Shown in pieces: positions 1 to 64,000 of a stretch of DNA of 64,000 bases. The translations under genes and the position numbers were made by a program. The notes below the pieces were generated by a model. That model had not been told where the DNA came from and did not search any database. It saw only the letters and a list, made by a program, of their open reading frames with translations. Source of the stretch: Clostridia bacterium. GTDB lineage: Bacteria > Bacillota > Clostridia > Acetivibrionales > DSM-27016. The stretch is taken from NCBI GenBank assembly GCA_026414765.1, contig JAOAIJ010000019.1, forward strand, positions 62,001 through 126,000, read 5' to 3'. Each line of letters starts with the position of its first letter. Position 1 is the stretch's first letter.

Positions 1-2
1 TG

Positions 3-245
3 GAGGTAACGGTAGTGGATAATCATGGAAAGATCATAAATGCAGAAAGTGTTACAAATGTAGAAACAACCCTTGAGGATATATCCAAGGAGCTCAGGCC
101 GGGCGAGACACTTGTACTTGATATAGGGAACAACTACTTTCATCAGACTGATAATATATATGATACATTGGTTATGCGTGGATTTGACGTTAAGAAGAGC
201 TTTAAAAACGGAAGAAATCAGATACTTGTCCATAAAAAGCCATAA
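3..245 (+). CDS. C-terminal part of a protein of unknown function (open at left edge)
   Basis: The frame is open from base 3 to a TAA at 243-245. A GTG at 15 preceded by a GGAGG-like sequence (2-6) could also start a 76-aa protein, so whether this is a short gene or the tail of a longer one cannot be settled here. The product looks like a small soluble alpha/beta segment: the stretch LRPGETLVLDIG suggests a strand-turn-strand, and the end is basic (KSFKNGRNQILVHKKP). I do not recognise the family. It is convergent with the prepilin peptidase and overlaps its 3' end by 44 bases. Confidence 0.5.
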   Translation, partial: EVTVVDNHGKIINAESVTNVETTLEDISKELRPGETLVLDIGNNYFHQTDNIYDTLVMRGFDVKKSFKNGRNQILVHKKP

Positions 246-756
246 TATAAAATACAAGTGTTCCACACGCGACAGCATAACTGAAGCGGAACAATGAGCC
301 GTCACTTTTGTTGCCGAATTCATTATATGGAAGAAGTGAAAAAGTCAGGATACTTACCTTTATGTATTTTAAAAGATGAATTAGTCGCTGTATTCCGTTT
401 TTCCTTATGAGGATCAGTATTAAAGCTATTATGCCCCCGCATAGAAAAGAATAAACCATTATATACAGGACAGGCTTTAGCCCCAGTATGGCTCCAAGGG
501 CAGAAAAAAGCTTTATATCTCCTGCTCCCAGCATTCTTAGCAAAAAAAATACTATTAACAAAGTTATGGGGAGCATAATTCCGGCAAAAGCGCGCAACGC
601 GCCGGAAAATCCACCGGTCATGGAATTAACCGCAACACCCAGCAGGATAAAGGGAAACACAATCCCATTTTTAATTTTGCAGGTCTTAATATCACATACC
701 AGTGATAGAATAACAAGTAATACAACCGCAATATGATTTATAAATATAATATTCAC
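202..756 (-). CDS. Type IV prepilin peptidase (A24 / CpaA-TadV type)
   Basis: Membrane aspartyl protease that removes leader peptides from type IV pilin-like or Flp pilin precursors. At 184 aa it has the short form without the N-terminal methylase domain. The two catalytic aspartates are in the expected places: one in the first loop (LVCDIKTCKIKN, about residue 22) and one in the family motif GAGDIKLFSALGA (about residues 76-88). The rest is hydrophobic with about five or six membrane segments. The GTG at 756 is almost on top of the AGGAG site (757-764), so the true start may lie slightly downstream. No pilin or secretion ATPase genes are visible in the window; they may lie to the left. Confidence 0.8.
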   Translation of the reverse strand: MNIIFINHIAVVLLVILSLVCDIKTCKIKNGIVFPFILLGVAVNSMTGGFSGALRAFAGIMLPITLLIVFFLLRMLGAGDIKLFSALGAILGLKPVLYIMVYSFLCGGIIALILILIRKNGIQRLIHLLKYIKVSILTFSLLPYNEFGNKSDGSLFRFSYAVACGTLVFYIMAFYGQVSDFFRF

Positions 757-826
757 TCCTACTTAAGCAGAGTTGTCTATATCCATACCGTAAGTTTATA
801 AGTTTTATCAAACACAATATAAAAAA

Positions 827-1420
827 TTACAACCTATTAAGGATTAATCCTTTTATTACTGATAATATCTCTCTTGCCTGATAATACAGTTTTAAATACC
901 ATACTGTCTGTGCAGGAGCGCCTGAGGCGTGTATACCAAACTTCTTTGCAATCCTTAAGGACCTGAATATATGAAAATCATTTGAAACAATAATTGCTGA
1001 TTTAAAACTGCTTTTGTCCATATATTCCTTTGAAAACCTTATATTTTCATATGTACTTGAGGATTTATTCTCTTCTATTATTGCATTACTGCTTACTCCG
1101 TTGTTTACAAGCCAGCTTTTCATCACACTTGCCTCACTGACTATTTCGTTGTCTCCCTGTCCGCCGCTGACTATTATACTGGATGCATACCCTGATTTAT
1201 ATAGATCCAGAGCCTTTTTGAGCCGGTATTCAAGTGAAAGGCTGGGAGATTTTTTGTATATATGGCAGCCCAAAACAATAATTACGTCAGATTTCTCAGG
1301 TGTAGAGAAATGACTGTAATACAAAATGTTAGCATATATTGTCAGGAAAAAAGCTGCAATAATAGTGATTACCAGCAAGATAAGCTTCTTTATGATCTTT
1401 TTATTCCCTGTTTTCAACAT
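827..1420 (-). CDS. YdcF/SanA-type DUF218 membrane protein
   Basis: A 197-aa protein with an N-terminal membrane anchor (about residues 9-33, KKLILLVITIIAAFFLTIYA) and a DUF218 domain outside or at the membrane. The domain shows the family's strand-loop signatures: DVIIVLGC, then SIIVSGGQGDNEIVSEASVM and SAIIVSNDFHIFRSLRIAKKFG. DUF218 proteins such as SanA, YdcF and ElyC are linked to envelope integrity, but the reaction is not established. I chose the ATG at 1420 because GGAG lies 8 bases upstream; an in-frame ATG 18 bases earlier has no site. It lies directly downstream of the beta-propeller lipoprotein gene, with 21 bases between, probably in one transcript. Confidence 0.75.
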   Translation of the reverse strand: MLKTGNKKIIKKLILLVITIIAAFFLTIYANILYYSHFSTPEKSDVIIVLGCHIYKKSPSLSLEYRLKKALDLYKSGYASSIIVSGGQGDNEIVSEASVMKSWLVNNGVSSNAIIEENKSSSTYENIRFSKEYMDKSSFKSAIIVSNDFHIFRSLRIAKKFGIHASGAPAQTVWYLKLYYQAREILSVIKGLILNRL

Positions 1421-1441
1421 ATTAACAACTCCACTCAAAGT

Positions 1442-2608
1442 TTATTGTTTTCCCAATATTGCAGCTGTCTCTTCTCTTAGTATTTTTATCAATTCTTTTT
1501 CCAGGAGTACTCTTTCCGGCCCTTGTCCTGCTGTCTTCGGTATGTTTTCCGGATCGTCAATATTAAGTGTTACTGTATATACTGTTGAGTCCGAAACACT
1601 CTGATTCTCGGATTTTGCGTAAGCATCTGAAGTAAAAGCCAAAAGCTTGCCAGAGGATGACCAATCAAGCTTGCCTGTGGAGAACATACTCTGGGTCAGC
1701 TGTTCATTTAAAACACCGTCTCTTTTTACGATCCAGACATCAGACTCTTGACCTTTCCCACCGGAGTATGCTATCCAGTTGCCATTTGGCGACCATTCCA
1801 TACCTGATATTTTTCCCTGGGTGGCAATTTTCCTTTTTTTATTGTCGTCTAAGCCGGTAATATGAAGCTCGTGGCCTGATTCCTCATCTGAGTTTTTTCT
1901 TATATAGGCTATGGAATCTTCTGTCGGAGAGATGGAAAAATCCAGTATATTATCGTCAACTAGAAGGAACTCTTTGGAATACAGATCAAATGTATAAAGG
2001 GACATACCGGATGAAGCACTGCTTTTGCCTGTGAATACACACTTTAGCTGCCGGGGGAGAACTTTTAAGCTGCCTATAGCTGTGAGATCCGGCAATTCAA
2101 TATCCTTGGAGATGCTTGTAATCATTTTTTTATATTTCTTAATATATATCATGGGATTGATCATAAGCAGCTCGCTGTCCTTAGTGAACATATAAGAAGG
2201 TAATGGCTGCGGGTCTGTGTTACCAGGAACTTTATCCATTCCATCGGGAAGATGGGTTTGTTCCCTCCTTATTCTGTCAAATAGAAGATCGTTTATAATT
2301 ACCTTATTTCCGTCAGGAGAAATCTCCGTATATTCTTTATAGGCACTGTCTGATGTAAACATCAAAGTATCGGTTCCGGATTTTGTATCTATTATGTGGT
2401 AGCTATAAGTACTTCCGCTTTTCCTGTATATCAGCAGATTTTCATCTTTCCCCAGAAACCCTTCAACACTTCCCTTGCACAATTCGTTGAAACTGACCAT
2501 AAGGCTGCTGTTAGCCATACCTGCCCCTTTTATTACGTTTACCTTTTCTTCCGATTTGCATCCGGTAAACAGCGATATCAGACATAATACTAAAAAAACT
2601 TTTTTCAT
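1442..2608 (-). CDS. Lipoprotein with TolB/WD40-like beta-propeller repeats
   Basis: A 388-aa exported lipoprotein. The N-terminus MKKVFLVLCLISLFTGCKS is a signal peptide ending in a lipobox (LFTGC, Cys at 17). The body contains PD40/TolB-like blades, most clearly FSISPTEDSIAYIRK (about residues 223-237) and WSPNGNWIAYSGGKGQESDVWIVKRDG (about 265-292), followed by LDWSSSGKLLAFTS. Such propellers are usually binding scaffolds; no enzymatic motif is seen. The start has GGAG 7 bases upstream. It lies between a sensor kinase gene and the YdcF-like gene on the same strand, so it may be an accessory envelope sensor for that kinase (inference). Confidence 0.75.
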   Translation of the reverse strand: MKKVFLVLCLISLFTGCKSEEKVNVIKGAGMANSSLMVSFNELCKGSVEGFLGKDENLLIYRKSGSTYSYHIIDTKSGTDTLMFTSDSAYKEYTEISPDGNKVIINDLLFDRIRREQTHLPDGMDKVPGNTDPQPLPSYMFTKDSELLMINPMIYIKKYKKMITSISKDIELPDLTAIGSLKVLPRQLKCVFTGKSSASSGMSLYTFDLYSKEFLLVDDNILDFSISPTEDSIAYIRKNSDEESGHELHITGLDDNKKRKIATQGKISGMEWSPNGNWIAYSGGKGQESDVWIVKRDGVLNEQLTQSMFSTGKLDWSSSGKLLAFTSDAYAKSENQSVSDSTVYTVTLNIDDPENIPKTAGQGPERVLLEKELIKILREETAAILGKQ

Positions 2609-2731
2609 ACTGGTTCTCCATTTTTAGTTTCCTTGCTTTCTGTTAATATTGTAATAATAAATCAAGGCTATAAACAAGTTATAAAGCAGATGTAACAAAA
2701 TTGTAAATTAGCTCATTGTGCTAGTTGGCCG

Positions 2732-4495
2732 TTATTTCGGCAGTAAGATTAATACCTCAGTGCCTTTTCCCTCAACGCTGTTGATTTCTATCGCTCCTCC
2801 ATGCTTTTCTATAATTTCCTTTGTAATGGAAAGGCCGAGGCCGTTTCCACCCATATTTCTTGAGCGTGCCTTATCTACACGGTAGAATGGTTGAAATACA
2901 TTTTCCAGCATGTCAGGGGGTATACCGCAGCCGCTATCCTTGATAGCTATTACTACACCCTTGGCATTAGAGGTGAGAGTGACGTTTATTATACTCTGAG
3001 GAGAATATTTGATAGCATTGTCAAGAACATTGACCAGTGCCTGCTTTACTCTGAAGTGGTCGGCAAGAATTCTGATGTTTTGCGGGATATCAACCTCCAG
3101 AGTTATATTGAATTTTTGTGCTTTAAGAGACATCTGACCCGTTATATCTCTGATTAGGGCAGATATATCAGTGCTTTTCAACTCAATTTCAAACTCGGAC
3201 TTATTTAAGGAGGATAGATCGATGAGATCACTTATCAGTCTTAAAAGCCTGTCACTTGCCCCTTCAAGATACTGTATGGATGTATCGAATACGGTTTTAT
3301 CATTCCCCTCGGACTTCAGCAGGTCAATATAGCCCAAAATCGTAGTAAGGGGAGTTTTCAGCTCATGTGATACATTTGTGATAAATTGCCTTTGCTTTTC
3401 CTGCAGTAAACGAAGCTCAGTTATGTCATTCAGCACCATTACGGCACCATCTGCTTTTTCAGAGGTTTTCAGAGGAGTGGCACAAACCAGGAGGTTTCTG
3501 TTGTCCGAATCTATTTCTGTAATAGTGCGTGAATTTGTGCGGAGGGTATTCTGGCATATGGCATGAATTCCTTGGGTTATTGTGGAATCCATCATGGATT
3601 TTGCCTTACTGTTTATTAAGATTATGTTTTCCCGGCTGTCAAAAGCCAGTACGCCTTCACCCATACTATCAAGTATGGAGTTAAGCTTGACTCTCTCAAA
3701 ATCAATTATTTCGATTCTTTTTTCTACTTCCGATGCCATGGTATTAAAAGCATTACCCAGCTCACCTATCTCATCGGAGGATTTCACATTTATTTTTCCT
3801 TTAAAATCTCCATTGGATATATCTACTGCGGACTTTTTCAGTTGAAGTATCGGAGTGGTTATTTTTAAAGAAAATATGATACTGGCTGATACTACAATAA
3901 TAATACCTGCTGCAAAGGCAAGTACAAGAAGGAGTTGTATATTGCCTGCCAGCCTGTTTGCTTCATCCATAGGGTGTATGAACATTATTTCTCCTATGAT
4001 TTTGTTTCCCGACAATATTACAGGAAAAGAAAAATGCATGTTCTGCACACCCGCATACTTTCTTGTCACCCAAGTCCTGTTTCCTTTTAAAACTTCGTCA
4101 AGCTCGGTGTATACCGTGTTTTCAGGCCATGTGTTTCCGGAGTCGGCAATCATGGCTTTTGTTGTGGAAAAGATCAGAACCCTTAATCCTGACTCTGCCG
4201 ATAACTTATGAGCAAAATCCCTGCTTCTTGCATTGAACTCGCTTCCGGTAAGCGAAGAAGTCTTAGCTGATAGAAGGGTTTGTTTTATGGATATAACGGA
4301 AAGATCAGCCTGGTGCATCAGGTTTTTGAGTATCATATTCCTGTTTATCCTGCTTGAGCCTTCTACAACTGCTATCGATATAACAAGAAATGTGGACACC
4401 AGGATAACCAGATTAGTTATTATTATTTTGTTCCTCAGACTGAATTTTACCAGAGCGGGTTTTGCTGATGGATTTCTGACAATATTATTATTCAT
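2732..4495 (-). CDS. Sensor histidine kinase, PhoR/WalK type
   Basis: Membrane sensor kinase of 587 aa, longer than minimal kinases because it carries a complete PhoR/WalK domain chain. In order: TM1 (about 24-46), an extracytoplasmic sensor region (47-185), TM2 (about 187-210), HAMP (about 205-260), PAS (about 268-360), HisKA with the phospho-acceptor in FITNVSHELKTPLTTI (about 368-383), and HATPase_c with N box NVLDNAIKYSP, G1 DSGCGIP and G2 GGNGLGLSI. Its ATG overlaps the stop of the response regulator gene by four bases (ATGA), the usual sign of translational coupling. The signal is unknown; neighbours suggest envelope or phosphate-type stress. Confidence 0.93.
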   Translation of the reverse strand: MNNNIVRNPSAKPALVKFSLRNKIIITNLVILVSTFLVISIAVVEGSSRINRNMILKNLMHQADLSVISIKQTLLSAKTSSLTGSEFNARSRDFAHKLSAESGLRVLIFSTTKAMIADSGNTWPENTVYTELDEVLKGNRTWVTRKYAGVQNMHFSFPVILSGNKIIGEIMFIHPMDEANRLAGNIQLLLVLAFAAGIIIVVSASIIFSLKITTPILQLKKSAVDISNGDFKGKINVKSSDEIGELGNAFNTMASEVEKRIEIIDFERVKLNSILDSMGEGVLAFDSRENIILINSKAKSMMDSTITQGIHAICQNTLRTNSRTITEIDSDNRNLLVCATPLKTSEKADGAVMVLNDITELRLLQEKQRQFITNVSHELKTPLTTILGYIDLLKSEGNDKTVFDTSIQYLEGASDRLLRLISDLIDLSSLNKSEFEIELKSTDISALIRDITGQMSLKAQKFNITLEVDIPQNIRILADHFRVKQALVNVLDNAIKYSPQSIINVTLTSNAKGVVIAIKDSGCGIPPDMLENVFQPFYRVDKARSRNMGGNGLGLSITKEIIEKHGGAIEINSVEGKGTEVLILLPK

Positions 4496-5187
4496 AGCCG
4501 TTTCCTTACCATTCGGTATCCTACACCGAATACGGTCTGTATATACTCGTCCCTGTCCTGCAGGTCCTTCAACTTTTTTCTTAATCTCTGTACATGCACA
4601 TCCACGGTTCTCGTATCACCGGCAAAGTCATATCCCCACACCCTGTCAAGCAGCGCTTCACGGGAAAATACCTGCTCGACATTGCTTAAAAGAAAGACTA
4701 AAAGGTCAAATTCTTTAGCGGACAGTTCAATTTCCTTGTCGCAAATAGTAGCTTTCCTGTTTTTCTGGTGCACTTCAAGGCTGCCATTGCGGAGAACACC
4801 TGCAGTATTCTCACGTGTTCCCGCACCTGTCCTTCTCAGGAGGGCCTTTACCCTCGCTGCCAGTTCCCGTGCGTGGAACGGCTTTGTTATGTAGTCGTCG
4901 GCACCCAGTTCCAGGCCCAGTATTTTATCGACAATATCTGTTTTTGCTGTCAGCATGATTATGGGTATGGGTTCTTCCAGAGTTACTTTTTTACATATGT
5001 CAAAACCATTCATTCCTGGGAGCATCAGGTCAAGAATCATCAGGTCGGGCTTGAATGCTTGTATCCTTTTCAGGGCATCCAGCCCGTCATGTGAAGTCTC
5101 TACCTCATATCCTTCCGATTTCAGTGTTATTTTCAGCAAGTCGCATATTGATATCTCATCATCTACTATCAGAATCTTTTGTGCCAT
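4492..5187 (-). CDS. Response regulator, OmpR/PhoB family
   Basis: A 231-aa transcription factor with an N-terminal receiver domain (MAQKILIVDDEISICDLL) whose phospho-acceptor Asp sits in LMILDLMLPGMNGF and whose conserved Lys is in DDYITKPFHARELAARV. A C-terminal OmpR-type winged helix follows (EFDLLVFLLSNVEQVFSREALLDRVWGYDF, then RTVDVHVQRLRKKL). I place the start at 5187, where GGAGG lies 5 bases upstream; a longer frame back to 5220 lacks a site. It is the first gene of a minus-strand operon with the kinase. The upstream region holds an inverted repeat (5255-5351) and faces the SLH surface-protein genes. Confidence 0.93.
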   Translation of the reverse strand: MAQKILIVDDEISICDLLKITLKSEGYEVETSHDGLDALKRIQAFKPDLMILDLMLPGMNGFDICKKVTLEEPIPIIMLTAKTDIVDKILGLELGADDYITKPFHARELAARVKALLRRTGAGTRENTAGVLRNGSLEVHQKNRKATICDKEIELSAKEFDLLVFLLSNVEQVFSREALLDRVWGYDFAGDTRTVDVHVQRLRKKLKDLQDRDEYIQTVFGVGYRMVRKRL

Positions 5188-5250
5188 GAAAACCTCCGCA
5201 TAGATAAACCGGCCAGGCAAATCCCGGTAGGAATTAGTCCGTGCCGCAGA

Positions 5251-5373
5251 GCTGCTTGGTTATAAGTTACAATATGATTACATTATAGCATATATCTAAA
5301 TTTTCCAGGGGATTCTGTCGATATTTATTGATAAGAGTATTTATAACCAAGAACGGTAGAGTTTTCAAGCAGC
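5251..5373. repeat. Nested inverted repeats in the divergent region before the SLH genes
   Basis: CTTGGTTATAA at 5255-5265 is perfectly complementary to TTATAACCAAG at 5341-5351. GCTGCTTG at 5251-5258 is perfectly complementary to CAAGCAGC at 5366-5373. The two pairings share bases 5255-5258, so they exclude each other in a folded RNA or cruciform. The element lies in the 294-base gap between the response regulator (minus) and the first SLH gene (plus); the rest of that gap is AT-rich with no gene. Confidence 0.45.
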
Positions 5374-5481
5374 GGGTTACTGGAACAAATTACATGGGAA
5401 AATAATCGCCGGGACCTACGTACAAAAAAAGGAATTCATGCTAAAATTATTATATAGGTTACATAATGTGGAGGTATTGTA

Positions 5482-8400
5482 ATGAGGAGTTTTAAAAGAG
5501 CTCTTGCTTTAATTCTTATAGCAGGCATACTCACCGGGATGTTCCCGGGATTTTTACAGGTTGTCCATGCAGACTCGACACCTTTGAATGTTGAGAGCTA
5601 CAGTAATGGAAAACTTACACTGAACTGGTCGCTTGGCGGTGTTAATTCAGTTCTGATTACATACCATTCACCTGATGCTCCCGGCAATCTTGAGAGTAAA
5701 ACGGTAAATGCTGTAGGAGCTGATTTTTTGAATTCTGCTTCTGTAGAAAACTTGAGAAGTGACTATATATATGATATAAACATAAAAATGTTTGATGCAG
5801 AGGCGAAGGAAATAGGAAGCGGAACTATTTTTTTCCTGCCTCAGATTTCATTCTATGGTGAAATAGTGAAACAGCAGTCAGTTACAGGTACAAGTGGCGG
5901 GACTGAGAGCGGCGTAATGCCTGCGTTGAAGCTAAGCTGGAAGGTGCCCAAAATATACAGCGGTACCGGTTTTGTTACACTTAACAGCACAAGTGCCTAT
6001 AACAGGCTGGACTCGAGGCTGGCCAGATTCAACTATAAAATAAACATTTCAGACAGCATTAACCGTACTGACATAGATATAATTAATGATATCGGGGATC
6101 CACAGGTATACCGGGCCAATGTTTCAGGTGACAATACAAGAGTATCAAATGTCAAGTATGACGGTACAGCTGAAAAATATTACTTTTACCTTTTGGGAGT
6201 TAAAGAGGATACTGCCCATTTACCGACTATAACAGAAGTAATAAACAACAGCTATGACGGTAAAGCTGTCCTTCCGGTAGAGATTTCAAGCAAGGGGGAG
6301 AACGCCTTTGTATTGCCTGACAGGGAAATACTCCCGGGCACGGTATACTACATGAAAATAAACCCGTACCCCACAGATAATACATTTGATCCTGCAAATC
6401 ATGTCACAGGCTATATAGACAGTTTATCGACAGGACCGTCAGGAAGCCCCATGCTCGGAACTTTATCATATATACATACTCCCATACGCTTTGAGCTGAC
6501 AAAAGACTCAATGGATAACATCAATGTCAAAATATACAGGATAAACAAGGGTAATCAAAGCATCCCACAGCTTTATTACGAAGTGCAGCTGAACAGTGTG
6601 CCTTCAGATCAGGACAACACCTGGAACCAGGGGTCTTTCAAGGATAAAGGTAAAAAGCTGGATGGTACATATTTTACAGGTGCTTATGCCTATACAGTTA
6701 TTACAGGCATAAGTCCAAATAATACCGTATACTATAGGGTTGTAGTCAAATCCAACAGCTCCAGTGACAGGCTGGAGTCCATGAAGATGGAATATACTCT
6801 TAAAGATGATATTTCGAAGCCGCCTGTACCGAAAAATGTAGCTATAGCTAGCAGGCAGCTGGTTACGCAGGGCAATACGAAATCTACAAATGTTACCATC
6901 ACATGGGACAAGCCGTCGAACTGGGACAGTATCATCAGCAATACAGACAGGAACCAGGATATAGTATTCCACTTCATGTTGAATACAAATCAGTCCGATC
7001 TGGCGACAAACACGCTTTACCCACTTGAATCGGGGGGACAGAATTATGGCAGGTTTGAAGTCAAATACAGGTTGGTTAATTACGTAAGTGCCCGTTCATC
7101 TCAAATAATTGACAGGGGAAACCGCCTTGAGTATACCATGCAGGGTTTTAATCTGTTTGAGGGGCAATACTGGTCGGGTACCAGTGGTTCTGCACTGCAG
7201 TTTACCGCCGAGGAGCTGGCGCGGGACAGGGACCCAGATAACAGGGAATATCCCGATTTCCTGCTGCCTAACAAAACATACTACTTGCAGGTGTATACAA
7301 CAAAAGCAGCAGATAAAAAGACTACCAATGACGATACAAAAATGTCATATAAGTCCCTCACCGTGAGTTTCACTACCCTCACTGGCACTGAGAAGGACGT
7401 ACCGTTGCCGTCAAACTTCAAAATATCAAGTGCGCCGACAAAGGATACTGCCGTACTGCAGTTTGACAAGGTGAAGATTGACTGGAGCAACTATACTGCA
7501 AATCATACTGCGAATGACAAGATATACTATGACCTTTATATGAGCACAAGGACAGATACAAGCTCGTTTATCAGGATAGGTACTACCGAGCTGATGAATA
7601 CAGAACTTGATAATAATAAGTCCGATATAGCTTTTGACAGAGTGGACGATATTCAAAGCAATTTTATTAAGGCAACAATAAATAAATTCAGACCAGGGGT
7701 GGGCGCATATGACCATGACAACAATGCAGCAACCCAGGATGTCACTCCGAATGAAATATTTGGAGATAGTCTCATGCCGAATACTACTTATTATTTTATA
7801 GTAAAGACAAGGCTTGTTGTTCAGCACCCGTTATACCCTATAAACCCGTCGGTTTCCACAGTTATACTTCCGGTAACTACCGACAGGGGTGATGTTGGGG
7901 ATCCTGACACCTCAGCCAAAAGGCCTCTGGCGCCGACTGATTTTGTAATAGCCAAGGATTCAAACGGCAATCTTATACTTGGCGGGCAGAATGTAACATT
8001 TAACTGGTCCAGGAAGGAAACAGGAGTCAGGTATTCATTGATATGTACCTCGGAAAAGGTAGCAGCGGACGCTGACCCTGCTTCATATACCAACGACCCT
8101 ATATATAAGAGCTTTATAGCCGCTTTTGGTGCAGCGGATAACAATACTGACAATGATAACAGCAACTTTACCCTGGACCCCGCTGCAAATCCGCCTGCCA
8201 ACAATTTTGAGTATAGCAGCAGTACACAAACCTTTAAACTCAATATTGACACATGGCTATTCCCTAATAAGCTGTACTATTTCAGTCTGAGGGCCGAGAC
8301 CGGGAGCGGTGCCGGTAAGAAGGAAAGTGTATGGGTATCCATACCTGTTACTACCTCATTGATTGAGACTCCTACAATGCTGGCACCGGTAAATGACGCG

Positions 8401-10500
8401 GAGCTTGGCTTCTACTGGAACGGCAGTGCTGCTGCAAAGGCAGAGGACTATAAGATATATTTAAAAGGTCCTAAGGATAATGATTATAAGCTGCTGACAA
8501 GAAACCAGTTTACAGTAACAAAGGATGGAACTACATGCTATGGAAGGCTTTTCAATCTGACAGCCAACACTTCATATAGCATTAAGGTGTATGAAGGCAA
8601 CAGTAATATACCTGTATTTAATAAGACCGGATTAAGTACAAGGGATGGTTATCACCAGATAGAGCTAAAATGGAAGGGGCTTCCTGTAGATCCATACACA
8701 AAATACGAAGTAGCGATTAAAACGGCTGATGCTGCAGAGTATACAGTTTTAGCAGACTCTGATCTTGAGCAGTACTTAAATATTAACGGGAGTATTCTTC
8801 CTTATAGCTTTGAGAAGAATGCGCAAACCCTTGGGACGAATTACAATAACTTTTATGCTAGGATAAAAACCGCTGCCGTTACTTTGGCAGACGGAACAGT
8901 GATCCGCCAGCCGCTGAAATCCAATATGAAATATTATATTAAAGTAAGGGCTGTAAAATATGACCCGGCTAACACTGCTCTTATCTCCTATTCTAAGTAT
9001 ATAGGTCCTGTAGATACAAGGACTGAATTCAACCAGAAGGATTATGACGATATAGATGAAGATAATGTGAAAAAGGCTACATTCCTGGACAAGATAGCCA
9101 AACTGGAGGAGAAGCTGTTTTGGAGGGTGGGTATGAGCAATACTGCCGCCAATAAGATTCTTCTAAAAGGGGATAGAATGGTCAATGCCATGCAAAACAA
9201 TTCGGGGCGTCCATATATGCTGGATATCTCAAATCTAGGCCCAAATATAAATATGGATGTAATATACATGCCTGTGAATGTGGCTAAAACTTTGAACATA
9301 GAAAACAAAAGTCTTGTAATAAAAACTTTCGGTGCAGAATATACACTCAGACCAAGAACACTGGATATGGATAATACAGTTGAAATACCTGAAATGAAGA
9401 AAAAACAGGGTGTTAATGACTTGTTTCTGAAGGTAACGGTAAGCCGCAGCGAATATCCGGACTCTGCTATTCCCAAAGATTCAAAGCGTGTATCCAAGGT
9501 CCAGGATTTTGAGGTCCAGGTTTTAGGAAGCTCGAAGACAGATGTTAAGTTGAAAGAGGAATTCAAGGACAAGGTTTATAATGATAAAACCGGATTGGTT
9601 AAGCAAAAAACCGATTTAATGTCAAACCCTTATAATAACAATACAGGTACACCTGAGAAGCTAAACCGCTATATTGAACAGCTTGTCAGGGAAACGGAAA
9701 GCGAGTTGTCGGATTTTATCAACAGTACAATAGAAGGTGTCAACGGATCTGGAGGGATGGTGGTTGCCAAGGAGGATATAAAGAATTTTAATACTCCCAT
9801 GCTGGCAAAGCTCGCCTATACCGATCAAAAGGGGTTGAAGCTGCCATATGTGCTATATGATGGTTCAAGCAGCTGGCAGAAGGTTACAAAGGATTTGGTA
9901 TATGCGACGCCAAACTCAATAACGTTTAGTACTGTAAAAACCGGGAAGTATGCCATATTTGCCTTGTCTACATCGGTAGACGGTATAGCAGACGGCCATT
10001 GGGCCAAAGGCAGCATAAATAAATTTGTATCAAAGTTTGATTTAAGTGATGTTTTTGCCGGAATAAAAGACTCCTTTAACCCTGAAACCAGCGTTTCTTC
10101 AAAGGAAATGATCTTGTTATATGAAAAGGTGATGAATAAGGCAGAAAGCAACACGGGTATGGATCCAAAACAAAAAGCAAGAGAAATGGATCTTGATGAA
10201 ATTTTAAACCTCAACAGCCTTAATAAGGATATTTCCAGACAGGAGGCTTGTGCAATACTTATGAAGGCATACTGTGCCAAGATAGGAGTAGGTTATGACA
10301 GCTTAAAGCCTGCCAGAAATATTGGCATTGAAGATGAATGGGATATCAATACAAAGTATTACGGACATGCAGTTACAGCAGTTGATCTGGATATAATGAA
10401 GCTTGATGATAATGGGAATTTCAGACCTGAAGAATCAATGACAAGAGCCGAAGTAATAACAGCTTTTGTAAAAGTTCTGGAGTTGGCCGGAGAGATTTAG
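5482..10500 (+). CDS. Large exported surface protein: fibronectin-III-like array plus SLH domains
   Basis: A 1672-aa secreted protein. Residues 1-31 form a signal peptide ending in VVHADS. The body is a string of beta-sandwich (fibronectin type III-like) modules: repeated pieces such as PPVPKNVAIAS, PLPSNFKISSAP and PLAPTDFVIAKDS begin modules, and phrases of the form PNTTYYFIVKT or PNKTYYLQVYT end them. Around residues 1190-1290 is a different domain (PVNVAKTLNIENKSLVIKTFG). The last 175 residues (from DGIADGHWAKGSINKF, about 1497) form three divergent SLH repeats that bind secondary cell-wall polymer. It starts at ATG 5482 with GTGGAGG upstream and heads a cluster with two further SLH proteins. 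Ligand or structural role is unknown. Confidence 0.88.
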   Translation: MRSFKRALALILIAGILTGMFPGFLQVVHADSTPLNVESYSNGKLTLNWSLGGVNSVLITYHSPDAPGNLESKTVNAVGADFLNSASVENLRSDYIYDINIKMFDAEAKEIGSGTIFFLPQISFYGEIVKQQSVTGTSGGTESGVMPALKLSWKVPKIYSGTGFVTLNSTSAYNRLDSRLARFNYKINISDSINRTDIDIINDIGDPQVYRANVSGDNTRVSNVKYDGTAEKYYFYLLGVKEDTAHLPTITEVINNSYDGKAVLPVEISSKGENAFVLPDREILPGTVYYMKINPYPTDNTFDPANHVTGYIDSLSTGPSGSPMLGTLSYIHTPIRFELTKDSMDNINVKIYRINKGNQSIPQLYYEVQLNSVPSDQDNTWNQGSFKDKGKKLDGTYFTGAYAYTVITGISPNNTVYYRVVVKSNSSSDRLESMKMEYTLKDDISKPPVPKNVAIASRQLVTQGNTKSTNVTITWDKPSNWDSIISNTDRNQDIVFHFMLNTNQSDLATNTLYPLESGGQNYGRFEVKYRLVNYVSARSSQIIDRGNRLEYTMQGFNLFEGQYWSGTSGSALQFTAEELARDRDPDNREYPDFLLPNKTYYLQVYTTKAADKKTTNDDTKMSYKSLTVSFTTLTGTEKDVPLPSNFKISSAPTKDTAVLQFDKVKIDWSNYTANHTANDKIYYDLYMSTRTDTSSFIRIGTTELMNTELDNNKSDIAFDRVDDIQSNFIKATINKFRPGVGAYDHDNNAATQDVTPNEIFGDSLMPNTTYYFIVKTRLVVQHPLYPINPSVSTVILPVTTDRGDVGDPDTSAKRPLAPTDFVIAKDSNGNLILGGQNVTFNWSRKETGVRYSLICTSEKVAADADPASYTNDPIYKSFIAAFGAADNNTDNDNSNFTLDPAANPPANNFEYSSSTQTFKLNIDTWLFPNKLYYFSLRAETGSGAGKKESVWVSIPVTTSLIETPTMLAPVNDAELGFYWNGSAAAKAEDYKIYLKGPKDNDYKLLTRNQFTVTKDGTTCYGRLFNLTANTSYSIKVYEGNSNIPVFNKTGLSTRDGYHQIELKWKGLPVDPYTKYEVAIKTADAAEYTVLADSDLEQYLNINGSILPYSFEKNAQTLGTNYNNFYARIKTAAVTLADGTVIRQPLKSNMKYYIKVRAVKYDPANTALISYSKYIGPVDTRTEFNQKDYDDIDEDNVKKATFLDKIAKLEEKLFWRVGMSNTAANKILLKGDRMVNAMQNNSGRPYMLDISNLGPNINMDVIYMPVNVAKTLNIENKSLVIKTFGAEYTLRPRTLDMDNTVEIPEMKKKQGVNDLFLKVTVSRSEYPDSAIPKDSKRVSKVQDFEVQVLGSSKTDVKLKEEFKDKVYNDKTGLVKQKTDLMSNPYNNNTGTPEKLNRYIEQLVRETESELSDFINSTIEGVNGSGGMVVAKEDIKNFNTPMLAKLAYTDQKGLKLPYVLYDGSSSWQKVTKDLVYATPNSITFSTVKTGKYAIFALSTSVDGIADGHWAKGSINKFVSKFDLSDVFAGIKDSFNPETSVSSKEMILLYEKVMNKAESNTGMDPKQKAREMDLDEILNLNSLNKDISRQEACAILMKAYCAKIGVGYDSLKPARNIGIEDEWDINTKYYGHAVTAVDLDIMKLDDNGNFRPEESMTRAEVITAFVKVLELAGEI

Positions 10501-10545
10501 CAAGTTTGCAGTTAATAATAAATAATTGTCTGGTGGGATTGTATT

Positions 10546-13500
10546 ATGAAGGTGTTTAGAAGAATAGCTTCCATATTTTTGATATTGATGATGCTGCTGC
10601 AGGTGAACGCACCTGTGTCTGTATTTGCTGCAGTAAATGAGCCGCAGCCTCCGGTTAACAACCTGACCGTTGTTTCTACCGGTACAGACAAAGCCGATGC
10701 GACAGCAGCAAGAAGCTTTATTAATCTGAAGTGGGATCCTCTAGCATCTCCGCCCGGCTTGCCCGGTGTTTCCAAGTATATAAACTTCTACCTTACTGAA
10801 GTCACAAAACCATACAGACCGCCAAAAGGTACAATCACAAAAGAAAGAGATGTATCCGGAAATACAACCGAGCTTAAAATGAAGGGGTTGTCCTCGGGTA
10901 CGTTCTATTATGTCAATACCAGAGCCTATTATACGTATTCGGACGGGAATACATCCTTTACAAGCGGTGAATCCGCGCCTTCAAATACTGTAAAGGTCCT
11001 CACAGATATAGATATGAGTGTGGCTTCATACGGAACAAATCAGATAAAAATCGAATGGGATGATGTATGGAACTCGGGAAGGCGTATAGACTATAAACTA
11101 TATGTTTCCGATAACAGCAGCTTTGCAAATACGATGCCGATATATATTGGCCAATCTCAGATCGGTTCAAGCGGGCCGGTAACTGTCAACCAGGCAACGG
11201 GCAAGCTTGAGTATATCCATAGAGTAAGTGATCCTGCCAGGGTGTACTATGTAAAAATTGTCCCGGACATAACCGAAGAAGGGCTTGTTATGAATCCTTC
11301 GACTGAAACACTACCTGTGTGTAGTTATATACTTGTTAAAACGACAAAGATGTCTGAGACCGATGGCGGGACAATATGGAGATTGGACTGGAGTCCCGTA
11401 GTAACAGGCCTGAACAATAATGGAGTAGATATTACCTATCAAATAGATAAATATGTTAATGATGTCCCTATACCAATGCTGATAGAAAGCGGAACAAGCA
11501 CTTTCATCACTATACCTAAGGGTGGAGAAAGCAATTATTATATTATAAGGGCTAATGTGACGAAAAATGGCCTGCCACTTTATCCGAGCAATATAAAGAT
11601 CGTATCGGATAAGATTACTGTAAAGGACCAGGAGGTACCTTCACAACCGCCTATGCCGGAGCTGGTAAATGATTTTAAAGGGTCTGACGGCAAGCTGATT
11701 ATTTCATATGACACGCAGGTTCAGGACGGGGTACAATTTCTTGGCGAGCTGCAGCCCAATAGTGCTACCATACTTTGGAGGGTTCCCAAAAAAGCGGATG
11801 GGAATGTGGATTTTGATGTGGCTTATGATCTATGGCTTCTAAACGATCCTAACCTCATTGATGCTCCACCTCAGGATTCAAAAATTACTTTAAGTCTGGG
11901 CAGCCAGAATTATGTCATGGATGGACCAAACCATATAGGGTACAAGTACAGGATACCAAATCTTACGCCGAACTCCACTTACTATGTTAAGATTGTTGCA
12001 AGGAAAACCTTTATAGTATATGAAGATGGGCAGCTAAAGACAGAAGACCGGATATCAATGCCTTCTTTAAAGGTTATTGTAACACCTGCTGAAGGAAGGA
12101 TAGACCAGCCGCTGGTTCCTGGGAGGCCTCCACTGAAGGTGGTTGAAGGTTCGATTAAAAAGGATAGGGCTACTATCCAGCTGAAAAACGAATGGTATGA
12201 GCGTTTTATGAATGGCAAATGGGTAGCAATCGACCCCAACAGCCCTCCGACAGACAATAGTTTTACGGCAGTACAGATTAAAGATAATCTGAAACTCCTT
12301 GATGAAGGTAAGAGTGTACCTGATATGTTCAGGAAAAATTACAGGGTTGTAAAGTATGATTCCGGAGATAGAGGAGTAACTATAGACGTAGGCTGTGTAA
12401 GGTATGAAGACGGCATGTCAATGAGTGAGCTTGCCCAGATTCCGACAAACAAGGTTATAGGTTTTCCCGTTACTGCCAATGACAGCACAGAGGATAGGAC
12501 ACAAAACCTGGATAACCAGAAGCACAACGTCAATATACCGGTGGCAGGACTTGATCCAAATACCACATACATTATATGGGTTAGGGCTTCCAGGCAAAGT
12601 GCCGATCTTACATCAGGACCCTCAGATCCTATTATTATCACAACTGTTCCGGACGACAGCAATCAGGTCGAAAAGCCTGTGGTTCCGACATTCAACTACT
12701 ATCAGGTAAGCGATATCTATATTGACTTAGGGTGGGATTTTAAGACAAACTATAAATACTATATAAAATACGGTACTGTGGACAACATTAATTCTGCAAG
12801 CAATACAATAACGACCTCAACCAGGGAAATAATGAATTCGGGCTTAAGTTTCCTGCGGATTGAAGACCTGACGCAGGATACCCTGTACTATTTCTGGATT
12901 CAGGCCGAAGCAACCAACGGCAGTTTATCAAGTAAATCAGAGTGGAGTGATTCACTGCCGCTAAAAACACTTCCGGATATACCTCCAAGTACGCCTAACG
13001 GGTTTGGGGTAAAAAATGAAAAGGGTGCAGTTACAAAAGACAGTATTACTTTTGAATGGCTCAAACAGGAAGGCAATCTCGAATACATTCTTGAAATTGC
13101 AGGTGGTGCAGACTATAAGGATGTAAAGGAGTATAATGTAGGAAATGTGTCTGAGTATAAAGTAAGCGGATTGAGGTCAAACTTCAGGTATTTTGCCAGG
13201 CTCTATGCATATAATCCGTCAAACAACCTGAAATCGATACCTACACACAGTGTTACCGTGAGGACGGAGAGAAGTAATGATGACTATGATTCCGACCAGA
13301 ATGTGGAGGATATCGCTTCAGGTGATTATATTGTAAAAGATGCTGCTGTCATAAGAGGTACCTGGACTATAAGAATAACAGGAATAAATGCAGACCGCTT
13401 CATAGAGCATGTAAAAAATGATAAAGTGCTGGATTATAGGATAGATGCAGGGACAGCACCTGCGAAAGCCGCCAGAGTTAACTTCCTTATATCAAACAAG

Positions 13501-14469
13501 GTGTTTAATGCATTGAGTATACTGAAGGAAAATCTGATAATCAGGACATCGGGAAGCTATCTGGTAATAAGGCCTGAAATGCTTATAAATAGAATTGCAA
13601 AAGTGTCTTCGGAGGATTTCAACTATGAAATCTCCGTAACTACACCTGATACCGGCGTAAGTACTGAAGCTCAGAATCTGACCTTTAAGACAGATACGGT
13701 CAGAATAGATGTTATAGCATACGATGGAAGCAATTTTACACCGGTAAATGTATTTAACAAGCCTTTAAAGGTCATATTCCCATACAGCGGGAGAGACTGG
13801 TATAAGGAAGGAATTACTTCTGCATACATGTACGATGATACTGCTTCATCTTGGAAGAAGATAGACACCGTCAAAACCTTTGATACAGATAATGATGCAG
13901 GACGCGTGAGCTTTGACACGCTTAAAGCCGGAAGTGTAGTCATAGCAGATATAGGTAAGGACTTTTATAGTGATATAAGGGGAAGCAGATATGAAGACGC
14001 CATAGCAAATGTTGCTTCTGTGCATGAATTGAAAAGCATATCCGGGGACAGTTTTGAACCGGATAAAAATGCAACTCTTGCAGATATAGTCAAGCTGGCG
14101 CTGGATGTCATGGATTATGATTATGGCAGTGATTATATGTCGATTGGTGTTAAGGCCGGTCTGATAGCTGCTTCAGATATAAACGACGGATCAGGAAGCT
14201 GCACAAGAGAGAAGGCTGTCTTGATAGCAGTAAGGTTGTATGAGTTGAAAACCGGAGAAATAGCCGGGACAGGGGGTAGCAGCCAAAATACAAACACAGG
14301 TTTTAGGGATGTGAGCTCTGCTGCATTACCAAAAGTCAGGTTTGCCGTTGAAAACGGAATAGCAGAAAGCAGGGGTTCAAATAATTTTGGTTCCGGTTAT
14401 ACAGTGACAAAGGGTGAATTCATGGGTATGTTGGAAAAGGTACTGGTACTGGCAGGAGAGATAGACTGA
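10546..14469 (+). CDS. Second large exported surface protein: fibronectin-III-like array plus SLH domains
   Basis: A 1307-aa paralogue of the preceding gene product with the same plan. The signal peptide covers about residues 1-29 (ending VSVFAAVN). Fibronectin-III-like modules follow (for example PPSTPNGFGVKNEKGAVTKD, and end phrases PNSTYYVKIVAR and PNTTYIIWVRAS). A pre-SLH domain (about 980-1130, VFNALSILKENLIIRTSGSY) matches the equivalent segment of the first protein, and SLH repeats occupy about 1138-1307. Both proteins end in nearly the same words (KVLELAGEI versus KVLVLAGEID), supporting duplication. GGTGGG precedes the ATG. The 45-base gap to the previous gene suggests co-transcription. 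Confidence 0.88.
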   Translation: MKVFRRIASIFLILMMLLQVNAPVSVFAAVNEPQPPVNNLTVVSTGTDKADATAARSFINLKWDPLASPPGLPGVSKYINFYLTEVTKPYRPPKGTITKERDVSGNTTELKMKGLSSGTFYYVNTRAYYTYSDGNTSFTSGESAPSNTVKVLTDIDMSVASYGTNQIKIEWDDVWNSGRRIDYKLYVSDNSSFANTMPIYIGQSQIGSSGPVTVNQATGKLEYIHRVSDPARVYYVKIVPDITEEGLVMNPSTETLPVCSYILVKTTKMSETDGGTIWRLDWSPVVTGLNNNGVDITYQIDKYVNDVPIPMLIESGTSTFITIPKGGESNYYIIRANVTKNGLPLYPSNIKIVSDKITVKDQEVPSQPPMPELVNDFKGSDGKLIISYDTQVQDGVQFLGELQPNSATILWRVPKKADGNVDFDVAYDLWLLNDPNLIDAPPQDSKITLSLGSQNYVMDGPNHIGYKYRIPNLTPNSTYYVKIVARKTFIVYEDGQLKTEDRISMPSLKVIVTPAEGRIDQPLVPGRPPLKVVEGSIKKDRATIQLKNEWYERFMNGKWVAIDPNSPPTDNSFTAVQIKDNLKLLDEGKSVPDMFRKNYRVVKYDSGDRGVTIDVGCVRYEDGMSMSELAQIPTNKVIGFPVTANDSTEDRTQNLDNQKHNVNIPVAGLDPNTTYIIWVRASRQSADLTSGPSDPIIITTVPDDSNQVEKPVVPTFNYYQVSDIYIDLGWDFKTNYKYYIKYGTVDNINSASNTITTSTREIMNSGLSFLRIEDLTQDTLYYFWIQAEATNGSLSSKSEWSDSLPLKTLPDIPPSTPNGFGVKNEKGAVTKDSITFEWLKQEGNLEYILEIAGGADYKDVKEYNVGNVSEYKVSGLRSNFRYFARLYAYNPSNNLKSIPTHSVTVRTERSNDDYDSDQNVEDIASGDYIVKDAAVIRGTWTIRITGINADRFIEHVKNDKVLDYRIDAGTAPAKAARVNFLISNKVFNALSILKENLIIRTSGSYLVIRPEMLINRIAKVSSEDFNYEISVTTPDTGVSTEAQNLTFKTDTVRIDVIAYDGSNFTPVNVFNKPLKVIFPYSGRDWYKEGITSAYMYDDTASSWKKIDTVKTFDTDNDAGRVSFDTLKAGSVVIADIGKDFYSDIRGSRYEDAIANVASVHELKSISGDSFEPDKNATLADIVKLALDVMDYDYGSDYMSIGVKAGLIAASDINDGSGSCTREKAVLIAVRLYELKTGEIAGTGGSSQNTNTGFRDVSSAALPKVRFAVENGIAESRGSNNFGSGYTVTKGEFMGMLEKVLVLAGEID

Positions 14470-14485
14470 ACCTGCAGGGATAATT

Positions 14486-14510
14486 CATTTGGTACATTTG
14501 GGACAGGAGG
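14486..14510 (+). repeat. Short repeat copy 1 before a start codon
   Basis: The sequence CATTTGGTACATTTGGGACA followed by GGAGG lies just before the third SLH gene. A second copy (18 of 20 positions) lies at 63055-63079 just before the GH13 gene. In both cases the Shine-Dalgarno site is at the 3' end of the unit. Confidence 0.4.
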
Positions 14511-14515
14511 GTATA

Positions 14516-15361
14516 ATGAAGAAGATAGCAGTGTATATATTGATAATAGCAGTAGCTTGTATGTCTTTTGTCCTACCCATACAGGCCCATGGTCTTATTT
14601 ACGAAACAAAACAATTGGATGATAATAAAATCAGAATAACTCTGAAATGGAGTAATTCTAAAGAGGCAAAGGGCATAGTCATTTCTTATTTCTATATCAA
14701 GAACGGAAAGACCCTTAATATAGGCTATGAATTGGATGAAAAGGCTTCAACTACAGCCTATATAGATTTTGATCTATCCGGGGCAATTACACCTATAAGA
14801 GTAGTTTTACATAAGGTAGGAGATCTTAAGTGGGCACCTTTTAAAGATATTAAGGGGGTAGAAGCCGAGGAATATATCCGGCATTTGCATGATGCAGGAA
14901 AAATTGATGCGGGAAAAGATCAAAAGTTCAGGCCTAAAGACAATATTACCAGGGGAGAGTTTGCTGCAATAATAGTTAAGGCTTTAAATCTAGGGGGAAC
15001 TGCCTCAAATACTAAAGGATTAAAGGATATAGAGAAAAGCGCCGATAAGAAATATATACTTCTTGCTGTAAAGCATGGAATTATGTCGGGGGATAAGGAT
15101 AAGAAATTCAAACCTGACAATCCAATGAGCCTGGCTGATGTATCAACAATAGTCGCAAAATATTTTAAGTTTAAGACAAACAGAAACGGAGTATATAAAA
15201 AGCTCAAACAGGGTAAAAGCTATTCAGGCTCAGTAAAAAAAATGTTTGATACAGGTATATTGAGTGTAAACGACAGTATTTATAAAACTTTTAATGAAGA
15301 GGGCAAAATAAACAGAGCAAATTGTGCAATGATGATAAGCAGGGCACTTTCTACCTACTAG
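14516..15361 (+). CDS. Small exported SLH-domain protein
   Basis: A 281-aa secreted protein with a signal peptide (MKKIAVYILIIAVACMSFVL, cleaved near IQAHG). A short beta-rich domain of about 85 residues follows, then three SLH repeats: FKDIKGVEAEEYIRHLHDAG with FRPKDNITRGEFAAIIVKAL; LKDIEKSADKKYILLAVKHG with FKPDNPMSLADVSTIVAKYF; and a third ending INRANCAMMISRALS. SLH domains anchor it to wall polymer. AGGAGG (14505-14510) lies 5 bases before the ATG at 14516. It is third in the SLH cluster, 46 bases after the second gene. It may be a wall-bound accessory or linker for the two giant proteins (inference). Confidence 0.88.
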   Translation: MKKIAVYILIIAVACMSFVLPIQAHGLIYETKQLDDNKIRITLKWSNSKEAKGIVISYFYIKNGKTLNIGYELDEKASTTAYIDFDLSGAITPIRVVLHKVGDLKWAPFKDIKGVEAEEYIRHLHDAGKIDAGKDQKFRPKDNITRGEFAAIIVKALNLGGTASNTKGLKDIEKSADKKYILLAVKHGIMSGDKDKKFKPDNPMSLADVSTIVAKYFKFKTNRNGVYKKLKQGKSYSGSVKKMFDTGILSVNDSIYKTFNEEGKINRANCAMMISRALSTY

Positions 15362-15656
15362 CAGAAATCGCTTGCCCGTAGGTTCGATACAGATATAAAT
15401 CAGGGGGTGATAATTAATAAAATTACATAAACCAATAAATTGCAACTATAAACCGGCTTGAAAAATATGAACAATTTTCCTGATATATAAAAACTATACT
15501 TTCCATATGATTTTTGTTTAAGCAAAGATTAGGCCGATAGCCAGTTGCAGTGTTGTAATTAAAATATTGTATGTATATCCCAGTAGTAAAGGGGCAATAA
15601 TTTTATTGTAATTCAGTTGAGCATTTCTGCACAACCGGCAATAAAGGGGGATATAC
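15362..15656. other. Intergenic region between the SLH cluster and ywmB
   Basis: This 295-base AT-rich gap contains no ORF with a credible ribosome site and no clear hairpin terminator. The only functional signal I can see is the AAAGGGGG site just before the ywmB start. Confidence 0.5.
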
Positions 15657-16418
15657 ATGAAAAAGACATTTTTGATTTTTGTTTTTATAGTTTTATCCAT
15701 TTTAGCCTCATCTATGTATTACATAAAATCCCACTCAGATACTGACTCTTCAGAAGCAACTTTATTAAGATCTTTCAAGAATTCAGGTGCAAAAGCCGTT
15801 ACCAGTGAAATATATTTTTGGGCAAGGATTAGCAATAATCATAAAAACATTAGTGATTTGAAAATTTTGCTGGAAAATATTGCGTATGATATCGGCGTAG
15901 TGAGAAATGATGGTTATAAAACAGATATCTTAAAGAATGACATGCTTGAGAAGCTTGAGATAAAAGGGGTTTTGGGCAACAGCGAGGCTGTCAGCATAAA
16001 CTTAAGGATTGATAAAAAAGAAGGGAAATCTGTTGAGAAAACTGTCTCGGGAACTATAACACAGGATATTTCAATTGACGGTTTAGAAGAGACATGCAGG
16101 AAAATCCGTAAAGCTTTTGAAAATAACGGGATTTCAATAAGAGTTAATACATGTATAATAGGAAACTATCAGGGGAAATTGGATGATGAAAAACTTAATA
16201 ATATTGCAATCAATATTTTAAAGGAGGCGGAAGCGAGTAAAATCGAGGGTATCAGGGACGATCGTCTGATCAGTGTATCGGCCTATTCTCCCAGTATAGC
16301 CGATTCTATTAAAGTGAATGGCAAAAAAGTGAATCTGAGCTTAGCAATAAGGTATAACTCTTTTGAGGACAAAACGTACATATGGCTCGCAACTCCGGTG
16401 ATTACAAAGGAATATTGA
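15657..16418 (+). CDS. ywmB: YwmB family (TATA-box binding-like fold) protein
   Basis: A 253-aa protein with an N-terminal membrane anchor or signal segment (about residues 4-23). The body matches the YwmB plan: KAVTSEIYFWARISN, an internal region with RKAFENNGISIRVNTCIIGNYQGKLD, and a C-terminal strand-rich part (SVSAYSPSIADSIKVNGKKVNLSLAIRYN). The main evidence is position: in Bacillus the order is ywmB-murAA-spoIID-spoIIQ, and here the gene sits just upstream of murA and ahead of spoIID and spoIIQ. Function is unknown in the family. AAAGGGGG lies 6-7 bases before the ATG. The spacing to murA (117 bases) allows a common transcript. Confidence 0.78.
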   Translation: MKKTFLIFVFIVLSILASSMYYIKSHSDTDSSEATLLRSFKNSGAKAVTSEIYFWARISNNHKNISDLKILLENIAYDIGVVRNDGYKTDILKNDMLEKLEIKGVLGNSEAVSINLRIDKKEGKSVEKTVSGTITQDISIDGLEETCRKIRKAFENNGISIRVNTCIIGNYQGKLDDEKLNNIAINILKEAEASKIEGIRDDRLISVSAYSPSIADSIKVNGKKVNLSLAIRYNSFEDKTYIWLATPVITKEY

Positions 16419-16535
16419 CCTGCAGCAGGTAAAGGGATACTGGCAATAAGCAGTTATATCCATAGCTTATTTAGTTAGAACCAAGTTTGATTACGAAGGA
16501 TAAATATAGAAAATATACTGAAAGGAAGAAGCCAC

Positions 16536-17798
16536 GTGTCTAAATATATTATTTCACAGGGTATGCCGTTAAAAGGTAAAGTAAGAGTAAGTGGTGCGAA
16601 AAACTCAGTATTACCGATAATTGCAGCTTCACTGCTGACAGATGGGCAAAGTGTGATTGAGGAAATTCCGTATTTGAATGATGTGAAGGTAATGTGTGAG
16701 CTTCTGAGGTCTCTGGGGGCAAAGGTTGATTTTTCTGAGAACAGGGAAAAAATAAATGTTAATCCGGAAAATATATGCAGTACTACGGCTCCATACGAGC
16801 TTGTAAACAAATTAAGGGCATCTTTCCTTGTTATGGGCCCCCTGCTTGCGAAAAGGGGAGTTGCACGGGTATCTTTGCCTGGTGGCTGTGCTATAGGGAC
16901 AAGGCCTGTTGACTTACATCTGAAAGGGTTTGCAGCTATGGGGGCAGAAATAACTCAGGGGCACGGCTATATTGAAGCAAAGATTCAAGGAAGGCTGTGC
17001 GGCAGTAAGATTTACCTTGACTTTCCAAGCGTGGGTGCTACCGAGAATATATTAATGGCAGCTGCACTTGCTGACGGACAGACAATAATCGAAAATGCGG
17101 CTATCGAACCTGAAATTGTTGATTTGGCTACCTATCTTACAGCTATGGGAGCAGATATAAAGGGTGCCGGAACGGACACCATAAAGATAAATGGTGTAAA
17201 AAATCTTACCGGAGCCAATCACGCGATTATTCCTGACAGGATTGAAGCAGGCACATTTATGGTGGCTTCCGCTATTACCGGTGGGGATGTTATTATCGAA
17301 AATGTAGTTCCCGACCACCTGAAGCCTGTAAGTGCAAAGTTAAGAGAAGCAGGTGTTGAAGTTTCCGAAGAGCTTACCAGTATAAGGGTTAGCGGGGGAG
17401 GGAACTTAAAAGCGGTTGATATAAAGACGCATCCTTATCCGGGATTTCCGACAGATATGCAGGCACAAATGACTTCACTGGTAAGCAAGGCAGAAGGCAC
17501 AAGCATAGTGATTGAAACTATTTTTGAAAACCGTTTTATGCACCTTAGTGAATTGAAAAGAATGGGTGCAAATATTAAAATTGAGGGTAGAAGTGCTGTT
17601 ATAGAAGGGACGCCTAATCTAATGGGTGCTCAGGTAAAGGCAACTGATTTAAGAGCAGGTGCTGCACTGATACTTGCAGGACTTACGGCGGAAGGAGTTA
17701 CGGAAATAACGGATATAGAGCATGTGGAACGGGGATATGTAGGGATTGATAAAAAATTGAAGGCTCTAGGAGCTGATATTAAGCGAGTAGACGAATAA
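16536..17798 (+). CDS. murA: UDP-N-acetylglucosamine 1-carboxyvinyltransferase
   Basis: Cytoplasmic enzyme for the first committed step of peptidoglycan synthesis, transferring enolpyruvate from PEP to UDP-GlcNAc. At 420 aa it has the usual length. It shows the substrate-binding start [16 protein letters not shown] (Lys-Asn), the catalytic Cys in [17 protein letters not shown] (about residue 117), and the EPT-synthase repeat ends [12 protein letters not shown] and [15 protein letters not shown] Cys rather than Asp at this site predicts sensitivity to fosfomycin. It starts with GTG behind AGGAAG. A strong terminator follows at 17860-17895, so the accessory genes after it are probably separate. 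Confidence 0.96.
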
Positions 17799-17859
17799 AA
17801 GGATGTACGAATTTTGGCGCGTCTTCATAGGGTTACAACCTGAACCGTGGGTTTTAGGG

Positions 17860-17897
17860 AAGGCAGACAGCGGACTTTGCTGTCTGCCTTTGTCTTT
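17860..17897 (+). terminator. Rho-independent terminator after murA
   Basis: AAGGCAGACAGC (17860-17871) pairs perfectly with GCTGTCTGCCTT (17879-17890) around a 7-base loop, followed by TTGTCTTT. It ends the ywmB-murA transcript. Confidence 0.85.
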
Positions 17898-17934
17898 AGA
17901 ATGAAGCTATAGCTATGTTATTAAGGGAATTTCT

Positions 17935-18086
17935 TTTCTCAATAAATACAAAGTGCCTTTTTCTATTCAGACTGTTCTTACGGAAATTAACAAGGATTAT
18001 CTCAGAGAATAGGGTGCTCTTGTATTGGATTTAGACGCTAATTCCTGGAGCCTTAAGCGTTTACTTAGCTTTGGAAGAGCTAAAAA
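17935..18086 (+). pseudogene. Possible decayed coding remnant
   Basis: Between the murA terminator and the MerR gene, one plus frame reads KYKVPFSIQTVLTEINKDY, then a TAG, then ALVLDLDANSWSLKRLLSFG. It has the composition of a real protein but no start and an internal stop. I cannot assign a family. It marks the left edge of the accessory island. Confidence 0.25.
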
Positions 18087-18950
18087 TTATTCTATCTCAG
18101 GATATAGGATAAGAAGTTTTTCATTCGCAAGTTCCATTTGCTTATAATAATCTGCATATGAAACACTTAATTTCTTCATTGCTGGTATGAATTTATCGTA
18201 GTAACCACTAGTCTTGTTAAACTCTTTCAGCAAAGCTTGTATTTTATATATTGGGGAATTCTTGTATTCATCTGATTGTCTAAATGCTATGTAATGCTCT
18301 AAAATCTCCTTGTTTTCCGATAAAAATTTATCCGGCTTTTCAATAGATTGCTTTACGCTTTCTATCATCTCGTTAATATCCTTTACACCAATGTGTTTTG
18401 TACCTTCAATCAAAAAAGCCTGCAAATCTTCAGGAAAACTAAGTGTACGTACATTATCTAAAAACTCTATGATTTCCCTATATGCTGATTGCTGCTCAAC
18501 CGTTATCATCGGTTCATTTAAAAAACGAGCAAAATGAAGGCATATGAATCTGCCATAATACCCTGGAAAAGCATCTAAGAGCTTTTCGGTAACTGTCGCA
18601 CTTTGCTCTATTGCTTTCAAATCCATACTTATTTCAGCATAGTTTTTACTGCGACTAAGCTTATCTAAAACAACTTTCTTTGCCTGTTCTTTTTGGACTC
18701 TCAAATCTTTTTGAACTGATAATTTTTGAAGCGTACCACCAGTTTCATCGGCTAACACTGCTTTAACTTCTTCTGTGCTAAGTCCAAGTCTCCGAAAAAC
18801 GGAAATCTTTTTTAATCGGTCAATATCGTCTGCACTAAAATCCCGGTACCCATTTTCTAAAACAGTAGGGAAAACTAATTTTTGTTCTGTATAATACTCA
18901 ATTGCTTTTTTTGTTAAATTTGTTACTTTGCAGGTTTCATTAATTAACAT
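18087..18950 (-). CDS. MerR-family transcriptional regulator
   Basis: A 287-aa regulator with an N-terminal MerR winged-helix domain (MLINETCKVTNLTKKAIEYYTEQKLV; GYRDFSADDIDRLKKISVFRRLGLSTEEVKAVL), a coiled-coil linker (about 75-110) and a helical C-terminal domain of about 170 residues with no metal-binding cysteines, so a small-molecule ligand is more likely than a metal. The start at 18950 has GAGGTGA 5 bases upstream; an in-frame ATG at 18983 lacks a site. Its own promoter (18969-18999) has the 19-base spacer with an internal dyad typical of MerR-controlled promoters, so autoregulation is likely. It lies in the island between murA and spoIID. Confidence 0.88.
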   Translation of the reverse strand: MLINETCKVTNLTKKAIEYYTEQKLVFPTVLENGYRDFSADDIDRLKKISVFRRLGLSTEEVKAVLADETGGTLQKLSVQKDLRVQKEQAKKVVLDKLSRSKNYAEISMDLKAIEQSATVTEKLLDAFPGYYGRFICLHFARFLNEPMITVEQQSAYREIIEFLDNVRTLSFPEDLQAFLIEGTKHIGVKDINEMIESVKQSIEKPDKFLSENKEILEHYIAFRQSDEYKNSPIYKIQALLKEFNKTSGYYDKFIPAMKKLSVSYADYYKQMELANEKLLILYPEIE

Positions 18951-18968
18951 TTCTATCACCTCAAAATA

Positions 18969-18999
18969 ATCATAAACTAACACCCAGAGTGATAGTCAA
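18969..18999 (-). promoter_or_regulatory. MerR-type promoter with 19-bp spacer
   Basis: On the minus strand, TTGACT (18999-18994) and TATGAT (18974-18969) are separated by exactly 19 bases. The spacer region carries the dyad ACTATCAC / GTGTTAGT (7 of 8 matching). Over-long spacers with a central dyad are the hallmark of promoters untwisted by MerR-family activators. Confidence 0.7.
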
Positions 19000-19166
19000 T
19001 TGTTTTTATGAAAAAAGTTAACAATCCTCTTGACCTGACCCCATTTTGTATACCAGTTTGAATGTTAGCCCGGCAGATACCCTGCCTTAGATTTCAACCT
19101 TTTAGACGATAGATTTCTTGTGTGATTTTTATTTTGCAAATTCAAAGGTGCATTGATTTTATTATA
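19000..19166. other. Non-coding part of the gap between the MerR and DMT genes
   Basis: Most of the stretch before the EamA gene carries no gene. The segment near 19031-19050 (TTGACCTGACCCCATTTTGT) resembles an insertion-sequence terminal repeat, but no matching second end was found. The remainder is AT-rich. Confidence 0.3.
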
Positions 19167-19310
19167 TCAATTTATTGTACTCTCCTTCACAAGCGCAGAG
19201 ACCGCCAGCAAGGTAATTTTCGGCAGCTGGCGGCCACCTATTTCTGTTCCCTATATCGCAGTTTCCAACGCGACACCGGATTTGAACTGTACCGTGAGAC
19301 GGTCGATGAG
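19167..19310 (-). pseudogene. Possible C-terminal remnant of a site-specific recombinase
   Basis: The minus frame reads LIDRLTVQFKSGVALETAI, then a TAG at 19253-19251, then GTEIGGRQLPKITLLAVSAL to a TGA. The first part resembles the C-terminal end of large serine recombinases, where a strand of the type IDRI-V-FKSG-E is common; this assignment is from memory of the family. No start or catalytic domain remains. It overlaps the 3' border of the DMT gene region in another frame and suggests past insertion of a mobile element. Confidence 0.28.
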
Positions 19311-19312
19311 AC

Positions 19313-20281
19313 CTATTCCTTTACCTGTTCCTTTTCGCCGCTTTCAATATTCTTTGATGGAGATGAGGCATCAATGCCTTCAGTACCGATAAGGATCATA
19401 CCGACGATTACAAGAAAACCACCCAACCAGTGCTGGTAACCGGCGCTTTCGCCCAATACTACAGTCGATAGTAGCATGGAAGTAAACGGCATCATGCCCG
19501 AAAAAGCCGCAGCTGTGAACGCGCCGCATCGCTTTATTCCAGAGTACCAACAGATAAATGCCAGAGCTGTTACAAATACACCGTACCAAAGAAGAGCCGT
19601 CCATTCCATAAGGCCGATTCCTGAAAGTTCCTTCAAAGGATGCTCAAACGGTGCAGGGATAAGGCATAGAATCAGAGCAATTGCCGATACAATTGCGGTT
19701 TGAGCAATAGGACTTGAAGGTTCTTTCAAGTCCGCCGCAGCCTTGATGGCAGAAATGCGTGACAGTGTGTTGAAGGCGGACTCACAAGCCGCTGCACAAA
19801 GTACGAGCATATTCCCGCCGATGTGTTTCAAGGATAAACCGTTTCCCGGCGTTAATACGCCTTGAATGATCAAGATGCCTCCTACAGTACAGAGTATTCC
19901 GGTTAGTTTTCTGCTGTTGACCGGCTCCCTTAATACAATCATAGCAAGAAGTGCTGTTATGGCAGGCGTTGCGCCTGTGAGTATGCCCGCTTCTCCAGCA
20001 CTGGTATAATAAAGGCCGCTTAGTAAAAACATACGGAACAGAAAAATACCGCATAAGGCCTGAAGTAACAAAAAAAGAAAATTGCGAAATGACATTAACC
20101 GAATATAGCGGGCAAGTTGTTTACCGCATAATGGGACCAAAAACACGAGCGCGAAAAACAGGCTTACTGCCGTAACTGTAAACGTTCCGAGCTTTTCCGT
20201 AACGAATCTGGCCGATATGACGCTGGTTCCTGCCAGCGAAAAAGCGCAAATCAAATATAAGTTCCCATTCAAACGATCCAT
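19313..20281 (-). CDS. EamA/DMT-family membrane transporter
   Basis: A 322-aa integral membrane protein with about ten membrane segments in two homologous EamA halves: the first begins NLYLICAFSLAGTSVISARFV and the second near ICWYSGIKRCGAFTAAAFSGMMPF, with the family's GEAGILTGATPAITALLAMIVLREP and TVVLGESAGYQHWLGGFLVIVGMI. Members export metabolites such as amino acids or pyridoxal-type compounds. The start at 20281 has GGAGAG upstream. It is divergent from a MocR-type PLP regulator, a pairing in which the regulator usually controls the transporter. The substrate cannot be read from sequence. Confidence 0.88.
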   Translation of the reverse strand: MDRLNGNLYLICAFSLAGTSVISARFVTEKLGTFTVTAVSLFFALVFLVPLCGKQLARYIRLMSFRNFLFLLLQALCGIFLFRMFLLSGLYYTSAGEAGILTGATPAITALLAMIVLREPVNSRKLTGILCTVGGILIIQGVLTPGNGLSLKHIGGNMLVLCAAACESAFNTLSRISAIKAAADLKEPSSPIAQTAIVSAIALILCLIPAPFEHPLKELSGIGLMEWTALLWYGVFVTALAFICWYSGIKRCGAFTAAAFSGMMPFTSMLLSTVVLGESAGYQHWLGGFLVIVGMILIGTEGIDASSPSKNIESGEKEQVKE

Positions 20282-20344
20282 TCTAATATCTCTCCGAAAA
20301 TGCATTGCATTCTTTTAACATGATGGTATAATTTTACCCATACA

Positions 20345-20392
20345 ACTGGTGCTATTGAAGAGCCAGTATAGAATAGATTTTAAAGAGCCAGT
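20345..20392. promoter_or_regulatory. Putative MocR operator (direct repeats) in the divergent promoter region
   Basis: AAGAGCCAGT occurs twice in the same orientation, at 20358-20367 and 20383-20392 (25 bases start to start). A related inverted half-site ACTGGTGCT lies at 20345-20353. GntR/MocR regulators typically bind direct repeats about two helical turns apart. The sites lie between the divergent transporter and regulator genes, the second touching the regulator's ribosome site. Confidence 0.5.
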
Positions 20393-20402
20393 TGGAGGCA
20401 TT

Positions 20403-21803
20403 ATGTTAGGAATTGAATTGAACCGGAAAAGTGAATTGCAGTTATGGCGCCAAATTTATCAGTATTTAAAGGAACTGATGATATCCGGACAGCTGAAAGC
20501 GGGAGAAGTTCTGCCGTCCACAAGGGAATTAGCAAAGGAACTGAATGTTTCCCGCAATACAGTTTGCGAGGCTTATGACTTGCTGATTGCAGAGGGCTTC
20601 CTTATAAGCCGTCAGGGAGCCTACACACGGGTCTCGGATGGTTTATGCATTGAACCTGTTGAACCGGCATTATCTCCTAAAATAAAAAGCGAGGCAGTTC
20701 GGTCAATTTCAGTAAGCTTTCGGACGGGCAGGCCCGACTTAAGGCAATTTCCTAGATTCCTTTGGCAGAAACTGCTGCATAAGGCTTCCGAGGAACTGAC
20801 TCTTGAGGCTTTTGGTTATACCGGACCACAGGGATTGCCTGACCTTCGAGAGGAAATTGCGACTTGGTTGTTCAGAAGTCGGGGTCTTAAGGTTGCATCA
20901 GACGATATCTTTATTACTGCTGGCGCAACGCACGGGCTTCATCTTGTTGCAGATCTTCTGTGCGGGGACGGCCAAAAAATATTGATGGAGGATCCCTGTC
21001 ATATCGGAATGCTTGGCACGTTTATAAATAAAGGCTGCTCCATTGTTCCTATACCGGTCGATGCCGAAGGGATGCAAACCGATTACCTGTCAAAGTGCGG
21101 AAGTACAGGCCCAATATATGTTACGCCTTCTCATCAGTTTCCCTTGGGAGGAATTCTTCCTGCATCACGCCGTGCTGTGCTGATCCGCTTTGCCAGAGAA
21201 AACGATCTTTATATTATCGAAGACGATTATGACAGCGAATTCCGATATATCGGCGAGCCCATTGCTCCGCTTTACACTTTGGATCCGCAACGTGTGATCT
21301 ATGTTGGCACTTTCAGTAAAGCAGTTTTTCCAGCGCTGAGGATAGGCTATGTAATTTTGCCCTATCAGCTTCAAGCACGCTGGTGTGATCTGCGTACTCA
21401 TACGGATGTACAAAATTCACCCTTTGAACAGGCTGCTTTGGCAGATTTCTTAAAGACACGTAAGTTTGACCGGCATGTCCAAAAGATGCGTAAAACTTAT
21501 GGCTTGCGCCGACAGGTGTTGTTGGAGTCGCTGGAAGAAGCCTTTGGCAACGAGTGGATTGCTTATGGAGATTCCGCCGGGTTGCATGTCGCTATAGATT
21601 TTCCTAAAATGATATTTGACGAGGCGTTTATAAGTAATTGTCTGAAAAACGGAATATATATTACTCCTGTAGAAAGCCACTGCATAGAGAAAGGCAGGCA
21701 TCAAAGCAAGCTGCTTATAGGGTATGGACATTTAGAACCTGATGTAATCAAAAAAGGTGTTTTACTATTATCTGATTTATTAAAAACTAAATATCTGAGT
21801 TGA
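20403..21803 (+). CDS. MocR-type regulator: GntR winged helix fused to aminotransferase-like domain
   Basis: A 466-aa transcription factor. Residues about 1-75 are a GntR winged helix (QLWRQIYQYLKELMISGQLKAGEVLPSTRELAKELNVSRNTV). Residues about 100-466 are a fold-type I aminotransferase-like domain with the PLP-binding features FGYTGPQGLPDLREEIA, DDYDSEFRY and the Schiff-base lysine in VGTFSKAVFPALRIGY (about residue 305). In this family PLP, or its adduct with an amine, is the effector. The ATG at 20403 follows GGAGG by 4-5 bases. It is divergent from the EamA exporter, with direct-repeat operators between. Confidence 0.9.
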   Translation: MLGIELNRKSELQLWRQIYQYLKELMISGQLKAGEVLPSTRELAKELNVSRNTVCEAYDLLIAEGFLISRQGAYTRVSDGLCIEPVEPALSPKIKSEAVRSISVSFRTGRPDLRQFPRFLWQKLLHKASEELTLEAFGYTGPQGLPDLREEIATWLFRSRGLKVASDDIFITAGATHGLHLVADLLCGDGQKILMEDPCHIGMLGTFINKGCSIVPIPVDAEGMQTDYLSKCGSTGPIYVTPSHQFPLGGILPASRRAVLIRFARENDLYIIEDDYDSEFRYIGEPIAPLYTLDPQRVIYVGTFSKAVFPALRIGYVILPYQLQARWCDLRTHTDVQNSPFEQAALADFLKTRKFDRHVQKMRKTYGLRRQVLLESLEEAFGNEWIAYGDSAGLHVAIDFPKMIFDEAFISNCLKNGIYITPVESHCIEKGRHQSKLLIGYGHLEPDVIKKGVLLLSDLLKTKYLS

Positions 21804-21841
21804 TATCGCGCTTGTATCTTATCATAGAAAGGAAAATTTTG

Positions 21842-21964
21842 CTGATCTCATGCCCTCACTGTGGTCATACACTTGAACTCAAAAAGAACCGTAAACATTT
21901 TAATGTCCACAAATGCGGATAAGCTGTCTTCAATGAACTTCAGGGACTTCTCACCTCAGGCTAA
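21842..21964 (+). pseudogene. Transposase fragment (zinc-ribbon segment)
   Basis: One plus frame reads SCPHCGHTLELKKNRKHF then NVHKCG and a TAA, then AVFNELQGLLTSG. A CxxC...C ribbon followed by a basic KKNRKHF segment resembles the zinc-binding part of some clostridial DDE transposases. There is no start, no catalytic domain and a stop in the middle, so this is debris. It marks the right edge of the accessory island before spoIID. Confidence 0.35.
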
Positions 21965-22095
21965 TATCCGGAATAAATAATATCTACTGCATCATACTGC
22001 TTACGTAATTTTTATGTAATCATAAAGTGCTTATCCATGAATATATATTATATATGCACAGCTTAGCTGTACTTCAACAGATTATGAGCATAGGC

Positions 22096-22111
22096 GCACA
22101 TACTGATGTGC
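22096..22111 (+). promoter_or_regulatory. Small hairpin before the spoIID ribosome site
   Basis: GCACAT (22096-22101) pairs with ATGTGC (22106-22111) around the loop ACTG, ending 6 bases before the AGGGA site of spoIID. The rest of the 325-base gap after the MocR gene holds the transposase fragment and AT-rich sequence; I could not identify a convincing sigma-E promoter. Confidence 0.35.
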
Positions 22112-22128
22112 ACTCACAGGGATAAGTG

Positions 22129-23130
22129 ATGAAGAAACTTTTATATTATTCTTTTTTAATGACAATAGTAGTTGTTATTTTACCCTTCTTGATAGTAAGA
22201 GGATGCAGTATAGAAAACAAGGAAACAGAAGAAAAAAATTTTCCTGAAATACAGCAGACAGGTCTTAAGATAAAAGTATACAACTCTGCGGATGATAAAG
22301 TATCTGAAATGCCGCTGGAGCAATATGTTAAGGGTGTAGTTGCTGCAGAAATGCCGGCGGAGTTTGGGATAGAAGCGCTAAAAGCACAGGCTGTGGCAGC
22401 CAGAACTTATGCTGTGGGAAGGGCGAAAGGTTTATACAAAACAGAGGATAAAGCACATGAGAATGCCGATATATGTACCAATTCCGCCCATTGTCAGGCA
22501 TGGACTGATAAAAAAACGGCTGCAAAGAAATGGGGCATTCTTAACACTTACAGATACTGGTCGAAGATAGAGAGAGCAGTAAATGAAACTAACGGCTTGA
22601 TTTTAGTTTATGAGGACAGGATCATAAATCCGGTGTTCCATGCCAATAGCGGGGGTAAAACCGAGAATTCAGAGGATGTGTGGGAGGGTAAGAAAGAACC
22701 TTATCTTCGCAGTGTAACAAGCAGTGGGGAGGTAGGGGCCAAGGACTATAGAAGTGAGCTGATTATAACTGTAGATGATTTCTATGATACGTTAAAGAAG
22801 CAGTATCCTGAATTAAAAGTAAGTAAAAAAAATCTGCCAGTCAATATAAAGATACTGGGACACACAGAAGGAGGCCGTGTCAGAAACCTGCAAATAGGAA
22901 ACATAACTGTCAAAGGTACCAGTTTCAGGTCACTGTATGGTCTTAAATCAGCAAACTTTGAAATAGAAGAGAAAGGAAAAGATACTCTTAAAATTACAGT
23001 AACAGGGCATGGGCATGGAGTAGGCATGAGTCAATGGGGAGCCGATTATCTGGCAAAGTCCGGTGGAAATTTTGAAGAGATATTAAAATACTATTATACC
23101 GGAGTGGAATTGCAGAAGATCGGCAAATAA
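22129..23130 (+). CDS. spoIID: Stage II sporulation protein D, peptidoglycan lytic transglycosylase
   Basis: A membrane-anchored mother-cell enzyme that cleaves glycan strands during engulfment, acting with SpoIIM/SpoIIP and the SpoIIQ-SpoIIIA channel. It has 333 aa with one N-terminal membrane segment (about 2-23). The SpoIID/LytB hallmarks are intact: MPLEQYVKGVVAAEMPAEFG, EALKAQAVAARTYAVG, HANSGGKTENSEDVW and the C-terminal GHGHGVGMSQWGADYLAKSG. I prefer the ATG at 22129, six bases from AGGGA, to the adjacent GTG at 22126. It resumes the ywmB-murA-spoIID-spoIIQ order after the island. In known systems it is sigma-E controlled. Confidence 0.95.
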   Translation: MKKLLYYSFLMTIVVVILPFLIVRGCSIENKETEEKNFPEIQQTGLKIKVYNSADDKVSEMPLEQYVKGVVAAEMPAEFGIEALKAQAVAARTYAVGRAKGLYKTEDKAHENADICTNSAHCQAWTDKKTAAKKWGILNTYRYWSKIERAVNETNGLILVYEDRIINPVFHANSGGKTENSEDVWEGKKEPYLRSVTSSGEVGAKDYRSELIITVDDFYDTLKKQYPELKVSKKNLPVNIKILGHTEGGRVRNLQIGNITVKGTSFRSLYGLKSANFEIEEKGKDTLKITVTGHGHGVGMSQWGADYLAKSGGNFEEILKYYYTGVELQKIGK

Positions 23131-23216
23131 GCAAAAAAGTAGAAATAAGCGCTGTAAACCGTTCGTAAGGTTGATTTCCGGCATAGTATCCGGCTAATAA
23201 TTTTTTGTTTCTGTAT

Positions 23217-23245
23217 GTATATTGTTGCCAAGTGCGGAAACAATA
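23217..23245 (+). promoter_or_regulatory. Sigma-F-type promoter of spoIIQ
   Basis: GTATA at 23217-23221 matches the -35 consensus GYATA. GGAAACAATA at 23236-23245 matches every defined position of the -10 consensus GGNRANANTR. The spacer is 14 bases against about 15 in the consensus, and the ribosome site lies 7 bases further on. Forespore sigma-F control of spoIIQ is established in Bacillus. Confidence 0.7.
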
Positions 23246-23264
23246 TTATATGGAGGTGGAAATT

Positions 23265-24116
23265 GTGAACGAAAGAAAATTATTTCCAGAGAAAAAAACA
23301 TCTAAGAAAGGAATTTTAGAATTCCTGGATAAAAAAGGATTCTATATTGTTTTGATTTTATGCATTGCAATTGTTGGAGTAGCAGCAGTACTTCTGTCAA
23401 CAAATACTATAACCTCGCAAGGTACGGATTCAGATACCCAGATTATCCCACATGCATACGATAGCGGCGAAAAAGCTGTTGAAGGGGATAAGACAACCTC
23501 TCCAAAAGTTGATCAATCTGCAATAACCAGCCCTGCTGCATCATCAGAGCCAAAGGCTGTCACAGGTGCGGATAATAAAAGCACAACTGCTGTTGCCGGC
23601 AGTACGATTGCACTAAATGAAAGTAAAAAGGAAGGAAAGCCGCAGCAGAATAAAGCTGCTCAGACGGGGAAAAAACTGGTCTCCGCTAAAAAAGACAGTT
23701 CATCTGAAAAATTTATAATGCCTGTATTTGGGGATGTTACATTTGAGTATGCTCAGGATAAGCTGGTATATTCAAAAACCTTGGAAGATTGGCGTACTCA
23801 TGACGGTGTTGACCTGGCTGCTGATAGGGGCGCTCCTGTAAAAGCAGTTGCAGATGGTGTTATTAGTGAAATAAAAGGTGATCCGCGGTACGGTATAATG
23901 GTATATATAGATCATGGGAATGGAACAAAGACAGTGTATGCAAACCTTGCAAGTGATGAGATGGTAACGCCAAATCAAAAAGTAAAGCAGGGAGATGTGA
24001 TAGGAGCAGTCGGAAGTACAGCCGCCTTTGAATCCTCAGAGCGCTCGCATTTGCACTTTGAAGTATGGAAGAATAATAAGCTGGTTGACCCGAAAACATA
24101 TTTGCCTGAAAAATAG
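23265..24116 (+). CDS. spoIIQ: SpoIIQ-type M23/LytM forespore membrane peptidase
   Basis: A forespore membrane protein that docks with the mother-cell SpoIIIAH ring across the intermembrane space. It has 283 aa: a short cytoplasmic end, one membrane segment (about 24-44, FYIVLILCIAIVGVAAVLLS), a low-complexity Ser/Thr/Lys/Ala linker and a C-terminal M23 domain. The zinc ligands look intact (HxxxD in HDGVDLAADRG, HxH in SHLHFEVW), as in clostridial SpoIIQ, whereas Bacillus SpoIIQ has lost one. GTG 23265 follows GGAGGTG by 6 bases. The gene follows spoIID by 134 bases and has its own sigma-F-like promoter. Confidence 0.9.
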   Translation: MNERKLFPEKKTSKKGILEFLDKKGFYIVLILCIAIVGVAAVLLSTNTITSQGTDSDTQIIPHAYDSGEKAVEGDKTTSPKVDQSAITSPAASSEPKAVTGADNKSTTAVAGSTIALNESKKEGKPQQNKAAQTGKKLVSAKKDSSSEKFIMPVFGDVTFEYAQDKLVYSKTLEDWRTHDGVDLAADRGAPVKAVADGVISEIKGDPRYGIMVYIDHGNGTKTVYANLASDEMVTPNQKVKQGDVIGAVGSTAAFESSERSHLHFEVWKNNKLVDPKTYLPEK

Positions 24117-24124
24117 CGATATCT

Positions 24125-24163
24125 AAGGGACTTGGCATTTAGTAAATGCTAAGTCCCTTTTTA
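24125..24163 (+). terminator. Terminator after spoIIQ
   Basis: AAGGGACTTGGCATTT (24125-24140) pairs with AAATGCTAAGTCCCTT (24144-24159) with one G-T pair, followed by TTTTTAT. Confidence 0.85.
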
Positions 24164-24222
24164 TCATAACGAAACCCTCTAGGGCATATATATTAAATAG
24201 GTTATAGGCAATGAACTGATAA

Positions 24223-24307
24223 ATTGACAGTTGGCAATATGCACAATTGGAAGTCAATAGTTTATATAGCATGGGATAAAGATTGATTGTCAGTTGTCAA
24301 TTGCACA
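24223..24307. repeat. Pair of 22-23 base direct repeats before spoIIID
   Basis: A unit of the form ATTGxCAGTTGxCAAT-TGCACA occurs at 24223-24245 and 24286-24307 (about 20 of 23 positions shared, 63 bases apart). A related ATTGTCAATTGC run lies at 52783-52816. Function is unknown; such short AT-rich units are scattered in clostridial intergenic regions. Confidence 0.45.
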
Positions 24308-24324
24308 TAGAGGGGGGCATATAG

Positions 24325-24576
24325 TTGAAGGGGTATATAGAAGAAAGAGTGTTAGAACTTGCTAACTATATTATTGAGAAGAAAACAACTGTAAGGGCAG
24401 CCGCAAAAAAGTATGGTATCAGCAAAAGCACAGTACACAAGGATGTAACTGAAAGATTACTCCAGATCCAGCCTGCATTAGCTGAAAATGTAAAAATGGT
24501 CCTTGAAGAAAACAAGGCAGAAAGGCATATAAGGGGAGGGCAAGCAACCAAAGCTAAATATCAGGGTGGAATCTGA
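24325..24576 (+). CDS. spoIIID: Sporulation transcriptional regulator SpoIIID
   Basis: A small mother-cell DNA-binding protein that activates or represses sigma-E genes and helps switch to sigma-K. Its 83 aa match the family: YIEERVLELANYIIEKKTTVRAAAKKYGISKSTVHKDVTERL is the helix-turn-helix (about residues 3-45), followed by the basic tail (RHIRGGQATKAKYQG) that also contacts DNA. It starts with TTG at 24325 behind AGGGGGG. It sits between spoIIQ and mbl, as in Bacillus where spoIIID precedes mbl. Confidence 0.96.
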   Translation: MKGYIEERVLELANYIIEKKTTVRAAAKKYGISKSTVHKDVTERLLQIQPALAENVKMVLEENKAERHIRGGQATKAKYQGGI

Positions 24577-24602
24577 TTTTAAATATAAGGTCACCTGAAG
24601 CT

Positions 24603-24641
24603 GGAAGACAGGGTATGCAGCATTACTTTGTCTTCCTTATT
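24603..24641 (+). terminator. Probable weak terminator after spoIIID
   Basis: GGAAGACA (24603-24610) pairs with TGTCTTCC (24629-24636) around an 18-base loop, followed by TTATTT. The loop is large and the tail modest, so read-through to mbl is possible. Confidence 0.5.
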
Positions 24642-24810
24642 TACATTATGGGGGCCTAAAATACCATATGAATCCGGCGTGCAAAATTTGTATATGGGTC
24701 TTTAGGCTTATATATAATCATAATAAGGCTAAAAAATATTGCATTATTGAAATAATATGATAATATTAATTATGATATACATAAATCGGTCAAAAGGGAG
24801 ATGTATTCTG

Positions 24811-25842
24811 TTGGGCTTCGGACAAGATATCGGTATAGACCTTGGAACTGCCACAGTTCTTGTTTATATAAAGGGGAAGGGTATAGTATTAAGAGAACCT
24901 TCCGTTGTGGCTATTGATAAGAATACAAACAAGCTCCTTGCAGTAGGCGAGGAAGCCAGGAGAATGCTCGGTAGGACACCGGGTAACATTGTTGCTATCA
25001 GGCCTTTGAGAGAAGGCGTTATTTCTGATTATGATATAACTGAGAGAATGTTAAAATATTTTATTAATAAGGTTTGCGGAAACAGGGTATTCAAACTTTT
25101 TAAACCCAGAATCATGGTTTGCGTTCCCAGTGGTGTAACTGAAGTGGAAAAGAGGGCCGTAATTGATGCAGCCATGCAGGCAGGGGCAAGAAAAACCTAC
25201 CTCATTGAAGAACCGATATCAGCTGCAATAGGTGCAGGAATAGATATCTCCAAAGCATGTGGTAGTATGGTTGTAGATATAGGCGGCGGTACGACGGATA
25301 TAGCTGTTATCTCACTTGGAGGCACTGTTGTCAGCTCTTCGATAAAAGTTGCAGGGGATAAGTTTGATGAAGCTATAGTAAGATATATGCGTAAAAAGCA
25401 TAATATTATGATCGGAGAACGTACGGCTGAAGAGCTGAAAATCAATATTGGTACAGTTTATCCGAGAGTTCAGGAAGTTTCTATGGACATAAGGGGAAGA
25501 AATCTTATATCGGGATTACCAAAGACTATTACAATAACATCAACTGAAATAATGGAAGCGCTTGAAGAACCTATCTCTAGTGTTGTAGAGGCAGTACATT
25601 CGGTATTGGAGAGGACTCCTCCCGAGCTCGCTGCCGATATAAGCGATAGGGGAATAGTGATGACGGGCGGCGGTAGTCTTATATATGGGCTGGACAAGCT
25701 CCTGCAGGAGAAAACAGGGATTAATGTTATCATTGCCGATGATGCAATATCATGCGTGGCTTTAGGTACAGGTAAGGCGCTTGACAATATTGAAGTTATC
25801 GAGCAAAATGCAACAATTGAAAACAGAAGCAATAAAAGATAA
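24811..25842 (+). CDS. mbl: Mbl, MreB-family actin-like cell-shape protein
   Basis: A cytoplasmic filament-forming ATPase that guides lateral wall synthesis. It has 343 aa with the actin-fold motifs: phosphate 1 DIGIDLGTATVLVYIKGKG, connecting motif around EPISAAIGAGIDI, phosphate 2 VVDIGGGTTDIAVISLGG, and adenosine motif RGIVMTGGGSLIYGLDKLL. I place the start at TTG 24811 because the normal MreB/Mbl N-terminus (GFGQDIGIDLG) begins there with GGGAG 10 bases upstream; the frame opens 18 codons earlier at an ATG without a site. Gene order spoIIID-mbl-flagellar rod genes identifies it as Mbl rather than MreB. Confidence 0.93.
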   Translation: MGFGQDIGIDLGTATVLVYIKGKGIVLREPSVVAIDKNTNKLLAVGEEARRMLGRTPGNIVAIRPLREGVISDYDITERMLKYFINKVCGNRVFKLFKPRIMVCVPSGVTEVEKRAVIDAAMQAGARKTYLIEEPISAAIGAGIDISKACGSMVVDIGGGTTDIAVISLGGTVVSSSIKVAGDKFDEAIVRYMRKKHNIMIGERTAEELKINIGTVYPRVQEVSMDIRGRNLISGLPKTITITSTEIMEALEEPISSVVEAVHSVLERTPPELAADISDRGIVMTGGGSLIYGLDKLLQEKTGINVIIADDAISCVALGTGKALDNIEVIEQNATIENRSNKR

Positions 25843-25859
25843 ATATAGTCTATAATAAG

Positions 25860-25893
25860 TCAGTATATGGTTAGCCATATACTGATTTTTTTT
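25860..25893 (+). terminator. Terminator after mbl
   Basis: TCAGTATATGG (25860-25870) pairs perfectly with CCATATACTGA (25875-25885) around TTAG, followed by eight T residues. Confidence 0.88.
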
Positions 25894-25956
25894 ATTAAGC
25901 CGGGAAGTATAATTTCCGATATATTTATTGCCATAAACTTTTAGGGAGTAAAAATT

Positions 25957-26736
25957 ATGATAAGAGGCTTATACACTTCAGGATGGAGCATGCTTGCAAA
26001 CAGTAAAAAGATGGATGTCATATCCAATAATCTTGCCAATGTCAGTACAAATGGCTACAAGCGTGATCTTGTAGTATTTGAAAGCTTTCCTGATGTACTT
26101 GCAAGAAGGTTGAATGATACAAGAAGTCCCCTGAATCCCTCCGGGAAAGTGGGAAGCATGGAACTTGGAAGTGATATAGGTGAGATATTCACTAACTATA
26201 AACAAGGGCAGCTCACAAAAAGCGGCAGTAATCTTGATATTGCTTTTCATGGAACCGATACGGCGTTTTTTTCAATAGGTATTCCTGGTGAAAATGGTGG
26301 AATGAAGGAATATTATACAAGGGACGGGGCATTTGTCTTAAATGCTGACAGACAACTTGTAACAAAAGACGGGTATCCGGTTTTAGGACAGAATGGCATT
26401 ATCACCCTGGACAGTGAAAATTTTTCTGTAAGTTCCGACGGCTCCATTTTCCAGAATGGGGAGTTGGTCGACAAGCTAAAAATAAAAGATTTTAAAGATA
26501 CGACAGCACTAAGGAAATACGGTTCAAACCTCCTGTCAGCAGAAGGCGACGTACAAGAACAGCCTTTTTCCGGAGTCGTGGCTCAGGGATTCATTGAACA
26601 GTCAAATGTAAACATCATAAGAGAGATGGTAGACATGATAGCTGTTACAAGATCTTATGAATCCAGCCAGAAATTGCTTCAGGCACAGGATAGCACACTG
26701 GAGAAGGCGGTAAATGAAGTAGGAGCAGTAAGATAA
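25957..26736 (+). CDS. flgF: Flagellar basal-body rod protein, FlgF/FlhO type
   Basis: An exported structural subunit of the flagellar rod. Its 259 aa begin with the axial-protein signature MIRGLYTSGWSMLANSKKMDVISNNLANVSTNGYKRD and end with the conserved coiled-coil SNVNIIREMVDMIAVTRSYESSQKLLQAQDSTLEKAV; the middle D1 region has YYTRDGAFVLNADRQLVTKDGYPVLG. There is no cleaved signal because it goes through the flagellar type III apparatus. ATG 25957 follows AGGGAG. It corresponds to flhO after mbl in Bacillus and is 19 bases ahead of the flgG-like gene. Confidence 0.9.
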   Translation: MIRGLYTSGWSMLANSKKMDVISNNLANVSTNGYKRDLVVFESFPDVLARRLNDTRSPLNPSGKVGSMELGSDIGEIFTNYKQGQLTKSGSNLDIAFHGTDTAFFSIGIPGENGGMKEYYTRDGAFVLNADRQLVTKDGYPVLGQNGIITLDSENFSVSSDGSIFQNGELVDKLKIKDFKDTTALRKYGSNLLSAEGDVQEQPFSGVVAQGFIEQSNVNIIREMVDMIAVTRSYESSQKLLQAQDSTLEKAVNEVGAVR

Positions 26737-26755
26737 CAAGAGGGGGAAGAAGATT

Positions 26756-27559
26756 ATGATGAGAGCATTATATACTGCGGGATCAGGAATGATAGCACAA
26801 CAGTTCAATGTTGATGTAATATCAAACAACCTCGCTAATGTTAATACTACAGGTTACAAAAAGGAGAGAGCTGAATTCAAGGATATGCTTTATGAGACAA
26901 TAGACAGGGCGCATATGCTTGATGGGAAGGGTAAGCCTGTTAACCTTCAGGTTGGACACGGTACGACAGTAGTAGCTACAGTCAAAAATTATGGGACAGG
27001 AAATTTTGAAAAGACAGAAAACCCTTTGGATTTTGCAATTGATGGAGAAGGTTTCTTTACTGTGGCAGGACCTAAGGGTGATGTAGTATATACAAGGGAT
27101 GGAAGCTTTAAAATCAGTGTGTCGGAAGAAGGAAAAAAGCTGACTACAGCGGACGGGTATCCGGTTCTTGATGATGCAGGCGGAGAGATAATCCTCACTG
27201 TAGCGGATATATCCAGACTGTCTGTAAACTCAGACGGACAGCTCTTCTATGTAGACAATACAGGTACTACTATAGATTTGGGACAAAAGCTCGGTGTAGT
27301 AAAATTCCCAAACAGATACGGACTTGAAAGTATGGGCAGCAACTTCTATAATAGAACTGATGCTTCCGGTAATCCCATTGCCGATGCAGAAGAGGGAGTC
27401 AAGAGCACTATATCTCAGGGTTTCCTTGAAGCGTCAAATGTACAGGTGGTTGAGGAAATGGTCAAGCTGATCGTTGCGCAGAGAGCGTATGAAGTTAACT
27501 CAAAGGCTATTCAATCAGCAGATGAAATGCTTGGACAGGCAAATAACCTGAAGAGATAA
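26756..27559 (+). CDS. flgG: Flagellar distal rod protein, FlgG/FlhP type
   Basis: A flagellar rod subunit of 267 aa. The N-terminus MMRALYTAGSGMIAQQFNVDVISNNLANVNTTGYKKERAEFKDMLYETI is the textbook FlgG start, and the C-terminus is SNVQVVEEMVKLIVAQRAYEVNSKAIQSADEMLGQANNLKR. The central FlgG domain has VVYTRDGSFKISVSEEGKKLTTADGYPVLDD. It follows flgF by 19 bases behind a GAGGGGG site and is the flhP equivalent. The next gene encodes a FlgJ-like rod-binding protein, so the three genes form a rod-assembly unit. Confidence 0.92.
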   Translation: MMRALYTAGSGMIAQQFNVDVISNNLANVNTTGYKKERAEFKDMLYETIDRAHMLDGKGKPVNLQVGHGTTVVATVKNYGTGNFEKTENPLDFAIDGEGFFTVAGPKGDVVYTRDGSFKISVSEEGKKLTTADGYPVLDDAGGEIILTVADISRLSVNSDGQLFYVDNTGTTIDLGQKLGVVKFPNRYGLESMGSNFYNRTDASGNPIADAEEGVKSTISQGFLEASNVQVVEEMVKLIVAQRAYEVNSKAIQSADEMLGQANNLKR

Positions 27560-27641
27560 AGCTTAAATTGATTTAGAACCGGATTAAGATAAAATCTAAG
27601 GGATAAACAGGAATTTCGTCTTATAGCACTGGAGGGGCATT

Positions 27642-28037
27642 GTGGAAATTGGTGGTATTAATAATAAATATGTAGATAATTCTATCGAATCAGCAAAGAA
27701 TAAAGTATCTGATGATGAGTTTGAAAAGAAACTCAAAAGTGCCATGGATAAAAGTGATGAAAAAGAACTAAGGAAGGTCTGCCAGGACTTTGAGGGTCTT
27801 ATGATTAATATGATGTACAAGCAAATGAAAGCTACTGTCCCAAAAACAGACCTCTTACCCTCAGATACGGGAAAGGAAATATTTGAAGGGATGCTGGATG
27901 ACAAGCTTGTGGAAGAATCAACAAAAAGCCGCAATGTCGGGCTTGCAGATATACTTTACAAACAGCTCTCCAGACAGATGAAATCAACATACAAGTCTGT
28001 ACAGGAGGGAGACAAGAATTCTGTTGAAGAAAAATAA
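27642..28037 (+). CDS. FlgJ N-terminal-type rod-binding protein
   Basis: A 131-aa protein with the rod-binding domain seen in the N-terminal half of FlgJ: DEKELRKVCQDFEGLMINMMYKQMKATVPKTDLL followed by GKEIFEGMLDDKLVEESTKSRNVGLADILYKQL. It lacks the muramidase half of proteobacterial FlgJ, as is usual in Firmicutes, and so is a rod capping or chaperone protein only. GTG 27642 follows GGAGGGG by 4 bases. It comes 82 bases after flgG and overlaps the next gene by 14 bases. Confidence 0.87.
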   Translation: MEIGGINNKYVDNSIESAKNKVSDDEFEKKLKSAMDKSDEKELRKVCQDFEGLMINMMYKQMKATVPKTDLLPSDTGKEIFEGMLDDKLVEESTKSRNVGLADILYKQLSRQMKSTYKSVQEGDKNSVEEK

Positions 28038-29148
28038 GTTGAGGATATTTACAGCATTAATACTAATAATTTTTGTGTCCTTCATAGCCTTTTATGCAGG
28101 ACATTTTTTATTTGAAGAAAAAGAAGCCGGTAAACCTTTTGTATTGCAGAACAGCAAGAAGAGCCAATCGCCTGTGCTTCACAAGCATATTTCCACCACT
28201 ATCAGGGGATTAAAGCAGGATATAAACATCCTGGAGGTGGATTTAAGTGATGACAGAGTTTCGATTTCGCCAGTACTTTCTTTTGACAGTATATTCGGGT
28301 ATGAAAAGCTCAGTTCTATGGCTTCACGCAAAGGTGCATACGCTGCTGTTAACGCGGGATTCTTCTATGAATACGGCAGACCGGGAGGGTTGGTATGTAT
28401 TGGTGGCCGGCTGCTCTCAGGCTCTACAGGTATATTCCCGGTACTTATGGTCAAGCAGGGGAGGGCTCATCTCAGTCAGGTAAAGACAGAACTATGGGTT
28501 ACCTCTGGGAAAAAAAAGATGATGCTGCACAGTATAAATATGCCGGGAAATGCTGGAGATTCTGTACTTTATACACCTGAGTACGGAAAAGAAAACAGAG
28601 TGGAAGGAAAAAATATTTCTGTTACCATTAAAGACAATATTATAAGAGATATTTCGCTCTTCATGGGAAGTACGGATATACCAAAAGATGGAATGCTGAT
28701 TACCCTGTTTGGGTATACTACGAAAGATTTCGAAAGTTTTCCTTTTGCTGAAGGTGACAGGGTGGAGTTCAGCTATAAACCGGATGTTGGCAGTGAGGCT
28801 TATGAATGTGGCAGCTGGGTAGTCAGAGACGGCAAAACCGTTATTGCAGATCGGGATCCATGGGTAGGTACGCTGACAAACCGCGAGCCTCGCACGGCAG
28901 TAGGGATAAAAGGCGATGGGAAAGTTGTACTTGTGACAGTTGATGGAAGACAACCGGGTCACAGCGCCGGAATGACAGGCAGGGAGCTTGGGGAATTTCT
29001 GGTAGGCTATGGTGTCAGGAGCGCTGCTATGTTGGATGGAGGTGCATCAACTGAAATGATAGTAGAAAACAAGCTGTTGAACAGACCTTCGGACAGAGGT
29101 GAGGAAAGGCTCTTGGGCGGCGGAATCATAATTAAGCTGATAAAATAA
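28024..29148 (+). CDS. Exported phosphodiester glycosidase-family (NAGPA domain) protein
   Basis: A 374-aa protein with an N-terminal membrane anchor (about 6-29, LRIFTALILIIFVSFIAFYAG). The extracytoplasmic NAGPA domain shows its signatures: a start with ISTTIRGLKQDINILEVDL, KGAYAAVNAGFFYEYGRPGGLVCIGGRLL, NREPRTAVGIKGDGKVVLVTVDGR and MLDGGASTEMIVENKLLNRPSD. The family removes N-acetylglucosamine-phosphodiester groups or binds wall glycans; the substrate here is not known. The TTG start overlaps the end of the FlgJ-like gene, and AGGAGGG is somewhat distant (about 14 bases), so an in-frame TTG further in is possible. Position after the rod genes may be only operon-sharing. Confidence 0.8.
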   Translation: MKKNKLRIFTALILIIFVSFIAFYAGHFLFEEKEAGKPFVLQNSKKSQSPVLHKHISTTIRGLKQDINILEVDLSDDRVSISPVLSFDSIFGYEKLSSMASRKGAYAAVNAGFFYEYGRPGGLVCIGGRLLSGSTGIFPVLMVKQGRAHLSQVKTELWVTSGKKKMMLHSINMPGNAGDSVLYTPEYGKENRVEGKNISVTIKDNIIRDISLFMGSTDIPKDGMLITLFGYTTKDFESFPFAEGDRVEFSYKPDVGSEAYECGSWVVRDGKTVIADRDPWVGTLTNREPRTAVGIKGDGKVVLVTVDGRQPGHSAGMTGRELGEFLVGYGVRSAAMLDGGASTEMIVENKLLNRPSDRGEERLLGGGIIIKLIK

Positions 29149-29243
29149 TTATTATCAGGTTATATTACTTATTCATAAGTTTATAGTGGACAATTATTGG
29201 GAAAATGGTTAAAATATATTATAAAGTTATTCTTGAATATAAA

Positions 29244-29276
29244 GACGTAGTTCCTATCAATAGGAGGTTTTACGTC
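29244..29276 (+). promoter_or_regulatory. Hairpin in the fabZ leader
   Basis: GACGTA (29244-29249) pairs with TACGTC (29271-29276) and encloses CCTA/TAGG (29253-29256 with 29261-29264) around TCAA. The 3' arm region contains AGGAGG that is not positioned for the fabZ ATG; the working site is AAAGGAGA further down. It could be a leader control element; evidence is base pairing only. Confidence 0.35.
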
Positions 29277-29301
29277 AGGCAGGAAAAAGGAGAGTACAAG
29301 T

Positions 29302-29742
29302 ATGTTGGATAATATGGAAATAAGGAAACTAATACCTCACAGATACCCTTTTTTACTGGTAGATAAAGTATTGGAACTGGAACCAGGTCAGAAAATAGTA
29401 GCAATAAAAAATGTAACAGCAAATGAACCTTTCTTTCAAGGACACTTCCCTGAGTTTGCTGTAATGCCTGGGGTTCTTATAGTTGAAGCTTTGGCACAGA
29501 CTGCAGGCATATGTACGGCAAGTGCGGAACAGGATAAGGACAATAAAAAGCTGGGGTTGTTTGCCAGCATTGAGGGGATAAAGTTTAAAAAGCCTGTACT
29601 TCCGGGGGATACCTTAAAGCTGGAAGCGGAAATCCTGATGAACAAGCTTGGTGTGGTAAAAGCCAAGGTGCGTGCAACTGTTGATGACAAGGTAGCAGCA
29701 GAAGGTGAGATAAAGTTTGCAATGGCAAATGTTAAAAAATAA
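29302..29742 (+). CDS. fabZ: 3-hydroxyacyl-[acyl-carrier-protein] dehydratase
   Basis: A cytoplasmic enzyme of fatty acid elongation that dehydrates 3-hydroxyacyl-ACP to trans-2-enoyl-ACP. At 146 aa it is the standard hot-dog fold length. It shows [19 protein letters not shown], the catalytic His in [16 protein letters not shown] and the catalytic Glu in [11 protein letters not shown]. The active-site geometry (HFP then MPG) is that of FabZ. ATG 29302 follows AAAGGAGA. It is not in a fab cluster here but stands alone after the NAGPA gene, followed by a shared bidirectional terminator. Confidence 0.96.
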
Positions 29743-29777
29743 GAATAACCCCGGAAGGGGCTATTCTTATTTTTTAA
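29734..29777. terminator. Bidirectional terminator between fabZ and the ATP-grasp gene
   Basis: AAAAAATAAGAATAACCCC (29734-29752) pairs with GGGGCTATTCTTATTTTTT (29757-29775) around GGAA. A- and T-runs on both sides let it serve fabZ on the plus strand and the convergent ATP-grasp gene on the minus strand. Confidence 0.88.
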
Positions 29778-29788
29778 TCCTCAAGGCC

Positions 29789-30745
29789 TTAATTAATCAT
29801 TTCCCGTACTAAGGCTTTTGTAATCTGAAGATCTATCAAATTTTCCATCCATAACCATTGCCCTGCCGGATTGACTTCTAAAAAAAACAGATTATTATCT
29901 TGGGATACGATAAAGTCATAAGCCCCATAAATTAAGCCAAAAGATTTATGCAGCTTTAATAATCGATTTCTAAACGATTCCGGTATATCCGTTATAGAGT
30001 ATTTTACATTATAAATATCATTTCTCCAATCTGTTTCAGCTTCAGGAATGCCTGCAGTATCAATTCTTACAGGAAATATCTCTTCTCCGACAACTGTAAT
30101 TCTTAATTCATACTTTTTAGTTATTTTTTTCTGGAATATCCCGGGAGTAACCTTTACAGACATATTTATCCTATCAACTAAAGCTGATGATACTGTCGTT
30201 GTCATAGTTACCTTATCGGGTAACTCGTAATAATATGTCAGCGGCTTATATATGACCTCAGAGTGTGGTTTATGAGCTTCTATAAACCCTTTTATTTTAT
30301 CTGTATCATTAGATACTATGGTATTTGGGATTGAGAAACCCATTTTCACAGCCTTATCCAGCTGATGGATTTTATAAGAAGCTTTATAGTGTGAATCCAG
30401 GTTATTTATCCATTTTGCCGGAATGTTTTCGTAGAGAGGTCTAAGAGAATGAATCCATTCGCGGTTCTTCAAGGCTTGATAATTTAGGTGTTCAACAGTT
30501 TCTTTTGGCTGGATAATCGGAGGTTTTAGTCTCCACCAGACTGAACGGATGTTATTGTAATCAATGATCTTTTCGCCAATACAAAAGCTGAAATCAAACT
30601 TATTAGAATTTATATGATATGATAAAGAATGATTTTCATAGCAATTCTGGTGGTCAAATACATAGTATTCAGAACCTGACTTATCCAATAAATCCTTTGT
30701 CTTTTGAATGTGAGGGTCAATATTCTGTCCCATGATTAAAATCAT
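29789..30745 (-). CDS. ATP-grasp peptide ligase of the MvdD/graspetide maturase type
   Basis: A 318-aa cytoplasmic ligase. It resembles MvdC/MvdD-type ATP-grasp macrocyclases that form ester or amide links between Ser/Thr/Lys and Asp/Glu side chains of a ribosomal peptide. Visible features are an N-terminal Rossmann-like part (MILIMGQNIDPHIQKTKDLL), the RSVWWRLKPP motif found near the N-terminus of these ligases (about residues 67-76), a nucleotide-binding lysine region (SEVIYKPL), the acid-rich RIDTAGIPEAETDWRND and the Mg-binding FFLEVNPAGQWLWME. AGGAGGG lies 8 bases before the ATG. It is 55 bases downstream of a 64-aa candidate precursor on the same strand. No transporter or protease gene lies next to it. 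Confidence 0.87.
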   Translation of the reverse strand: MILIMGQNIDPHIQKTKDLLDKSGSEYYVFDHQNCYENHSLSYHINSNKFDFSFCIGEKIIDYNNIRSVWWRLKPPIIQPKETVEHLNYQALKNREWIHSLRPLYENIPAKWINNLDSHYKASYKIHQLDKAVKMGFSIPNTIVSNDTDKIKGFIEAHKPHSEVIYKPLTYYYELPDKVTMTTTVSSALVDRINMSVKVTPGIFQKKITKKYELRITVVGEEIFPVRIDTAGIPEAETDWRNDIYNVKYSITDIPESFRNRLLKLHKSFGLIYGAYDFIVSQDNNLFFLEVNPAGQWLWMENLIDLQITKALVREMIN

Positions 30746-30800
30746 TTTGTTCGCCCTCCTGTGTTTTTAGAATAGTCCCAAGGCTGGTTTTATACATAGA

Positions 30801-30995
30801 CTAAAAAGGAATATCTACATCTGCATCAATATGACCTGGGCCACCTGTGGCTGTAGCTGTTGCATCAAGTTGGATTGAAGCTCCATTCTCAATGTTACTC
30901 TTAACTCTCAGACTCGACAACTCTGCTGCTATAGGTTTGATTACTACCTCTGTGTTAGGATCGACTTCCAAAAATACTTTGATTTTTTCGCTCAT
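30801..30995 (-). CDS. Candidate graspetide precursor peptide
   Basis: A 64-aa peptide immediately upstream of the ATP-grasp ligase. The start at ATG 30995 has GGAGGT 7 bases upstream. The first about 40 residues (MSEKIKVFLEVDPNTEVVIK...) form an acidic, strand-forming leader. The C-terminus reads LDATATATGGPGHIDADVDIPF: three Thr at every second position, a GGPG turn, then three Asp at every second position. That arrangement of hydroxyl donors and carboxyl acceptors on two facing strands is what an ATP-grasp ester-forming ligase would need. No export signal or double-glycine site is obvious except GG in the core. The modification itself is inference. Confidence 0.72.
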   Translation of the reverse strand: MSEKIKVFLEVDPNTEVVIKPIAAELSSLRVKSNIENGASIQLDATATATGGPGHIDADVDIPF

Positions 30996-31423
30996 AATTA
31001 CAACCTCCAAAAATATTTATTAGTGCTAAACCAACCTTGGGCAAAGTAAACAGATACTTAACATTACTATGGTTAATTTATTATGGTACATAACTGCAAA
31101 ATAAATTTATTAATATAGTATTAGTAACAGGGAACTTAATATTCGGTTAACTGGTATATTTAGTAAAATTTTCTCTCGCGTATTTCCAGTCGCTTTCCAG
31201 GACGGAAATGATGCCGATGTTATGTCTAGAGCCATCTGACTGATATATTAATATTTACCAGAATGGATACTGCTCTGCACTACGATTCTCTCATAGACCA
31301 TGTAATTGAATACTTCCTTTTTTCTGGAGATTATGTAAAGATGCAAAAACTATTAATAATGGCATATATTTATTCGAAACAATTACCTGTATTATTAAAC
31401 ATATTAACTGTAAGATGCCATAG
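30996..31423. other. Intergenic region upstream of the precursor gene
   Basis: This stretch is AT-rich with no supported gene. A 60-codon plus frame at 31263-31445 has no ribosome site and unusual composition. It presumably holds the promoter of the precursor-ligase pair on the minus strand, but I could not pick a convincing -35/-10 pair. Confidence 0.4.
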
Positions 31424-31561
31424 ATTCAAATTATTTACATTATAAATAATGATATAAAAGTTGTCAATGCCGGACAAAATGCTTCAAACTTTTTATTTGA
31501 TACTGTAATGAGTCTTGGATTGGTAAAAAAGCAAGATAACTATATTTCTGCGAAAGATTGA
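31424..31561 (+). pseudogene. Possible decayed gene end
   Basis: A plus frame without a start codon reads NNDIKVVNAGQNASNFLFD then TVMSLGLVKKQDNYISAKD and stops at TGA 31559-31561. Its composition is protein-like, in contrast to the surrounding AT-rich frames, but the upstream part is full of stops. The family is not recognised. Confidence 0.25.
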
Positions 31562-31565
31562 AATA

Positions 31566-31592
31566 AAAAAGCCGCTTATAAAAGCGGCTGTT
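31566..31592 (-). terminator. Terminator after murC
   Basis: AGCCGCTT (31570-31577) pairs with AAGCGGCT (31582-31589). On the minus strand the stem is followed by TTTTTTATTT, just past the murC stop. Confidence 0.85.
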
Positions 31593-31597
31593 AATTT

Positions 31598-33001
31598 TTA
31601 TGGAATTTGATTCCTTTTACGTAAAAACAATTCTCCAACCTTGTATATATCACCTGCACCCATAGTGATTACCAAATCACCCGGTGAAACATTTTTATCA
31701 AGATAATCGGCTATAGCATCAAACCCACTGATATAGACTGCATTTTGTCCTGCGGATGCAATTTTATCTGCCACCATGCTTGAATGTATTTCTCCTGTAT
31801 CTATCTCCCGCGCGGCATATATATCGGATACTATAACCCTGTCTGCATTGGAAAAGGCCTTAGAAAAGTCACCCAAGAGTGATTTTGTCCTGGTATAGGT
31901 ATGAGGTTGGAATACACACCAAACCTTATCGTAATTTCCGTTCTTCGCAGCTTTAAGCGTCGCTACGACTTCTGAAGGATGGTGGGCATAATCATCTACC
32001 ACCCTGATGTTATCCGCAATCCCCTTAAGTTCAAAACGCCTGAGGGTACCTGTAAATTTTAGCAACCCTTCCTTTATTGATTTCAGATCACATCCCAGGG
32101 CATAACACGAGGCTATGGCAGCAAGTGAATTACTTACATTATGTATTCCCGGAACACTAAGCCTTATTATGTCCAATTCACTTCCATCCTTTACAAGTTT
32201 AAAGGATGCACAGCCTTTTTCATCATATTCAATTCCGGTTGCCGTCCATTCTGCATCCGGGGATTTTACACCATAGGTTATTTTTTTACAGGAGAGCCTG
32301 TTAATGAGTTCCGAAGTATTGGCGTCGTCAATGCAGGCCACTACATAGCCATTATCCGGGACAAGTTTTGCAAACATATAAAAAGTATCCTTGATGTGAT
32401 CTATATCTTTGAAGTAATCTACGTGATCCAGCTCAATATTGAGAATAACTGCAAGGTAGGGATTAAACTTAAGGAAGCTTCCGTAGTATTCACATGCTTC
32501 AGTTATAAAATATTGATTGCCCCCTATCTTGGTGTTCCCTCCTATAGTCGGAAGCTCTCCTCCGATATGGATAGTAGGGTCGAGGCCGGACTCAAGCATT
32601 ATCATTGTAACCATTGATGTAGTTGTAGTTTTTCCATGGGTACCTGATATAGCTATGCTGAAAGGGTACTTTTTCATAAGCTGTCCTAAAAGAGCTGCTC
32701 TGTCGATTACAGGTATACCCATTTCTCTTGCTTTTATCAGCTCCGGATTGTTGTCTTTTACAGCTACCGTATAAACAACAAGGTCAGGATTCTCTATGCT
32801 TTCCGCACTATGGTACGGACGTATTTGTGCACCCATTTTCCCTAGTTTTTGGGTAGAAGCCGATTCCTTCATATCTGAGCCTGATATCTTGTAACCCAGG
32901 CTTATTAATATTTCAGCAAGCCCACTCATGCTGCTTCCACCTATACCTACAAAATGAATATGCTTTACTTGTGGCGACTCAAACAGGTTAATATTCTCCA
33001 A
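31598..33001 (-). CDS. murC: UDP-N-acetylmuramate--L-alanine ligase
   Basis: A cytoplasmic ATP-dependent ligase that adds L-Ala to UDP-MurNAc. It has 467 aa: the N-terminal UDP-binding domain (HIHFVGIGGSSMSGLAEILISLGYKISGSD), the central ATPase domain with the P-loop AISGTHGKTTTTSMV, ITEACEYYGSFLKFNP and NIELDHVDYFKD, and the C-terminal domain with DDYAHHPSEVVATL and ITMGAGDIYKVGE. The TTG at 33001 has AAGGAG 9 bases upstream and gives the standard N-terminus; the longer frame to 33079 runs through a structured leader (33023-33103). It is transcribed away from purR. MurC usually lies with purR in clostridia. Confidence 0.95.
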   Translation of the reverse strand: MENINLFESPQVKHIHFVGIGGSSMSGLAEILISLGYKISGSDMKESASTQKLGKMGAQIRPYHSAESIENPDLVVYTVAVKDNNPELIKAREMGIPVIDRAALLGQLMKKYPFSIAISGTHGKTTTTSMVTMIMLESGLDPTIHIGGELPTIGGNTKIGGNQYFITEACEYYGSFLKFNPYLAVILNIELDHVDYFKDIDHIKDTFYMFAKLVPDNGYVVACIDDANTSELINRLSCKKITYGVKSPDAEWTATGIEYDEKGCASFKLVKDGSELDIIRLSVPGIHNVSNSLAAIASCYALGCDLKSIKEGLLKFTGTLRRFELKGIADNIRVVDDYAHHPSEVVATLKAAKNGNYDKVWCVFQPHTYTRTKSLLGDFSKAFSNADRVIVSDIYAAREIDTGEIHSSMVADKIASAGQNAVYISGFDAIADYLDKNVSPGDLVITMGAGDIYKVGELFLRKRNQIP

Positions 33002-33022
33002 AAAATAACACTCCTTAAATAT

Positions 33023-33103
33023 GCACAGTTTTGTTGTGCGGCGATAATAACGGGTGACAGATAATGTGATAAGGCACATTTGGTCTGCAACCCGTAACTG
33101 TGC
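33023..33103 (-). promoter_or_regulatory. Long stacked hairpin in the murC 5' leader (candidate structured RNA)
   Basis: Four helices stack in one rod. GCACAGTT (33023-33030) pairs with AACTGTGC (33096-33103). ACGGGT (33050-33055) pairs with ACCCGT (33090-33095). CAGA (33058-33061) pairs with TCTG (33084-33087). AATGTG (33063-33068) pairs with CACATT (33075-33080) around a 6-base loop. A 19-base one-sided bulge (33031-33049) remains single-stranded. It lies 7 bases from the murC ribosome site, so it would be in the murC mRNA. It matches no riboswitch class I can name. Confidence 0.55.
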
Positions 33104-33441
33104 GACTTAGTAGCACCATATATATACTACACTATTTTTATGCAAAGTAAAAGTTTAAAAAATCTAAAATTATTATATGAGAATTCATATCCAAATATTA
33201 TAGACAATAAACTCTGAAGTTATATAAATTTTCGCAAAGAGTTTGAAGTATATTAGCAGATAATGAATTTCCAGGGGTAATTTTGATTAGTGAATATGAC
33301 TTTATAACTGTGTTCATCATAATTAATATAATTTGATAATAAATCCGAATAATTATTTAAAAACATATTAAATCATTCGATATATATAGTATAATATACT
33401 TGTTTAGTTATCTAATAATTTATTTGGATTGAGGGATTAAA
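33104..33441. other. Divergent promoter region of murC and purR
   Basis: Very AT-rich. A TATAAT at about 33390-33395, in a run TATATATAGTATAATATAC, is the likely -10 of purR, with only a weak -35 upstream. No gene is seen. Confidence 0.4.
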
Positions 33442-34260
33442 ATGGACAAACTCCAAAGGAATGAGCGTATTGCTGCATTGGTTAAAATACTTACCGATTC
33501 ACCGGGTAAAATTTTTACTTTAGGGCACTTTACTGAAATGTTCGGGTCAGCAAAGTCGACCATAAGCGAAGATATAGATATTGTCAGTAATATACTTGCA
33601 AGGTTAGATCTTGGAACGATAGAAACAATACCAGGTGCATCCGGAGGGGTTAGGCTTGTTCCCTCACTTAACAGATCAAAAATCCAAGGTATATTGAAAA
33701 ACCTGTGCGAAGAGCTTGCAAAGAAAGAGCGGATACTTCCTGGAGGATATATCTACATGCTGGATGTAATATATAATCCGGAAACCATAAGTGAGATAGG
33801 CGCAATATTTGCAGGACAGTTCTTCTCTAAAGGAATTGATTATGTTGTAACTGTAGAAACGAAGGGTATACCGCTTGCGTTTATTACGGCAAAATACCTT
33901 AACGTACCCCTTGTCATTGTGAGGCATTATAATGAAGCTACTGACGGAGCATCCGTAAACATAAACTATGTATCCGGCTCATCAAAAAAAATCCAGACTA
34001 TGGTTTTGTCATTGAAGGCGATAAAGAAAAATTCAAAGCTCCTTTTCATAGATGATTTCATGAAGGGCGGAGGAACGGCAAAAGGGATAGTTGAACTTGC
34101 TAAGGAGTTTGAATGCGAAGTTGCAGGTATAGGGGTATTGATAGAAACTGCGGAACCTCAGAAAAAACTCGTTGAAAACTATTTTTCGCTTCTGACACTA
34201 AATGAAGTCAATGAGGAAAATAGCATAATTGATATTTCGCCTAATAATACAATATGTTGA
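33442..34260 (+). CDS. purR: Purine operon repressor PurR
   Basis: A 272-aa regulator of the Gram-positive PurR family. Residues about 1-75 are a winged helix (NERIAALVKILTDSPGKIFTLGHFTEMFGSAKSTISEDI). Residues about 80-272 are a phosphoribosyltransferase-like domain with the PRPP-binding loop LLFIDDFMKGGGTAKGIVEL. In Bacillus, PRPP relieves repression of purine synthesis genes and (p)ppGpp competes for the site. ATG 33442 follows a GAGGGAT site. It is followed by spoVG, glmU and prs as in Bacillus, where yabJ lies between purR and spoVG; yabJ is absent here. The link with prs (PRPP synthesis) fits. Confidence 0.95.
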   Translation: MDKLQRNERIAALVKILTDSPGKIFTLGHFTEMFGSAKSTISEDIDIVSNILARLDLGTIETIPGASGGVRLVPSLNRSKIQGILKNLCEELAKKERILPGGYIYMLDVIYNPETISEIGAIFAGQFFSKGIDYVVTVETKGIPLAFITAKYLNVPLVIVRHYNEATDGASVNINYVSGSSKKIQTMVLSLKAIKKNSKLLFIDDFMKGGGTAKGIVELAKEFECEVAGIGVLIETAEPQKKLVENYFSLLTLNEVNEENSIIDISPNNTIC

Positions 34261-34422
34261 TAGTGAGTATAAAAAAATTGAAAAGAGAATATCCTATAGA
34301 CAAGATACTTAAATTTATCTGACTTATTTTAAATACGAATTACGGTGTGTTTAGCATATTGGGTATTGTTTCTATTACACACTACTCGACTAAATTACAT
34401 AAGAAATTATTGTAATTTAAGA

Positions 34423-34447
34423 AGGAAAAAATGAATTTTTATCGAAT
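34423..34447 (+). promoter_or_regulatory. Sigma-H-type promoter of spoVG
   Basis: AGGAAAA (34423-34429) and CGAAT (34443-34447) are separated by 13 bases, close to the sigma-H consensus AGGAWWT and RGAAT. spoVG is a classic sigma-H gene in Bacillus. The likely start is about 35 bases ahead of the ATG. Confidence 0.55.
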
Positions 34448-34487
34448 AGTATATTATACACAATTATAACGGAAGGTGGTAACATCT

Positions 34488-34748
34488 ATGGAGATTACTG
34501 ACGTTCGTATCAGAAAGATTGATGTTGAGGGAAAAATGAAAGCGGTTGTTTCTGTAACATTTGATAATGAATTTGTAATTCATGATATAAAAGTTATAGA
34601 AAGCCAGAACGGTCTATTTATCGCAATGCCAAGCAGAAAAACTCCAGACGGTGAATTCAAAGACATAGCACATCCGATAAATGCTGCTGCTAGAGAAAAA
34701 ATTCAAAAGGCAATTTTGGAAAAATATGAGTCTACTACAGCTGAATAA
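34488..34748 (+). CDS. spoVG: SpoVG, RNA/DNA-binding regulator
   Basis: A small protein of 86 aa that affects asymmetric septation and other regulatory steps; homologues bind nucleic acid. The sequence is canonical: [73 protein letters not shown], shown here in summary by its start [10 protein letters not shown] and the motif FIAMPSRK. The ATG at 34488 is preferred to the GTG at 34476 because GGAAGGTGG lies at the right distance and the family starts there. It has a sigma-H-like promoter and a terminator, so it is its own transcription unit between purR and glmU. Confidence 0.96.
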
Positions 34749-34756
34749 TAGAGGTA

Positions 34757-34790
34757 AAAGACGCTTAAAAAATAAGCGTCTTTTTTCTTT
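34757..34790 (+). terminator. Terminator after spoVG
   Basis: AAAAGACGCTTA (34757-34768) pairs with TAAGCGTCTTTT (34773-34784), continuing into TTCTTTT. Confidence 0.88.
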
Positions 34791-34907
34791 TATAGAGTTA
34801 ATTGTGTATCATGTATACAAAAAACATTATTAATTTAATTTAAACATTGAAAATTTTGATAAAAAGTGAGAAAATAGTACAGGAAAAACAATTAGGAGGA
34901 ATATATA

Positions 34908-36293
34908 ATGGAACACCTTTTGGCGGTAATTCTTGCTGCAGGTGAAGGCAAAAGGATGAAGTCCAAAAATTCAAAAGTTATGCATAAGATAGCTGGGAAG
35001 GCGCTCGTTGAATGGGTTGCTGAAGCAGCGGGTGATGCAGGAGTTAATCAATGTGTTCTTGTGGTAGGACATAGAGCAGACCAGGTGAAAGAATACATGG
35101 GAAATAAATATGAGTATGCCTTGCAGGAAAAACAGCTGGGAACCGGTCATGCAGTAATGCAGGCAGAGAAATACCTGGAAGGTAAGGATGGGCATGTTAT
35201 CATACTTTACGGGGATACTCCTTTAGTGACGGCAGAGACTATTTCGAATGCTCTGAAAGTCCACAAAACAAATAATAATTCTGCTACTGTTATTACCGTA
35301 GACCTAGATAATCCTACAGGTTACGGAAGGATCGTAAGGGACAAAAGCGGGAATGTAATAAAAATAGTTGAACATAAAGATACTACAAATGAGGAAAAAC
35401 TAATCACTGAAATCAATTCAGGTATGTATTGCTTTACAATAAAAGATCTCATGGCAGCTTTAAAGGAACTAAATAATAATAACAGTCAAGGAGAATACTA
35501 CCTGACAGATACACTGGAGATTCTGGTAGGAAAAGGTTTGAAAGTCGGTACCGTAAAAGCGGAAAATCAAGATGAAATACTGGGGATAAACGACAGAATT
35601 CAACTTGCTGAAGCTGACAAAATAATAAGAAAAAGGATTATTACAAAGCATATGAAAGCCGGTGTTACATTTATAGATCCCGAATCAACCTATATTGACG
35701 ATAAGGTTAAGATAGGCATGGATACTATAGTATATCCGGGTGCAATGCTTGAGGGTTTGACTGTCATTGGTGAAGACTGTATTATTGGTCCAAACAGCAG
35801 AGTAATTTCATCAAATATTTCTGATGGAGTGGAAATCAATAATTCTGTCGTAATGGAAAGTACAGTTGATAATAATACTCATATAGGACCCTTTGCATAC
35901 CTGAGGCCTGGGAATGTTATCGGGAAACATGTAAAAATCGGTGATTTTGTTGAGGTTAAGAAATCAAAAATCGGAGACAAAACAAAAGTATCACATCTTA
36001 CCTATATAGGCGATGCTGAAATAGGAAAAAATGTAAACTTAGGCTGTGGTGTAGTAGTAGTAAATTACGACGGAAAGAAGAAACATAAGACTGTAGTTGG
36101 AGATAATAGTTTTGTAGGTTGTAATGTCAACCTGGTATCTCCCGTAGTTGTAAAGGATAATGCATATATAGCAGCCGGTTCTACCATAACGGAAGAAGTT
36201 CCGGAGAACTCTCTCGCTATTGCCAGAAGCCGTCAGGTTAACAAGGAAGATTGGGTAAATAAAAAAGGAATGTACAGAGGGGATAAAAAATAA
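34908..36293 (+). CDS. glmU: Bifunctional GlcN-1-P acetyltransferase / GlcNAc-1-P uridyltransferase
   Basis: A cytoplasmic enzyme making UDP-GlcNAc, the substrate of MurA. It has 461 aa. The N-terminal pyrophosphorylase domain has the signature AVILAAGEGKRMKSKNSKVMHKIAGK and ILYGDTPLVTAETI. The C-terminal half is a left-handed beta-helix of hexapeptide repeats (IVYPGAMLEGLTVIGEDCIIGPNSRV, KIGDFVEVKKSKIGDKTKVSHLTYIGDAEIGKNVNLGCGVV) with the acetyltransferase His in FAYLRPGNVIG and TYIGD context. AGGAGG precedes the ATG. Gene order spoVG-glmU-prs is conserved. Confidence 0.96.
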   Translation: MEHLLAVILAAGEGKRMKSKNSKVMHKIAGKALVEWVAEAAGDAGVNQCVLVVGHRADQVKEYMGNKYEYALQEKQLGTGHAVMQAEKYLEGKDGHVIILYGDTPLVTAETISNALKVHKTNNNSATVITVDLDNPTGYGRIVRDKSGNVIKIVEHKDTTNEEKLITEINSGMYCFTIKDLMAALKELNNNNSQGEYYLTDTLEILVGKGLKVGTVKAENQDEILGINDRIQLAEADKIIRKRIITKHMKAGVTFIDPESTYIDDKVKIGMDTIVYPGAMLEGLTVIGEDCIIGPNSRVISSNISDGVEINNSVVMESTVDNNTHIGPFAYLRPGNVIGKHVKIGDFVEVKKSKIGDKTKVSHLTYIGDAEIGKNVNLGCGVVVVNYDGKKKHKTVVGDNSFVGCNVNLVSPVVVKDNAYIAAGSTITEEVPENSLAIARSRQVNKEDWVNKKGMYRGDKK

Positions 36294-36314
36294 GCGGTTT
36301 TCTAAGTACTTAAT

Positions 36315-36402
36315 AAGTTTATGGTTTAACGTTTAAAGTTTAGAGCCGTGCAGAAGAACGCTATGAACATAAATGATTCAGCGAACTATAAACCCTAAAC
36401 TA
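36315..36402. repeat. Imperfect inverted repeat between glmU and prs
   Basis: AAGTTTATGGTTTA (36315-36328) is complementary to TAAACCCTAAACTA (36389-36402) at 12 of 14 positions, with about 60 bases between. It may be a small MITE-like unit or an mRNA processing hairpin. No ORF lies inside. Confidence 0.35.
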
Positions 36403-36441
36403 TAGAATATAAATAAATACTATTAGAGAAGGGGAAAGGCA

Positions 36442-37401
36442 ATGAATTTACACGGAAAGGATATTAAGATTTTTGCAGGAAATTCCAACAGGGTGCTTGC
36501 TGAAGAGATTGCAGAAAAAATAGGGCTGCCTGTAGGCGTAGCGACAGTTGGAAAGTTTAGTGACGGTGAAGTACAGGTTAATATCGGCGAAGTGGTTAGA
36601 GGATCGGATGTATTCATAATTCAGTCAACTTGCTGCCCGGTTAACGATAATCTTGTTGAACTGCTTGTAATGATTGATGCGCTTAAGAGAGCGTCAGCCG
36701 GAAGGATTACGGCAGTTATGCCCTACTTCGGTTATGCAAGGCAGGACAGAAAAGCAAAAGCGAGAGATCCGATATCAGCAAAGCTGGTAGCCAATCTCAT
36801 TACAGTTGCAGGTGCAGACAGGGTATTGACCATGGATTTACACGCATCGCAGCTTCAAGGGTTTTTTGATATACCTGTTGACCATTTACTGGGAGTGCCT
36901 ATTCTTGGTGAATACTTTAAAAACAAATTCGAGACAATGGATGACGTTGTTGTGGTATCACCTGATGTAGGTAGCGTTACCAGATCAAGAAAAGTAGCTG
37001 AGAAACTCGATACGCCACTGGCTATAATAGACAAGAGAAGACCTAAAGCTAATGTATGCGAAATAATGAATGTCATAGGTGATGTTAAGGGCAAGAGAGT
37101 TATTCTGGTAGATGACTTGATTGACACAGGGGGCACTATTGTAAACGCTGCAAATGCCCTTGTAGATATGGGTGCAAAGGAAGTATATGCCTGCTGTACG
37201 CATGGCGTTCTTTCAGGGCCTGCTATCGAAAGGATAGAAAAATCTGCGATAAAGGAACTGGTAACGCTGAATACCATTCCGCTGACTGACGAGAGGAAGA
37301 TAAGTAAGATTAAATCTCTTTCGGTAGCGAGTGTATTTGCTGAAGCAATAGAGAGAATTTATGGTGATATATCCATAAGTACGTTATTTACACAGCAGTA
37401 A
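36442..37401 (+). CDS. prs: Ribose-phosphate pyrophosphokinase
   Basis: Makes PRPP from ribose 5-phosphate and ATP for nucleotide, His and Trp synthesis. It has 319 aa with all family motifs: [21 protein letters not shown], the flexible loop [57 protein letters not shown] and the PRPP-binding [25 protein letters not shown] precedes the ATG. It sits between glmU and pth as in Bacillus (where ctc intervenes), and downstream of purR whose effector is PRPP. Confidence 0.97.
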
Positions 37402-37436
37402 ATAAGAGTAATAGTAAGTATTGTATTGTAGCTAAA

Positions 37437-37505
37437 AAGGCCTTTTTATAAGGGTGCATATTAGAAAAAATGCGTCCCTTTAATAAAAGAGGCCTTAATT
37501 TTTTT
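37437..37505 (+). terminator. Two-level terminator after prs
   Basis: An outer helix AAGGCCTTTTTAT (from 37438) with ATAAAAGAGGCCTT (ending 37496) encloses an inner AAGGGTGCAT / ATGCGTCCCTT stem with one bulge. A run of seven T residues follows. Confidence 0.8.
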
Positions 37506-37653
37506 CTGAGGTTTTGATATAATAGCTGTTGATGAATCTGAGTCAGCATTACAAAATGGCAAAGCATCGGATAGACATAAATTAATCAGAACAGCAAATC
37601 ATATTATGTTAATTTTCTTCTGCCGTTTGTTAATAATATATTGGGGTGGTTTT

Positions 37654-38223
37654 TTGGAAAATATATTCATAGTAGTAGGGCTTGGGAACCCTGGGAATAA
37701 ATATGATAATACAAGGCATAATGTAGGCTTTGATACTATAGATTATCTTTCTGCAAAGCATGGTATCAGGATAACCAAACTCAAACACAAGGCACTTAGC
37801 GGAGATGGGACCATAAGCGGGCAGAGGGTGATTCTCGTAAAACCGCAGACTTATATGAATCTCAGTGGAGAAAGTGTGCGGGAAATAATTGAATGGTATA
37901 AGATACCCTTAAGTAATATTATATTAATATATGACGATATTGATCTGGCAGTAGGTAAAATCAGAGTAAGACCAAAAGGTAGTTCGGGGACTCACAATGG
38001 AATGAGATCTATACTATATCATGTACAGTCAGAGGAGTTTCCCCGCATAAGGATAGGCATAGGCAGGCCACCGGAAGGATGGGCTCTGGCAGATTTTGTG
38101 CTGTCAAAATTTAATGAGCAGGACAGAAAGTTGATAAATGCAAGTATAACAAATGCTGCCGATGCTGTTGAAGCTATAATTAAATCAGGAGTAGAAGCAG
38201 CTATGAATAAGTTTAATAAATAG
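37654..38223 (+). CDS. pth: Peptidyl-tRNA hydrolase
   Basis: Releases tRNA from prematurely dropped peptidyl-tRNA. It has 189 aa with VVGLGNPGNKYDNTRHNVGFD (catalytic His and Asn), KPQTYMNLSGESVREII, IYDDIDLAVGKIRVRPKGSSGTHNGMRSI and the C-terminal DFVLSKFNEQD. I place the start at TTG 37654 with GGGGTGG 4 bases upstream; that gives the normal N-terminus (ENIFIVVGLGNPG) and drops 16 hydrophobic codons of the longer frame. It precedes mfd by only 8 bases, so the two are surely co-transcribed, as in Bacillus. Confidence 0.94.
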   Translation: MENIFIVVGLGNPGNKYDNTRHNVGFDTIDYLSAKHGIRITKLKHKALSGDGTISGQRVILVKPQTYMNLSGESVREIIEWYKIPLSNIILIYDDIDLAVGKIRVRPKGSSGTHNGMRSILYHVQSEEFPRIRIGIGRPPEGWALADFVLSKFNEQDRKLINASITNAADAVEAIIKSGVEAAMNKFNK

Positions 38224-38231
38224 GCGGTATT

Positions 38232-41200
38232 ATGAACTATATGATCAATCCACTCCTGGAAATCGAGGAGTACAAGGAAGTACTAGATTCCATAAAAAAA
38301 TATACAAGGCCTTTGAATATAAACGGACCTTCTGATTCTCAGAAAATACATCTTGCATACTCCATATGCAGACACTCAGGATGTAAAGGCGTTTATATAG
38401 CTTTTAACGAAATGCAGGCAAGGAAAATGTATGAGGACCTGATGTTTTTCCTTGGTGATGAAGTAGTGTTTTTTCCGGCTAAGGAAATCATGCTCCATGA
38501 TATCGAGGCCAAGAGCTATGATTCGGTTTTTCAGAGAATTAAGGCTCTTGAAAGGATAGCAGAAGGAAGGTATGAGTTTATTGTTACTTCTGCGGAAGCG
38601 ATAGCGCAGAAACTAACCCCTAAGAGAATATTCTTAGAGGGAATAATTAGTTTTAAGCTCGGAGGAAAAGTATACCTGGAGGAATTAACTAAAAAGCTTA
38701 TAGCTATCGGTTATGAGAGAGTAGCAACGGTAGAGGGCAAGGGTCAGTTTTCTATCCGGGGCGGAATTATCGATATCTTTTCTGTAAATAATGAGCATGC
38801 TGTACGTATAGAGTTATTCGATGATGAGATAGACTCTATAAGGAGGTTCGATGTAGCAACACAGCGGTCTATAGACAAGCTGGATACAGTGAAGGTTGTC
38901 CCTGCAAGAGAGGTCATATATTACGAAGAAGACAGGGACTTTATAATAGAGAATATAGAGAGGGACCTGGCAGCACATATAAGGAAAATCAGAAATAAGG
39001 ATAATAATGAATATATAAAACAGCTCGGACAAAAAATATCCGGGGATATGGATACTTTCAGAAGTGATTATTATTTCCCGGGATTGGACAGATATATACC
39101 CTATATAATCAATAACCCCTCAAGTGTAATTGATTATGCTACAGATACTGATGTAAATGTTATTGCTTTTGTAGATGAGCCGGTTAGATTTGAACAAAGG
39201 GTGGAGAATGTACTTTTGGAACATTATGAGGCATGTAAGAGCCTCATGGAGAAAGGACAGATTCTGCCAAACAGTTATGAGATTTATTTCAATAAGGATG
39301 AGTTGATAAGCAATCTGGAAAAAGGCAGGTGTGTATCACTAAATACAATTCCTGTGGAAAACAGTAAGCTCAGAAATAGTAAAAGCTTCAGCATAGTATC
39401 GAAATCTATAGGTTCATACCAGGGTCACTTTGACCTGCTGATTGATGATGTAAAGGCATGGAAAAGGAGAAACAACAGGATAGTAGTATTATCAGGACCC
39501 AGGGGAAGAGGAGAAAGACTGGTCGAAACCCTGAGAACAAAAGATATAGAAGCTGTGTATATAGATAACTTTGACGGTGAGATTCAGAATGGTCAGATTC
39601 TCGTTACCCATGGCAGCCTTAACCGGGGATTTGAATATCCTTCGATAGGGCTATTAATAGTAAGTGATAAGGAAGTTTTCGGACAGGATAGAAGGATAAA
39701 AAGGCCTGGCAGTAAAAAGCAGGGTGACAAAATAAAGGCTTTTACAGACCTAAATGTAGGGGACTATGTGGTTCATCAGGCACATGGTATAGGACAGTAT
39801 GTAGGTATAGAAAAGCTTGTAGTTGATAATATTAAGAGGGACTACCTTAAGATACGCTATCAGGAGGGCGGCTTCCTCTATATTCCCACTAATCAGCTTG
39901 AACTTATACAGAAATATATAGGTTCAGAGGGCAAATCTCCTAAGCTCAGTAAGCTTGGAGGGACAGAATGGGCTAAGGCCAAGAGCCGGGTAAAGGAATC
40001 TTTAAGGGAGCTGGCAGAAGAGCTGGTAAAGCTATATGCACAGAGGCAGGCTCTTAAGGGTTTTGCTTTTTCGGGTGATACTGTGTGGCAAAATCAGATG
40101 GAAGAACTCTTTCCTTATGAGGAAACTGAGGATCAGTTGAAATGTATAGAAGAGATAAAGAAGGATATGCAATCAGAAAGGCCTATGGACCGCCTTTTGT
40201 GCGGTGATGTGGGCTATGGCAAAACGGAAGTTGCTATTAGGGCTGTGTTTAAAGCAGTTATGGATGGCAAGCAGGTAGCGTATCTTGTTCCTACTACAGT
40301 TTTGGCGCAGCAGCAGTTTAACAGTTTCAAGGAGAGGATGAAGGATTTTCCTGTAACTATTGAGGTGATGAGCCGTTTTCGTACAGCTGCTGAACAGAAA
40401 AGTATATTAAAGGATGTAAAGAATGGGAATATTGATATATTGATCGGAACACACAGGCTGCTGCAAAAGGATGTGCAGTTTAGAGACCTTGGACTTCTGG
40501 TAGTGGATGAAGAACAGCGCTTCGGTGTTACTCACAAGGAGAAGCTGAAGAATATAAAGCCCAATGTGGATGTTCTTACTCTCACAGCAACGCCTATTCC
40601 AAGGACACTACATATGTCTTTGGTAGGAATCAGGGATATCAGTGTTATTGAGGACCCTCCCGAGGAGCGTTACCCTGTACAGACTTATGTAATGGAACAT
40701 AATCCGGAAGTGATAAGAGATTCTATAATACGTGAAATGAGCAGGAATGGCCAGGTTTTCTACCTCTATAACCGTGTCAGGACAATAGAGCTTAAGGCAC
40801 TTGAACTGCAAAATCTTGTCCCGGATGCAAGGATTGCTGTTGCCCATGGTCAGATGGCTGAGGGGCAGCTGGAAGATATAATGTTTAAGTTTATCAGCGG
40901 AGAATATGATATCCTTGTATGTACTACAATAATTGAATCCGGACTTGATATGCCAAATGTAAACACAATTATAGTAGAAGATGCAGATAAAATGGGATTG
41001 TCACAGCTTTACCAGATAAGAGGAAGGGTGGGGCGGTCAAACAGGCTTGCATATGCTTATATCACCTATAAGAAAGATAAGATTCTGGCTGAAATAGCAG
41101 AGAAAAGGCTTCAGGCAATAAAGGAATTCACGGAGTTTGGATCAGGCTTTAAGATAGCCATGAGGGATCTTGAGATAAGGGGTGCAGGAAATCTGCTGGG

Positions 41201-41765
41201 CCCAGAGCAGCATGGGCATATGGAGTCTGTAGGGTATGATATGTACTGTAAGCTCCTTGATGAATCTGTACGGGAATTAAAAGGTGAATCCCTTACCCAG
41301 GATGATGGTGAAATCTCCATAGATGTAAATATCAGCGCTTATATAGATGATGAGTATATTGGAACAGAGACTCAGAAGATAGAAATGTATAAGAGGATTG
41401 CAGCGATCCAGGATGAACAGGATGTAATAGATGTGGAAGACGAACTTACAGACAGGTATGGAGATCTGCCCGGGCCTGTCAGGAATCTGCTCCAGGTCGC
41501 GTATTTGAAGACTCTGGCAAAGGAGTGCGGGTTTACTTCTGTGCAGGAGAAAAACGACTCGATTATATTCCAGTACAAAAGCAGTAATAATGTTAATCTG
41601 GATGTTCTGGGAAAGCTTATGGACAAGTATAAGAGAAAGCTTATGTTTACAGCAAGCAATACTCCTTATATTGCATACAAAATTACCGGGATCGGTAGAG
41701 AAAATTTGATAGAAAATATTAAGATTTTGTTACAAGACATTATTAAATTGAAGTATGTAAAATAA
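38232..41765 (+). CDS. mfd: Transcription-repair coupling factor
   Basis: A 1177-aa ATP-dependent translocase that removes stalled RNA polymerase and recruits UvrA. Domains in order: a UvrB-like N-terminal region (about 1-330); the RNA-polymerase interaction domain starting DLNVGDYVVHQAHGIGQYVGIEKL (about 500-600); RecG-like helicase motifs with Walker A LLCGDVGYGKTEVAIRAVFK, the DEEQ box VVDEEQRFGV, TATPIPRTLHMSL and CTTIIESGLDMPNVNTII / QIRGRVGRS; and the C-terminal TRCF regulatory domain (from about 1010, IDVNISAYIDDEYI). Length and motifs are complete. It is 8 bases downstream of pth. Confidence 0.97.
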   Translation: MNYMINPLLEIEEYKEVLDSIKKYTRPLNINGPSDSQKIHLAYSICRHSGCKGVYIAFNEMQARKMYEDLMFFLGDEVVFFPAKEIMLHDIEAKSYDSVFQRIKALERIAEGRYEFIVTSAEAIAQKLTPKRIFLEGIISFKLGGKVYLEELTKKLIAIGYERVATVEGKGQFSIRGGIIDIFSVNNEHAVRIELFDDEIDSIRRFDVATQRSIDKLDTVKVVPAREVIYYEEDRDFIIENIERDLAAHIRKIRNKDNNEYIKQLGQKISGDMDTFRSDYYFPGLDRYIPYIINNPSSVIDYATDTDVNVIAFVDEPVRFEQRVENVLLEHYEACKSLMEKGQILPNSYEIYFNKDELISNLEKGRCVSLNTIPVENSKLRNSKSFSIVSKSIGSYQGHFDLLIDDVKAWKRRNNRIVVLSGPRGRGERLVETLRTKDIEAVYIDNFDGEIQNGQILVTHGSLNRGFEYPSIGLLIVSDKEVFGQDRRIKRPGSKKQGDKIKAFTDLNVGDYVVHQAHGIGQYVGIEKLVVDNIKRDYLKIRYQEGGFLYIPTNQLELIQKYIGSEGKSPKLSKLGGTEWAKAKSRVKESLRELAEELVKLYAQRQALKGFAFSGDTVWQNQMEELFPYEETEDQLKCIEEIKKDMQSERPMDRLLCGDVGYGKTEVAIRAVFKAVMDGKQVAYLVPTTVLAQQQFNSFKERMKDFPVTIEVMSRFRTAAEQKSILKDVKNGNIDILIGTHRLLQKDVQFRDLGLLVVDEEQRFGVTHKEKLKNIKPNVDVLTLTATPIPRTLHMSLVGIRDISVIEDPPEERYPVQTYVMEHNPEVIRDSIIREMSRNGQVFYLYNRVRTIELKALELQNLVPDARIAVAHGQMAEGQLEDIMFKFISGEYDILVCTTIIESGLDMPNVNTIIVEDADKMGLSQLYQIRGRVGRSNRLAYAYITYKKDKILAEIAEKRLQAIKEFTEFGSGFKIAMRDLEIRGAGNLLGPEQHGHMESVGYDMYCKLLDESVRELKGESLTQDDGEISIDVNISAYIDDEYIGTETQKIEMYKRIAAIQDEQDVIDVEDELTDRYGDLPGPVRNLLQVAYLKTLAKECGFTSVQEKNDSIIFQYKSSNNVNLDVLGKLMDKYKRKLMFTASNTPYIAYKITGIGRENLIENIKILLQDIIKLKYVK

Positions 41766-41797
41766 TCAATTATAATATAGGTAGTTATGACCACATA

Positions 41798-41841
41798 ATC
41801 TGTAAGTCAGGTGTTGGTACAAAAGAAAAATGCTTACAGAT
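41798..41841 (+). promoter_or_regulatory. Hairpin in the prsA leader
   Basis: ATCTGTAAG (41798-41806) is perfectly complementary to CTTACAGAT (41833-41841), with a 26-base loop. No T-run follows, so it is not a standard terminator. It lies between mfd and the foldase gene. Confidence 0.35.
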
Positions 41842-41879
41842 AGAAATAGATACAAAATAATTGGTGAGGAGAGATATCA

Positions 41880-42881
41880 TTGGGCAGAAAATGGGTATAC
41901 ATTGTTATTGCTGCAGTATTGGTTGTAATCCTTGCAGTGGGCGGTATTGTATTCTATACATCCACTAACAACTATGCAGCTAAAGTAAATGGGCAGAAAA
42001 TTACTAAAGCGGAGTATCAGTTTTTTGTAAATCTGGCAAAGGCCCAGTTTACAAAGATGGGTTATTCCGATATGAATCAGAAGGCTCAGAATAAAACTGT
42101 AGGAGAGCTTGTAAAAGAGGGTGCTCTTGATAGTGCAGTAGAGTACAAAATTCAGTTGATCAAGGCAAAAGAGAGCAATATTCAGCTTACAAAAGAAGAA
42201 GAAAAGTCGTTTAGTGACTATTTTGATAATACAGTAGTAAAGCAGTATGGTGCAACCAAGCTTGATGCCGATAAGAATATTAAGGCAGAGACAGGTGTTA
42301 CACTTGAACAGTTTAAAGATATATACAGAAATTATCAGCTGACGGAGAAATTCAGATATACAGAAGCTGGAAAAATAAAGGTTTCTGATGAAGATATAAA
42401 AAAATATTTTGCTGATAATATGAGAAATGCGGAAAAGGAAACTGTATGGCATATTCTTATAAAGACAGTAGATGACGCACAGAAGGAATTGCCGGAAGAT
42501 AAGGTAAAGGAAGCTGAAAAGAAAGCAAATGAAGTTCTTGATAAGGTTAAAGCAGGGGGGAACTTTGCAGAGCTTGCACAGCAGTATTCAGAGGATGGCG
42601 GCTCAAAATATGAAGGTGGAGCGTATATTGGATTCCCTAAGGGACAAATGGTTCCAGAGTTTGAGAAATGGGCATTTGAGTCTAAAGAAGGTATGGCAGG
42701 TATAGTAAAAACCACTTACGGTTTTCACGTTATGAAAAAGCCAACGTTTGATGAGGTAAAGGATAAAGCTAAAAACGGCCTCTTAAACAAAAAGTATGCC
42801 GATCTGCTTGAAAAATGGAAAAAGGATAATATCTTCAAACCTGAAAAAAATGAAAGTGTTATAAAATCCATAAAGATTTAA
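41880..42881 (+). CDS. prsA: Membrane-anchored peptidylprolyl isomerase (PrsA/SurA-like foldase)
   Basis: A 333-aa extracytoplasmic folding factor. It has an N-terminal membrane segment (about 5-28) without a lipobox Cys, so it is anchored by the helix or released rather than being a lipoprotein like Bacillus PrsA. Then come a SurA-N-like helical region (YAAKVNGQKITKAEYQFFVNLAKAQF) and a parvulin rotamase domain (about 195-290: VWHILIKTVDDAQKELPEDK, then GNFAELAQQYSEDGGSKYEGGAYIGFPKGQMVPEFEKWAF and GFHVMK). TTG 41880 follows GTGAGGAG. It replaces the Bacillus yabK/spoVT spacing in this cluster. A strong terminator follows. Confidence 0.9.
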   Translation: MGRKWVYIVIAAVLVVILAVGGIVFYTSTNNYAAKVNGQKITKAEYQFFVNLAKAQFTKMGYSDMNQKAQNKTVGELVKEGALDSAVEYKIQLIKAKESNIQLTKEEEKSFSDYFDNTVVKQYGATKLDADKNIKAETGVTLEQFKDIYRNYQLTEKFRYTEAGKIKVSDEDIKKYFADNMRNAEKETVWHILIKTVDDAQKELPEDKVKEAEKKANEVLDKVKAGGNFAELAQQYSEDGGSKYEGGAYIGFPKGQMVPEFEKWAFESKEGMAGIVKTTYGFHVMKKPTFDEVKDKAKNGLLNKKYADLLEKWKKDNIFKPEKNESVIKSIKI

Positions 42882-42888
42882 CATAATA

Positions 42889-42926
42889 AAAAAAGGTCTG
42901 CACAAGTGCAGGCCTTTTTTGTTTTT
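42889..42926 (+). terminator. Terminator after prsA
   Basis: AAAAAAGGTCTGCAC (42889-42903) pairs with GTGCAGGCCTTTTTT (42906-42920), followed by GTTTTTT. Confidence 0.9.
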
Positions 42927-42973
42927 TGCTGGATGTTTATATTTATGAATACGCTGCCTGCTTATCTAAAACG

Positions 42974-43002
42974 TTGACTATAATTGACCTGTTATGTATA
43001 AA
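42974..43002 (+). promoter_or_regulatory. Possible vegetative promoter upstream of spoVT
   Basis: TTGACT (42974-42979) and TATAAA (42997-43002) are 17 bases apart. This would give a leader of about 160 bases ahead of spoVT. Known spoVT genes are sigma-G dependent, so a second, closer promoter may exist that I could not fix. The rest of the 284-base gap carries no gene. Confidence 0.35.
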
Positions 43003-43165
43003 AATCCAATAATGAATCAATACTAAATGTAAAGAACTTTAACTAATTTATAAAGATTCAGGAAGCTTATGAAACATTAAGTAGTATATAGATAAATTGT
43101 TTTTCTGAATCGGCCTAAAGTTCGGATAATACCAAATAATTATCTATTTAAGGAGGTAGTAGAAA

Positions 43166-43720
43166 TTGAAGGCGACCGGAATAGTTAGGAGAATAGACGA
43201 TTTAGGAAGAGTTGTTATTCCAAAGGAAATAAGAAGAACTCTGAGGATTAGAGAAGGAGATCCACTGGAGATTTTTACAGATAAAGAGGGTGAAGTAATA
43301 TTAAAGAAGTATTCGCCTATTGGTGAATTAAGCGATTTTGCGACACAATATGCCGATTCACTCCATAAGACAAGCGGACATATTACATGTATTACAGATA
43401 GAGATACAATCATAGCAGTATCAGGGGCATCAAAGAAAGAGTTTCTTGAAAAGCCGCTGAGCCAGGACTTGGAGAGAGTGATTGAGGAGAAAACAACACT
43501 TGTTGTGAAATCACCAGATGAAAAAACTATTTCCATAATTGCAGATGAAGCAGCAGACAGAAAATATACCTCACAAGTGGTTTCTCCCATTATTTCCGAA
43601 GGTGATCCCATAGGTGCCGTTTTATTCTTATCTACAGATCCCAATGCACGTATGGGAGAGGTAGAAGCCAAGCTTGCACAATCAGCGGCAGGGTTCCTGG
43701 GAAAACAGATGGAACAATAA
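43166..43720 (+). CDS. spoVT: Stage V sporulation protein T, forespore regulator
   Basis: A 184-aa transcription factor of late forespore genes. The N-terminal AbrB/MazE swapped-hairpin domain is MKATGIVRRIDDLGRVVIPKEIRRTLRIREGDPLEIF (residues 1-37, typical). The C-terminal half is a GAF-like domain (about 55-180) including GHITCITDRDTIIAVSGASKKEFLEKPLS and QVVSPIISEGDPIGAVLFLS. The GAF domain distinguishes it from short AbrB. TTG 43166 follows AGGAGGT. In Bacillus spoVT follows mfd, as here apart from the inserted prsA gene. Confidence 0.96.
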   Translation: MKATGIVRRIDDLGRVVIPKEIRRTLRIREGDPLEIFTDKEGEVILKKYSPIGELSDFATQYADSLHKTSGHITCITDRDTIIAVSGASKKEFLEKPLSQDLERVIEEKTTLVVKSPDEKTISIIADEAADRKYTSQVVSPIISEGDPIGAVLFLSTDPNARMGEVEAKLAQSAAGFLGKQMEQ

Positions 43721-43735
43721 GCCAGACAATGGGAG

Positions 43736-43796
43736 AAATGAGAGGATGATTCTACTGTTTTGTTTGAAACGGCAGAACCATCCTCTCATTTCTTTA
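43736..43796. terminator. Bidirectional terminator between spoVT and the ABC exporter genes
   Basis: AAATGAGAGGATGATTCT (43736-43753) pairs with AGAACCATCCTCTCATTT (43774-43791) with one mismatch. T-rich sequence follows on the plus side and A/T-rich on the minus side; it separates converging units. Confidence 0.8.
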
Positions 43797-44942
43797 TTAC
43801 ACAAAGGTTTTATAATTGGCATTCCTGCTATATCTGTAGACTGCTATGAGGAAGAAGGCCAGTGAAAAGGCAAGCAGTATGGAGAGATTGATAAGGACAC
43901 TGTAGAAACTGCTTCCGGCTTGGAGCTTTGATATTGCATCAAGAGCCCACTTCTGAGGTATGAAATTGGCCAACTTTTGCATGAAATCCGGCATTACGTC
44001 TATCGGCCACATACAGCCGCCCAGAAGGCATGATGGGAGTACAACCAGGTTCTGTATTATATTTGTCTGTGTTGTGCTTTCTGCAAACGAGGTAATCATC
44101 ATGGATATTGCCACTGCTGTAATCCCAAAGACTCCCATTATAAGGAGAAGCTGCCCGAGGGGTATGTACGGTTTCATTCTCAGAACCCCTATTGCTATAA
44201 TAAGTACCATTGATATTTGAGTGAAGACAATTGCAAAATTTGATATTGCATTTCCAAATATATAGTTTTTGGCTTTTACAGGGGCAGAACATATTCTGTA
44301 ATATGTCCTTGTTCTCTTTTCCATAAGGATGCAATCAGAAACAACTCCTGTACCTATCATCATAAACATGATAAGAAATCCCAGACTTTGTGAAGTTGTT
44401 CTCTTGCTTTTGTATTGGTCTTCAAGTTGTGTTACCTTCAGTATAAAACTATCTTCCTTAAGCGCCTTATACATTTTGTCAAAGCTGTCCCTATCACCTT
44501 TTGCTGCTGAAGCTATATCTTTAATATTACGGACGAATATTTCAACATAATTTTCAACCCAGCTTGTGGCTTCCTCACCTTTTATGGAAACCAGCTGCAC
44601 TTTGTTCAACGTATTATTATGTATGTTTTGTGTAAAATTCGCGGGAATTCTCAGCACACAATCCACTTTCCCTTTCAGGATATTCTCGTTTACCTGATGG
44701 TCTTTAAGTGAGATTACTTCAAACTTTTCCTCGGAGGATATTGATTTGACTAAATCGGTGGCTATGGTGCCTGTATCCTTGTTGACTATACCTATATTTA
44801 TTGGCTTACTTCCTGTACTGCTGTATATGGAAAGAGATATCAGGGTTGTGACTATGGGCAAAACCAGGCAGAAGGCGATGACAATTTTATGTCTAAATAG
44901 TATTTTAAGAGTATTTCCCGCCAGGATTAATGTATTTCTCAT
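43797..44942 (-). CDS. ABC-2 type permease (LnrN-like)
   Basis: A 381-aa membrane subunit of an ABC exporter. It has one N-terminal membrane segment (about 17-40), a large extracytoplasmic domain (about 45-185, INIGIVNKDTGTIATDLVKS), then five membrane segments in the C-terminal half with the ABC-2 signatures KRTRTYYRICSAPVKAKNYIFGNAISN and VVLPSCLLGGCMWPIDVMPDFMQKLANFIPQKWALDAI. It is the last gene of the kinase-regulator-ATPase-permease-permease set. Its ATG shares one base with the stop of the upstream permease (TAATG), implying coupled translation and a heterodimeric channel. Confidence 0.9.
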   Translation of the reverse strand: MRNTLILAGNTLKILFRHKIVIAFCLVLPIVTTLISLSIYSSTGSKPINIGIVNKDTGTIATDLVKSISSEEKFEVISLKDHQVNENILKGKVDCVLRIPANFTQNIHNNTLNKVQLVSIKGEEATSWVENYVEIFVRNIKDIASAAKGDRDSFDKMYKALKEDSFILKVTQLEDQYKSKRTTSQSLGFLIMFMMIGTGVVSDCILMEKRTRTYYRICSAPVKAKNYIFGNAISNFAIVFTQISMVLIIAIGVLRMKPYIPLGQLLLIMGVFGITAVAISMMITSFAESTTQTNIIQNLVVLPSCLLGGCMWPIDVMPDFMQKLANFIPQKWALDAISKLQAGSSFYSVLINLSILLAFSLAFFLIAVYRYSRNANYKTFV

Positions 44943-46060
44943 TATTTCACTGCCTCCTTTCTAAGAGCAAAGGATGTAATTATGATAAATGCGCCGGCCA
45001 GAGAAAGATTAATAAGTATTGCAGATTGCATATAGCTGAAGCTGCCGGTATATATTACCTGGAAAATGGCCTGATTGATCCATTTCAACGGCGAAAGATT
45101 CGATAAAGCAGACATTATACTTCCAAAGTTGTCGGTTGGAACAAAACCACCACCAAGCAGAACCATAAAAGGAATTATCAGATTCAATAAATTTACCAAG
45201 AATCCTTCGTCCTTTGTTCCATAGGCAAATACTACTCCAAAACTGATGGCAAAGATCGTTTCGACGGCCATTAGGACCAGAACTGCCCATATATGAGAGC
45301 CCCAGTAAGTTTTAAGCACATATTTGCTGAACAGTACAACTACGATAAATTGAAAGAAGGTGACAGAGAATAACCCAATGATTTTTCCGATCAGTATTTC
45401 GTAGCCTTTCACAGGGGTGCATGCAATTCTGTCTGCGGTTTTCCTGGTTCTCTCACTCTTTATTGACCACAGGGAGGAAACTGAAGTATACATTATTATC
45501 ATGGTCAGCATGGTAACTGCATAAAAATCCAGGGCACGGCGCTTCTTTTTGTCCCCAAGGGAAACAACCTCTACCGGACTGCTCCCGGTATCTGACTTTT
45601 CCAGTATTTGCGGATTAACTTTTGCAATCTGATATGCGGCATTGTACCTTTGTATAAAGCTTCCTGCTATTGCCTCAACAAGATTTGCCTGATCTGCATA
45701 TCTTTCGTTTTTGTATATTTCTATAGTACCGCTGTCTTTTTCAAACTTTATATAGGAGGAATACTTTGTATCCTTTACCCCATCTATTCCTTCCTGTTCT
45801 TTTGATGTCCGGACAAAAGAAATATCCAGTTTGCCGGAGGCTTTTACAAACTTTATTAACTCAGCCGACAGTTGACTGTTTTCTTCATCTGAATAAATAA
45901 CCTTGATATCCTTAAAAACTTTTGAAGTATCAAAGCTTCCGGAAAGGCCATATCCGAGAATAAGCATCATTACTATAGGGAGAAGCAGCATAAGTACCAT
46001 TGTTTTAGGATATTTGACCGTATGTAGGATTTCTTTTTTTAGTATATTGAAAATATTCAT
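44942..46060 (-). CDS. ABC-2 type permease (LnrM-like)
   Basis: A 372-aa paralogue of the next gene product with the same plan: membrane segment (about 20-40), extracytoplasmic domain (VIYSDEENSQLSAELIKFV), then five segments with SERTRKTADRIACTPVKGYEILIGKIIGLF and LLGGGFVPTDNFGSIMSALSNLSPLKWINQAIFQVIY. Two such half-permeases plus one ATPase form the exporter. It starts 13 bases after the ATPase stop. In the Bacillus linearmycin locus the two permeases are likewise adjacent and at the end. The substrate here is unknown. Confidence 0.9.
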   Translation of the reverse strand: MNIFNILKKEILHTVKYPKTMVLMLLLPIVMMLILGYGLSGSFDTSKVFKDIKVIYSDEENSQLSAELIKFVKASGKLDISFVRTSKEQEGIDGVKDTKYSSYIKFEKDSGTIEIYKNERYADQANLVEAIAGSFIQRYNAAYQIAKVNPQILEKSDTGSSPVEVVSLGDKKKRRALDFYAVTMLTMIIMYTSVSSLWSIKSERTRKTADRIACTPVKGYEILIGKIIGLFSVTFFQFIVVVLFSKYVLKTYWGSHIWAVLVLMAVETIFAISFGVVFAYGTKDEGFLVNLLNLIIPFMVLLGGGFVPTDNFGSIMSALSNLSPLKWINQAIFQVIYTGSFSYMQSAILINLSLAGAFIIITSFALRKEAVK

Positions 46061-46073
46061 GTCAACCTTCCTC

Positions 46074-47009
46074 CTAGTCTCTTAACTTTCTTCCGGTTAG
46101 ATTCAGGAAGACTGTTTCGAGGTTTGGCACCTTGCTTTCTATATTCCTGATAGGAATCCCTGCGTCTGTAAAGTATTGAATAATTTTATCCAGGTTGATG
46201 ACTTCCTTCATGCTATTGACTTTAATAGTGTTTTCGTCAACCTCAATACTCTTGACTCCTTTAATTTTTTTCAATTCGTTTTCATCAATGTTGTTTATAG
46301 AGTCTATAGTTACCCAGACACTGCTTGTGTCGGTAATGATTGATTCCAGTTCTTCCTTGGTTCCTTCGGCAATAATCTTTCCGTGATCCAATATAGCTAT
46401 TCTGGAGCATATTTCTTCAACCTCTTCCATGTAGTGGCTGGTGTATATTATGGTACAGCCCATTTTATTAAGCGTTTTAACTGACTTAAGTATATGGTTT
46501 CTTGACTGAGGGTCTATACCTACAGTAGGCTCATCCATAATAATCAATTTAGGTCTGTGGGCCAAAGCACATGCTATATTCAGCCTTCTTTTCATACCGC
46601 CGGAAAACTTGCTTGGCAAATCCCTGGCTTTATCTCCAAGACCTACAAAATCCAGTGCCTCCAATACTCTCTGTTTTAGTAAAGAGCCTTTCAGTCCGTA
46701 AAGGCTTGCAAAAAACTTAACATTTTCAAAAGCGCTAAGATCTTCATATATGGCTAAGTCCTGAGGTACAATGCCTACATTTTTTTTAGTCTGTATAGGG
46801 CTCTTTACTATATCCTGGTCTAAGATAAATATGCTGCCTTTATCTATGGACAGGAGCCCGCACATCATGTTAATTGTGGTGCTTTTGCCTGCGCCGTTCG
46901 GGCCTAACAGACCATATATTTCACCTTCATCGATTTCCAGGGTTATGTTGTCTACTGCTGTTACATCATCAAACTTTTTTGTGAGGTTTTCAATTTTAAC
47001 TACCTTCAT
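46074..47009 (-). CDS. ABC transporter ATP-binding protein (LnrL-like)
   Basis: A 311-aa ATPase subunit. It shows Walker A GLLGPNGAGKSTTINMMCG (about 35-53), the Q-loop GIVPQDLAIYEDLSAFENVKFFASLYGL, the signature LPSKFSGGMKRRLNIACALAH, Walker B KLIIMDEPTVGIDPQSR and the switch His in IIYTSHYMEEVEEICSRI. A C-terminal extension of about 90 residues is typical of drug-exporter ATPases of the DrrA type. It is followed at 13 bases by the first permease. A stem-loop lies between the response regulator stop and this gene, so it probably has its own, regulated promoter. Confidence 0.93.
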   Translation of the reverse strand: MKVVKIENLTKKFDDVTAVDNITLEIDEGEIYGLLGPNGAGKSTTINMMCGLLSIDKGSIFILDQDIVKSPIQTKKNVGIVPQDLAIYEDLSAFENVKFFASLYGLKGSLLKQRVLEALDFVGLGDKARDLPSKFSGGMKRRLNIACALAHRPKLIIMDEPTVGIDPQSRNHILKSVKTLNKMGCTIIYTSHYMEEVEEICSRIAILDHGKIIAEGTKEELESIITDTSSVWVTIDSINNIDENELKKIKGVKSIEVDENTIKVNSMKEVINLDKIIQYFTDAGIPIRNIESKVPNLETVFLNLTGRKLRD

Positions 47010-47099
47010 AAGTTGTTATTCCTTTCTGCATCGTAAAGTTTTCTGCCTATATTTATATGATAAAGAAAAGAAATCTCCGTTTTTAGTCCATAAGGTCAT

Positions 47100-47134
47100 A
47101 AAAACGATATGACTAAAGTCATATCGTTTTTAAA
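47100..47134. terminator. Stem-loop between the two-component genes and the ABC genes
   Basis: AAAAACGATATGAC (47100-47113) pairs perfectly with GTCATATCGTTTTT (47118-47131) around TAAA. On the minus strand it follows the response regulator stop and ends in a T-run, so it should stop or reduce read-through from the kinase-regulator transcript into the exporter. Confidence 0.82.
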
Positions 47135-47146
47135 CCTGCATTCTGA

Positions 47147-47779
47147 CTATAACCTGCCGCCGTTAAGATAGTAGATAGCTATCTGGGTTCTGTGCTCAAG
47201 GCCGGTCTTATTAAGCACAGATGTGATATAGTTCTTGACTGTACCCTCTGATATGTATAATTTTCCTGAAATTTCCCGGTTTGAGAGGCCTTTGGAAATA
47301 AGCTCCATAATCTCCAGTTCCCGATCTGAAAACATTGACTTATCCAGCTTGCTGCTGCTAACGGTATTTAACCCTTCCTTTATCTTATCCATTACGATAT
47401 CCTGCATTACCGTATTTCCGCCATATACCATCTTTATTGCATCTTTGATTTTATCAGGAGGGTTATTCTTCAGAAGATAACCTCTTACTCCATTTCTTAC
47501 TGCAGTGGTGATAAATTCATCATCATCAAAAGTAGTAAGAATCAGGGGTTTTACGGAAGTCTTTTCGCATATCTCCCGGGCTGCCTGAACTCCATTCATT
47601 ACCGGCATCCGGACGTCTAGCAGAGCAACATCTATTTTTTCTCTCAGGCATAGCTCTAAAGCTTTAAGCCCGTTGTCAACACAATCTACAATTTCAAAGT
47701 CCCCGTCCATTCCCAGTATTATTTTCAGGCCATCTCTGATTAATGCATCATCATCCGCGATTAACAATCTGATCGGCAT
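47147..47779 (-). CDS. Response regulator, NarL/LuxR family (LnrK-like)
   Basis: A 210-aa regulator: receiver domain with the acidic pocket IRLLIADDDALIRDGLKIIL, phospho-acceptor Asp in VALLDVRMPVMNGVQAAREI and Lys in GVRGYLLKNNPPDKIKDAI; then a LuxR-type helix-turn-helix (about 145-205, FSDRELEIMELISKGLSNREISGKLYISEGTVKNYITSVLNKTGL). AAGGAGG lies 6 bases before the ATG. It overlaps the kinase gene by 29 bases. It probably activates the ABC genes that follow. Confidence 0.94.
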   Translation of the reverse strand: MPIRLLIADDDALIRDGLKIILGMDGDFEIVDCVDNGLKALELCLREKIDVALLDVRMPVMNGVQAAREICEKTSVKPLILTTFDDDEFITTAVRNGVRGYLLKNNPPDKIKDAIKMVYGGNTVMQDIVMDKIKEGLNTVSSSKLDKSMFSDRELEIMELISKGLSNREISGKLYISEGTVKNYITSVLNKTGLEHRTQIAIYYLNGGRL

Positions 47780-48902
47780 GTTTTCCTCCTTCTATAGGCA
47801 GCAGGGTTATTATGGAGAAACCTTTAGAACCGTCTGTGATAATTTTTCCTCCTATACCCTCACTTCGCTCTTCCATACCCGCTATGCCAAGCCCCTTTTT
47901 TATTTTTGCAGCTCCTACGCCATTGTCCCGTATTTCTGCCTTAATAAATTTATTTAGTACTTCAATATGTACTGTTACCGTACTTGCGTTAGAATATTTG
48001 ATTGTGTTTGTAAGAGCTTCCTTTATATTTTCGTAAATTATTTTCCACTGAACATAAGAAATTTGTTCCAGGTTTCCCTTGTGAAGAAGATTGGACTTTA
48101 TTTTGCTGTTGACCGTAAATTCCTCCAGGAGCAGTTTCAGCCTGTTGACTCCCAGCTGCTCTGAAACTGGTTTTATATTTCTAAGTGTAGCTCTTATACT
48201 TTCCATACCATCGCGCAAAGTATTTATTACACTCTGTAATATTTCCCGGACTTTATTGTTATTTTCCTGGATATGACTGTACTCAACCAATAATTTAGCA
48301 GCCTCAAGCTGCATAAGGCTTCCTGAAAGTGAATGTCCGATTTTATCGTGTATTTCCTGCGCTATCTTGTTTCGTTCTTCAAGCTGCGAAGAATACTTTA
48401 GCTGTTTTTCATATTCCGCTTCCTTGTTAAGCTTGTCATGCAGAGAATGGTTTTTTTCCTTCAGGGAATCTGTTTCTGCGGTAAGATAGGTTATTTTTTT
48501 ATGTGAATTATAGGACAAAACATATATAAGAAAGCCGAAAACAGATATCAATACATACTCCGCCACCAGTCCTCTTCCCGCAGTGAAAGCGCCTGCGACC
48601 AGTACGGTTACAGTTAACCACATATTTTCTCTGTGCTTATATATAAGTTCTATAATATTTATAGGTAATAGAAGAATAAACAATGGATTGACGTAAAAAA
48701 AGCATCCCATAACAGATATTATGGAAAAAATCAGAAGGCTGGTTTTTAAGTTGCTGGATTTAAATACATGGTAAGCCATATTAATAATTACAAATATCAG
48801 AATACACAAAATAACTGGAGTTATATTGCTGGTATGGCTGCTAAATTTGATTGCACAATATATTATAAGAGTAAGTTTGCTTAAAACGATCCAGTTTTCC
48901 AT
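47751..48902 (-). CDS. Sensor histidine kinase, DesK/NarL-partner type (LnrJ-like)
   Basis: A 383-aa membrane kinase. Residues 1-140 contain about five membrane segments with no large external loop, as in intramembrane-sensing kinases. A coiled coil follows (about 145-180). HisKA_3 has the phospho-acceptor in EERNKIAQEIHDKIGHSLSGSLMQL (about 184-208). HATPase_c has NIKEALTNTIKYSNASTV and RDNGVGAAKIKKGLGIAGMEERSEGIGG. This architecture pairs with NarL-type regulators, which it overlaps. It heads the five-gene exporter set; the lack of an external domain suggests it senses membrane damage or a membrane-inserting compound (inference). Confidence 0.92.
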   Translation of the reverse strand: MENWIVLSKLTLIIYCAIKFSSHTSNITPVILCILIFVIINMAYHVFKSSNLKTSLLIFSIISVMGCFFYVNPLFILLLPINIIELIYKHRENMWLTVTVLVAGAFTAGRGLVAEYVLISVFGFLIYVLSYNSHKKITYLTAETDSLKEKNHSLHDKLNKEAEYEKQLKYSSQLEERNKIAQEIHDKIGHSLSGSLMQLEAAKLLVEYSHIQENNNKVREILQSVINTLRDGMESIRATLRNIKPVSEQLGVNRLKLLLEEFTVNSKIKSNLLHKGNLEQISYVQWKIIYENIKEALTNTIKYSNASTVTVHIEVLNKFIKAEIRDNGVGAAKIKKGLGIAGMEERSEGIGGKIITDGSKGFSIITLLPIEGGKHADQIVNRG

Positions 48903-49013
48903 CCAAGTGCCCCGTTTGTTTTCATGTTTTTAAGTTTTATATCTCATAACATCATATTAACAAAACTTACTAGGGTGGGCAATAACTTTCACTTACAATA
49001 TTCTTTCTGCTTA

Positions 49014-49829
49014 TCAGCCTAAAGCAACATCCAGTACCATCATAAGCGCGAATCCCAGCATTGCGCCTACAGTTGCAATATCAGTATTCCCGGATAATTG
49101 GGACTCAGGGATTAACTCTTCGATTACCACATATATCATTGCACCTGCTGCAAAAGAGAGTGCAAAGGGTAATATAGGCTGTATAAAAAAGACAGCAGCT
49201 GCTCCTACCACCCCTGCAACCGGTTCAACAAGGCCTGACATTTGTCCGTACCAGAAGCTTCTTAGCCTTGAAAAGCCTTCACGCCGAAGAGGCACTGATA
49301 CAGCAGCTCCCTCAGGAAAATTTTGGATACCAATACCAATTGCTAATATGACCGCCCCCGCAAGAGAGGCTGAGGGCATGCCTGAAGCAGCGGCACCAAA
49401 GGCAACACCTACAGCAAGACCTTCAGGGATATTATGCATTGTAATAGCGAGTACCAGCAAAATACTCCTATGCCAGCCGGTTTTTATTCCCTCCGCTTTG
49501 TCAGTCGGATATTCCAAATGAAGATGAGGAAGGAGCTTATCAACAAGTTTGAGAAAGAAGCCGCCCATAAGAAACCCTGTCAAGGCAGGCAACCATGAAG
49601 GCAAATCTGATTTTTCCGCAAGTTCAATAGAGGGGGAAAGCAGCGACCAAAAGCTTGCTGCTATCATAACGCCTGCAGCAAAGCCCAACATGCAGTCAAG
49701 AACTTTCCTGTTAATGCTCTTAAATGCAAATACCAGCGAAGCACCCAGAGCGGTAAGAAACCAGGTGAAGCATGTAGCTATAAGAGCATTTACTATGGGG
49801 GAGGAATTCCTTAAAAATTCTAAAGACAT
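49014..49829 (-). CDS. ZIP-family divalent metal transporter
   Basis: A 271-aa membrane protein with about eight segments, importing zinc or related metals. The two metal-binding helices are clear: [16 protein letters not shown] (HxxxE) and [19 protein letters not shown] (QNxPE). [37 protein letters not shown] is the conserved C-terminal region. It has the short cytoplasmic loop ([13 protein letters not shown]) with two His. The start at 49829 has AAAGGAGA upstream; a frame extends 10 codons further without a site. It stands alone between the LnrJ-like kinase and the DUF2935 gene. Confidence 0.9.
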
Positions 49830-50208
49830 ATATTCTCCTTTCCGGTTCTGATTATACAATTATGTTTTTACAACCAATAAATTATTTTATATACAATATA
49901 CCACCTAAATTTCATCTTTAATCCATATTTTAGTTTAGACGAGTCCGCAGTAACGGATTATCGTTTCCCTTTTTATTTATGCTGCATATAATGCAATAGA
50001 GCCAACTGCGAAAAATACTTAAGCTGGAGGCCTAGCTGATGCGTTGTGCCGGATAAGTCTTATTAATGGGGCTAAACGGTAGGAGAATATGTTCAGCTTA
50101 TTGGATTTTTCAGGTTAGCAAAACAGGTTGATTTATAAACACGAAGGATCGGGTTTATTTTGTATTTTTATCAAAAACATGATTGTATAATTTATGGGGG
50201 GGTATTTT
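49830..50208. other. Gap between the ZIP and DUF2935 genes with a candidate structured RNA
   Basis: Within 49999-50080 several helices can form on the plus strand. CAAC-GCG (50003-50010, with a bulged T) pairs with TGCGTTG (50040-50046). AGCC (50000-50003) pairs with GGCT (50070-50073). GCCG (50048-50051) can pair with CGGT (50077-50080), crossing the AGCC/GGCT helix as a pseudoknot. AGGAG and a 9-codon frame (ATG at 50090) follow. Helices are short, so chance is possible. The flanks are AT-rich and empty. Confidence 0.35.
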
Positions 50209-50973
50209 ATGTTGAGTCCAGTTGAGGAATTGAGGTTTTGGACTGCAATAATGAGAGATCATGGTGAATTCATGCTGATTTCACTATCGTCGAGAGAACA
50301 GGACGCCATCAGGACTGCATACTACTATAGAAACTCATTTGCTGTATTGCATGAAGAAATAAAAAAATACTTGGATAAGCCGGATGCGCCTGAGATTTCA
50401 ACATTGGCAAACAACAGTATTCCGCTCCTGACGGGCTTTATTAACTTCAAGCAGATTTTATTAAGGCGGCTGCTGGAATGCAATATGGAAATTAGCCTTC
50501 CACCTACATTTTTAAACCATATGATAAATGAAGCAATGGAGTTTTTTAAAGTATTAAGCATGCTTATGTCACCAATACCGGTAAGCGATGTGATGGAAAA
50601 CATATATCTTCATAAAGTATGGCTGCCGGATGCTGCAGGACATGCGGCTTCTATTGCTGCAGAACTCGACCCTGTAGAAAAAATGCTGATTAAAGAAGCA
50701 GAAGAGTTTGAAAAATGCTTCAACTGCCTTTTTATTAAGGCTGATGAACTGGGGAAAATGCTTGAACGCACAGGACTTGACGATGGTACTTTGAAGCATT
50801 TGAATGAGGAAGTAAGAATTAAGATAGAGGAATTTATAAACTTCCTGGAGAGGATATATAAACTCAGAGAGCAGTGTAAAGTACTGGGTACACTGAAACC
50901 GCTTATACCCTTCCATATGATGAGAGAAGAAAATTATTATCTTGCCCGGGTAAAGAATGTTCAGAGCAAATAA
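50209..50973 (+). CDS. DUF2935 family helical protein
   Basis: A 254-aa protein that is helical almost throughout. It has two related halves of the kind seen in DUF2935: LSPVEELRFWTAIMRDHGEFMLISLSSRE near the N-terminus and LHKVWLPDAAGHAASIAAELDPVEKMLIKEAEEFEKCF from about residue 135. Regularly spaced Glu and His residues (E..FW...M.DHGEF and W..DAAGHA) suggest a ferritin-like or haemerythrin-like four-helix metal site; this is inference, and no function is established for the family. ATG 50209 follows GGGGGGG by 6 bases, better than the ATG inside that run at 50194. It is transcribed alone. Confidence 0.82.
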   Translation: MLSPVEELRFWTAIMRDHGEFMLISLSSREQDAIRTAYYYRNSFAVLHEEIKKYLDKPDAPEISTLANNSIPLLTGFINFKQILLRRLLECNMEISLPPTFLNHMINEAMEFFKVLSMLMSPIPVSDVMENIYLHKVWLPDAAGHAASIAAELDPVEKMLIKEAEEFEKCFNCLFIKADELGKMLERTGLDDGTLKHLNEEVRIKIEEFINFLERIYKLREQCKVLGTLKPLIPFHMMREENYYLARVKNVQSK

Positions 50974-51046
50974 CTTGGAGTCCGGGAACGATTTTGAGAG
51001 TATGGCTGATAAATGCGCTAAAAACATGTTTGATAAATTGTCATAC

Positions 51047-51072
51047 AGCCTGGCTGTTTTACCAGGGCTTTT
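51047..51072 (+). terminator. Probable terminator after the DUF2935 gene
   Basis: AGCCTGG (51047-51053) pairs with CCAGGGCT (51062-51069) with one bulged G, followed by TTTTA. The remainder of the gap to 51277 is AT-rich and empty. Confidence 0.5.
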
Positions 51073-51277
51073 ACACAAGTATTGTATTGGCCTTTTATTT
51101 TTAGTTTTCCAACAATATATTGATAAAAATTTGTGAAGATATGAATGCATTTTGCAAAGTATGTAAATCATACTGAGTAAATGTACTGATATTTGTTTTT
51201 TTGAAAAAATGTGTGGCAAATGTATTAACTAAAATGAATACTTATTGAGAAAATGAAGTAAGAAGTTGGTGATTTGT

Positions 51278-51745
51278 ATGAATATTATTGATTTGGCTTT
51301 GCAGTTTAATGATTTGGAATGGGCGAAGAAATTGACTGAGCAGGAAAGGCATCAGGAAGAACCGGTTAATGAAGAAAACATAGTGACTATTTTTGATAGG
51401 AATTCCATTGCGCTAGAGAACATTGTTACACAATACGCAGTTAAAGAAAAAGATGGTATCAGAGCTTTTAATATAAATTCTATGTATGATAGAAATGAAG
51501 CAGATTTGATTCTTACGGAAACTCCCCCATATAACCTTGGAGATGTCGTCAAATACTATATACCTACAAAGGAAGAGCTAACCTATATGAGGGGAATGGT
51601 CAACGGATATCATATGGGTTACCGTGATGCATACAGTAAGGTAAACAGAGAGTATGCACTATTGTATACTGTAGGCAAAAAGCCGGAGAATAAAAAAGTT
51701 AAAAATACGGTCAAGGAAAAAAAGAACAAAAAAAATCAATTGTAA
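51278..51745 (+). CDS. Conserved-looking protein of unknown function
   Basis: A 155-aa soluble protein I do not recognise. The N-terminus is acidic and helical (MNIIDLALQFNDLEWAKKLTEQERHQEEP), the centre reads TETPPYNLGDVVKYYIPTKEELTYMRGMVNGYHMGYRDAYSKVNREYALLY, and the tail is strongly basic and low-complexity (KKVKNTVKEKKNKKNQ), suggesting nucleic-acid or membrane contact. ATG 51278 follows a weak GGTGAT; a TTG four codons earlier is possible. Codon use looks like its neighbours. It ends in a strong terminator before mazG. Confidence 0.6.
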   Translation: MNIIDLALQFNDLEWAKKLTEQERHQEEPVNEENIVTIFDRNSIALENIVTQYAVKEKDGIRAFNINSMYDRNEADLILTETPPYNLGDVVKYYIPTKEELTYMRGMVNGYHMGYRDAYSKVNREYALLYTVGKKPENKKVKNTVKEKKNKKNQL

Positions 51746-51778
51746 AAAGCGAAGAGGAATTGAAAGAAATATTTCATT

Positions 51779-51838
51779 ATAAGATACTGCAGGGGGCAAA
51801 TTTGATGTAATCCCTCCAGCAGTATCTTATTTGTCTTT
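51779..51838 (+). terminator. Terminator after the unknown gene
   Basis: ATAAGATACTGC (51779-51790) pairs perfectly with GCAGTATCTTAT (51819-51830), with an inner AGGG/CCCT extension, followed by TTGTCTTTCTT. Confidence 0.75.
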
Positions 51839-51963
51839 CTTCGTAGTGACGCTTTCCTTTATAGATATGAGAATATAACTATGGTACTCTTTCTACTTTT
51901 TGGATACAATAGTAATGTTTATCCGTATCAAAAACCAATAATATGTAAATGGGAGATGGTGCT

Positions 51964-52779
51964 ATGTTAAAGGACAAATATTCTTTTTCGGATTTGATTG
52001 ATATTATGGCATTATTAAGAAGCGGGTCAGGGTGTCCCTGGGATAGGGAGCAGACCCATGACAGCCTGAAAAAGTATTTTATAGAGGAAACTTATGAGGT
52101 TTTGGAGGCAATTGACTTGAGAGACAGGGACAAGCTTTGTGAGGAGCTTGGCGATGCGCTCCTGCAGGTAGTATTTCATGCACAGATTGCCACAGAGCAG
52201 GGGAACTTCGACATAAATGATGTAATCACAGGTATTTGCCGTAAACTTATTTCCCGGCATACACATGTTTTCGGAGAAGATAAAGCAGATACCCCGGATG
52301 AGGTTATAGGCAACTGGGAGGCTAATAAAAAGAAGGAGAAGGGAATTAATAGCCAGACAGGAGTATTGAAGGATGTACCCAGTAATCTGCCTGCCCTGAT
52401 GAGGAGCTATAAAGTACAACAAAAAGCGGCACAGGTAGGCTTTGACTGGGATAATATAAAAGATGTGTTTAATAAGGTAAATGAGGAAATAAATGAGCTA
52501 AAAGATGTATACGAAAGTGAAAATATGGAAAGAATAACTGATGAGATAGGAGATGTATTCTTTTCTCTTGTTAATCTATCAAGATTCCTTAAAATTCAGC
52601 CTGAATTGGCTTTAACAGGGACAATAAACAAGTTTATCAGGAGATTTGAATATGTCGAGCAAGAAAGCATCAAAGCGTGTAAAAAACTTGAAGAAATGAG
52701 TCTTGCTGAAATGGATGTATTATGGGAAAAAGCAAAACTCCATTTTTCAGAAAGTAATAAAAAAAGCGAACAATTATAA
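51964..52779 (+). CDS. mazG: Nucleoside triphosphate pyrophosphohydrolase MazG
   Basis: Hydrolyses nucleoside triphosphates to monophosphates, including aberrant dNTPs. Its 271 aa carry two MazG domains: the first with [29 protein letters not shown] and [15 protein letters not shown] (EExxE and ExxD), the second with [13 protein letters not shown] and [19 protein letters not shown]. In Bacillus the equivalent YabN is fused to an N-terminal tetrapyrrole-methylase domain; here only the MazG part exists, as in Escherichia coli. ATG 51964 follows GGGAGATGG; an ATG five codons earlier overlaps that site. It starts the mazG-hup-rqcP-yabP-yabQ-divIC series. Confidence 0.94.
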
Positions 52780-52782
52780 TTA

Positions 52783-52816
52783 AATTGCAAATTGTCAGTA
52801 AATTATTGTCAATTGC
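52783..52816. repeat. ATTGTCAATTGC-type repeat between mazG and hup
   Basis: AATTGCAAATTGTCAG followed closely by ATTGTCAATTGC repeats the words found twice before spoIIID (24223-24307). It is partly palindromic. Function is unknown. Confidence 0.35.
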
Positions 52817-52838
52817 TTTAACAAAGGGAGGAAAAACA

Positions 52839-53114
52839 ATGAATAAAGCAGATTTAGTTGCAAGTATGGCCGAGAAGAGTGATTTGTCAAAGAAGGATGC
52901 GGAAAAAGCACTTAATGCATTTATGGAAAGTGTAGAAAGTGCATTGACACAAGGTGATAAAGTTCAGCTCGTCGGTTTTGGTTCATTTGAAGTGAGAGAA
53001 AGAGCTGCGAGAAAGGGGAGAAATCCTCAGACTAAGGAAGAGATCGATATACCTGCTTCAAAAGTTCCTATTTTTAAGGTAGGTAAGGCACTAAAAGATA
53101 ATATCAATACGTAA
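52839..53114 (+). CDS. hup: HU-family nucleoid DNA-binding protein
   Basis: A 91-aa dimeric nucleoid protein that bends DNA. The family is clear from [33 protein letters not shown] (helical body), [28 protein letters not shown] (beta arm with the conserved [18 protein letters not shown]) and the C-terminal [14 protein letters not shown] 52839 follows AAAGGGAGG by 6-8 bases; the longer frame back to 52785 runs through the repeat. In Firmicutes hup often sits beside mazG and rqcP. A clean terminator follows, so hup is likely strongly expressed as its own unit. Confidence 0.96.
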
Positions 53115-53120
53115 CAAAGT

Positions 53121-53153
53121 AAATGCGCAGAATAACTGCGCATTTGTTGTTTT
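53121..53153 (+). terminator. Terminator after hup
   Basis: AAATGCGCAG (53121-53130) pairs perfectly with CTGCGCATTT (53136-53145), followed by GTTGTTTTG. Confidence 0.85.
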
Positions 53154-53231
53154 GCCGTTTAATTATGATCAAATATAGTTTATACTAGTAGATGATAACT
53201 AATGCATAAGAAATTTCCGGGGGTGTTTTAA

Positions 53232-53471
53232 GTGAGAATAGATAAATATCTGAAGGTTTCAAGGCTTATTAAAAGGCGTACTTTGGCATGTGAAGCATGT
53301 GAACAGGAACGTGTAAAAATAAACAGCAAGGTGGCAAAACCCAGTACGGAGGTAAAGGTCGGGGATCTGATAGAGATACAGTTCGGGAATAGCAATACGA
53401 AAGTCGAAGTTACATCGGTAGCAGAACATGTAAGCAAAGCAGGTTCAAAAGAAATGTATGAGTTGCGCTAA
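53232..53471 (+). CDS. rqcP: S4-domain RNA-binding protein RqcP (YabO, Hsp15 family)
   Basis: A 79-aa protein that works in ribosome-associated quality control, stabilising peptidyl-tRNA on 50S subunits during alanine tailing by RqcH. Almost all of it is one S4 domain: MRIDKYLKVSRLIKRRTLACEACEQERVKINSKVAKPSTEVKVGDLIEIQFG, here recognised by RIDKYLKVSRLIKRR and KVAKPSTEVKVGD. GTG 53232 follows GGGGGTG. It keeps the Bacillus position (yabO) between mazG and yabP. Confidence 0.94.
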   Translation: MRIDKYLKVSRLIKRRTLACEACEQERVKINSKVAKPSTEVKVGDLIEIQFGNSNTKVEVTSVAEHVSKAGSKEMYELR

Positions 53472-53516
53472 AATCAATGGCGGGAATAAGGCCGTGAAAT
53501 AGTGTATGTACGATCG

Positions 53517-53563
53517 GAAGGCAAGGATGGAGAGCATTTTCTCTGGCCCTGCCTTTTTTTTGT
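53517..53563 (+). terminator. Terminator after rqcP
   Basis: AAGGCAAGG (53518-53526) pairs with CCCTGCCTT (53547-53555) with one mismatch, and GAGAG/CTCT extends it inside. Eight T residues end it. Confidence 0.8.
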
Positions 53564-53671
53564 CAGCTGGTTATTTTTCTATTTGTACATGCATAGTAAT
53601 TATAGTATGACATGAATCTAAGATTCTAGTTTAGAGAATAGGCCATAAACAGATATATGGGAGGAAGATTG

Positions 53672-53962
53672 ATGATAGAGGAAAAAAAGGTTAACAGACC
53701 CAAAGTTCAAAACCTTATTCTTGAAAACAGAGAAAAGCTAAGCGTATCAGGAGTGATCGATGTAGAAAGTTTCAATGATGAATGTGTGATAGTAGATACA
53801 GAGCTGGGTGTTTTGGTTATCAGAGGGGAAGATTTGCATATAAACAAACTCAACCTTGATGATTCCGTATTAAATATTGAAGGAGATATTATGAGTTGTG
53901 AGTACTCTGATAAAGAGGGTTCAAAATCGAAAACCGGATTCTTCAGCAAGATGTTTAAGTGA
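53672..53962 (+). CDS. yabP: Sporulation protein YabP
   Basis: A 96-aa spore-formation protein of the YabP/YqfC family, acting early in coat or cortex morphogenesis in the mother cell. The family pattern is NLILENREKLSVSGVIDVESFNDECVIVDTELGVLVIRGEDLHINKLNLDDSVLNIEGDI, recognised by LSVSGV-DV-SF and GVLVIRGEDLHINKLNLD, all beta-strand. The ATG at 53672 has GGGAGGA 6 bases upstream; an ATG five codons earlier overlaps that site. It lies 41 bases before yabQ, the usual partner. Confidence 0.92.
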   Translation: MIEEKKVNRPKVQNLILENREKLSVSGVIDVESFNDECVIVDTELGVLVIRGEDLHINKLNLDDSVLNIEGDIMSCEYSDKEGSKSKTGFFSKMFK

Positions 53963-54003
53963 TGGCGCAACATAACTGCGCTTTAGGGGGTTAATGATTT
54001 AAA

Positions 54004-54513
54004 TTGTCAATTTCCGTTAGCAGTCAGGCATATGTTTTTTTATACTCAATACTTGGTGGTATGGCAATAGCCTTTATATATGATATTTTCAGAATTAAAA
54101 GGAAACGTGTCAAAACCAGGAGCATAGTATTGCACTTGGAAGACTTTCTTTACTGGATCATAGTTTCCCTTGTTATGTTTGCCTCCGTATATTACAGCAA
54201 TGAAGGTGAAATAAGGGGTTTTATATTTATAGGAACGATTCTGGGTGTTATCTTTTATGCACTAGCCTTTAGTAGAATTGTGATGAAGGTCAGCCTTAAG
54301 GTAATCGATATTACTATTAAGTGCGTGAAGACTATTTGGCTTATTTTATCCTATCCATTCAAGATTATTTTTAAAATACTATCAATTCCGATACGGTTTA
54401 TTTTTAAACTCCTTGGAAAATATATGAGAAAAGCGAGGAGAGCAAGCAGAAGCAAGGCTGCAAAGCTTGCGTTATGGGGGAGGATGATAAAACATAGAAG
54501 AAAAAAGATTTAA
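54004..54513 (+). CDS. yabQ: Spore cortex biosynthesis membrane protein YabQ
   Basis: A 169-aa mother-cell membrane protein needed for cortex formation. It has membrane segments at about 8-28 (AYVFLYSILGGMAIAFIYDIF), 46-64, 70-90 and a final amphipathic stretch (IWLILSYPFKIIFKILSIPIRFIFKLL), then a very basic C-terminal tail (KARRASRSKAAKLALWGRMIKHRRKK). FLYSILGGMAIAFIYDIFRIKR is the recognisable family start. TTG 54004 follows GGGGG at about 10-15 bases, a loose fit. It is co-directional with yabP and divIC. Confidence 0.9.
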   Translation: MSISVSSQAYVFLYSILGGMAIAFIYDIFRIKRKRVKTRSIVLHLEDFLYWIIVSLVMFASVYYSNEGEIRGFIFIGTILGVIFYALAFSRIVMKVSLKVIDITIKCVKTIWLILSYPFKIIFKILSIPIRFIFKLLGKYMRKARRASRSKAAKLALWGRMIKHRRKKI

Positions 54514-54527
54514 TTGCAAAAAAATTG

Positions 54528-54549
54528 AAAATCCAGAAGGATTTTTTTC
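54528..54549 (+). terminator. Small terminator after yabQ
   Basis: AAATCC (54529-54534) pairs with GGATTT (54539-54544) around AGAA, with a T-run following. The stem is short but the tail is good. Confidence 0.6.
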
Positions 54550-54642
54550 CGATATATAGAATAATTATATATATTAAGCTTTGACAGTGTATTAGGGCAA
54601 AATATTTCCTGGTACATACCAAGGAAGGGAGTCAAAAGTTAA

Positions 54643-54921
54643 ATGAGCAAAAGAAAAAAATCCAAACTCGGGCTGATCTTGATAGTCGCTGTTTTAGTAG
54701 TTTTTGCCCGCGTAATGATTGACCAGCAGAGAATTTTATATGCAAAAGAAAACCAGAGGGATAACCTGCAAAAAAAGATAGAAGAACAGAACAGGATCAA
54801 TGAAGAACTCAATAATCAAAAGAAGATCATGAACACCGATGAGTATGCTGAAAAAGTAGCCAGAGATGAGCTTGGCATGATAAAGCCCGGTGAAAGAGTA
54901 TTTGTTGATGTAAACAAATAA
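54643..54921 (+). CDS. divIC: Septum formation initiator DivIC (FtsB family)
   Basis: A 92-aa bitopic divisome protein. It has a basic cytoplasmic start (MSKRKKSKLG), one membrane helix (about 10-25), an extracytoplasmic coiled coil (NLQKKIEEQNRINEELNNQKKIMN, heptad pattern) and the conserved end DEYAEKVARDELGMIKPGERVFVDV. With FtsL and DivIB it links early and late division proteins. AAGGGAG precedes the ATG. The yabQ-divIC-yabR order is as in Bacillus. Confidence 0.93.
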   Translation: MSKRKKSKLGLILIVAVLVVFARVMIDQQRILYAKENQRDNLQKKIEEQNRINEELNNQKKIMNTDEYAEKVARDELGMIKPGERVFVDVNK

Positions 54922-55089
54922 TACCTCCCAACCAGGGTACACTTTTTATAGATGATAATATAATAATATAGCAGTGTGAATTTGTAGCGCTGATATCCCG
55001 TAAAGTGCCTTGAACAGGTGCTTGACGAAAGATGCGGATATGCTATATAATCGAATTACTTATTATACTTAAGGAGGATTTCTTATTTT

Positions 55090-55512
55090 ATGCTGGTTGA
55101 GGTAGGTAAAGTAGTTGAAGGGAAGGTTTCGGGCATAACGAATTTTGGAGCTTTTATTCAACTACCGGGTGGTAAGACAGGTCTGGTTCACATCTCTGAG
55201 GTTGCTGAAGAATACGTTAAGGATATTAGTACACATCTTAAGGAAAATCAGTCAGTTAAAGTAAAAGTTATTTCGGTAGATAATAATGGGAAAATCAGTT
55301 TATCTATAAAAAAGGCTGTCGATAAACCAAAAATCAAATCGAGCAGGCCTATGGAGATAGATTGGAACAGAAATAGCAGCAGCGATAACCTGTCGTTTGA
55401 AGAACGCCTTTCTAAATTTATGAAAGACAGCGATGAAAAACTACACGACCTTAAGAAGAACTTTGAATCTAAAAGGGGAAGTGGAGGATATAAGAAATCC
55501 ATACAGTTTTAA
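55090..55512 (+). CDS. S1 RNA-binding domain protein (YabR-like)
   Basis: A 140-aa protein with one S1 domain at residues about 3-75: EVGKVVEGKVSGITNFGAFIQLPGGKTGLVHISEVAEEYVKDIS and VKVKVISVDNNGKISLSIKKA. The rest is a charged tail with EERLSKFMKDSDEKLHDLKKNFE. It matches YabR/general stress protein 13-type proteins, which bind ribosomes or RNA; exact role is unknown. AAGGAGG is about 12 bases before the ATG, a long spacing. It ends the cluster before the tRNA genes. Confidence 0.88.
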   Translation: MLVEVGKVVEGKVSGITNFGAFIQLPGGKTGLVHISEVAEEYVKDISTHLKENQSVKVKVISVDNNGKISLSIKKAVDKPKIKSSRPMEIDWNRNSSSDNLSFEERLSKFMKDSDEKLHDLKKNFESKRGSGGYKKSIQF

Positions 55513-55528
55513 TTTGTTTTATGAATAC

Positions 55529-55553
55529 AACGGGCTATAGGCCCGTTTTTATT
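55529..55553 (+). terminator. Terminator after the S1 protein gene
   Basis: AACGGGC (55529-55535) pairs with GCCCGTT around a short loop TATAG, then TTTTATT. Confidence 0.85.
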
Positions 55554-55593
55554 ATTTATAAAGAATGTGTAAAAAATTGGGATCAAATAAATA

Positions 55594-55622
55594 TTGACAC
55601 ATATAGTTGAATATAATATAAT
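55594..55622 (+). promoter_or_regulatory. Consensus sigma-A promoter for the tRNA genes
   Basis: TTGACA (55594-55599) and TATAAT (55617-55622) are separated by 17 bases, a perfect match to the vegetative consensus. It lies 39 bases ahead of the tRNA-Leu gene. Confidence 0.85.
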
Positions 55623-55660
55623 AGTAAAGTCGCTAATGAGTGATACGCCATAATAAATAT

Positions 55661-55749
55661 GCCGGAGTGGCGGAACTGGCAGACGCACAGGACTTAAAAT
55701 CCTGCGATCCTTACCGATCGTACCGGTTCGATTCCGGTCTCCGGCACCA
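55661..55749 (+). tRNA. tRNA-Leu (anticodon TAA)
   Basis: An 89-base gene with the acceptor pair GCCGGAG / CTCCGGC, discriminator A and encoded CCA. The anticodon stem CAGGA/TCCTG encloses the loop CTTAAAA, so the anticodon is TAA. A long variable arm (about CGATCCTTACCGATCG) marks it as a class II tRNA, and the T arm has GGTTCGATTCC. It follows a consensus promoter. Confidence 0.96.
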
Positions 55750-55874
55750 AATAATATCTAAATGCATATAGTGATATTATGAGTATTGTTAACATTACTC
55801 AAGGCAAAAAAAGGAACACAAAAAATTTATATATTTGGGAATACTCTTTAGGTATATAGCCCAAACTTAATCAT

Positions 55875-55951
<77 letters not shown>

Positions 55952-55953
55952 TG

Positions 55954-55998
55954 AAAATAAAAGCTTTCAGAGAATACTCTGGAAGCTTTTATTTTATT
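55954..55998 (+). terminator. Terminator after the tRNA genes
   Basis: AAAATAAAAGCTTTC pairs with GGAAGCTTTTATTTT around an inner CAGAG/CTCTG stem and short loop. It can act in both directions. Confidence 0.85.
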
Positions 55999-56050
55999 TT
56001 AAAGTATATATTAATACGTACAGGCGATTCTATCCGGTAGACAAAAAAAT

Positions 56051-56107
56051 ATCGCACTGAGAATATGCGATAAGGAGGTTTGAGTATGTAAACCCCAATA
56101 AGGGGTC
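56051..56107 (+). promoter_or_regulatory. Hairpin, strong ribosome site and ATG-TAA minimal ORF
   Basis: ATCGCA (56051-56056) pairs with TGCGAT (56066-56071). Immediately after is AAGGAGGT (56072-56079), then six bases later ATG (56086-56088) directly followed by TAA (56089-56091), then a second hairpin ACCCC/GGGGT around AATAA. A near-perfect Shine-Dalgarno in front of a start-stop pair and between two hairpins is unusual. The rest of the gap (to 56227) is AT-rich without a gene. Confidence 0.4.
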
Positions 56108-56227
56108 TGAAAATGTCATGGTTATATAACTCAAATGTAATACTGTTGTAATAATTTTATTTTACTACGTTATTAGTTTAAAAACCAGGAGAATTTGTGG
56201 TCATTAAGTAATACAAATGTTGCCGCT

Positions 56228-56500
56228 TCAGCTCTGATTATTAATCTTTTCCCTGACTGTACGGGAATCATCCGAGCCGGAAATACTATCACTGTATTTT
56301 GATTTTTGATGATCTACTCTGATCAGCCTTTCCAGCTCTAACTGGTTTTTAGCTTTGATTTCTTCAGCCCTTACCAGAGCATCAGCCTTGATTTGTTCGA
56401 CTTTTAGTTTGTATTTTGATACCTGTACGGTTACCACAATTGTTATTGCAGTCAGACATCCGGCAATAGGGATAATAATGTCTTCAATATTTTCCAGCAT
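56228..56500 (-). CDS. Small membrane protein with coiled coil, unknown function
   Basis: A 90-aa protein with one N-terminal membrane segment (about 8-27, IIIPIAGCLTAITIVVTVQV) and a charged helical coiled-coil tail (KYKLKVEQIKADALVRAEEIKAKNQLELERLIR), ending in a polar stretch. GGAGGT lies 6 bases before the ATG, a strong site that makes it a real gene. It could be a partner or adaptor of a membrane complex; I do not recognise the family. It is downstream on the same strand from the XRE gene, with a hairpin between. Confidence 0.65.
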   Translation of the reverse strand: MLENIEDIIIPIAGCLTAITIVVTVQVSKYKLKVEQIKADALVRAEEIKAKNQLELERLIRVDHQKSKYSDSISGSDDSRTVREKINNQS

Positions 56501-56611
56501 AATTTACCTCCAGGACTGGTATTTTAAATATACTATGTTACTTATTGCATTCAGTATAATATATACATCTGCATACAGCAGCTGTTTGGAAACGGATCTA
56601 TAATAATCAAT

Positions 56612-56656
56612 AAAGCTGAAGGTTATCAAAGTTAATAATGATTTTCTTCAGCTTTT
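56612..56656 (-). terminator. Terminator after the XRE regulator gene
   Basis: AAAGCTGAAGG pairs with CTTCAGCTTTT at the two ends of this element. On the minus strand it follows the XRE stop and ends in TTTATTG, a modest tail. Confidence 0.55.
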
Positions 56657-56706
56657 CTAATTTATATCAAATTGATGTAGAGAGCAAACCAGTATAACTT
56701 ACCAAA

Positions 56707-57060
56707 TTACTTCTGTCTTTTGGATGTTTTTGTCTGTTTATACTTTAATCTTATAAATTCTGCATAATCTTCGATCTGTCTTACAGCCTCATCCGGCAGA
56801 CCGAACACATCAATACAAAGGGTATCAGGGGTAAGTTCATCCTCTCTCTTACCGCTCTTTTCAGAACAACCGATGAGGTAATCGGTTGAAGTCTCATAAA
56901 CCTCAGCAAAAAGCTTTAGTGTCAGAGGGTCAGGAGAACTGACATTATTTTCATAGTTTGAAATAGTTTTATTATTAATGCCTGTCTGCTTTGAGACGTC
57001 TATTTGTGTAAGGTTTTTTCTTTCACGGGCATTTCTTAAGCGGTCTCCCAGTGTTTTCAA
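56707..57060 (-). CDS. XRE-family transcriptional regulator
   Basis: A 117-aa regulator with an N-terminal HTH_3 domain (MKTLGDRLRNARERKNLTQIDVSKQTGINNKTISNYENNVSSPDPLTLKLFAEVYETSTDYLIG, residues 1-66, recognised from LTQ-DVSKQTGINNKTISNYE) and a short C-terminal part ending DEAVRQIEDYAEFIRLKYKQ, as in SinR/phage-repressor-like proteins. I take TTG 57060 with GGAGGG 6 bases upstream; the frame opens seven codons earlier. It is divergent from an 84-aa gene, and a perfect palindrome (57108-57126) between them is a likely operator. Confidence 0.87.
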   Translation of the reverse strand: MKTLGDRLRNARERKNLTQIDVSKQTGINNKTISNYENNVSSPDPLTLKLFAEVYETSTDYLIGCSEKSGKREDELTPDTLCIDVFGLPDEAVRQIEDYAEFIRLKYKQTKTSKRQK

Positions 57061-57107
57061 GTCAATCCCTCCATAGCCCAATTATATAAGATTGGAGAAT
57101 CTATATA

Positions 57108-57126
57108 AAAGTTTTCCAAAAACTTT
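57108..57126. promoter_or_regulatory. Palindromic operator candidate
   Basis: AAAGTTTT and AAAACTTT are perfect 8-base arms around CCA. It lies between the XRE gene and the divergent promoter at 57138-57166, the place expected for an autoregulatory XRE site. Confidence 0.55.
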
Positions 57127-57137
57127 AGAAATAAGTA

Positions 57138-57166
57138 TTGACATCGAATAAACTGGGAAATAAAAT
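57138..57166 (+). promoter_or_regulatory. Sigma-A promoter of the 84-aa gene
   Basis: TTGACA (57138-57143), a 17-base spacer and TAAAAT (57161-57166). It lies about 60 bases ahead of the start codon. Confidence 0.7.
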
Positions 57167-57224
57167 CTATATGATTCCCGGGAAAAAAGAATTGTATTTA
57201 TAATAATAGATAGGAGGTTGGAAA

Positions 57225-57479
57225 ATGACTGATGAAACATTATTGGAAATACAGAAGAAAATAAACAGGGCACAGGCCATCAAACGTCAGGTAAGCGAAC
57301 TGAAAAAGCTGCGTGGAAAGACAACCCAGATAAAGCTTTGGGGCATATGCCTTTATTATGATGAAGAATGTAAAGAGGGTTTGTACACAGATCTACCATT
57401 GGAGGATGTAAGCTGGTTCATAAATGAATATATCATGAAGAAAGTAGAGGGTCTGGAACAGGAATTTGCAGCACTTTGA
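57225..57479 (+). CDS. Small protein of unknown function divergent from the XRE gene
   Basis: An 84-aa soluble protein. The first half is a basic helix (TLLEIQKKINRAQAIKRQVSELKKL), followed by a strand region with two Cys (IKLWGICLYYDEECKEGLY) and a C-terminal helix (DVSWFINEYIMKKVEGLEQEF). The strong AGGAGG site, 17-base-spacer promoter and palindrome upstream show it is a regulated, expressed gene. I do not recognise the family; it may be the main target of the XRE regulator. Confidence 0.65.
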   Translation: MTDETLLEIQKKINRAQAIKRQVSELKKLRGKTTQIKLWGICLYYDEECKEGLYTDLPLEDVSWFINEYIMKKVEGLEQEFAAL

Positions 57480-57564
57480 TCAGGCTGGTTGTGGTTATGG
57501 AGGCTGTAGAAAGAGATGTGCAGAGCAGAGAAAAAAACGTGATTTAAGGGGACTGAATGCCACT

Positions 57565-58104
57565 CTATGATACCTCATGCTCAAGACACTCAAGGCATTT
57601 CAGAAGTATTTCTGCTGTCGCCCTTGTATCGAATTCTGCTCTATGCCAGCCTCCATCCTTTATGCCAACATGCTGTGCAACTGTAGCAAGTTTATGATTT
57701 GTCAGAGAAGGAAATGCTTTGCGGCTTAAAATCAGAGTATCAAGTGAAGGGTTGCTAACTTTGTATCCGCATTTTTCTGCATGATATTTTAAAAACTTCA
57801 TATCAAAGTTGGCATTGTGGGCAACTATTAACAGATCCCCTATGAAGTCAATAAGTTTTGGCATGACATCTTCAATACATGGAGAGTCTTTTACCATTTC
57901 ATTTGTAATGCCATTTATTTGTGTAATATATCCTGGTATTCTGGTTTTTGGCTTAACAAGGGTAATGTAGCTGCCAACAAACTTTCTGTCAATGTATTTT
58001 AATGCTGATACTTCTATGATTTCATTTGCCTCGGCACTAAGACCTGTTGTTTCGAAATCTATTACAATAAAGTCATTGCACTTTCCGCTCCACTTTTTTG
58101 GCAT
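57565..58104 (-). CDS. 3'-5' exonuclease, DEDDh (DnaQ/PolC epsilon-like) family
   Basis: A 179-aa exonuclease. All DEDDh residues are visible: Exo I FIVIDFETTGLSAEANEIIEVSAL (D, E), Exo II IVAHNANFDMKFLKYH (D), and Exo III HRAEFDTRATAEILLKC (H, D). It stands alone without polymerase domains, so it is a proofreading-like or RNA/DNA trimming enzyme. The ORF reaches the ATG at 58104. It is the only gene between the 84-aa gene (convergent) and lacI. Confidence 0.9.
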   Translation of the reverse strand: MPKKWSGKCNDFIVIDFETTGLSAEANEIIEVSALKYIDRKFVGSYITLVKPKTRIPGYITQINGITNEMVKDSPCIEDVMPKLIDFIGDLLIVAHNANFDMKFLKYHAEKCGYKVSNPSLDTLILSRKAFPSLTNHKLATVAQHVGIKDGGWHRAEFDTRATAEILLKCLECLEHEVS

Positions 58105-58391
58105 AAGTAATTTCCTTTGGCTTTATTATTAGTAGGATTACATTAATTAATATGTAAGTATTCCTCTATCTTAACATTATATTTTATAAACGGGATACAA
58201 GCAATGTTTTTAAAGAAGGATAGTGGTTTAACCTGCTGATTCATTGAAGAGATGGAAACTACATGCTGGTGCGGAAAAAGCTGCTATAAGTTCCGGTGTA
58301 AAAGATGGAAGTGTAATAAAAAGAAGAACAGACAGATATAGGGGCCGATGATAAGTACATAAGCTTGTGCAGGGCCTAATGGGAGTAGGGG
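58105..58391. other. Gap between the exonuclease and LacI-family genes
   Basis: Of about 290 bases, one plus frame near 58270-58345 has protein-like words (AEKAAISSGVKDGSVIKRR) but no start and no family match. Nothing else is seen. Confidence 0.35.
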
Positions 58392-58422
58392 AAGCAAAAG
58401 GGGTAATTAGCCCCTTTTGCTT
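58392..58422 (-). terminator. Terminator overlapping the LacI-family stop codon
   Basis: AAGCAAAAGGGG (58392-58403) pairs perfectly with CCCCTTTTGCTT (58411-58422) around TAATTAG. The upstream arm on the minus strand encodes the last residues (SKRG) and the stop codon lies in the loop. Confidence 0.7.
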
Positions 58423-59423
58423 GAATCCCTGACAATCAGGTTGGGTGACAGCATATTATACTGTACTTGCAGACTCGGATTTTTCAATTTGTTCATAAGC
58501 GCATTTGCAGCGTGTACCCCCAATTCAAACACATCTATGTCCACTACGCTCAGTTCTGGTTCCGTGTACTGTGATAAGGGATAGTTATCAAAGCCTATTA
58601 CTGCGATATCTTTTGGTACGGATAGTTTTTTCTTCTTTATTGCCTGCATTGCTCCAAAAGCTATAAAGTTACTTGCGCATACTACGCTGTCTGGTATCTT
58701 GGGAAGGTCCAGCAATTCGTTCATAAGCCTGAAGCCATCTTCTGCCGTGGAGTCACCTTCCTTAATATATGCCTTATTGATGCCCATGCCGTTTGTTTGG
58801 AGCACACTTATATAGCCCTGCTGCCTTTTTGTTGTTATTGCATCATCAGTGGTTCCCCCTATGAAAGCAATTCTCTTATAACCTTCATCCAGCAGATGAG
58901 ATGTTGCTATTTCACCTGCAAGCTTGTTGTTTATATCAATCCAACACGCATTTGATTCAAAGTTAGGCTGACCTATTACTATATATGGAAAGTTGAGGTC
59001 TTCCAGTTTTTGTACTATACTTTTGTTTATGGAAGCTACATGGAGTATAAGGCCATCTACGCGCTTTTCCATAACGATCTTGTCAAGAGCATTTTTTCCA
59101 TTAACCAGAGAGCTTACATTGGAGAGATTAAGCAGGTACCCGTTTTCGTGTGCTATTACTTCGATACCGCCGAGAATTTCGTACAGGTACGGATTCAAAA
59201 AAGCGTCCGACCTTTTTAGTTCCATAAAAATCCCAATAATATTCGAGCTTTGCTGAACAAAACTTCTGGCAATACGGTTCGGATAATATTTTTGTTCTTC
59301 CATTATCTTTCGTATTCTATTTTTGGTTGTATCGGGTATAGTAGGGCTGTCATTTATAACCTTTGAGACGGTTGAGATTGACACGCCAGCTATTTTTGCT
59401 ATATCTTTTATTGTTACTGCCAT
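58407..59423 (-). CDS. LacI-family transcriptional regulator
   Basis: A 338-aa regulator. The LacI helix-turn-helix and hinge are MAVTIKDIAKIAGVSISTVSKVINDSPTIPDTTKNRIRKIMEEQKYYPNRIARSF (residues 1-55, recognised from TIKDIAKIAGVS-STVSKVIN). The periplasmic-binding-like core has NIIGIFMELKR, VDGLILHVAS, IAFIGGTTDDAITTKRQQGY and VIGFDNYPLSQYTEPELSVVDID. The ATG at 59423 has GAGGTG 6 bases upstream. It is divergent from a maltose-type transporter and four related palindromic sites lie in between, so it is most likely the local sugar regulator and controls itself. Confidence 0.92.
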   Translation of the reverse strand: MAVTIKDIAKIAGVSISTVSKVINDSPTIPDTTKNRIRKIMEEQKYYPNRIARSFVQQSSNIIGIFMELKRSDAFLNPYLYEILGGIEVIAHENGYLLNLSNVSSLVNGKNALDKIVMEKRVDGLILHVASINKSIVQKLEDLNFPYIVIGQPNFESNACWIDINNKLAGEIATSHLLDEGYKRIAFIGGTTDDAITTKRQQGYISVLQTNGMGINKAYIKEGDSTAEDGFRLMNELLDLPKIPDSVVCASNFIAFGAMQAIKKKKLSVPKDIAVIGFDNYPLSQYTEPELSVVDIDVFELGVHAANALMNKLKNPSLQVQYNMLSPNLIVRDSSKRG

Positions 59424-59447
59424 AATTAACACCTCACATTTGTCACT

Positions 59448-59462
59448 AGGGAAAACATTGTA
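59448..59462. promoter_or_regulatory. LacI-family operator A (next to the regulator start)
   Basis: AGGGAAAACATTGTA shares the core AAAACATT with site C. It lies 25 bases ahead of the regulator ATG and so probably gives autorepression. Confidence 0.5.
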
Positions 59463-59507
59463 TTAACCTTAATTCATAGTATAGTATAGCATAAAGTATG
59501 GGTATGT

Positions 59508-59524
59508 ACTAATAAAATTTTCCT
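59508..59524. promoter_or_regulatory. LacI-family operator B (degenerate)
   Basis: CTAATAAAATTTTCCTA resembles site C except in the centre (AAAATTTT in place of AAACATTTT). Confidence 0.35.
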
Positions 59525-59680
59525 AAAAATTTTTGTGCAAATTGATGTAGTTGATCATAATTGTTTTACTGGCATACCTATAAACGCAGTAAAATCAGGG
59601 CTAATAAGGTTTCTAAAATATTTTTAAAAAATTTAAGTAAAAAAGAAGGAATTTCGCAATTGCTGTAGAATATATTTTAT

Positions 59681-59698
59681 TAGTAAAACATTTTCCTA
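59681..59698. promoter_or_regulatory. LacI-family operator C
   Basis: TAGTAAAACATTTTCCTA; its reverse complement agrees with site D at 15 of 17 positions. It sits midway in the divergent region, about 120 bases from D, suitable for looping. Confidence 0.6.
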
Positions 59699-59773
59699 AA
59701 ATTTATTAAGCTAGTCAATACTAAATATACCCTGAAACCTTGAAATGGTTTAATACGACAGGTAAAATGGAGA

Positions 59774-59802
59774 TTGACATAAACTTAATTATGATGTAGA
59801 AT
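59774..59802 (+). promoter_or_regulatory. Sigma-A promoter of the sugar transporter operon
   Basis: TTGACA (59774-59779), a 17-base spacer and TAGAAT (59797-59802). Operator D starts right after the -10. Confidence 0.75.
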
Positions 59803-59804
59803 GA

Positions 59805-59821
59805 AGGAAAGCGTTTTACTA
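59805..59821. promoter_or_regulatory. LacI-family operator D (over the transcription start)
   Basis: AGGAAAGCGTTTTACTA, with the CG-centred core common in LacI-family sites. Its place immediately after the -10 box fits classic repression. Confidence 0.65.
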
Positions 59822-59840
59822 AATGAAGGGAGGAGTAAAT

Positions 59841-61100
59841 ATGAAAAAACTAATTTCCACCACGTTAGCTGCTGTGTTATCACTTTCCCTGCTTTTAACA
59901 GGTTGTGGTACAAAAACTGAGGGCAGTAAGACAGATGAAACACAAAACGGAACTACAACTGAAGTACAGGCATCTAAGGAGGACGCAAAACCGGTAGAGT
60001 TGACCTTATGGCAAGAAACGGAGAAAGCTATTGCCGATGTTATAAGTGCACAGCTTAAGAAACTGGAACCGGCTATTAAAGTTAACGTTGTAAGAAAAGA
60101 AAAGGTTACTGAAGCATTGAAGCTGGTTGCAGCAGATGCTAACGGAGCGCCCGATCTCTTATGGTTTGCTCATGATAAGATAGGTTTGTTTGCAACTATG
60201 GGAGTGTTGGAACCTCTGGATCAATATGTTTCCGCAGAGAAATTTGATAATTTCCTGCCGATGACGAGGAAAGCAGGGATGTTCAAAGAACAGACCTATC
60301 AGATTCCCGCATATTTCGAAACTTTGCTTTTTATGTACAATAAAGACCTATTAAGCACTCCACCTGCTACTACTGACGACCTCCTCGCAATGATGAAGGA
60401 AAAAACAAAAGACGGAAACTACGGATATGTAGAGCAACATAGTACAGCCTACTATGCTGCAGCATGGATGAACGGATTCGGCGGCTACATAATTAATGGT
60501 AATTCAGAACCTGGTCTTGATAAACCTGAAACTATAGACGCAGTTGCTTACCATAAGGAATTTGCCAAGTTAATGCCTAAAGACGGTGAATTTAAAACTG
60601 TAACTACATTATTCTACGAAAAGAAAGCAGCTTCTACATTAAACGGGCCATGGATAATCCCGAATTCAAAGCAGGCAGGTATTAACCTCGGATTTGCAGC
60701 ACCTCCTGTAATAAACAAAAACGGCAAGGCATTAAGCCCATTTGCAGGTGTACAGGGATTAATGATGTTGAAAGCATGTAAAAACAAGGAAGCTGCAGCT
60801 AAAGTTATAAACTTCCTGACAGAAAAAGATCTTGGAGTTGCACTGGCTGAGTCTACCGGAGCAGCACCTGCGCATAAGGCTGCTTATGAAGAAGAAAAAA
60901 TAAAGAGTAATGAATTGATCAGCGCTATGAAAGCAGCAGCAGAAAATGCTACGCCAATGCCAAATGTTCCAGAAATGGATGTAATGTGGACAGTAACAGA
61001 GAATGCTCTTGTAGCAGTAAATAAAAAGGACGGAGATCCTAAGGCGGAATTTGAAAAAGCACAGAAAGAAGCATTAAAGCTAATAGAAGACATGAAATAG
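59841..61100 (+). CDS. Maltose/maltodextrin-type ABC substrate-binding lipoprotein
   Basis: A 419-aa family 1 sugar-binding protein. The signal peptide MKKLISTTLAAVLSLSLLLTGCG ends in a lipobox (LLTGC, Cys at about 22). Binding-fold marks include LTLWQETEKAIADVISAQLKKLEP, APDLLWFAHDKIGLFATMGVLEPLDQYV, TYQIPAYFETLLFMYNKDLL and SPFAGVQGLMMLKACKNKEAAAKVINFL, close to MalE/CymE proteins. ATG 59841 follows GGGAGGAG; a frame begins six codons earlier at the operator. Two permeases and a GH13 enzyme follow, supporting maltodextrin or cyclodextrin as substrate. No ATPase gene is in the operon, so a shared MsmX-type ATPase elsewhere is likely. Confidence 0.92.
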   Translation: MKKLISTTLAAVLSLSLLLTGCGTKTEGSKTDETQNGTTTEVQASKEDAKPVELTLWQETEKAIADVISAQLKKLEPAIKVNVVRKEKVTEALKLVAADANGAPDLLWFAHDKIGLFATMGVLEPLDQYVSAEKFDNFLPMTRKAGMFKEQTYQIPAYFETLLFMYNKDLLSTPPATTDDLLAMMKEKTKDGNYGYVEQHSTAYYAAAWMNGFGGYIINGNSEPGLDKPETIDAVAYHKEFAKLMPKDGEFKTVTTLFYEKKAASTLNGPWIIPNSKQAGINLGFAAPPVINKNGKALSPFAGVQGLMMLKACKNKEAAAKVINFLTEKDLGVALAESTGAAPAHKAAYEEEKIKSNELISAMKAAAENATPMPNVPEMDVMWTVTENALVAVNKKDGDPKAEFEKAQKEALKLIEDMK

Positions 61101-61106
61101 ATTTTT

Positions 61107-61139
61107 GGCAGGTGTTCCATTTAGAGTGGAGCATCTGCC
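61107..61139 (+). promoter_or_regulatory. Intercistronic hairpin after the binding-protein gene
   Basis: GGCAGGTGTTCCA (61107-61119) pairs with TGGAGCATCTGCC (61127-61139) with two G-T pairs around a 7-base loop. It is followed by C- and T-poor sequence, so it is more likely to protect the upstream mRNA and lower permease expression than to stop transcription fully. Confidence 0.6.
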
Positions 61140-61205
61140 CCCCTTGATTATAGGAAAGTATGGTTTTTTGCTTTTACCGCACAATTTTGGGAGGCTAGTA
61201 AATAT

Positions 61206-62108
61206 ATGAAAAATAATCTGTATGACAATTCCAGGCCTTTTGCTTACATATCGCTGTCATGGCTGCTTATACTTGCAATCGTCCTTTTTCCTATTATCTA
61301 TACAATATACATTTCTCTGACAAATATGAACGTTTTTCACTGGACAGATTTCACCTTCAAGGGTGCGGACAACTACATAAAAGCATTGACCAATCTTGAT
61401 GAGGGATTTATAGTTGTACTGGCTCGGACCCTTATATGGACTGTTGTGAATCTGGTACTGCAGGTTGGTATAGCCTTAACCTTTGCTCTTATTCTTAATA
61501 TTGAAGGTCTGAAATACAGCGGATTATACAAAACTATCCTCATGATCCCATGGGCAATGCCGGGATATATTTCTGCTCTGATCTGGAGAAACGGTATATT
61601 TGACAATCAATACGGGCTATTCAATCAGATACTCAGATCTCTGAATTTTGAGGGTGTTGACTGGCTGAATAGTGACTTGATGGCATTTATAGCCTGCCTG
61701 GTTGTAAACCTGTGGATGGCGCTTCCGTTCATGATATTGATGATCTACGGAGGATTACAGAGTATTGATAAGTCTTACTATGAAATAGCGGAAATTGAGG
61801 GCGCGAAGACTCTCTCAAGAGTAACCAGGATAACATTGCCACTTTTAAGGCCTATACTTATTCCGGCCGTGACTATTACTGCGTTTGTAACATTCAAACA
61901 GTTTGACATAATATACCTTATGACTCAGCAGACAGGTTCAAAGACTGGTGCAGATATACATGTGATAATTACTTATGTATTTGAAAAAGCTTTCGTTACC
62001 AATAACTATGGATATAGTTCGGCATTATCTGTACTGATATTTGTAATAATAATAATTTTAACTGGCCTAAATCAAAGATATATGAGGGAAAGGAAGGAGT
62101 TGAACTAA
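61206..62108 (+). CDS. Sugar ABC transporter permease (MalF type)
   Basis: A 300-aa permease with six membrane segments; it lacks the extra N-terminal segments of enterobacterial MalF. The EAA loop that contacts the ATPase is IAEIEGAKTLSRVTRITLPLLRPILIPAV (about residues 192-220). Other landmarks are PWAMPGYISALIWRNGIFDNQYGLFNQIL and LWMALPFMILMIYGGLQSIDKSYYEIAEIEGA. AGGAGGCTAG-type site (GGGAGG) is 10 bases before the ATG. Its stop is directly followed by the ATG of the next permease. Confidence 0.93.
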   Translation: MKNNLYDNSRPFAYISLSWLLILAIVLFPIIYTIYISLTNMNVFHWTDFTFKGADNYIKALTNLDEGFIVVLARTLIWTVVNLVLQVGIALTFALILNIEGLKYSGLYKTILMIPWAMPGYISALIWRNGIFDNQYGLFNQILRSLNFEGVDWLNSDLMAFIACLVVNLWMALPFMILMIYGGLQSIDKSYYEIAEIEGAKTLSRVTRITLPLLRPILIPAVTITAFVTFKQFDIIYLMTQQTGSKTGADIHVIITYVFEKAFVTNNYGYSSALSVLIFVIIIILTGLNQRYMRERKELN

Positions 62109-62954
62109 ATGATGGAGAGTAAAAAATCCAAAACCTTATTAGTGCATTCAGCAGCACATGTAATAATGATAGTAGTATGTATTCTCTTCCTTGTACCTAT
62201 AATATACACCCTATTGATTTCACTAAAGTCATCCAATTCCCTTGTTAGCTCAACTCTGGAGATTATCCCCAAGGATGTTACCCTGGATAATTACAAGGCG
62301 ATACTGTTTGAGGAACCGTTTTTTGTATGGACGAAGAATAGTCTTATACTGACTCTCAGCACAGTGGTTTTTGCTTTGGCTGTGGCATCTCCTGCTGCTT
62401 ATGCATACTCAAGGTTCAAATTCAAACTCAGAAGCGGTACATTATATATGTTTTTACTGCTGAACGCCTTTCCAGCCATTCTTTCGATGGTAGCCATATA
62501 CAGGCTGCTCAGAATATTAGGACTTATGAATACATATTCAGGACTTATACTGGTTTATACAGGTGGAATGATTATTTTTGGGATATGGAACATGAAAGGG
62601 TATTTCGATTCCATTCCGGTAGAAATTGAACATGCGGCTATGATTGACGGAGCTAGCCATCTGAAAATACTGATAAGCATAGTACTTCCATTGGCGAGGC
62701 CTGTACTGATAGTAACGGGTGTAATGATCTTTATCTCAACCTGGAATGAATATATATACGCTGTAAATTTCCTCACCAGCAGGGATAAATTTACCCTTGC
62801 GACGGGCTTGTATTCTCTTCAGGGAACGGAGTTTACGAGAAACTGGCCGGTTTTTGCTGCCGGATCTCTTATCGTATCATTCCCTGTACTCATTGTATTT
62901 TTCCTGATTCAAAAATATATGGTATCCGGCCTTACTGTAGGCGGAATCAAATAA
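62109..62954 (+). CDS. Sugar ABC transporter permease (MalG type)
   Basis: A 281-aa permease with six membrane segments. The EAA loop is EIEHAAMIDGASHLKILISIVLPLARPVLIV (about 174-204). FSTWNEYIYAVNFLTSRDKFTLATGLYSLQG (with ISTWNEY) is the typical MalG C-terminal region. The start ATG is doubled (MMESKK), and the first follows the MalF stop with no spacing; AAGGAGT lies 9 bases upstream. It works as a heterodimer with the preceding permease. Confidence 0.93.
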   Translation: MMESKKSKTLLVHSAAHVIMIVVCILFLVPIIYTLLISLKSSNSLVSSTLEIIPKDVTLDNYKAILFEEPFFVWTKNSLILTLSTVVFALAVASPAAYAYSRFKFKLRSGTLYMFLLLNAFPAILSMVAIYRLLRILGLMNTYSGLILVYTGGMIIFGIWNMKGYFDSIPVEIEHAAMIDGASHLKILISIVLPLARPVLIVTGVMIFISTWNEYIYAVNFLTSRDKFTLATGLYSLQGTEFTRNWPVFAAGSLIVSFPVLIVFFLIQKYMVSGLTVGGIK

Positions 62955-62977
62955 TAACACACTGCAGCTAATGCATA

Positions 62978-63064
62978 CCTGCCGTATGGCAGGATCGACA
63001 AAATAAAGTTAATCCCATAAAAGCATAGCTTTTTGGGTGCCTGATGGGAAAATCCATTTGGCAC
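62978..63064 (+). promoter_or_regulatory. Three consecutive hairpins ahead of the GH13 gene
   Basis: CCTGCC/GGCAGG around GTAT (62978-62993). CCCATAAAAGC/GCTTTTTGGG with one bulged T around ATA (63014-63037). GTGCC-ATGG/CCAT-GGCAC with a two-base internal loop around GAAAAT (63037-63064). Together they fill most of the 133-base gap between the permease and the GH13 gene and end 9 bases before its ribosome site. Confidence 0.5.
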
Positions 63065-63079
63065 ATTGGGGACATGGAG
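63055..63079 (+). repeat. Short repeat copy 2 before a start codon
   Basis: CATTTGGCACATTGGGGACA followed by TGGAG, matching the copy at 14486-14510 at 18 of 20 positions. It overlaps the third hairpin of the preceding feature. Confidence 0.4.
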
Positions 63080-63087
63080 AGGATAAA

Positions 63088-64000
63088 ATGTTTATTGAGG
63101 CTATAGAACATGCAAATGACTCTGTATACGCACATGCAATAGATGAAAGGACAATAGTTCTCCGCCTGAGAGCAAAGAAAGGCGATCTTAAAGAATGTGT
63201 ACTTTTTTATGGTGACAGGGCTTGCTTTGTAGAACCTGTTATCATGGATGGTATTAAAATGGAGTTGGCTGCTTCGGATTTGCTTTACGATTACTTTGAA
63301 GTTGAGCTTAAATGCCAGTATACAAGAGTTTGTTACTACTTCTGGTTAAGTGACGGCATCACTTCAACTTTCTATTACGGATATGAGTTCCATGATAAGG
63401 TGGATTGCCACCGTTCAGAGTATTTTCAGTTTGCTTTCCTCAGAAGGGAAGAAATTGCAGATGTTCCAGGATGGTTGAAAGAATCGGTCATATATCAGAT
63501 TTTTCCGGACAGTTTTGCCACAGCAGAGAGGTACATATCCGGGAAAGAAAGCTGCCAGGAGACTGTAGACGGGGAGATATGCAAAGGTAGGCTCGGAGGC
63601 ACATTAAGGGGAGTAACAGCCAACATACCCTATATGCAGGAGCTTGGGATAAATTGTATTTATATAAACCCGATTTTTCCTGGAAACAACTACCATAAGT
63701 ATGATACAATCGACTATTTTTCCATAGACCCATGCTTTGGAAGCAAAGAGGATTTCAAGGAAATGGTCAGCAAATGCCATGAAGCAGGTATTAAAGTTAT
63801 TCTTGATGGGGTTTTCAATCATTCGGGAGCAGGATTTTTTGCTTTTAAAGATGTTCTTGAAAAAGGTGAGAATTCCAAATATAAGGATTGGTTTTACAGG
63901 CTTGAATTCCCTGTTCAATTTTATGATAAGCCTAATTATGATTGCTTTGCATATGAAAAGCATATGCCGAAACTGAACACTGGGAATCCGGAGGTTATAG
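63088..64000 (+). CDS. GH13 cyclomaltodextrinase / neopullulanase-like enzyme (5' part, runs off window)
   Basis: The first 304 residues of a glycoside hydrolase of family 13, probably the neopullulanase/maltogenic amylase subgroup. Residues about 1-125 form the N-terminal beta-sandwich (starch-binding-like) domain typical of the subgroup; the barrel starts at PGWLKESVIYQIFPDSFA. RLGGTLRGVTANIPYMQELGINCIYINPIF and KYDTIDYF then conserved region I DGVFNHSG (about 237-244) follow; MPKLNTGNPEV near the edge is characteristic of the subgroup. The catalytic Asp/Glu/Asp lie beyond the window. No signal peptide: a cytoplasmic enzyme, matching import of intact (cyclo)maltodextrin by the upstream transporter. 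GGAGAGG is 6-7 bases before the ATG. Confidence 0.9.
   Translation, partial: MFIEAIEHANDSVYAHAIDERTIVLRLRAKKGDLKECVLFYGDRACFVEPVIMDGIKMELAASDLLYDYFEVELKCQYTRVCYYFWLSDGITSTFYYGYEFHDKVDCHRSEYFQFAFLRREEIADVPGWLKESVIYQIFPDSFATAERYISGKESCQETVDGEICKGRLGGTLRGVTANIPYMQELGINCIYINPIFPGNNYHKYDTIDYFSIDPCFGSKEDFKEMVSKCHEAGIKVILDGVFNHSGAGFFAFKDVLEKGENSKYKDWFYRLEFPVQFYDKPNYDCFAYEKHMPKLNTGNPEVI

Follow-up and report, generated by a model that had tools for sequence, protein, structure and literature searches.

A probable two-gene graspetide locus with a predicted nested Thr-Asp ester ladder in a Clostridia bacterium

Organization of the locus

The window analyzed here, a stretch of 64,000 nucleotides from the genome of a Clostridia bacterium, carries on its reverse strand a pair of genes lying between murC and fabZ. 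The upstream member (30801-30995) encodes a predicted graspetide precursor of 64 amino acids, MSEKIKVFLEVDPNTEVVIKPIAAELSSLRVKSNIENGASIQLDATATATGGPGHIDADVDIPF, recognized as an open reading frame with its translation, by homologous precursors located beside orthologous ligases and by a family profile; the downstream one (29789-30745) encodes an ATP-grasp graspetide synthetase of 318 amino acids, identified by profile, PDB and fold matches. Only 55 bases separate the precursor stop from the ligase start, and each gene features a ribosome binding site 8 nt before its ATG: GGAGG for the precursor (31004-31008) and AGGAGGG for the ligase (30754-30760), both on the reverse strand. The initial annotation had pointed to this small frame, its ribosome site and the gap to an ATP-grasp gene, all of which the sequence confirms.

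Ahead of the pair, and on the same strand, a terminator-like hairpin found by scan follows murC (31570-31589), and a promoter-like TTGACA-17-TATAAT element, matching the consensus at 12/12 positions, precedes the start of the precursor by 444 nt (31439-31467); both are consensus matches only. Because of these two elements the pair reads as a separate transcription unit, with a putative leader RNA of about 440 nt. The corresponding stretch, from the consensus promoter to the precursor start (30996-31438), is AT-rich, and an Rfam search that included it gave no match. On the opposite side, a probable shared terminator hairpin (29741-29768), recognized by eye and not flagged by the scanner, lies between the ligase and fabZ ends.

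The locus was rightly described beforehand as lying between two conserved blocks and as having neither transporter nor protease: no transporter, peptidase or methyltransferase gene is present within the murC-fabZ interval. In 7 out of 8 genomes of the same order, the murC and fabZ ends are roughly 110-160 bases apart, while in the window their spacing is 1.85 kb, because the precursor-ligase pair sits between them: the pair is thus an insertion at a junction otherwise tight in the order. The GC content of the ligase gene is 34%, as compared to 41% for murC and fabZ. In the eighth genome (G001), the sole other one of the host family, fabZ is not within reach beside murC. There, an ORF for a MutM-like glycosylase and an XRE-type regulator adjoin murC where fabZ would be expected (L025, 1-1480), a differing insert, which suggests that the junction is variable.

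The ligase and its relatives

By both sequence and fold, the ligase belongs to the graspetide-synthetase family (MvdC/MvdD/TgmB). It matches the NCBIfam profile TIGR04187 with an E value of 2e-59 and the MvdC and MvdD profiles at about 1e-48, in all cases well under the curated cut-offs (350 bits, full length, for TIGR04187), and is therefore not assigned to a named subfamily; RimK, LysX and MptN profiles are matched weakly. When a profile of the ligase family was compared to the PDB, CdnC, AMdnB, MdnB, MdnC, PruB and PsnB were the only matches below 1e-10, CdnC (7mgv) being found at 2e-55. Similarly, the best folds for the AlphaFold2 model of the ligase (pLDDT 80, pTM 0.81) are CdnC, MdnC, AMdnB, PruB and PsnB, with RimK and ArgX behind: Foldseek E values are 1e-25 for graspetide synthetases versus 1e-15 for RimK/ArgX.

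Orthologous ligases were found at seven further loci, in Flavobacteriales, Pedobacter and Bradyrhizobium and in an integrase-bearing contig of a viral collection. The Pedobacter match was obtained first, followed by five genome loci and the viral-collection contig; searching the genome collection with the window ligase alone retrieved no relatives, and adding the Pedobacter ortholog retrieved five. Across the family, residues K125, K167, E213, R215, D277, E290 and N292 do not vary. Identity between the window ligase and its orthologs amounts to only 32-36%, which means that its specificity could differ. In a tree of 24 graspetide-type ligases, the eight accompanied by a precursor of this family fall on one side of a single branch (support 93/92), the other 16 being graspetide-type enzymes with different precursors. 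Graspetide groups have been numbered 1-43, a ligase joining a group at an alignment score of 70 (PMC13097080); since scores between the window ligase and the family members found reach at most 58, it would stay apart from them by this measure.

Several other relatives were set aside. Ligases from Clostridia and other Bacillota (L002, L004-L006, L017-L023) are not orthologs: they fall outside the clade, and their precursors, where visible, are of other types, featuring TREGIDRSE repeats, TKTxVxREDDDD or ETGEDQKGE sequences. Three Bacteroidota ligases (L039-L041, E values from 1e-63 to 1e-67) were likewise excluded, being without the family leader. Beside one of these, a different graspetide-type ligase, lies a precursor with three repeats like DTETFTRTTGEPTDSDND (L041, 1082-1501), a TxTxT / DxD ladder in multi-core form. 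A long ORF that precedes a graspetide-type ligase in Burkholderia stagnalis combines a HEIGH motif like that of metallopeptidases with a repeated Thr/Asp tail, possibly a protein-fused core (L007, 894-2501).

A conserved precursor family

A homologous precursor, 61-67 amino acids long, is located upstream of the ligase at all seven further loci; the one in L012 is truncated where its contig ends, and in Bradyrhizobium (L014) the distance from the ligase is about 1.2 kb. Precursors kept beside orthologous ligases, with conserved Thr and Asp positions in the core, are what the initial annotation had staked its reading on, and both were found at 7 out of 7 loci. The window and Pedobacter precursors are similar with a BLASTP E value of 3e-7 (single comparison), and a precursor-family profile identifies one copy in the host genome (E 5e-28). 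No Pfam or NCBIfam model matches these precursors.

The family shares the leader pattern MxKK...V-D/E...IKPhAxxL, which aligns from Met1 to the KPhAxEL segment. Graspetide leaders carry a Phhx(1,2)h motif (PMC8939145), and such a motif is found within the first 30 residues of the window precursor and of its homologs: in the window it is of the Phhx2h type, PIAAEL, starting at residue 21 (30918-30938, reverse strand, including K20). This putative recognition motif is conserved in all homologs, in the variants KPIAAEL, KPFASEL, KPLGETM, KPLAARL and KPLAAGL. A GG cleavage site is not conserved across the family: the core is preceded by NGA in the window and by GG in L013 and L015, whereas L014 and L016 have one Gly there and no site is obvious in Pedobacter. 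For graspetide precursors in general, a GG-type leader cleavage site is reported in no more than about half (PMC8939145).

In Bradyrhizobium, precursor and ligase are separated by an ORF of 364 amino acids that carries a zinc-protease-like HEYYH motif and is not matched by Pfam (L014, 4901-5992); it could be a leader peptidase. In Pedobacter, the pair is directly followed by lasso-peptide genes, namely a B2 protein, an asparagine synthase-like cyclase and a likely precursor (L003, 5247-8093).

The locus is rare. Among 391 genomes of the class, the ligase family was found only in the window's own, the other matches being other graspetide types; larger draws, covering the host phylum, the phylum to which a Flavobacteriales member belongs and the class of the Bradyrhizobium one, added no member to the seeds, the nearest matches having been checked, and a plasmid search with the precursor found no match. 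The locus also looks mobile, given that the Pedobacter member (L003) is on a plasmid and that the viral-collection member is next to an integrase. The latter, in an IMG/VR contig (L016, 1-2682), immediately follows a tyrosine integrase, a hint that the family may be spread by integrative elements.

The core and its predicted cross-links

The C-terminal part of the window precursor contains, as initially annotated, a Thr-x-Thr-x-Thr / GGPG / Asp-x-Asp-x-Asp pattern: a predicted donor strand, T46-A-T48-A-T50 (30846-30860), a turn, GGPGHI (residues 51-56, 30828-30845), and a predicted acceptor strand, D57-A-D59-V-D61 (30813-30827), all on the reverse strand. Among 1036 stop-to-stop segments of at least 30 amino acids in the window, the precursor is the only one featuring [ST]x[ST]x[ST]...[DE]x[DE]x[DE] within its last 30 residues. 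Thr50-Asp57, Thr48-Asp59 and Thr46-Asp61 fall in one antiparallel register, and three such rungs were obtained in a fraction of 5e-5 of 20,000 shuffles of the last 24 residues. The same test gave four rungs for L016 (0 out of 20,000 shuffles, below 5e-5) and L015 (1.5e-4), and three for L014 (2e-4) and for L003, L011 and L013 (0.007-0.02). A structure model of the precursor places strands at residues 46-50 and 57-61, but with a pLDDT of 44 it is too uncertain to count as evidence.

All homolog cores feature alternate Ser/Thr residues, a turn, rich in G, P and N and variable in sequence, and alternate Asp residues. In the four Flavobacteriales cores, T1, T3, T5, T7, D14, D18, D20 and D22 never change, and all 8 variable positions are off the donor/acceptor face (P 0.013). 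Registers differ between lineages, however, and the exact pairing is therefore something we infer: Flavobacteriales have a Gly at one acceptor position, so that a nested pairing would need a bulge there, and Pedobacter has a Thr at the would-be third acceptor. The Bradyrhizobium core has four donors and three acceptors.

On this basis, the KPIAAEL segment of the leader would bind the ATP-grasp ligase, which would phosphorylate the side-chain carboxylates of Asp57, Asp59 and Asp61. The hydroxyls of Thr50, Thr48 and Thr46 would then attack the activated carboxylates, producing up to three nested omega-esters, Thr50-Asp57, Thr48-Asp59 and Thr46-Asp61, with a loss of up to 54 Da. The result would be a stapled antiparallel hairpin with GGPGHI as its loop. 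The bonds, as well as the order and pairing proposed for them, are predicted from sequence.

The same Thr and Asp residues might instead be joined in a staggered or cage-like fashion, or by only one or two bonds. Interlocked rings do exist among graspetides, as in microviridins (PMC13097080), and the acceptor Gly of Flavobacteriales, as well as the unequal numbers of donors and acceptors in two homologs, would allow other pairings. Such arrangements appear rather improbable to us: in all lineages, strict alternation is seen before and after a short turn, which fits residues facing each other across a hairpin, the substitutions in Flavobacteriales cores spare the donor/acceptor face, and Thr-x-Thr / Asp-x-Asp stems are already known to form nested ladders (PMC12291112). 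The nested three-ester ladder is the probable product.

Rarity and sporadic occurrence, with no other carrier in the class sample and a ligase of low GC content, might also point to a decaying, silent locus, or to a small ORF which is not the substrate of the ligase. We give this very little credit, as precursor homologs lie beside every orthologous ligase examined, neither frame is disrupted, the ribosome sites are good, a consensus promoter is present, and residues of the catalytic region of the ligase are invariant. LysW ends in a C-terminal Glu. A ligase adding residues to protein ends, like RimK, ArgX or LysX, with the small ORF as a LysW-like carrier, would agree with the ATP-grasp fold, the weak RimK, LysX and MptN profile matches, the presence of ArgX/LysW among fold matches and the acidic C-terminal end of the small ORF product, but is hardly credible and was rejected, since graspetide profiles (1e-59 versus 1e-10 for RimK/ArgX) and folds score far higher, that terminal Glu is absent, and a RiPP-type leader motif and a Ser/Thr-Asp alternation would have no role in such a carrier.

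Discussion

The pair is, on profiles, folds and family conservation, very probably a graspetide precursor with its ligase, and we regard a minimal two-gene graspetide locus with a nested ester-ladder product as a well-founded overall explanation.

How the product would be processed is less obvious. A Peptidase_C39 domain was not found in the host genome, which is 97% complete, while the same search was positive in 8 out of 14 control genomes. The usual GG-cleaving exporter is thus probably absent, and if shared export machinery is used, as suggested in the initial annotation, it is unlikely to be of the C39 double-glycine type. Since neither the locus offers an exporter or a peptidase nor the genome a C39 domain, either the product stays in the cytoplasm, with or without its leader, or general proteases and exporters encoded elsewhere trim and release it. 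Characterized graspetides have been described as protease inhibitors (PMC8939145): by analogy, such a role is the default guess, to which we would give somewhat less than an even chance. A bolder proposal, that these loci form an unnumbered, two-gene graspetide group, horizontally spread over at least three phyla, whose single three- or four-rung ladder is never exported and acts intracellularly, for instance by inhibiting a cytoplasmic or phage protease, seems doubtful.

The locus would contribute a compact scaffold of the Thr-Asp ladder type, which takes one enzyme and a short leader to make and is useful for stapled hairpins, and raises the question of what a graspetide does where neither locus nor genome offers the usual leader peptidase. 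Being a small family composed of precursor and ligase alone, it would be easy to test in E. coli.

The nearest solved structures to the window ligase, in both sequence and fold, are the chryseoviridin ligase CdnC and the microviridin ligases MdnC/MvdD. Microviridin-type cores are cage-like and carry a TxKxxSD core, which is absent from the window precursor. PsnB, the plesiocin ligase (group 2), is a clear fold match, and plesiocin resembles the window pair in its hairpin-like cross-links, Thr donors and single ligase; its precursor, however, has several repeats with two esters each and Glu acceptors, whereas the window has one core with Asp acceptors.

Among graspetides, cage-like types are distinguished from nested hairpins (PMC13097080), and the latter include the closest counterparts of the predicted product. 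OEP6-1 (group 6) is like the product predicted for the window locus, as far as descriptions allow, in having a single hairpin, three nested side-chain cross-links and one ATP-grasp ligase; amycolimiditide has four nested links and fuscimiditide two, Thr7-Asp18 and Thr3-Asp22 (PMC12291112). The latter two (group 13) share with the product predicted for the window core nested Thr-Asp esters, a stem-loop and a constant i+j register (PMC12291112, PMC13003496). Thus, of what was initially proposed, the graspetide precursor and its MvdD/TgmB-type ligase are upheld by profiles, folds and conserved neighbors, while the view that its topology has no counterpart in a named class was wrong, OEP6-1, fuscimiditide and amycolimiditide all having nested stem-loop Thr-Asp ladders (PMC12291112).

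Differences from the group 13 graspimiditides are nonetheless evident. In these, a PIMT-like methyltransferase forms a loop aspartimide, whereas the window locus has no methyltransferase, and none of the PIMT-like O-methyltransferase type, a hallmark of the group, lies between murC and fabZ; their reported leader motif is RPFG, as opposed to KPIAAEL, and their loop spans 10-12 residues, as opposed to 6. Loops of other nested graspetides measure 3-4 or 10-12 residues (PMC12291112). Groups 27, 28 and 35 are listed as ligase and precursor only (PMC13097080). The shape proposed for the ladder is therefore already known; the distinguishing traits are the sequence of the precursor, its 6-residue loop and a locus with no methyltransferase, transporter or peptidase. 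Set beside the numbered groups by their descriptions, the family may coincide with group 27, 28 or 35, and is best regarded as an undescribed graspetide family, ordinary in kind.
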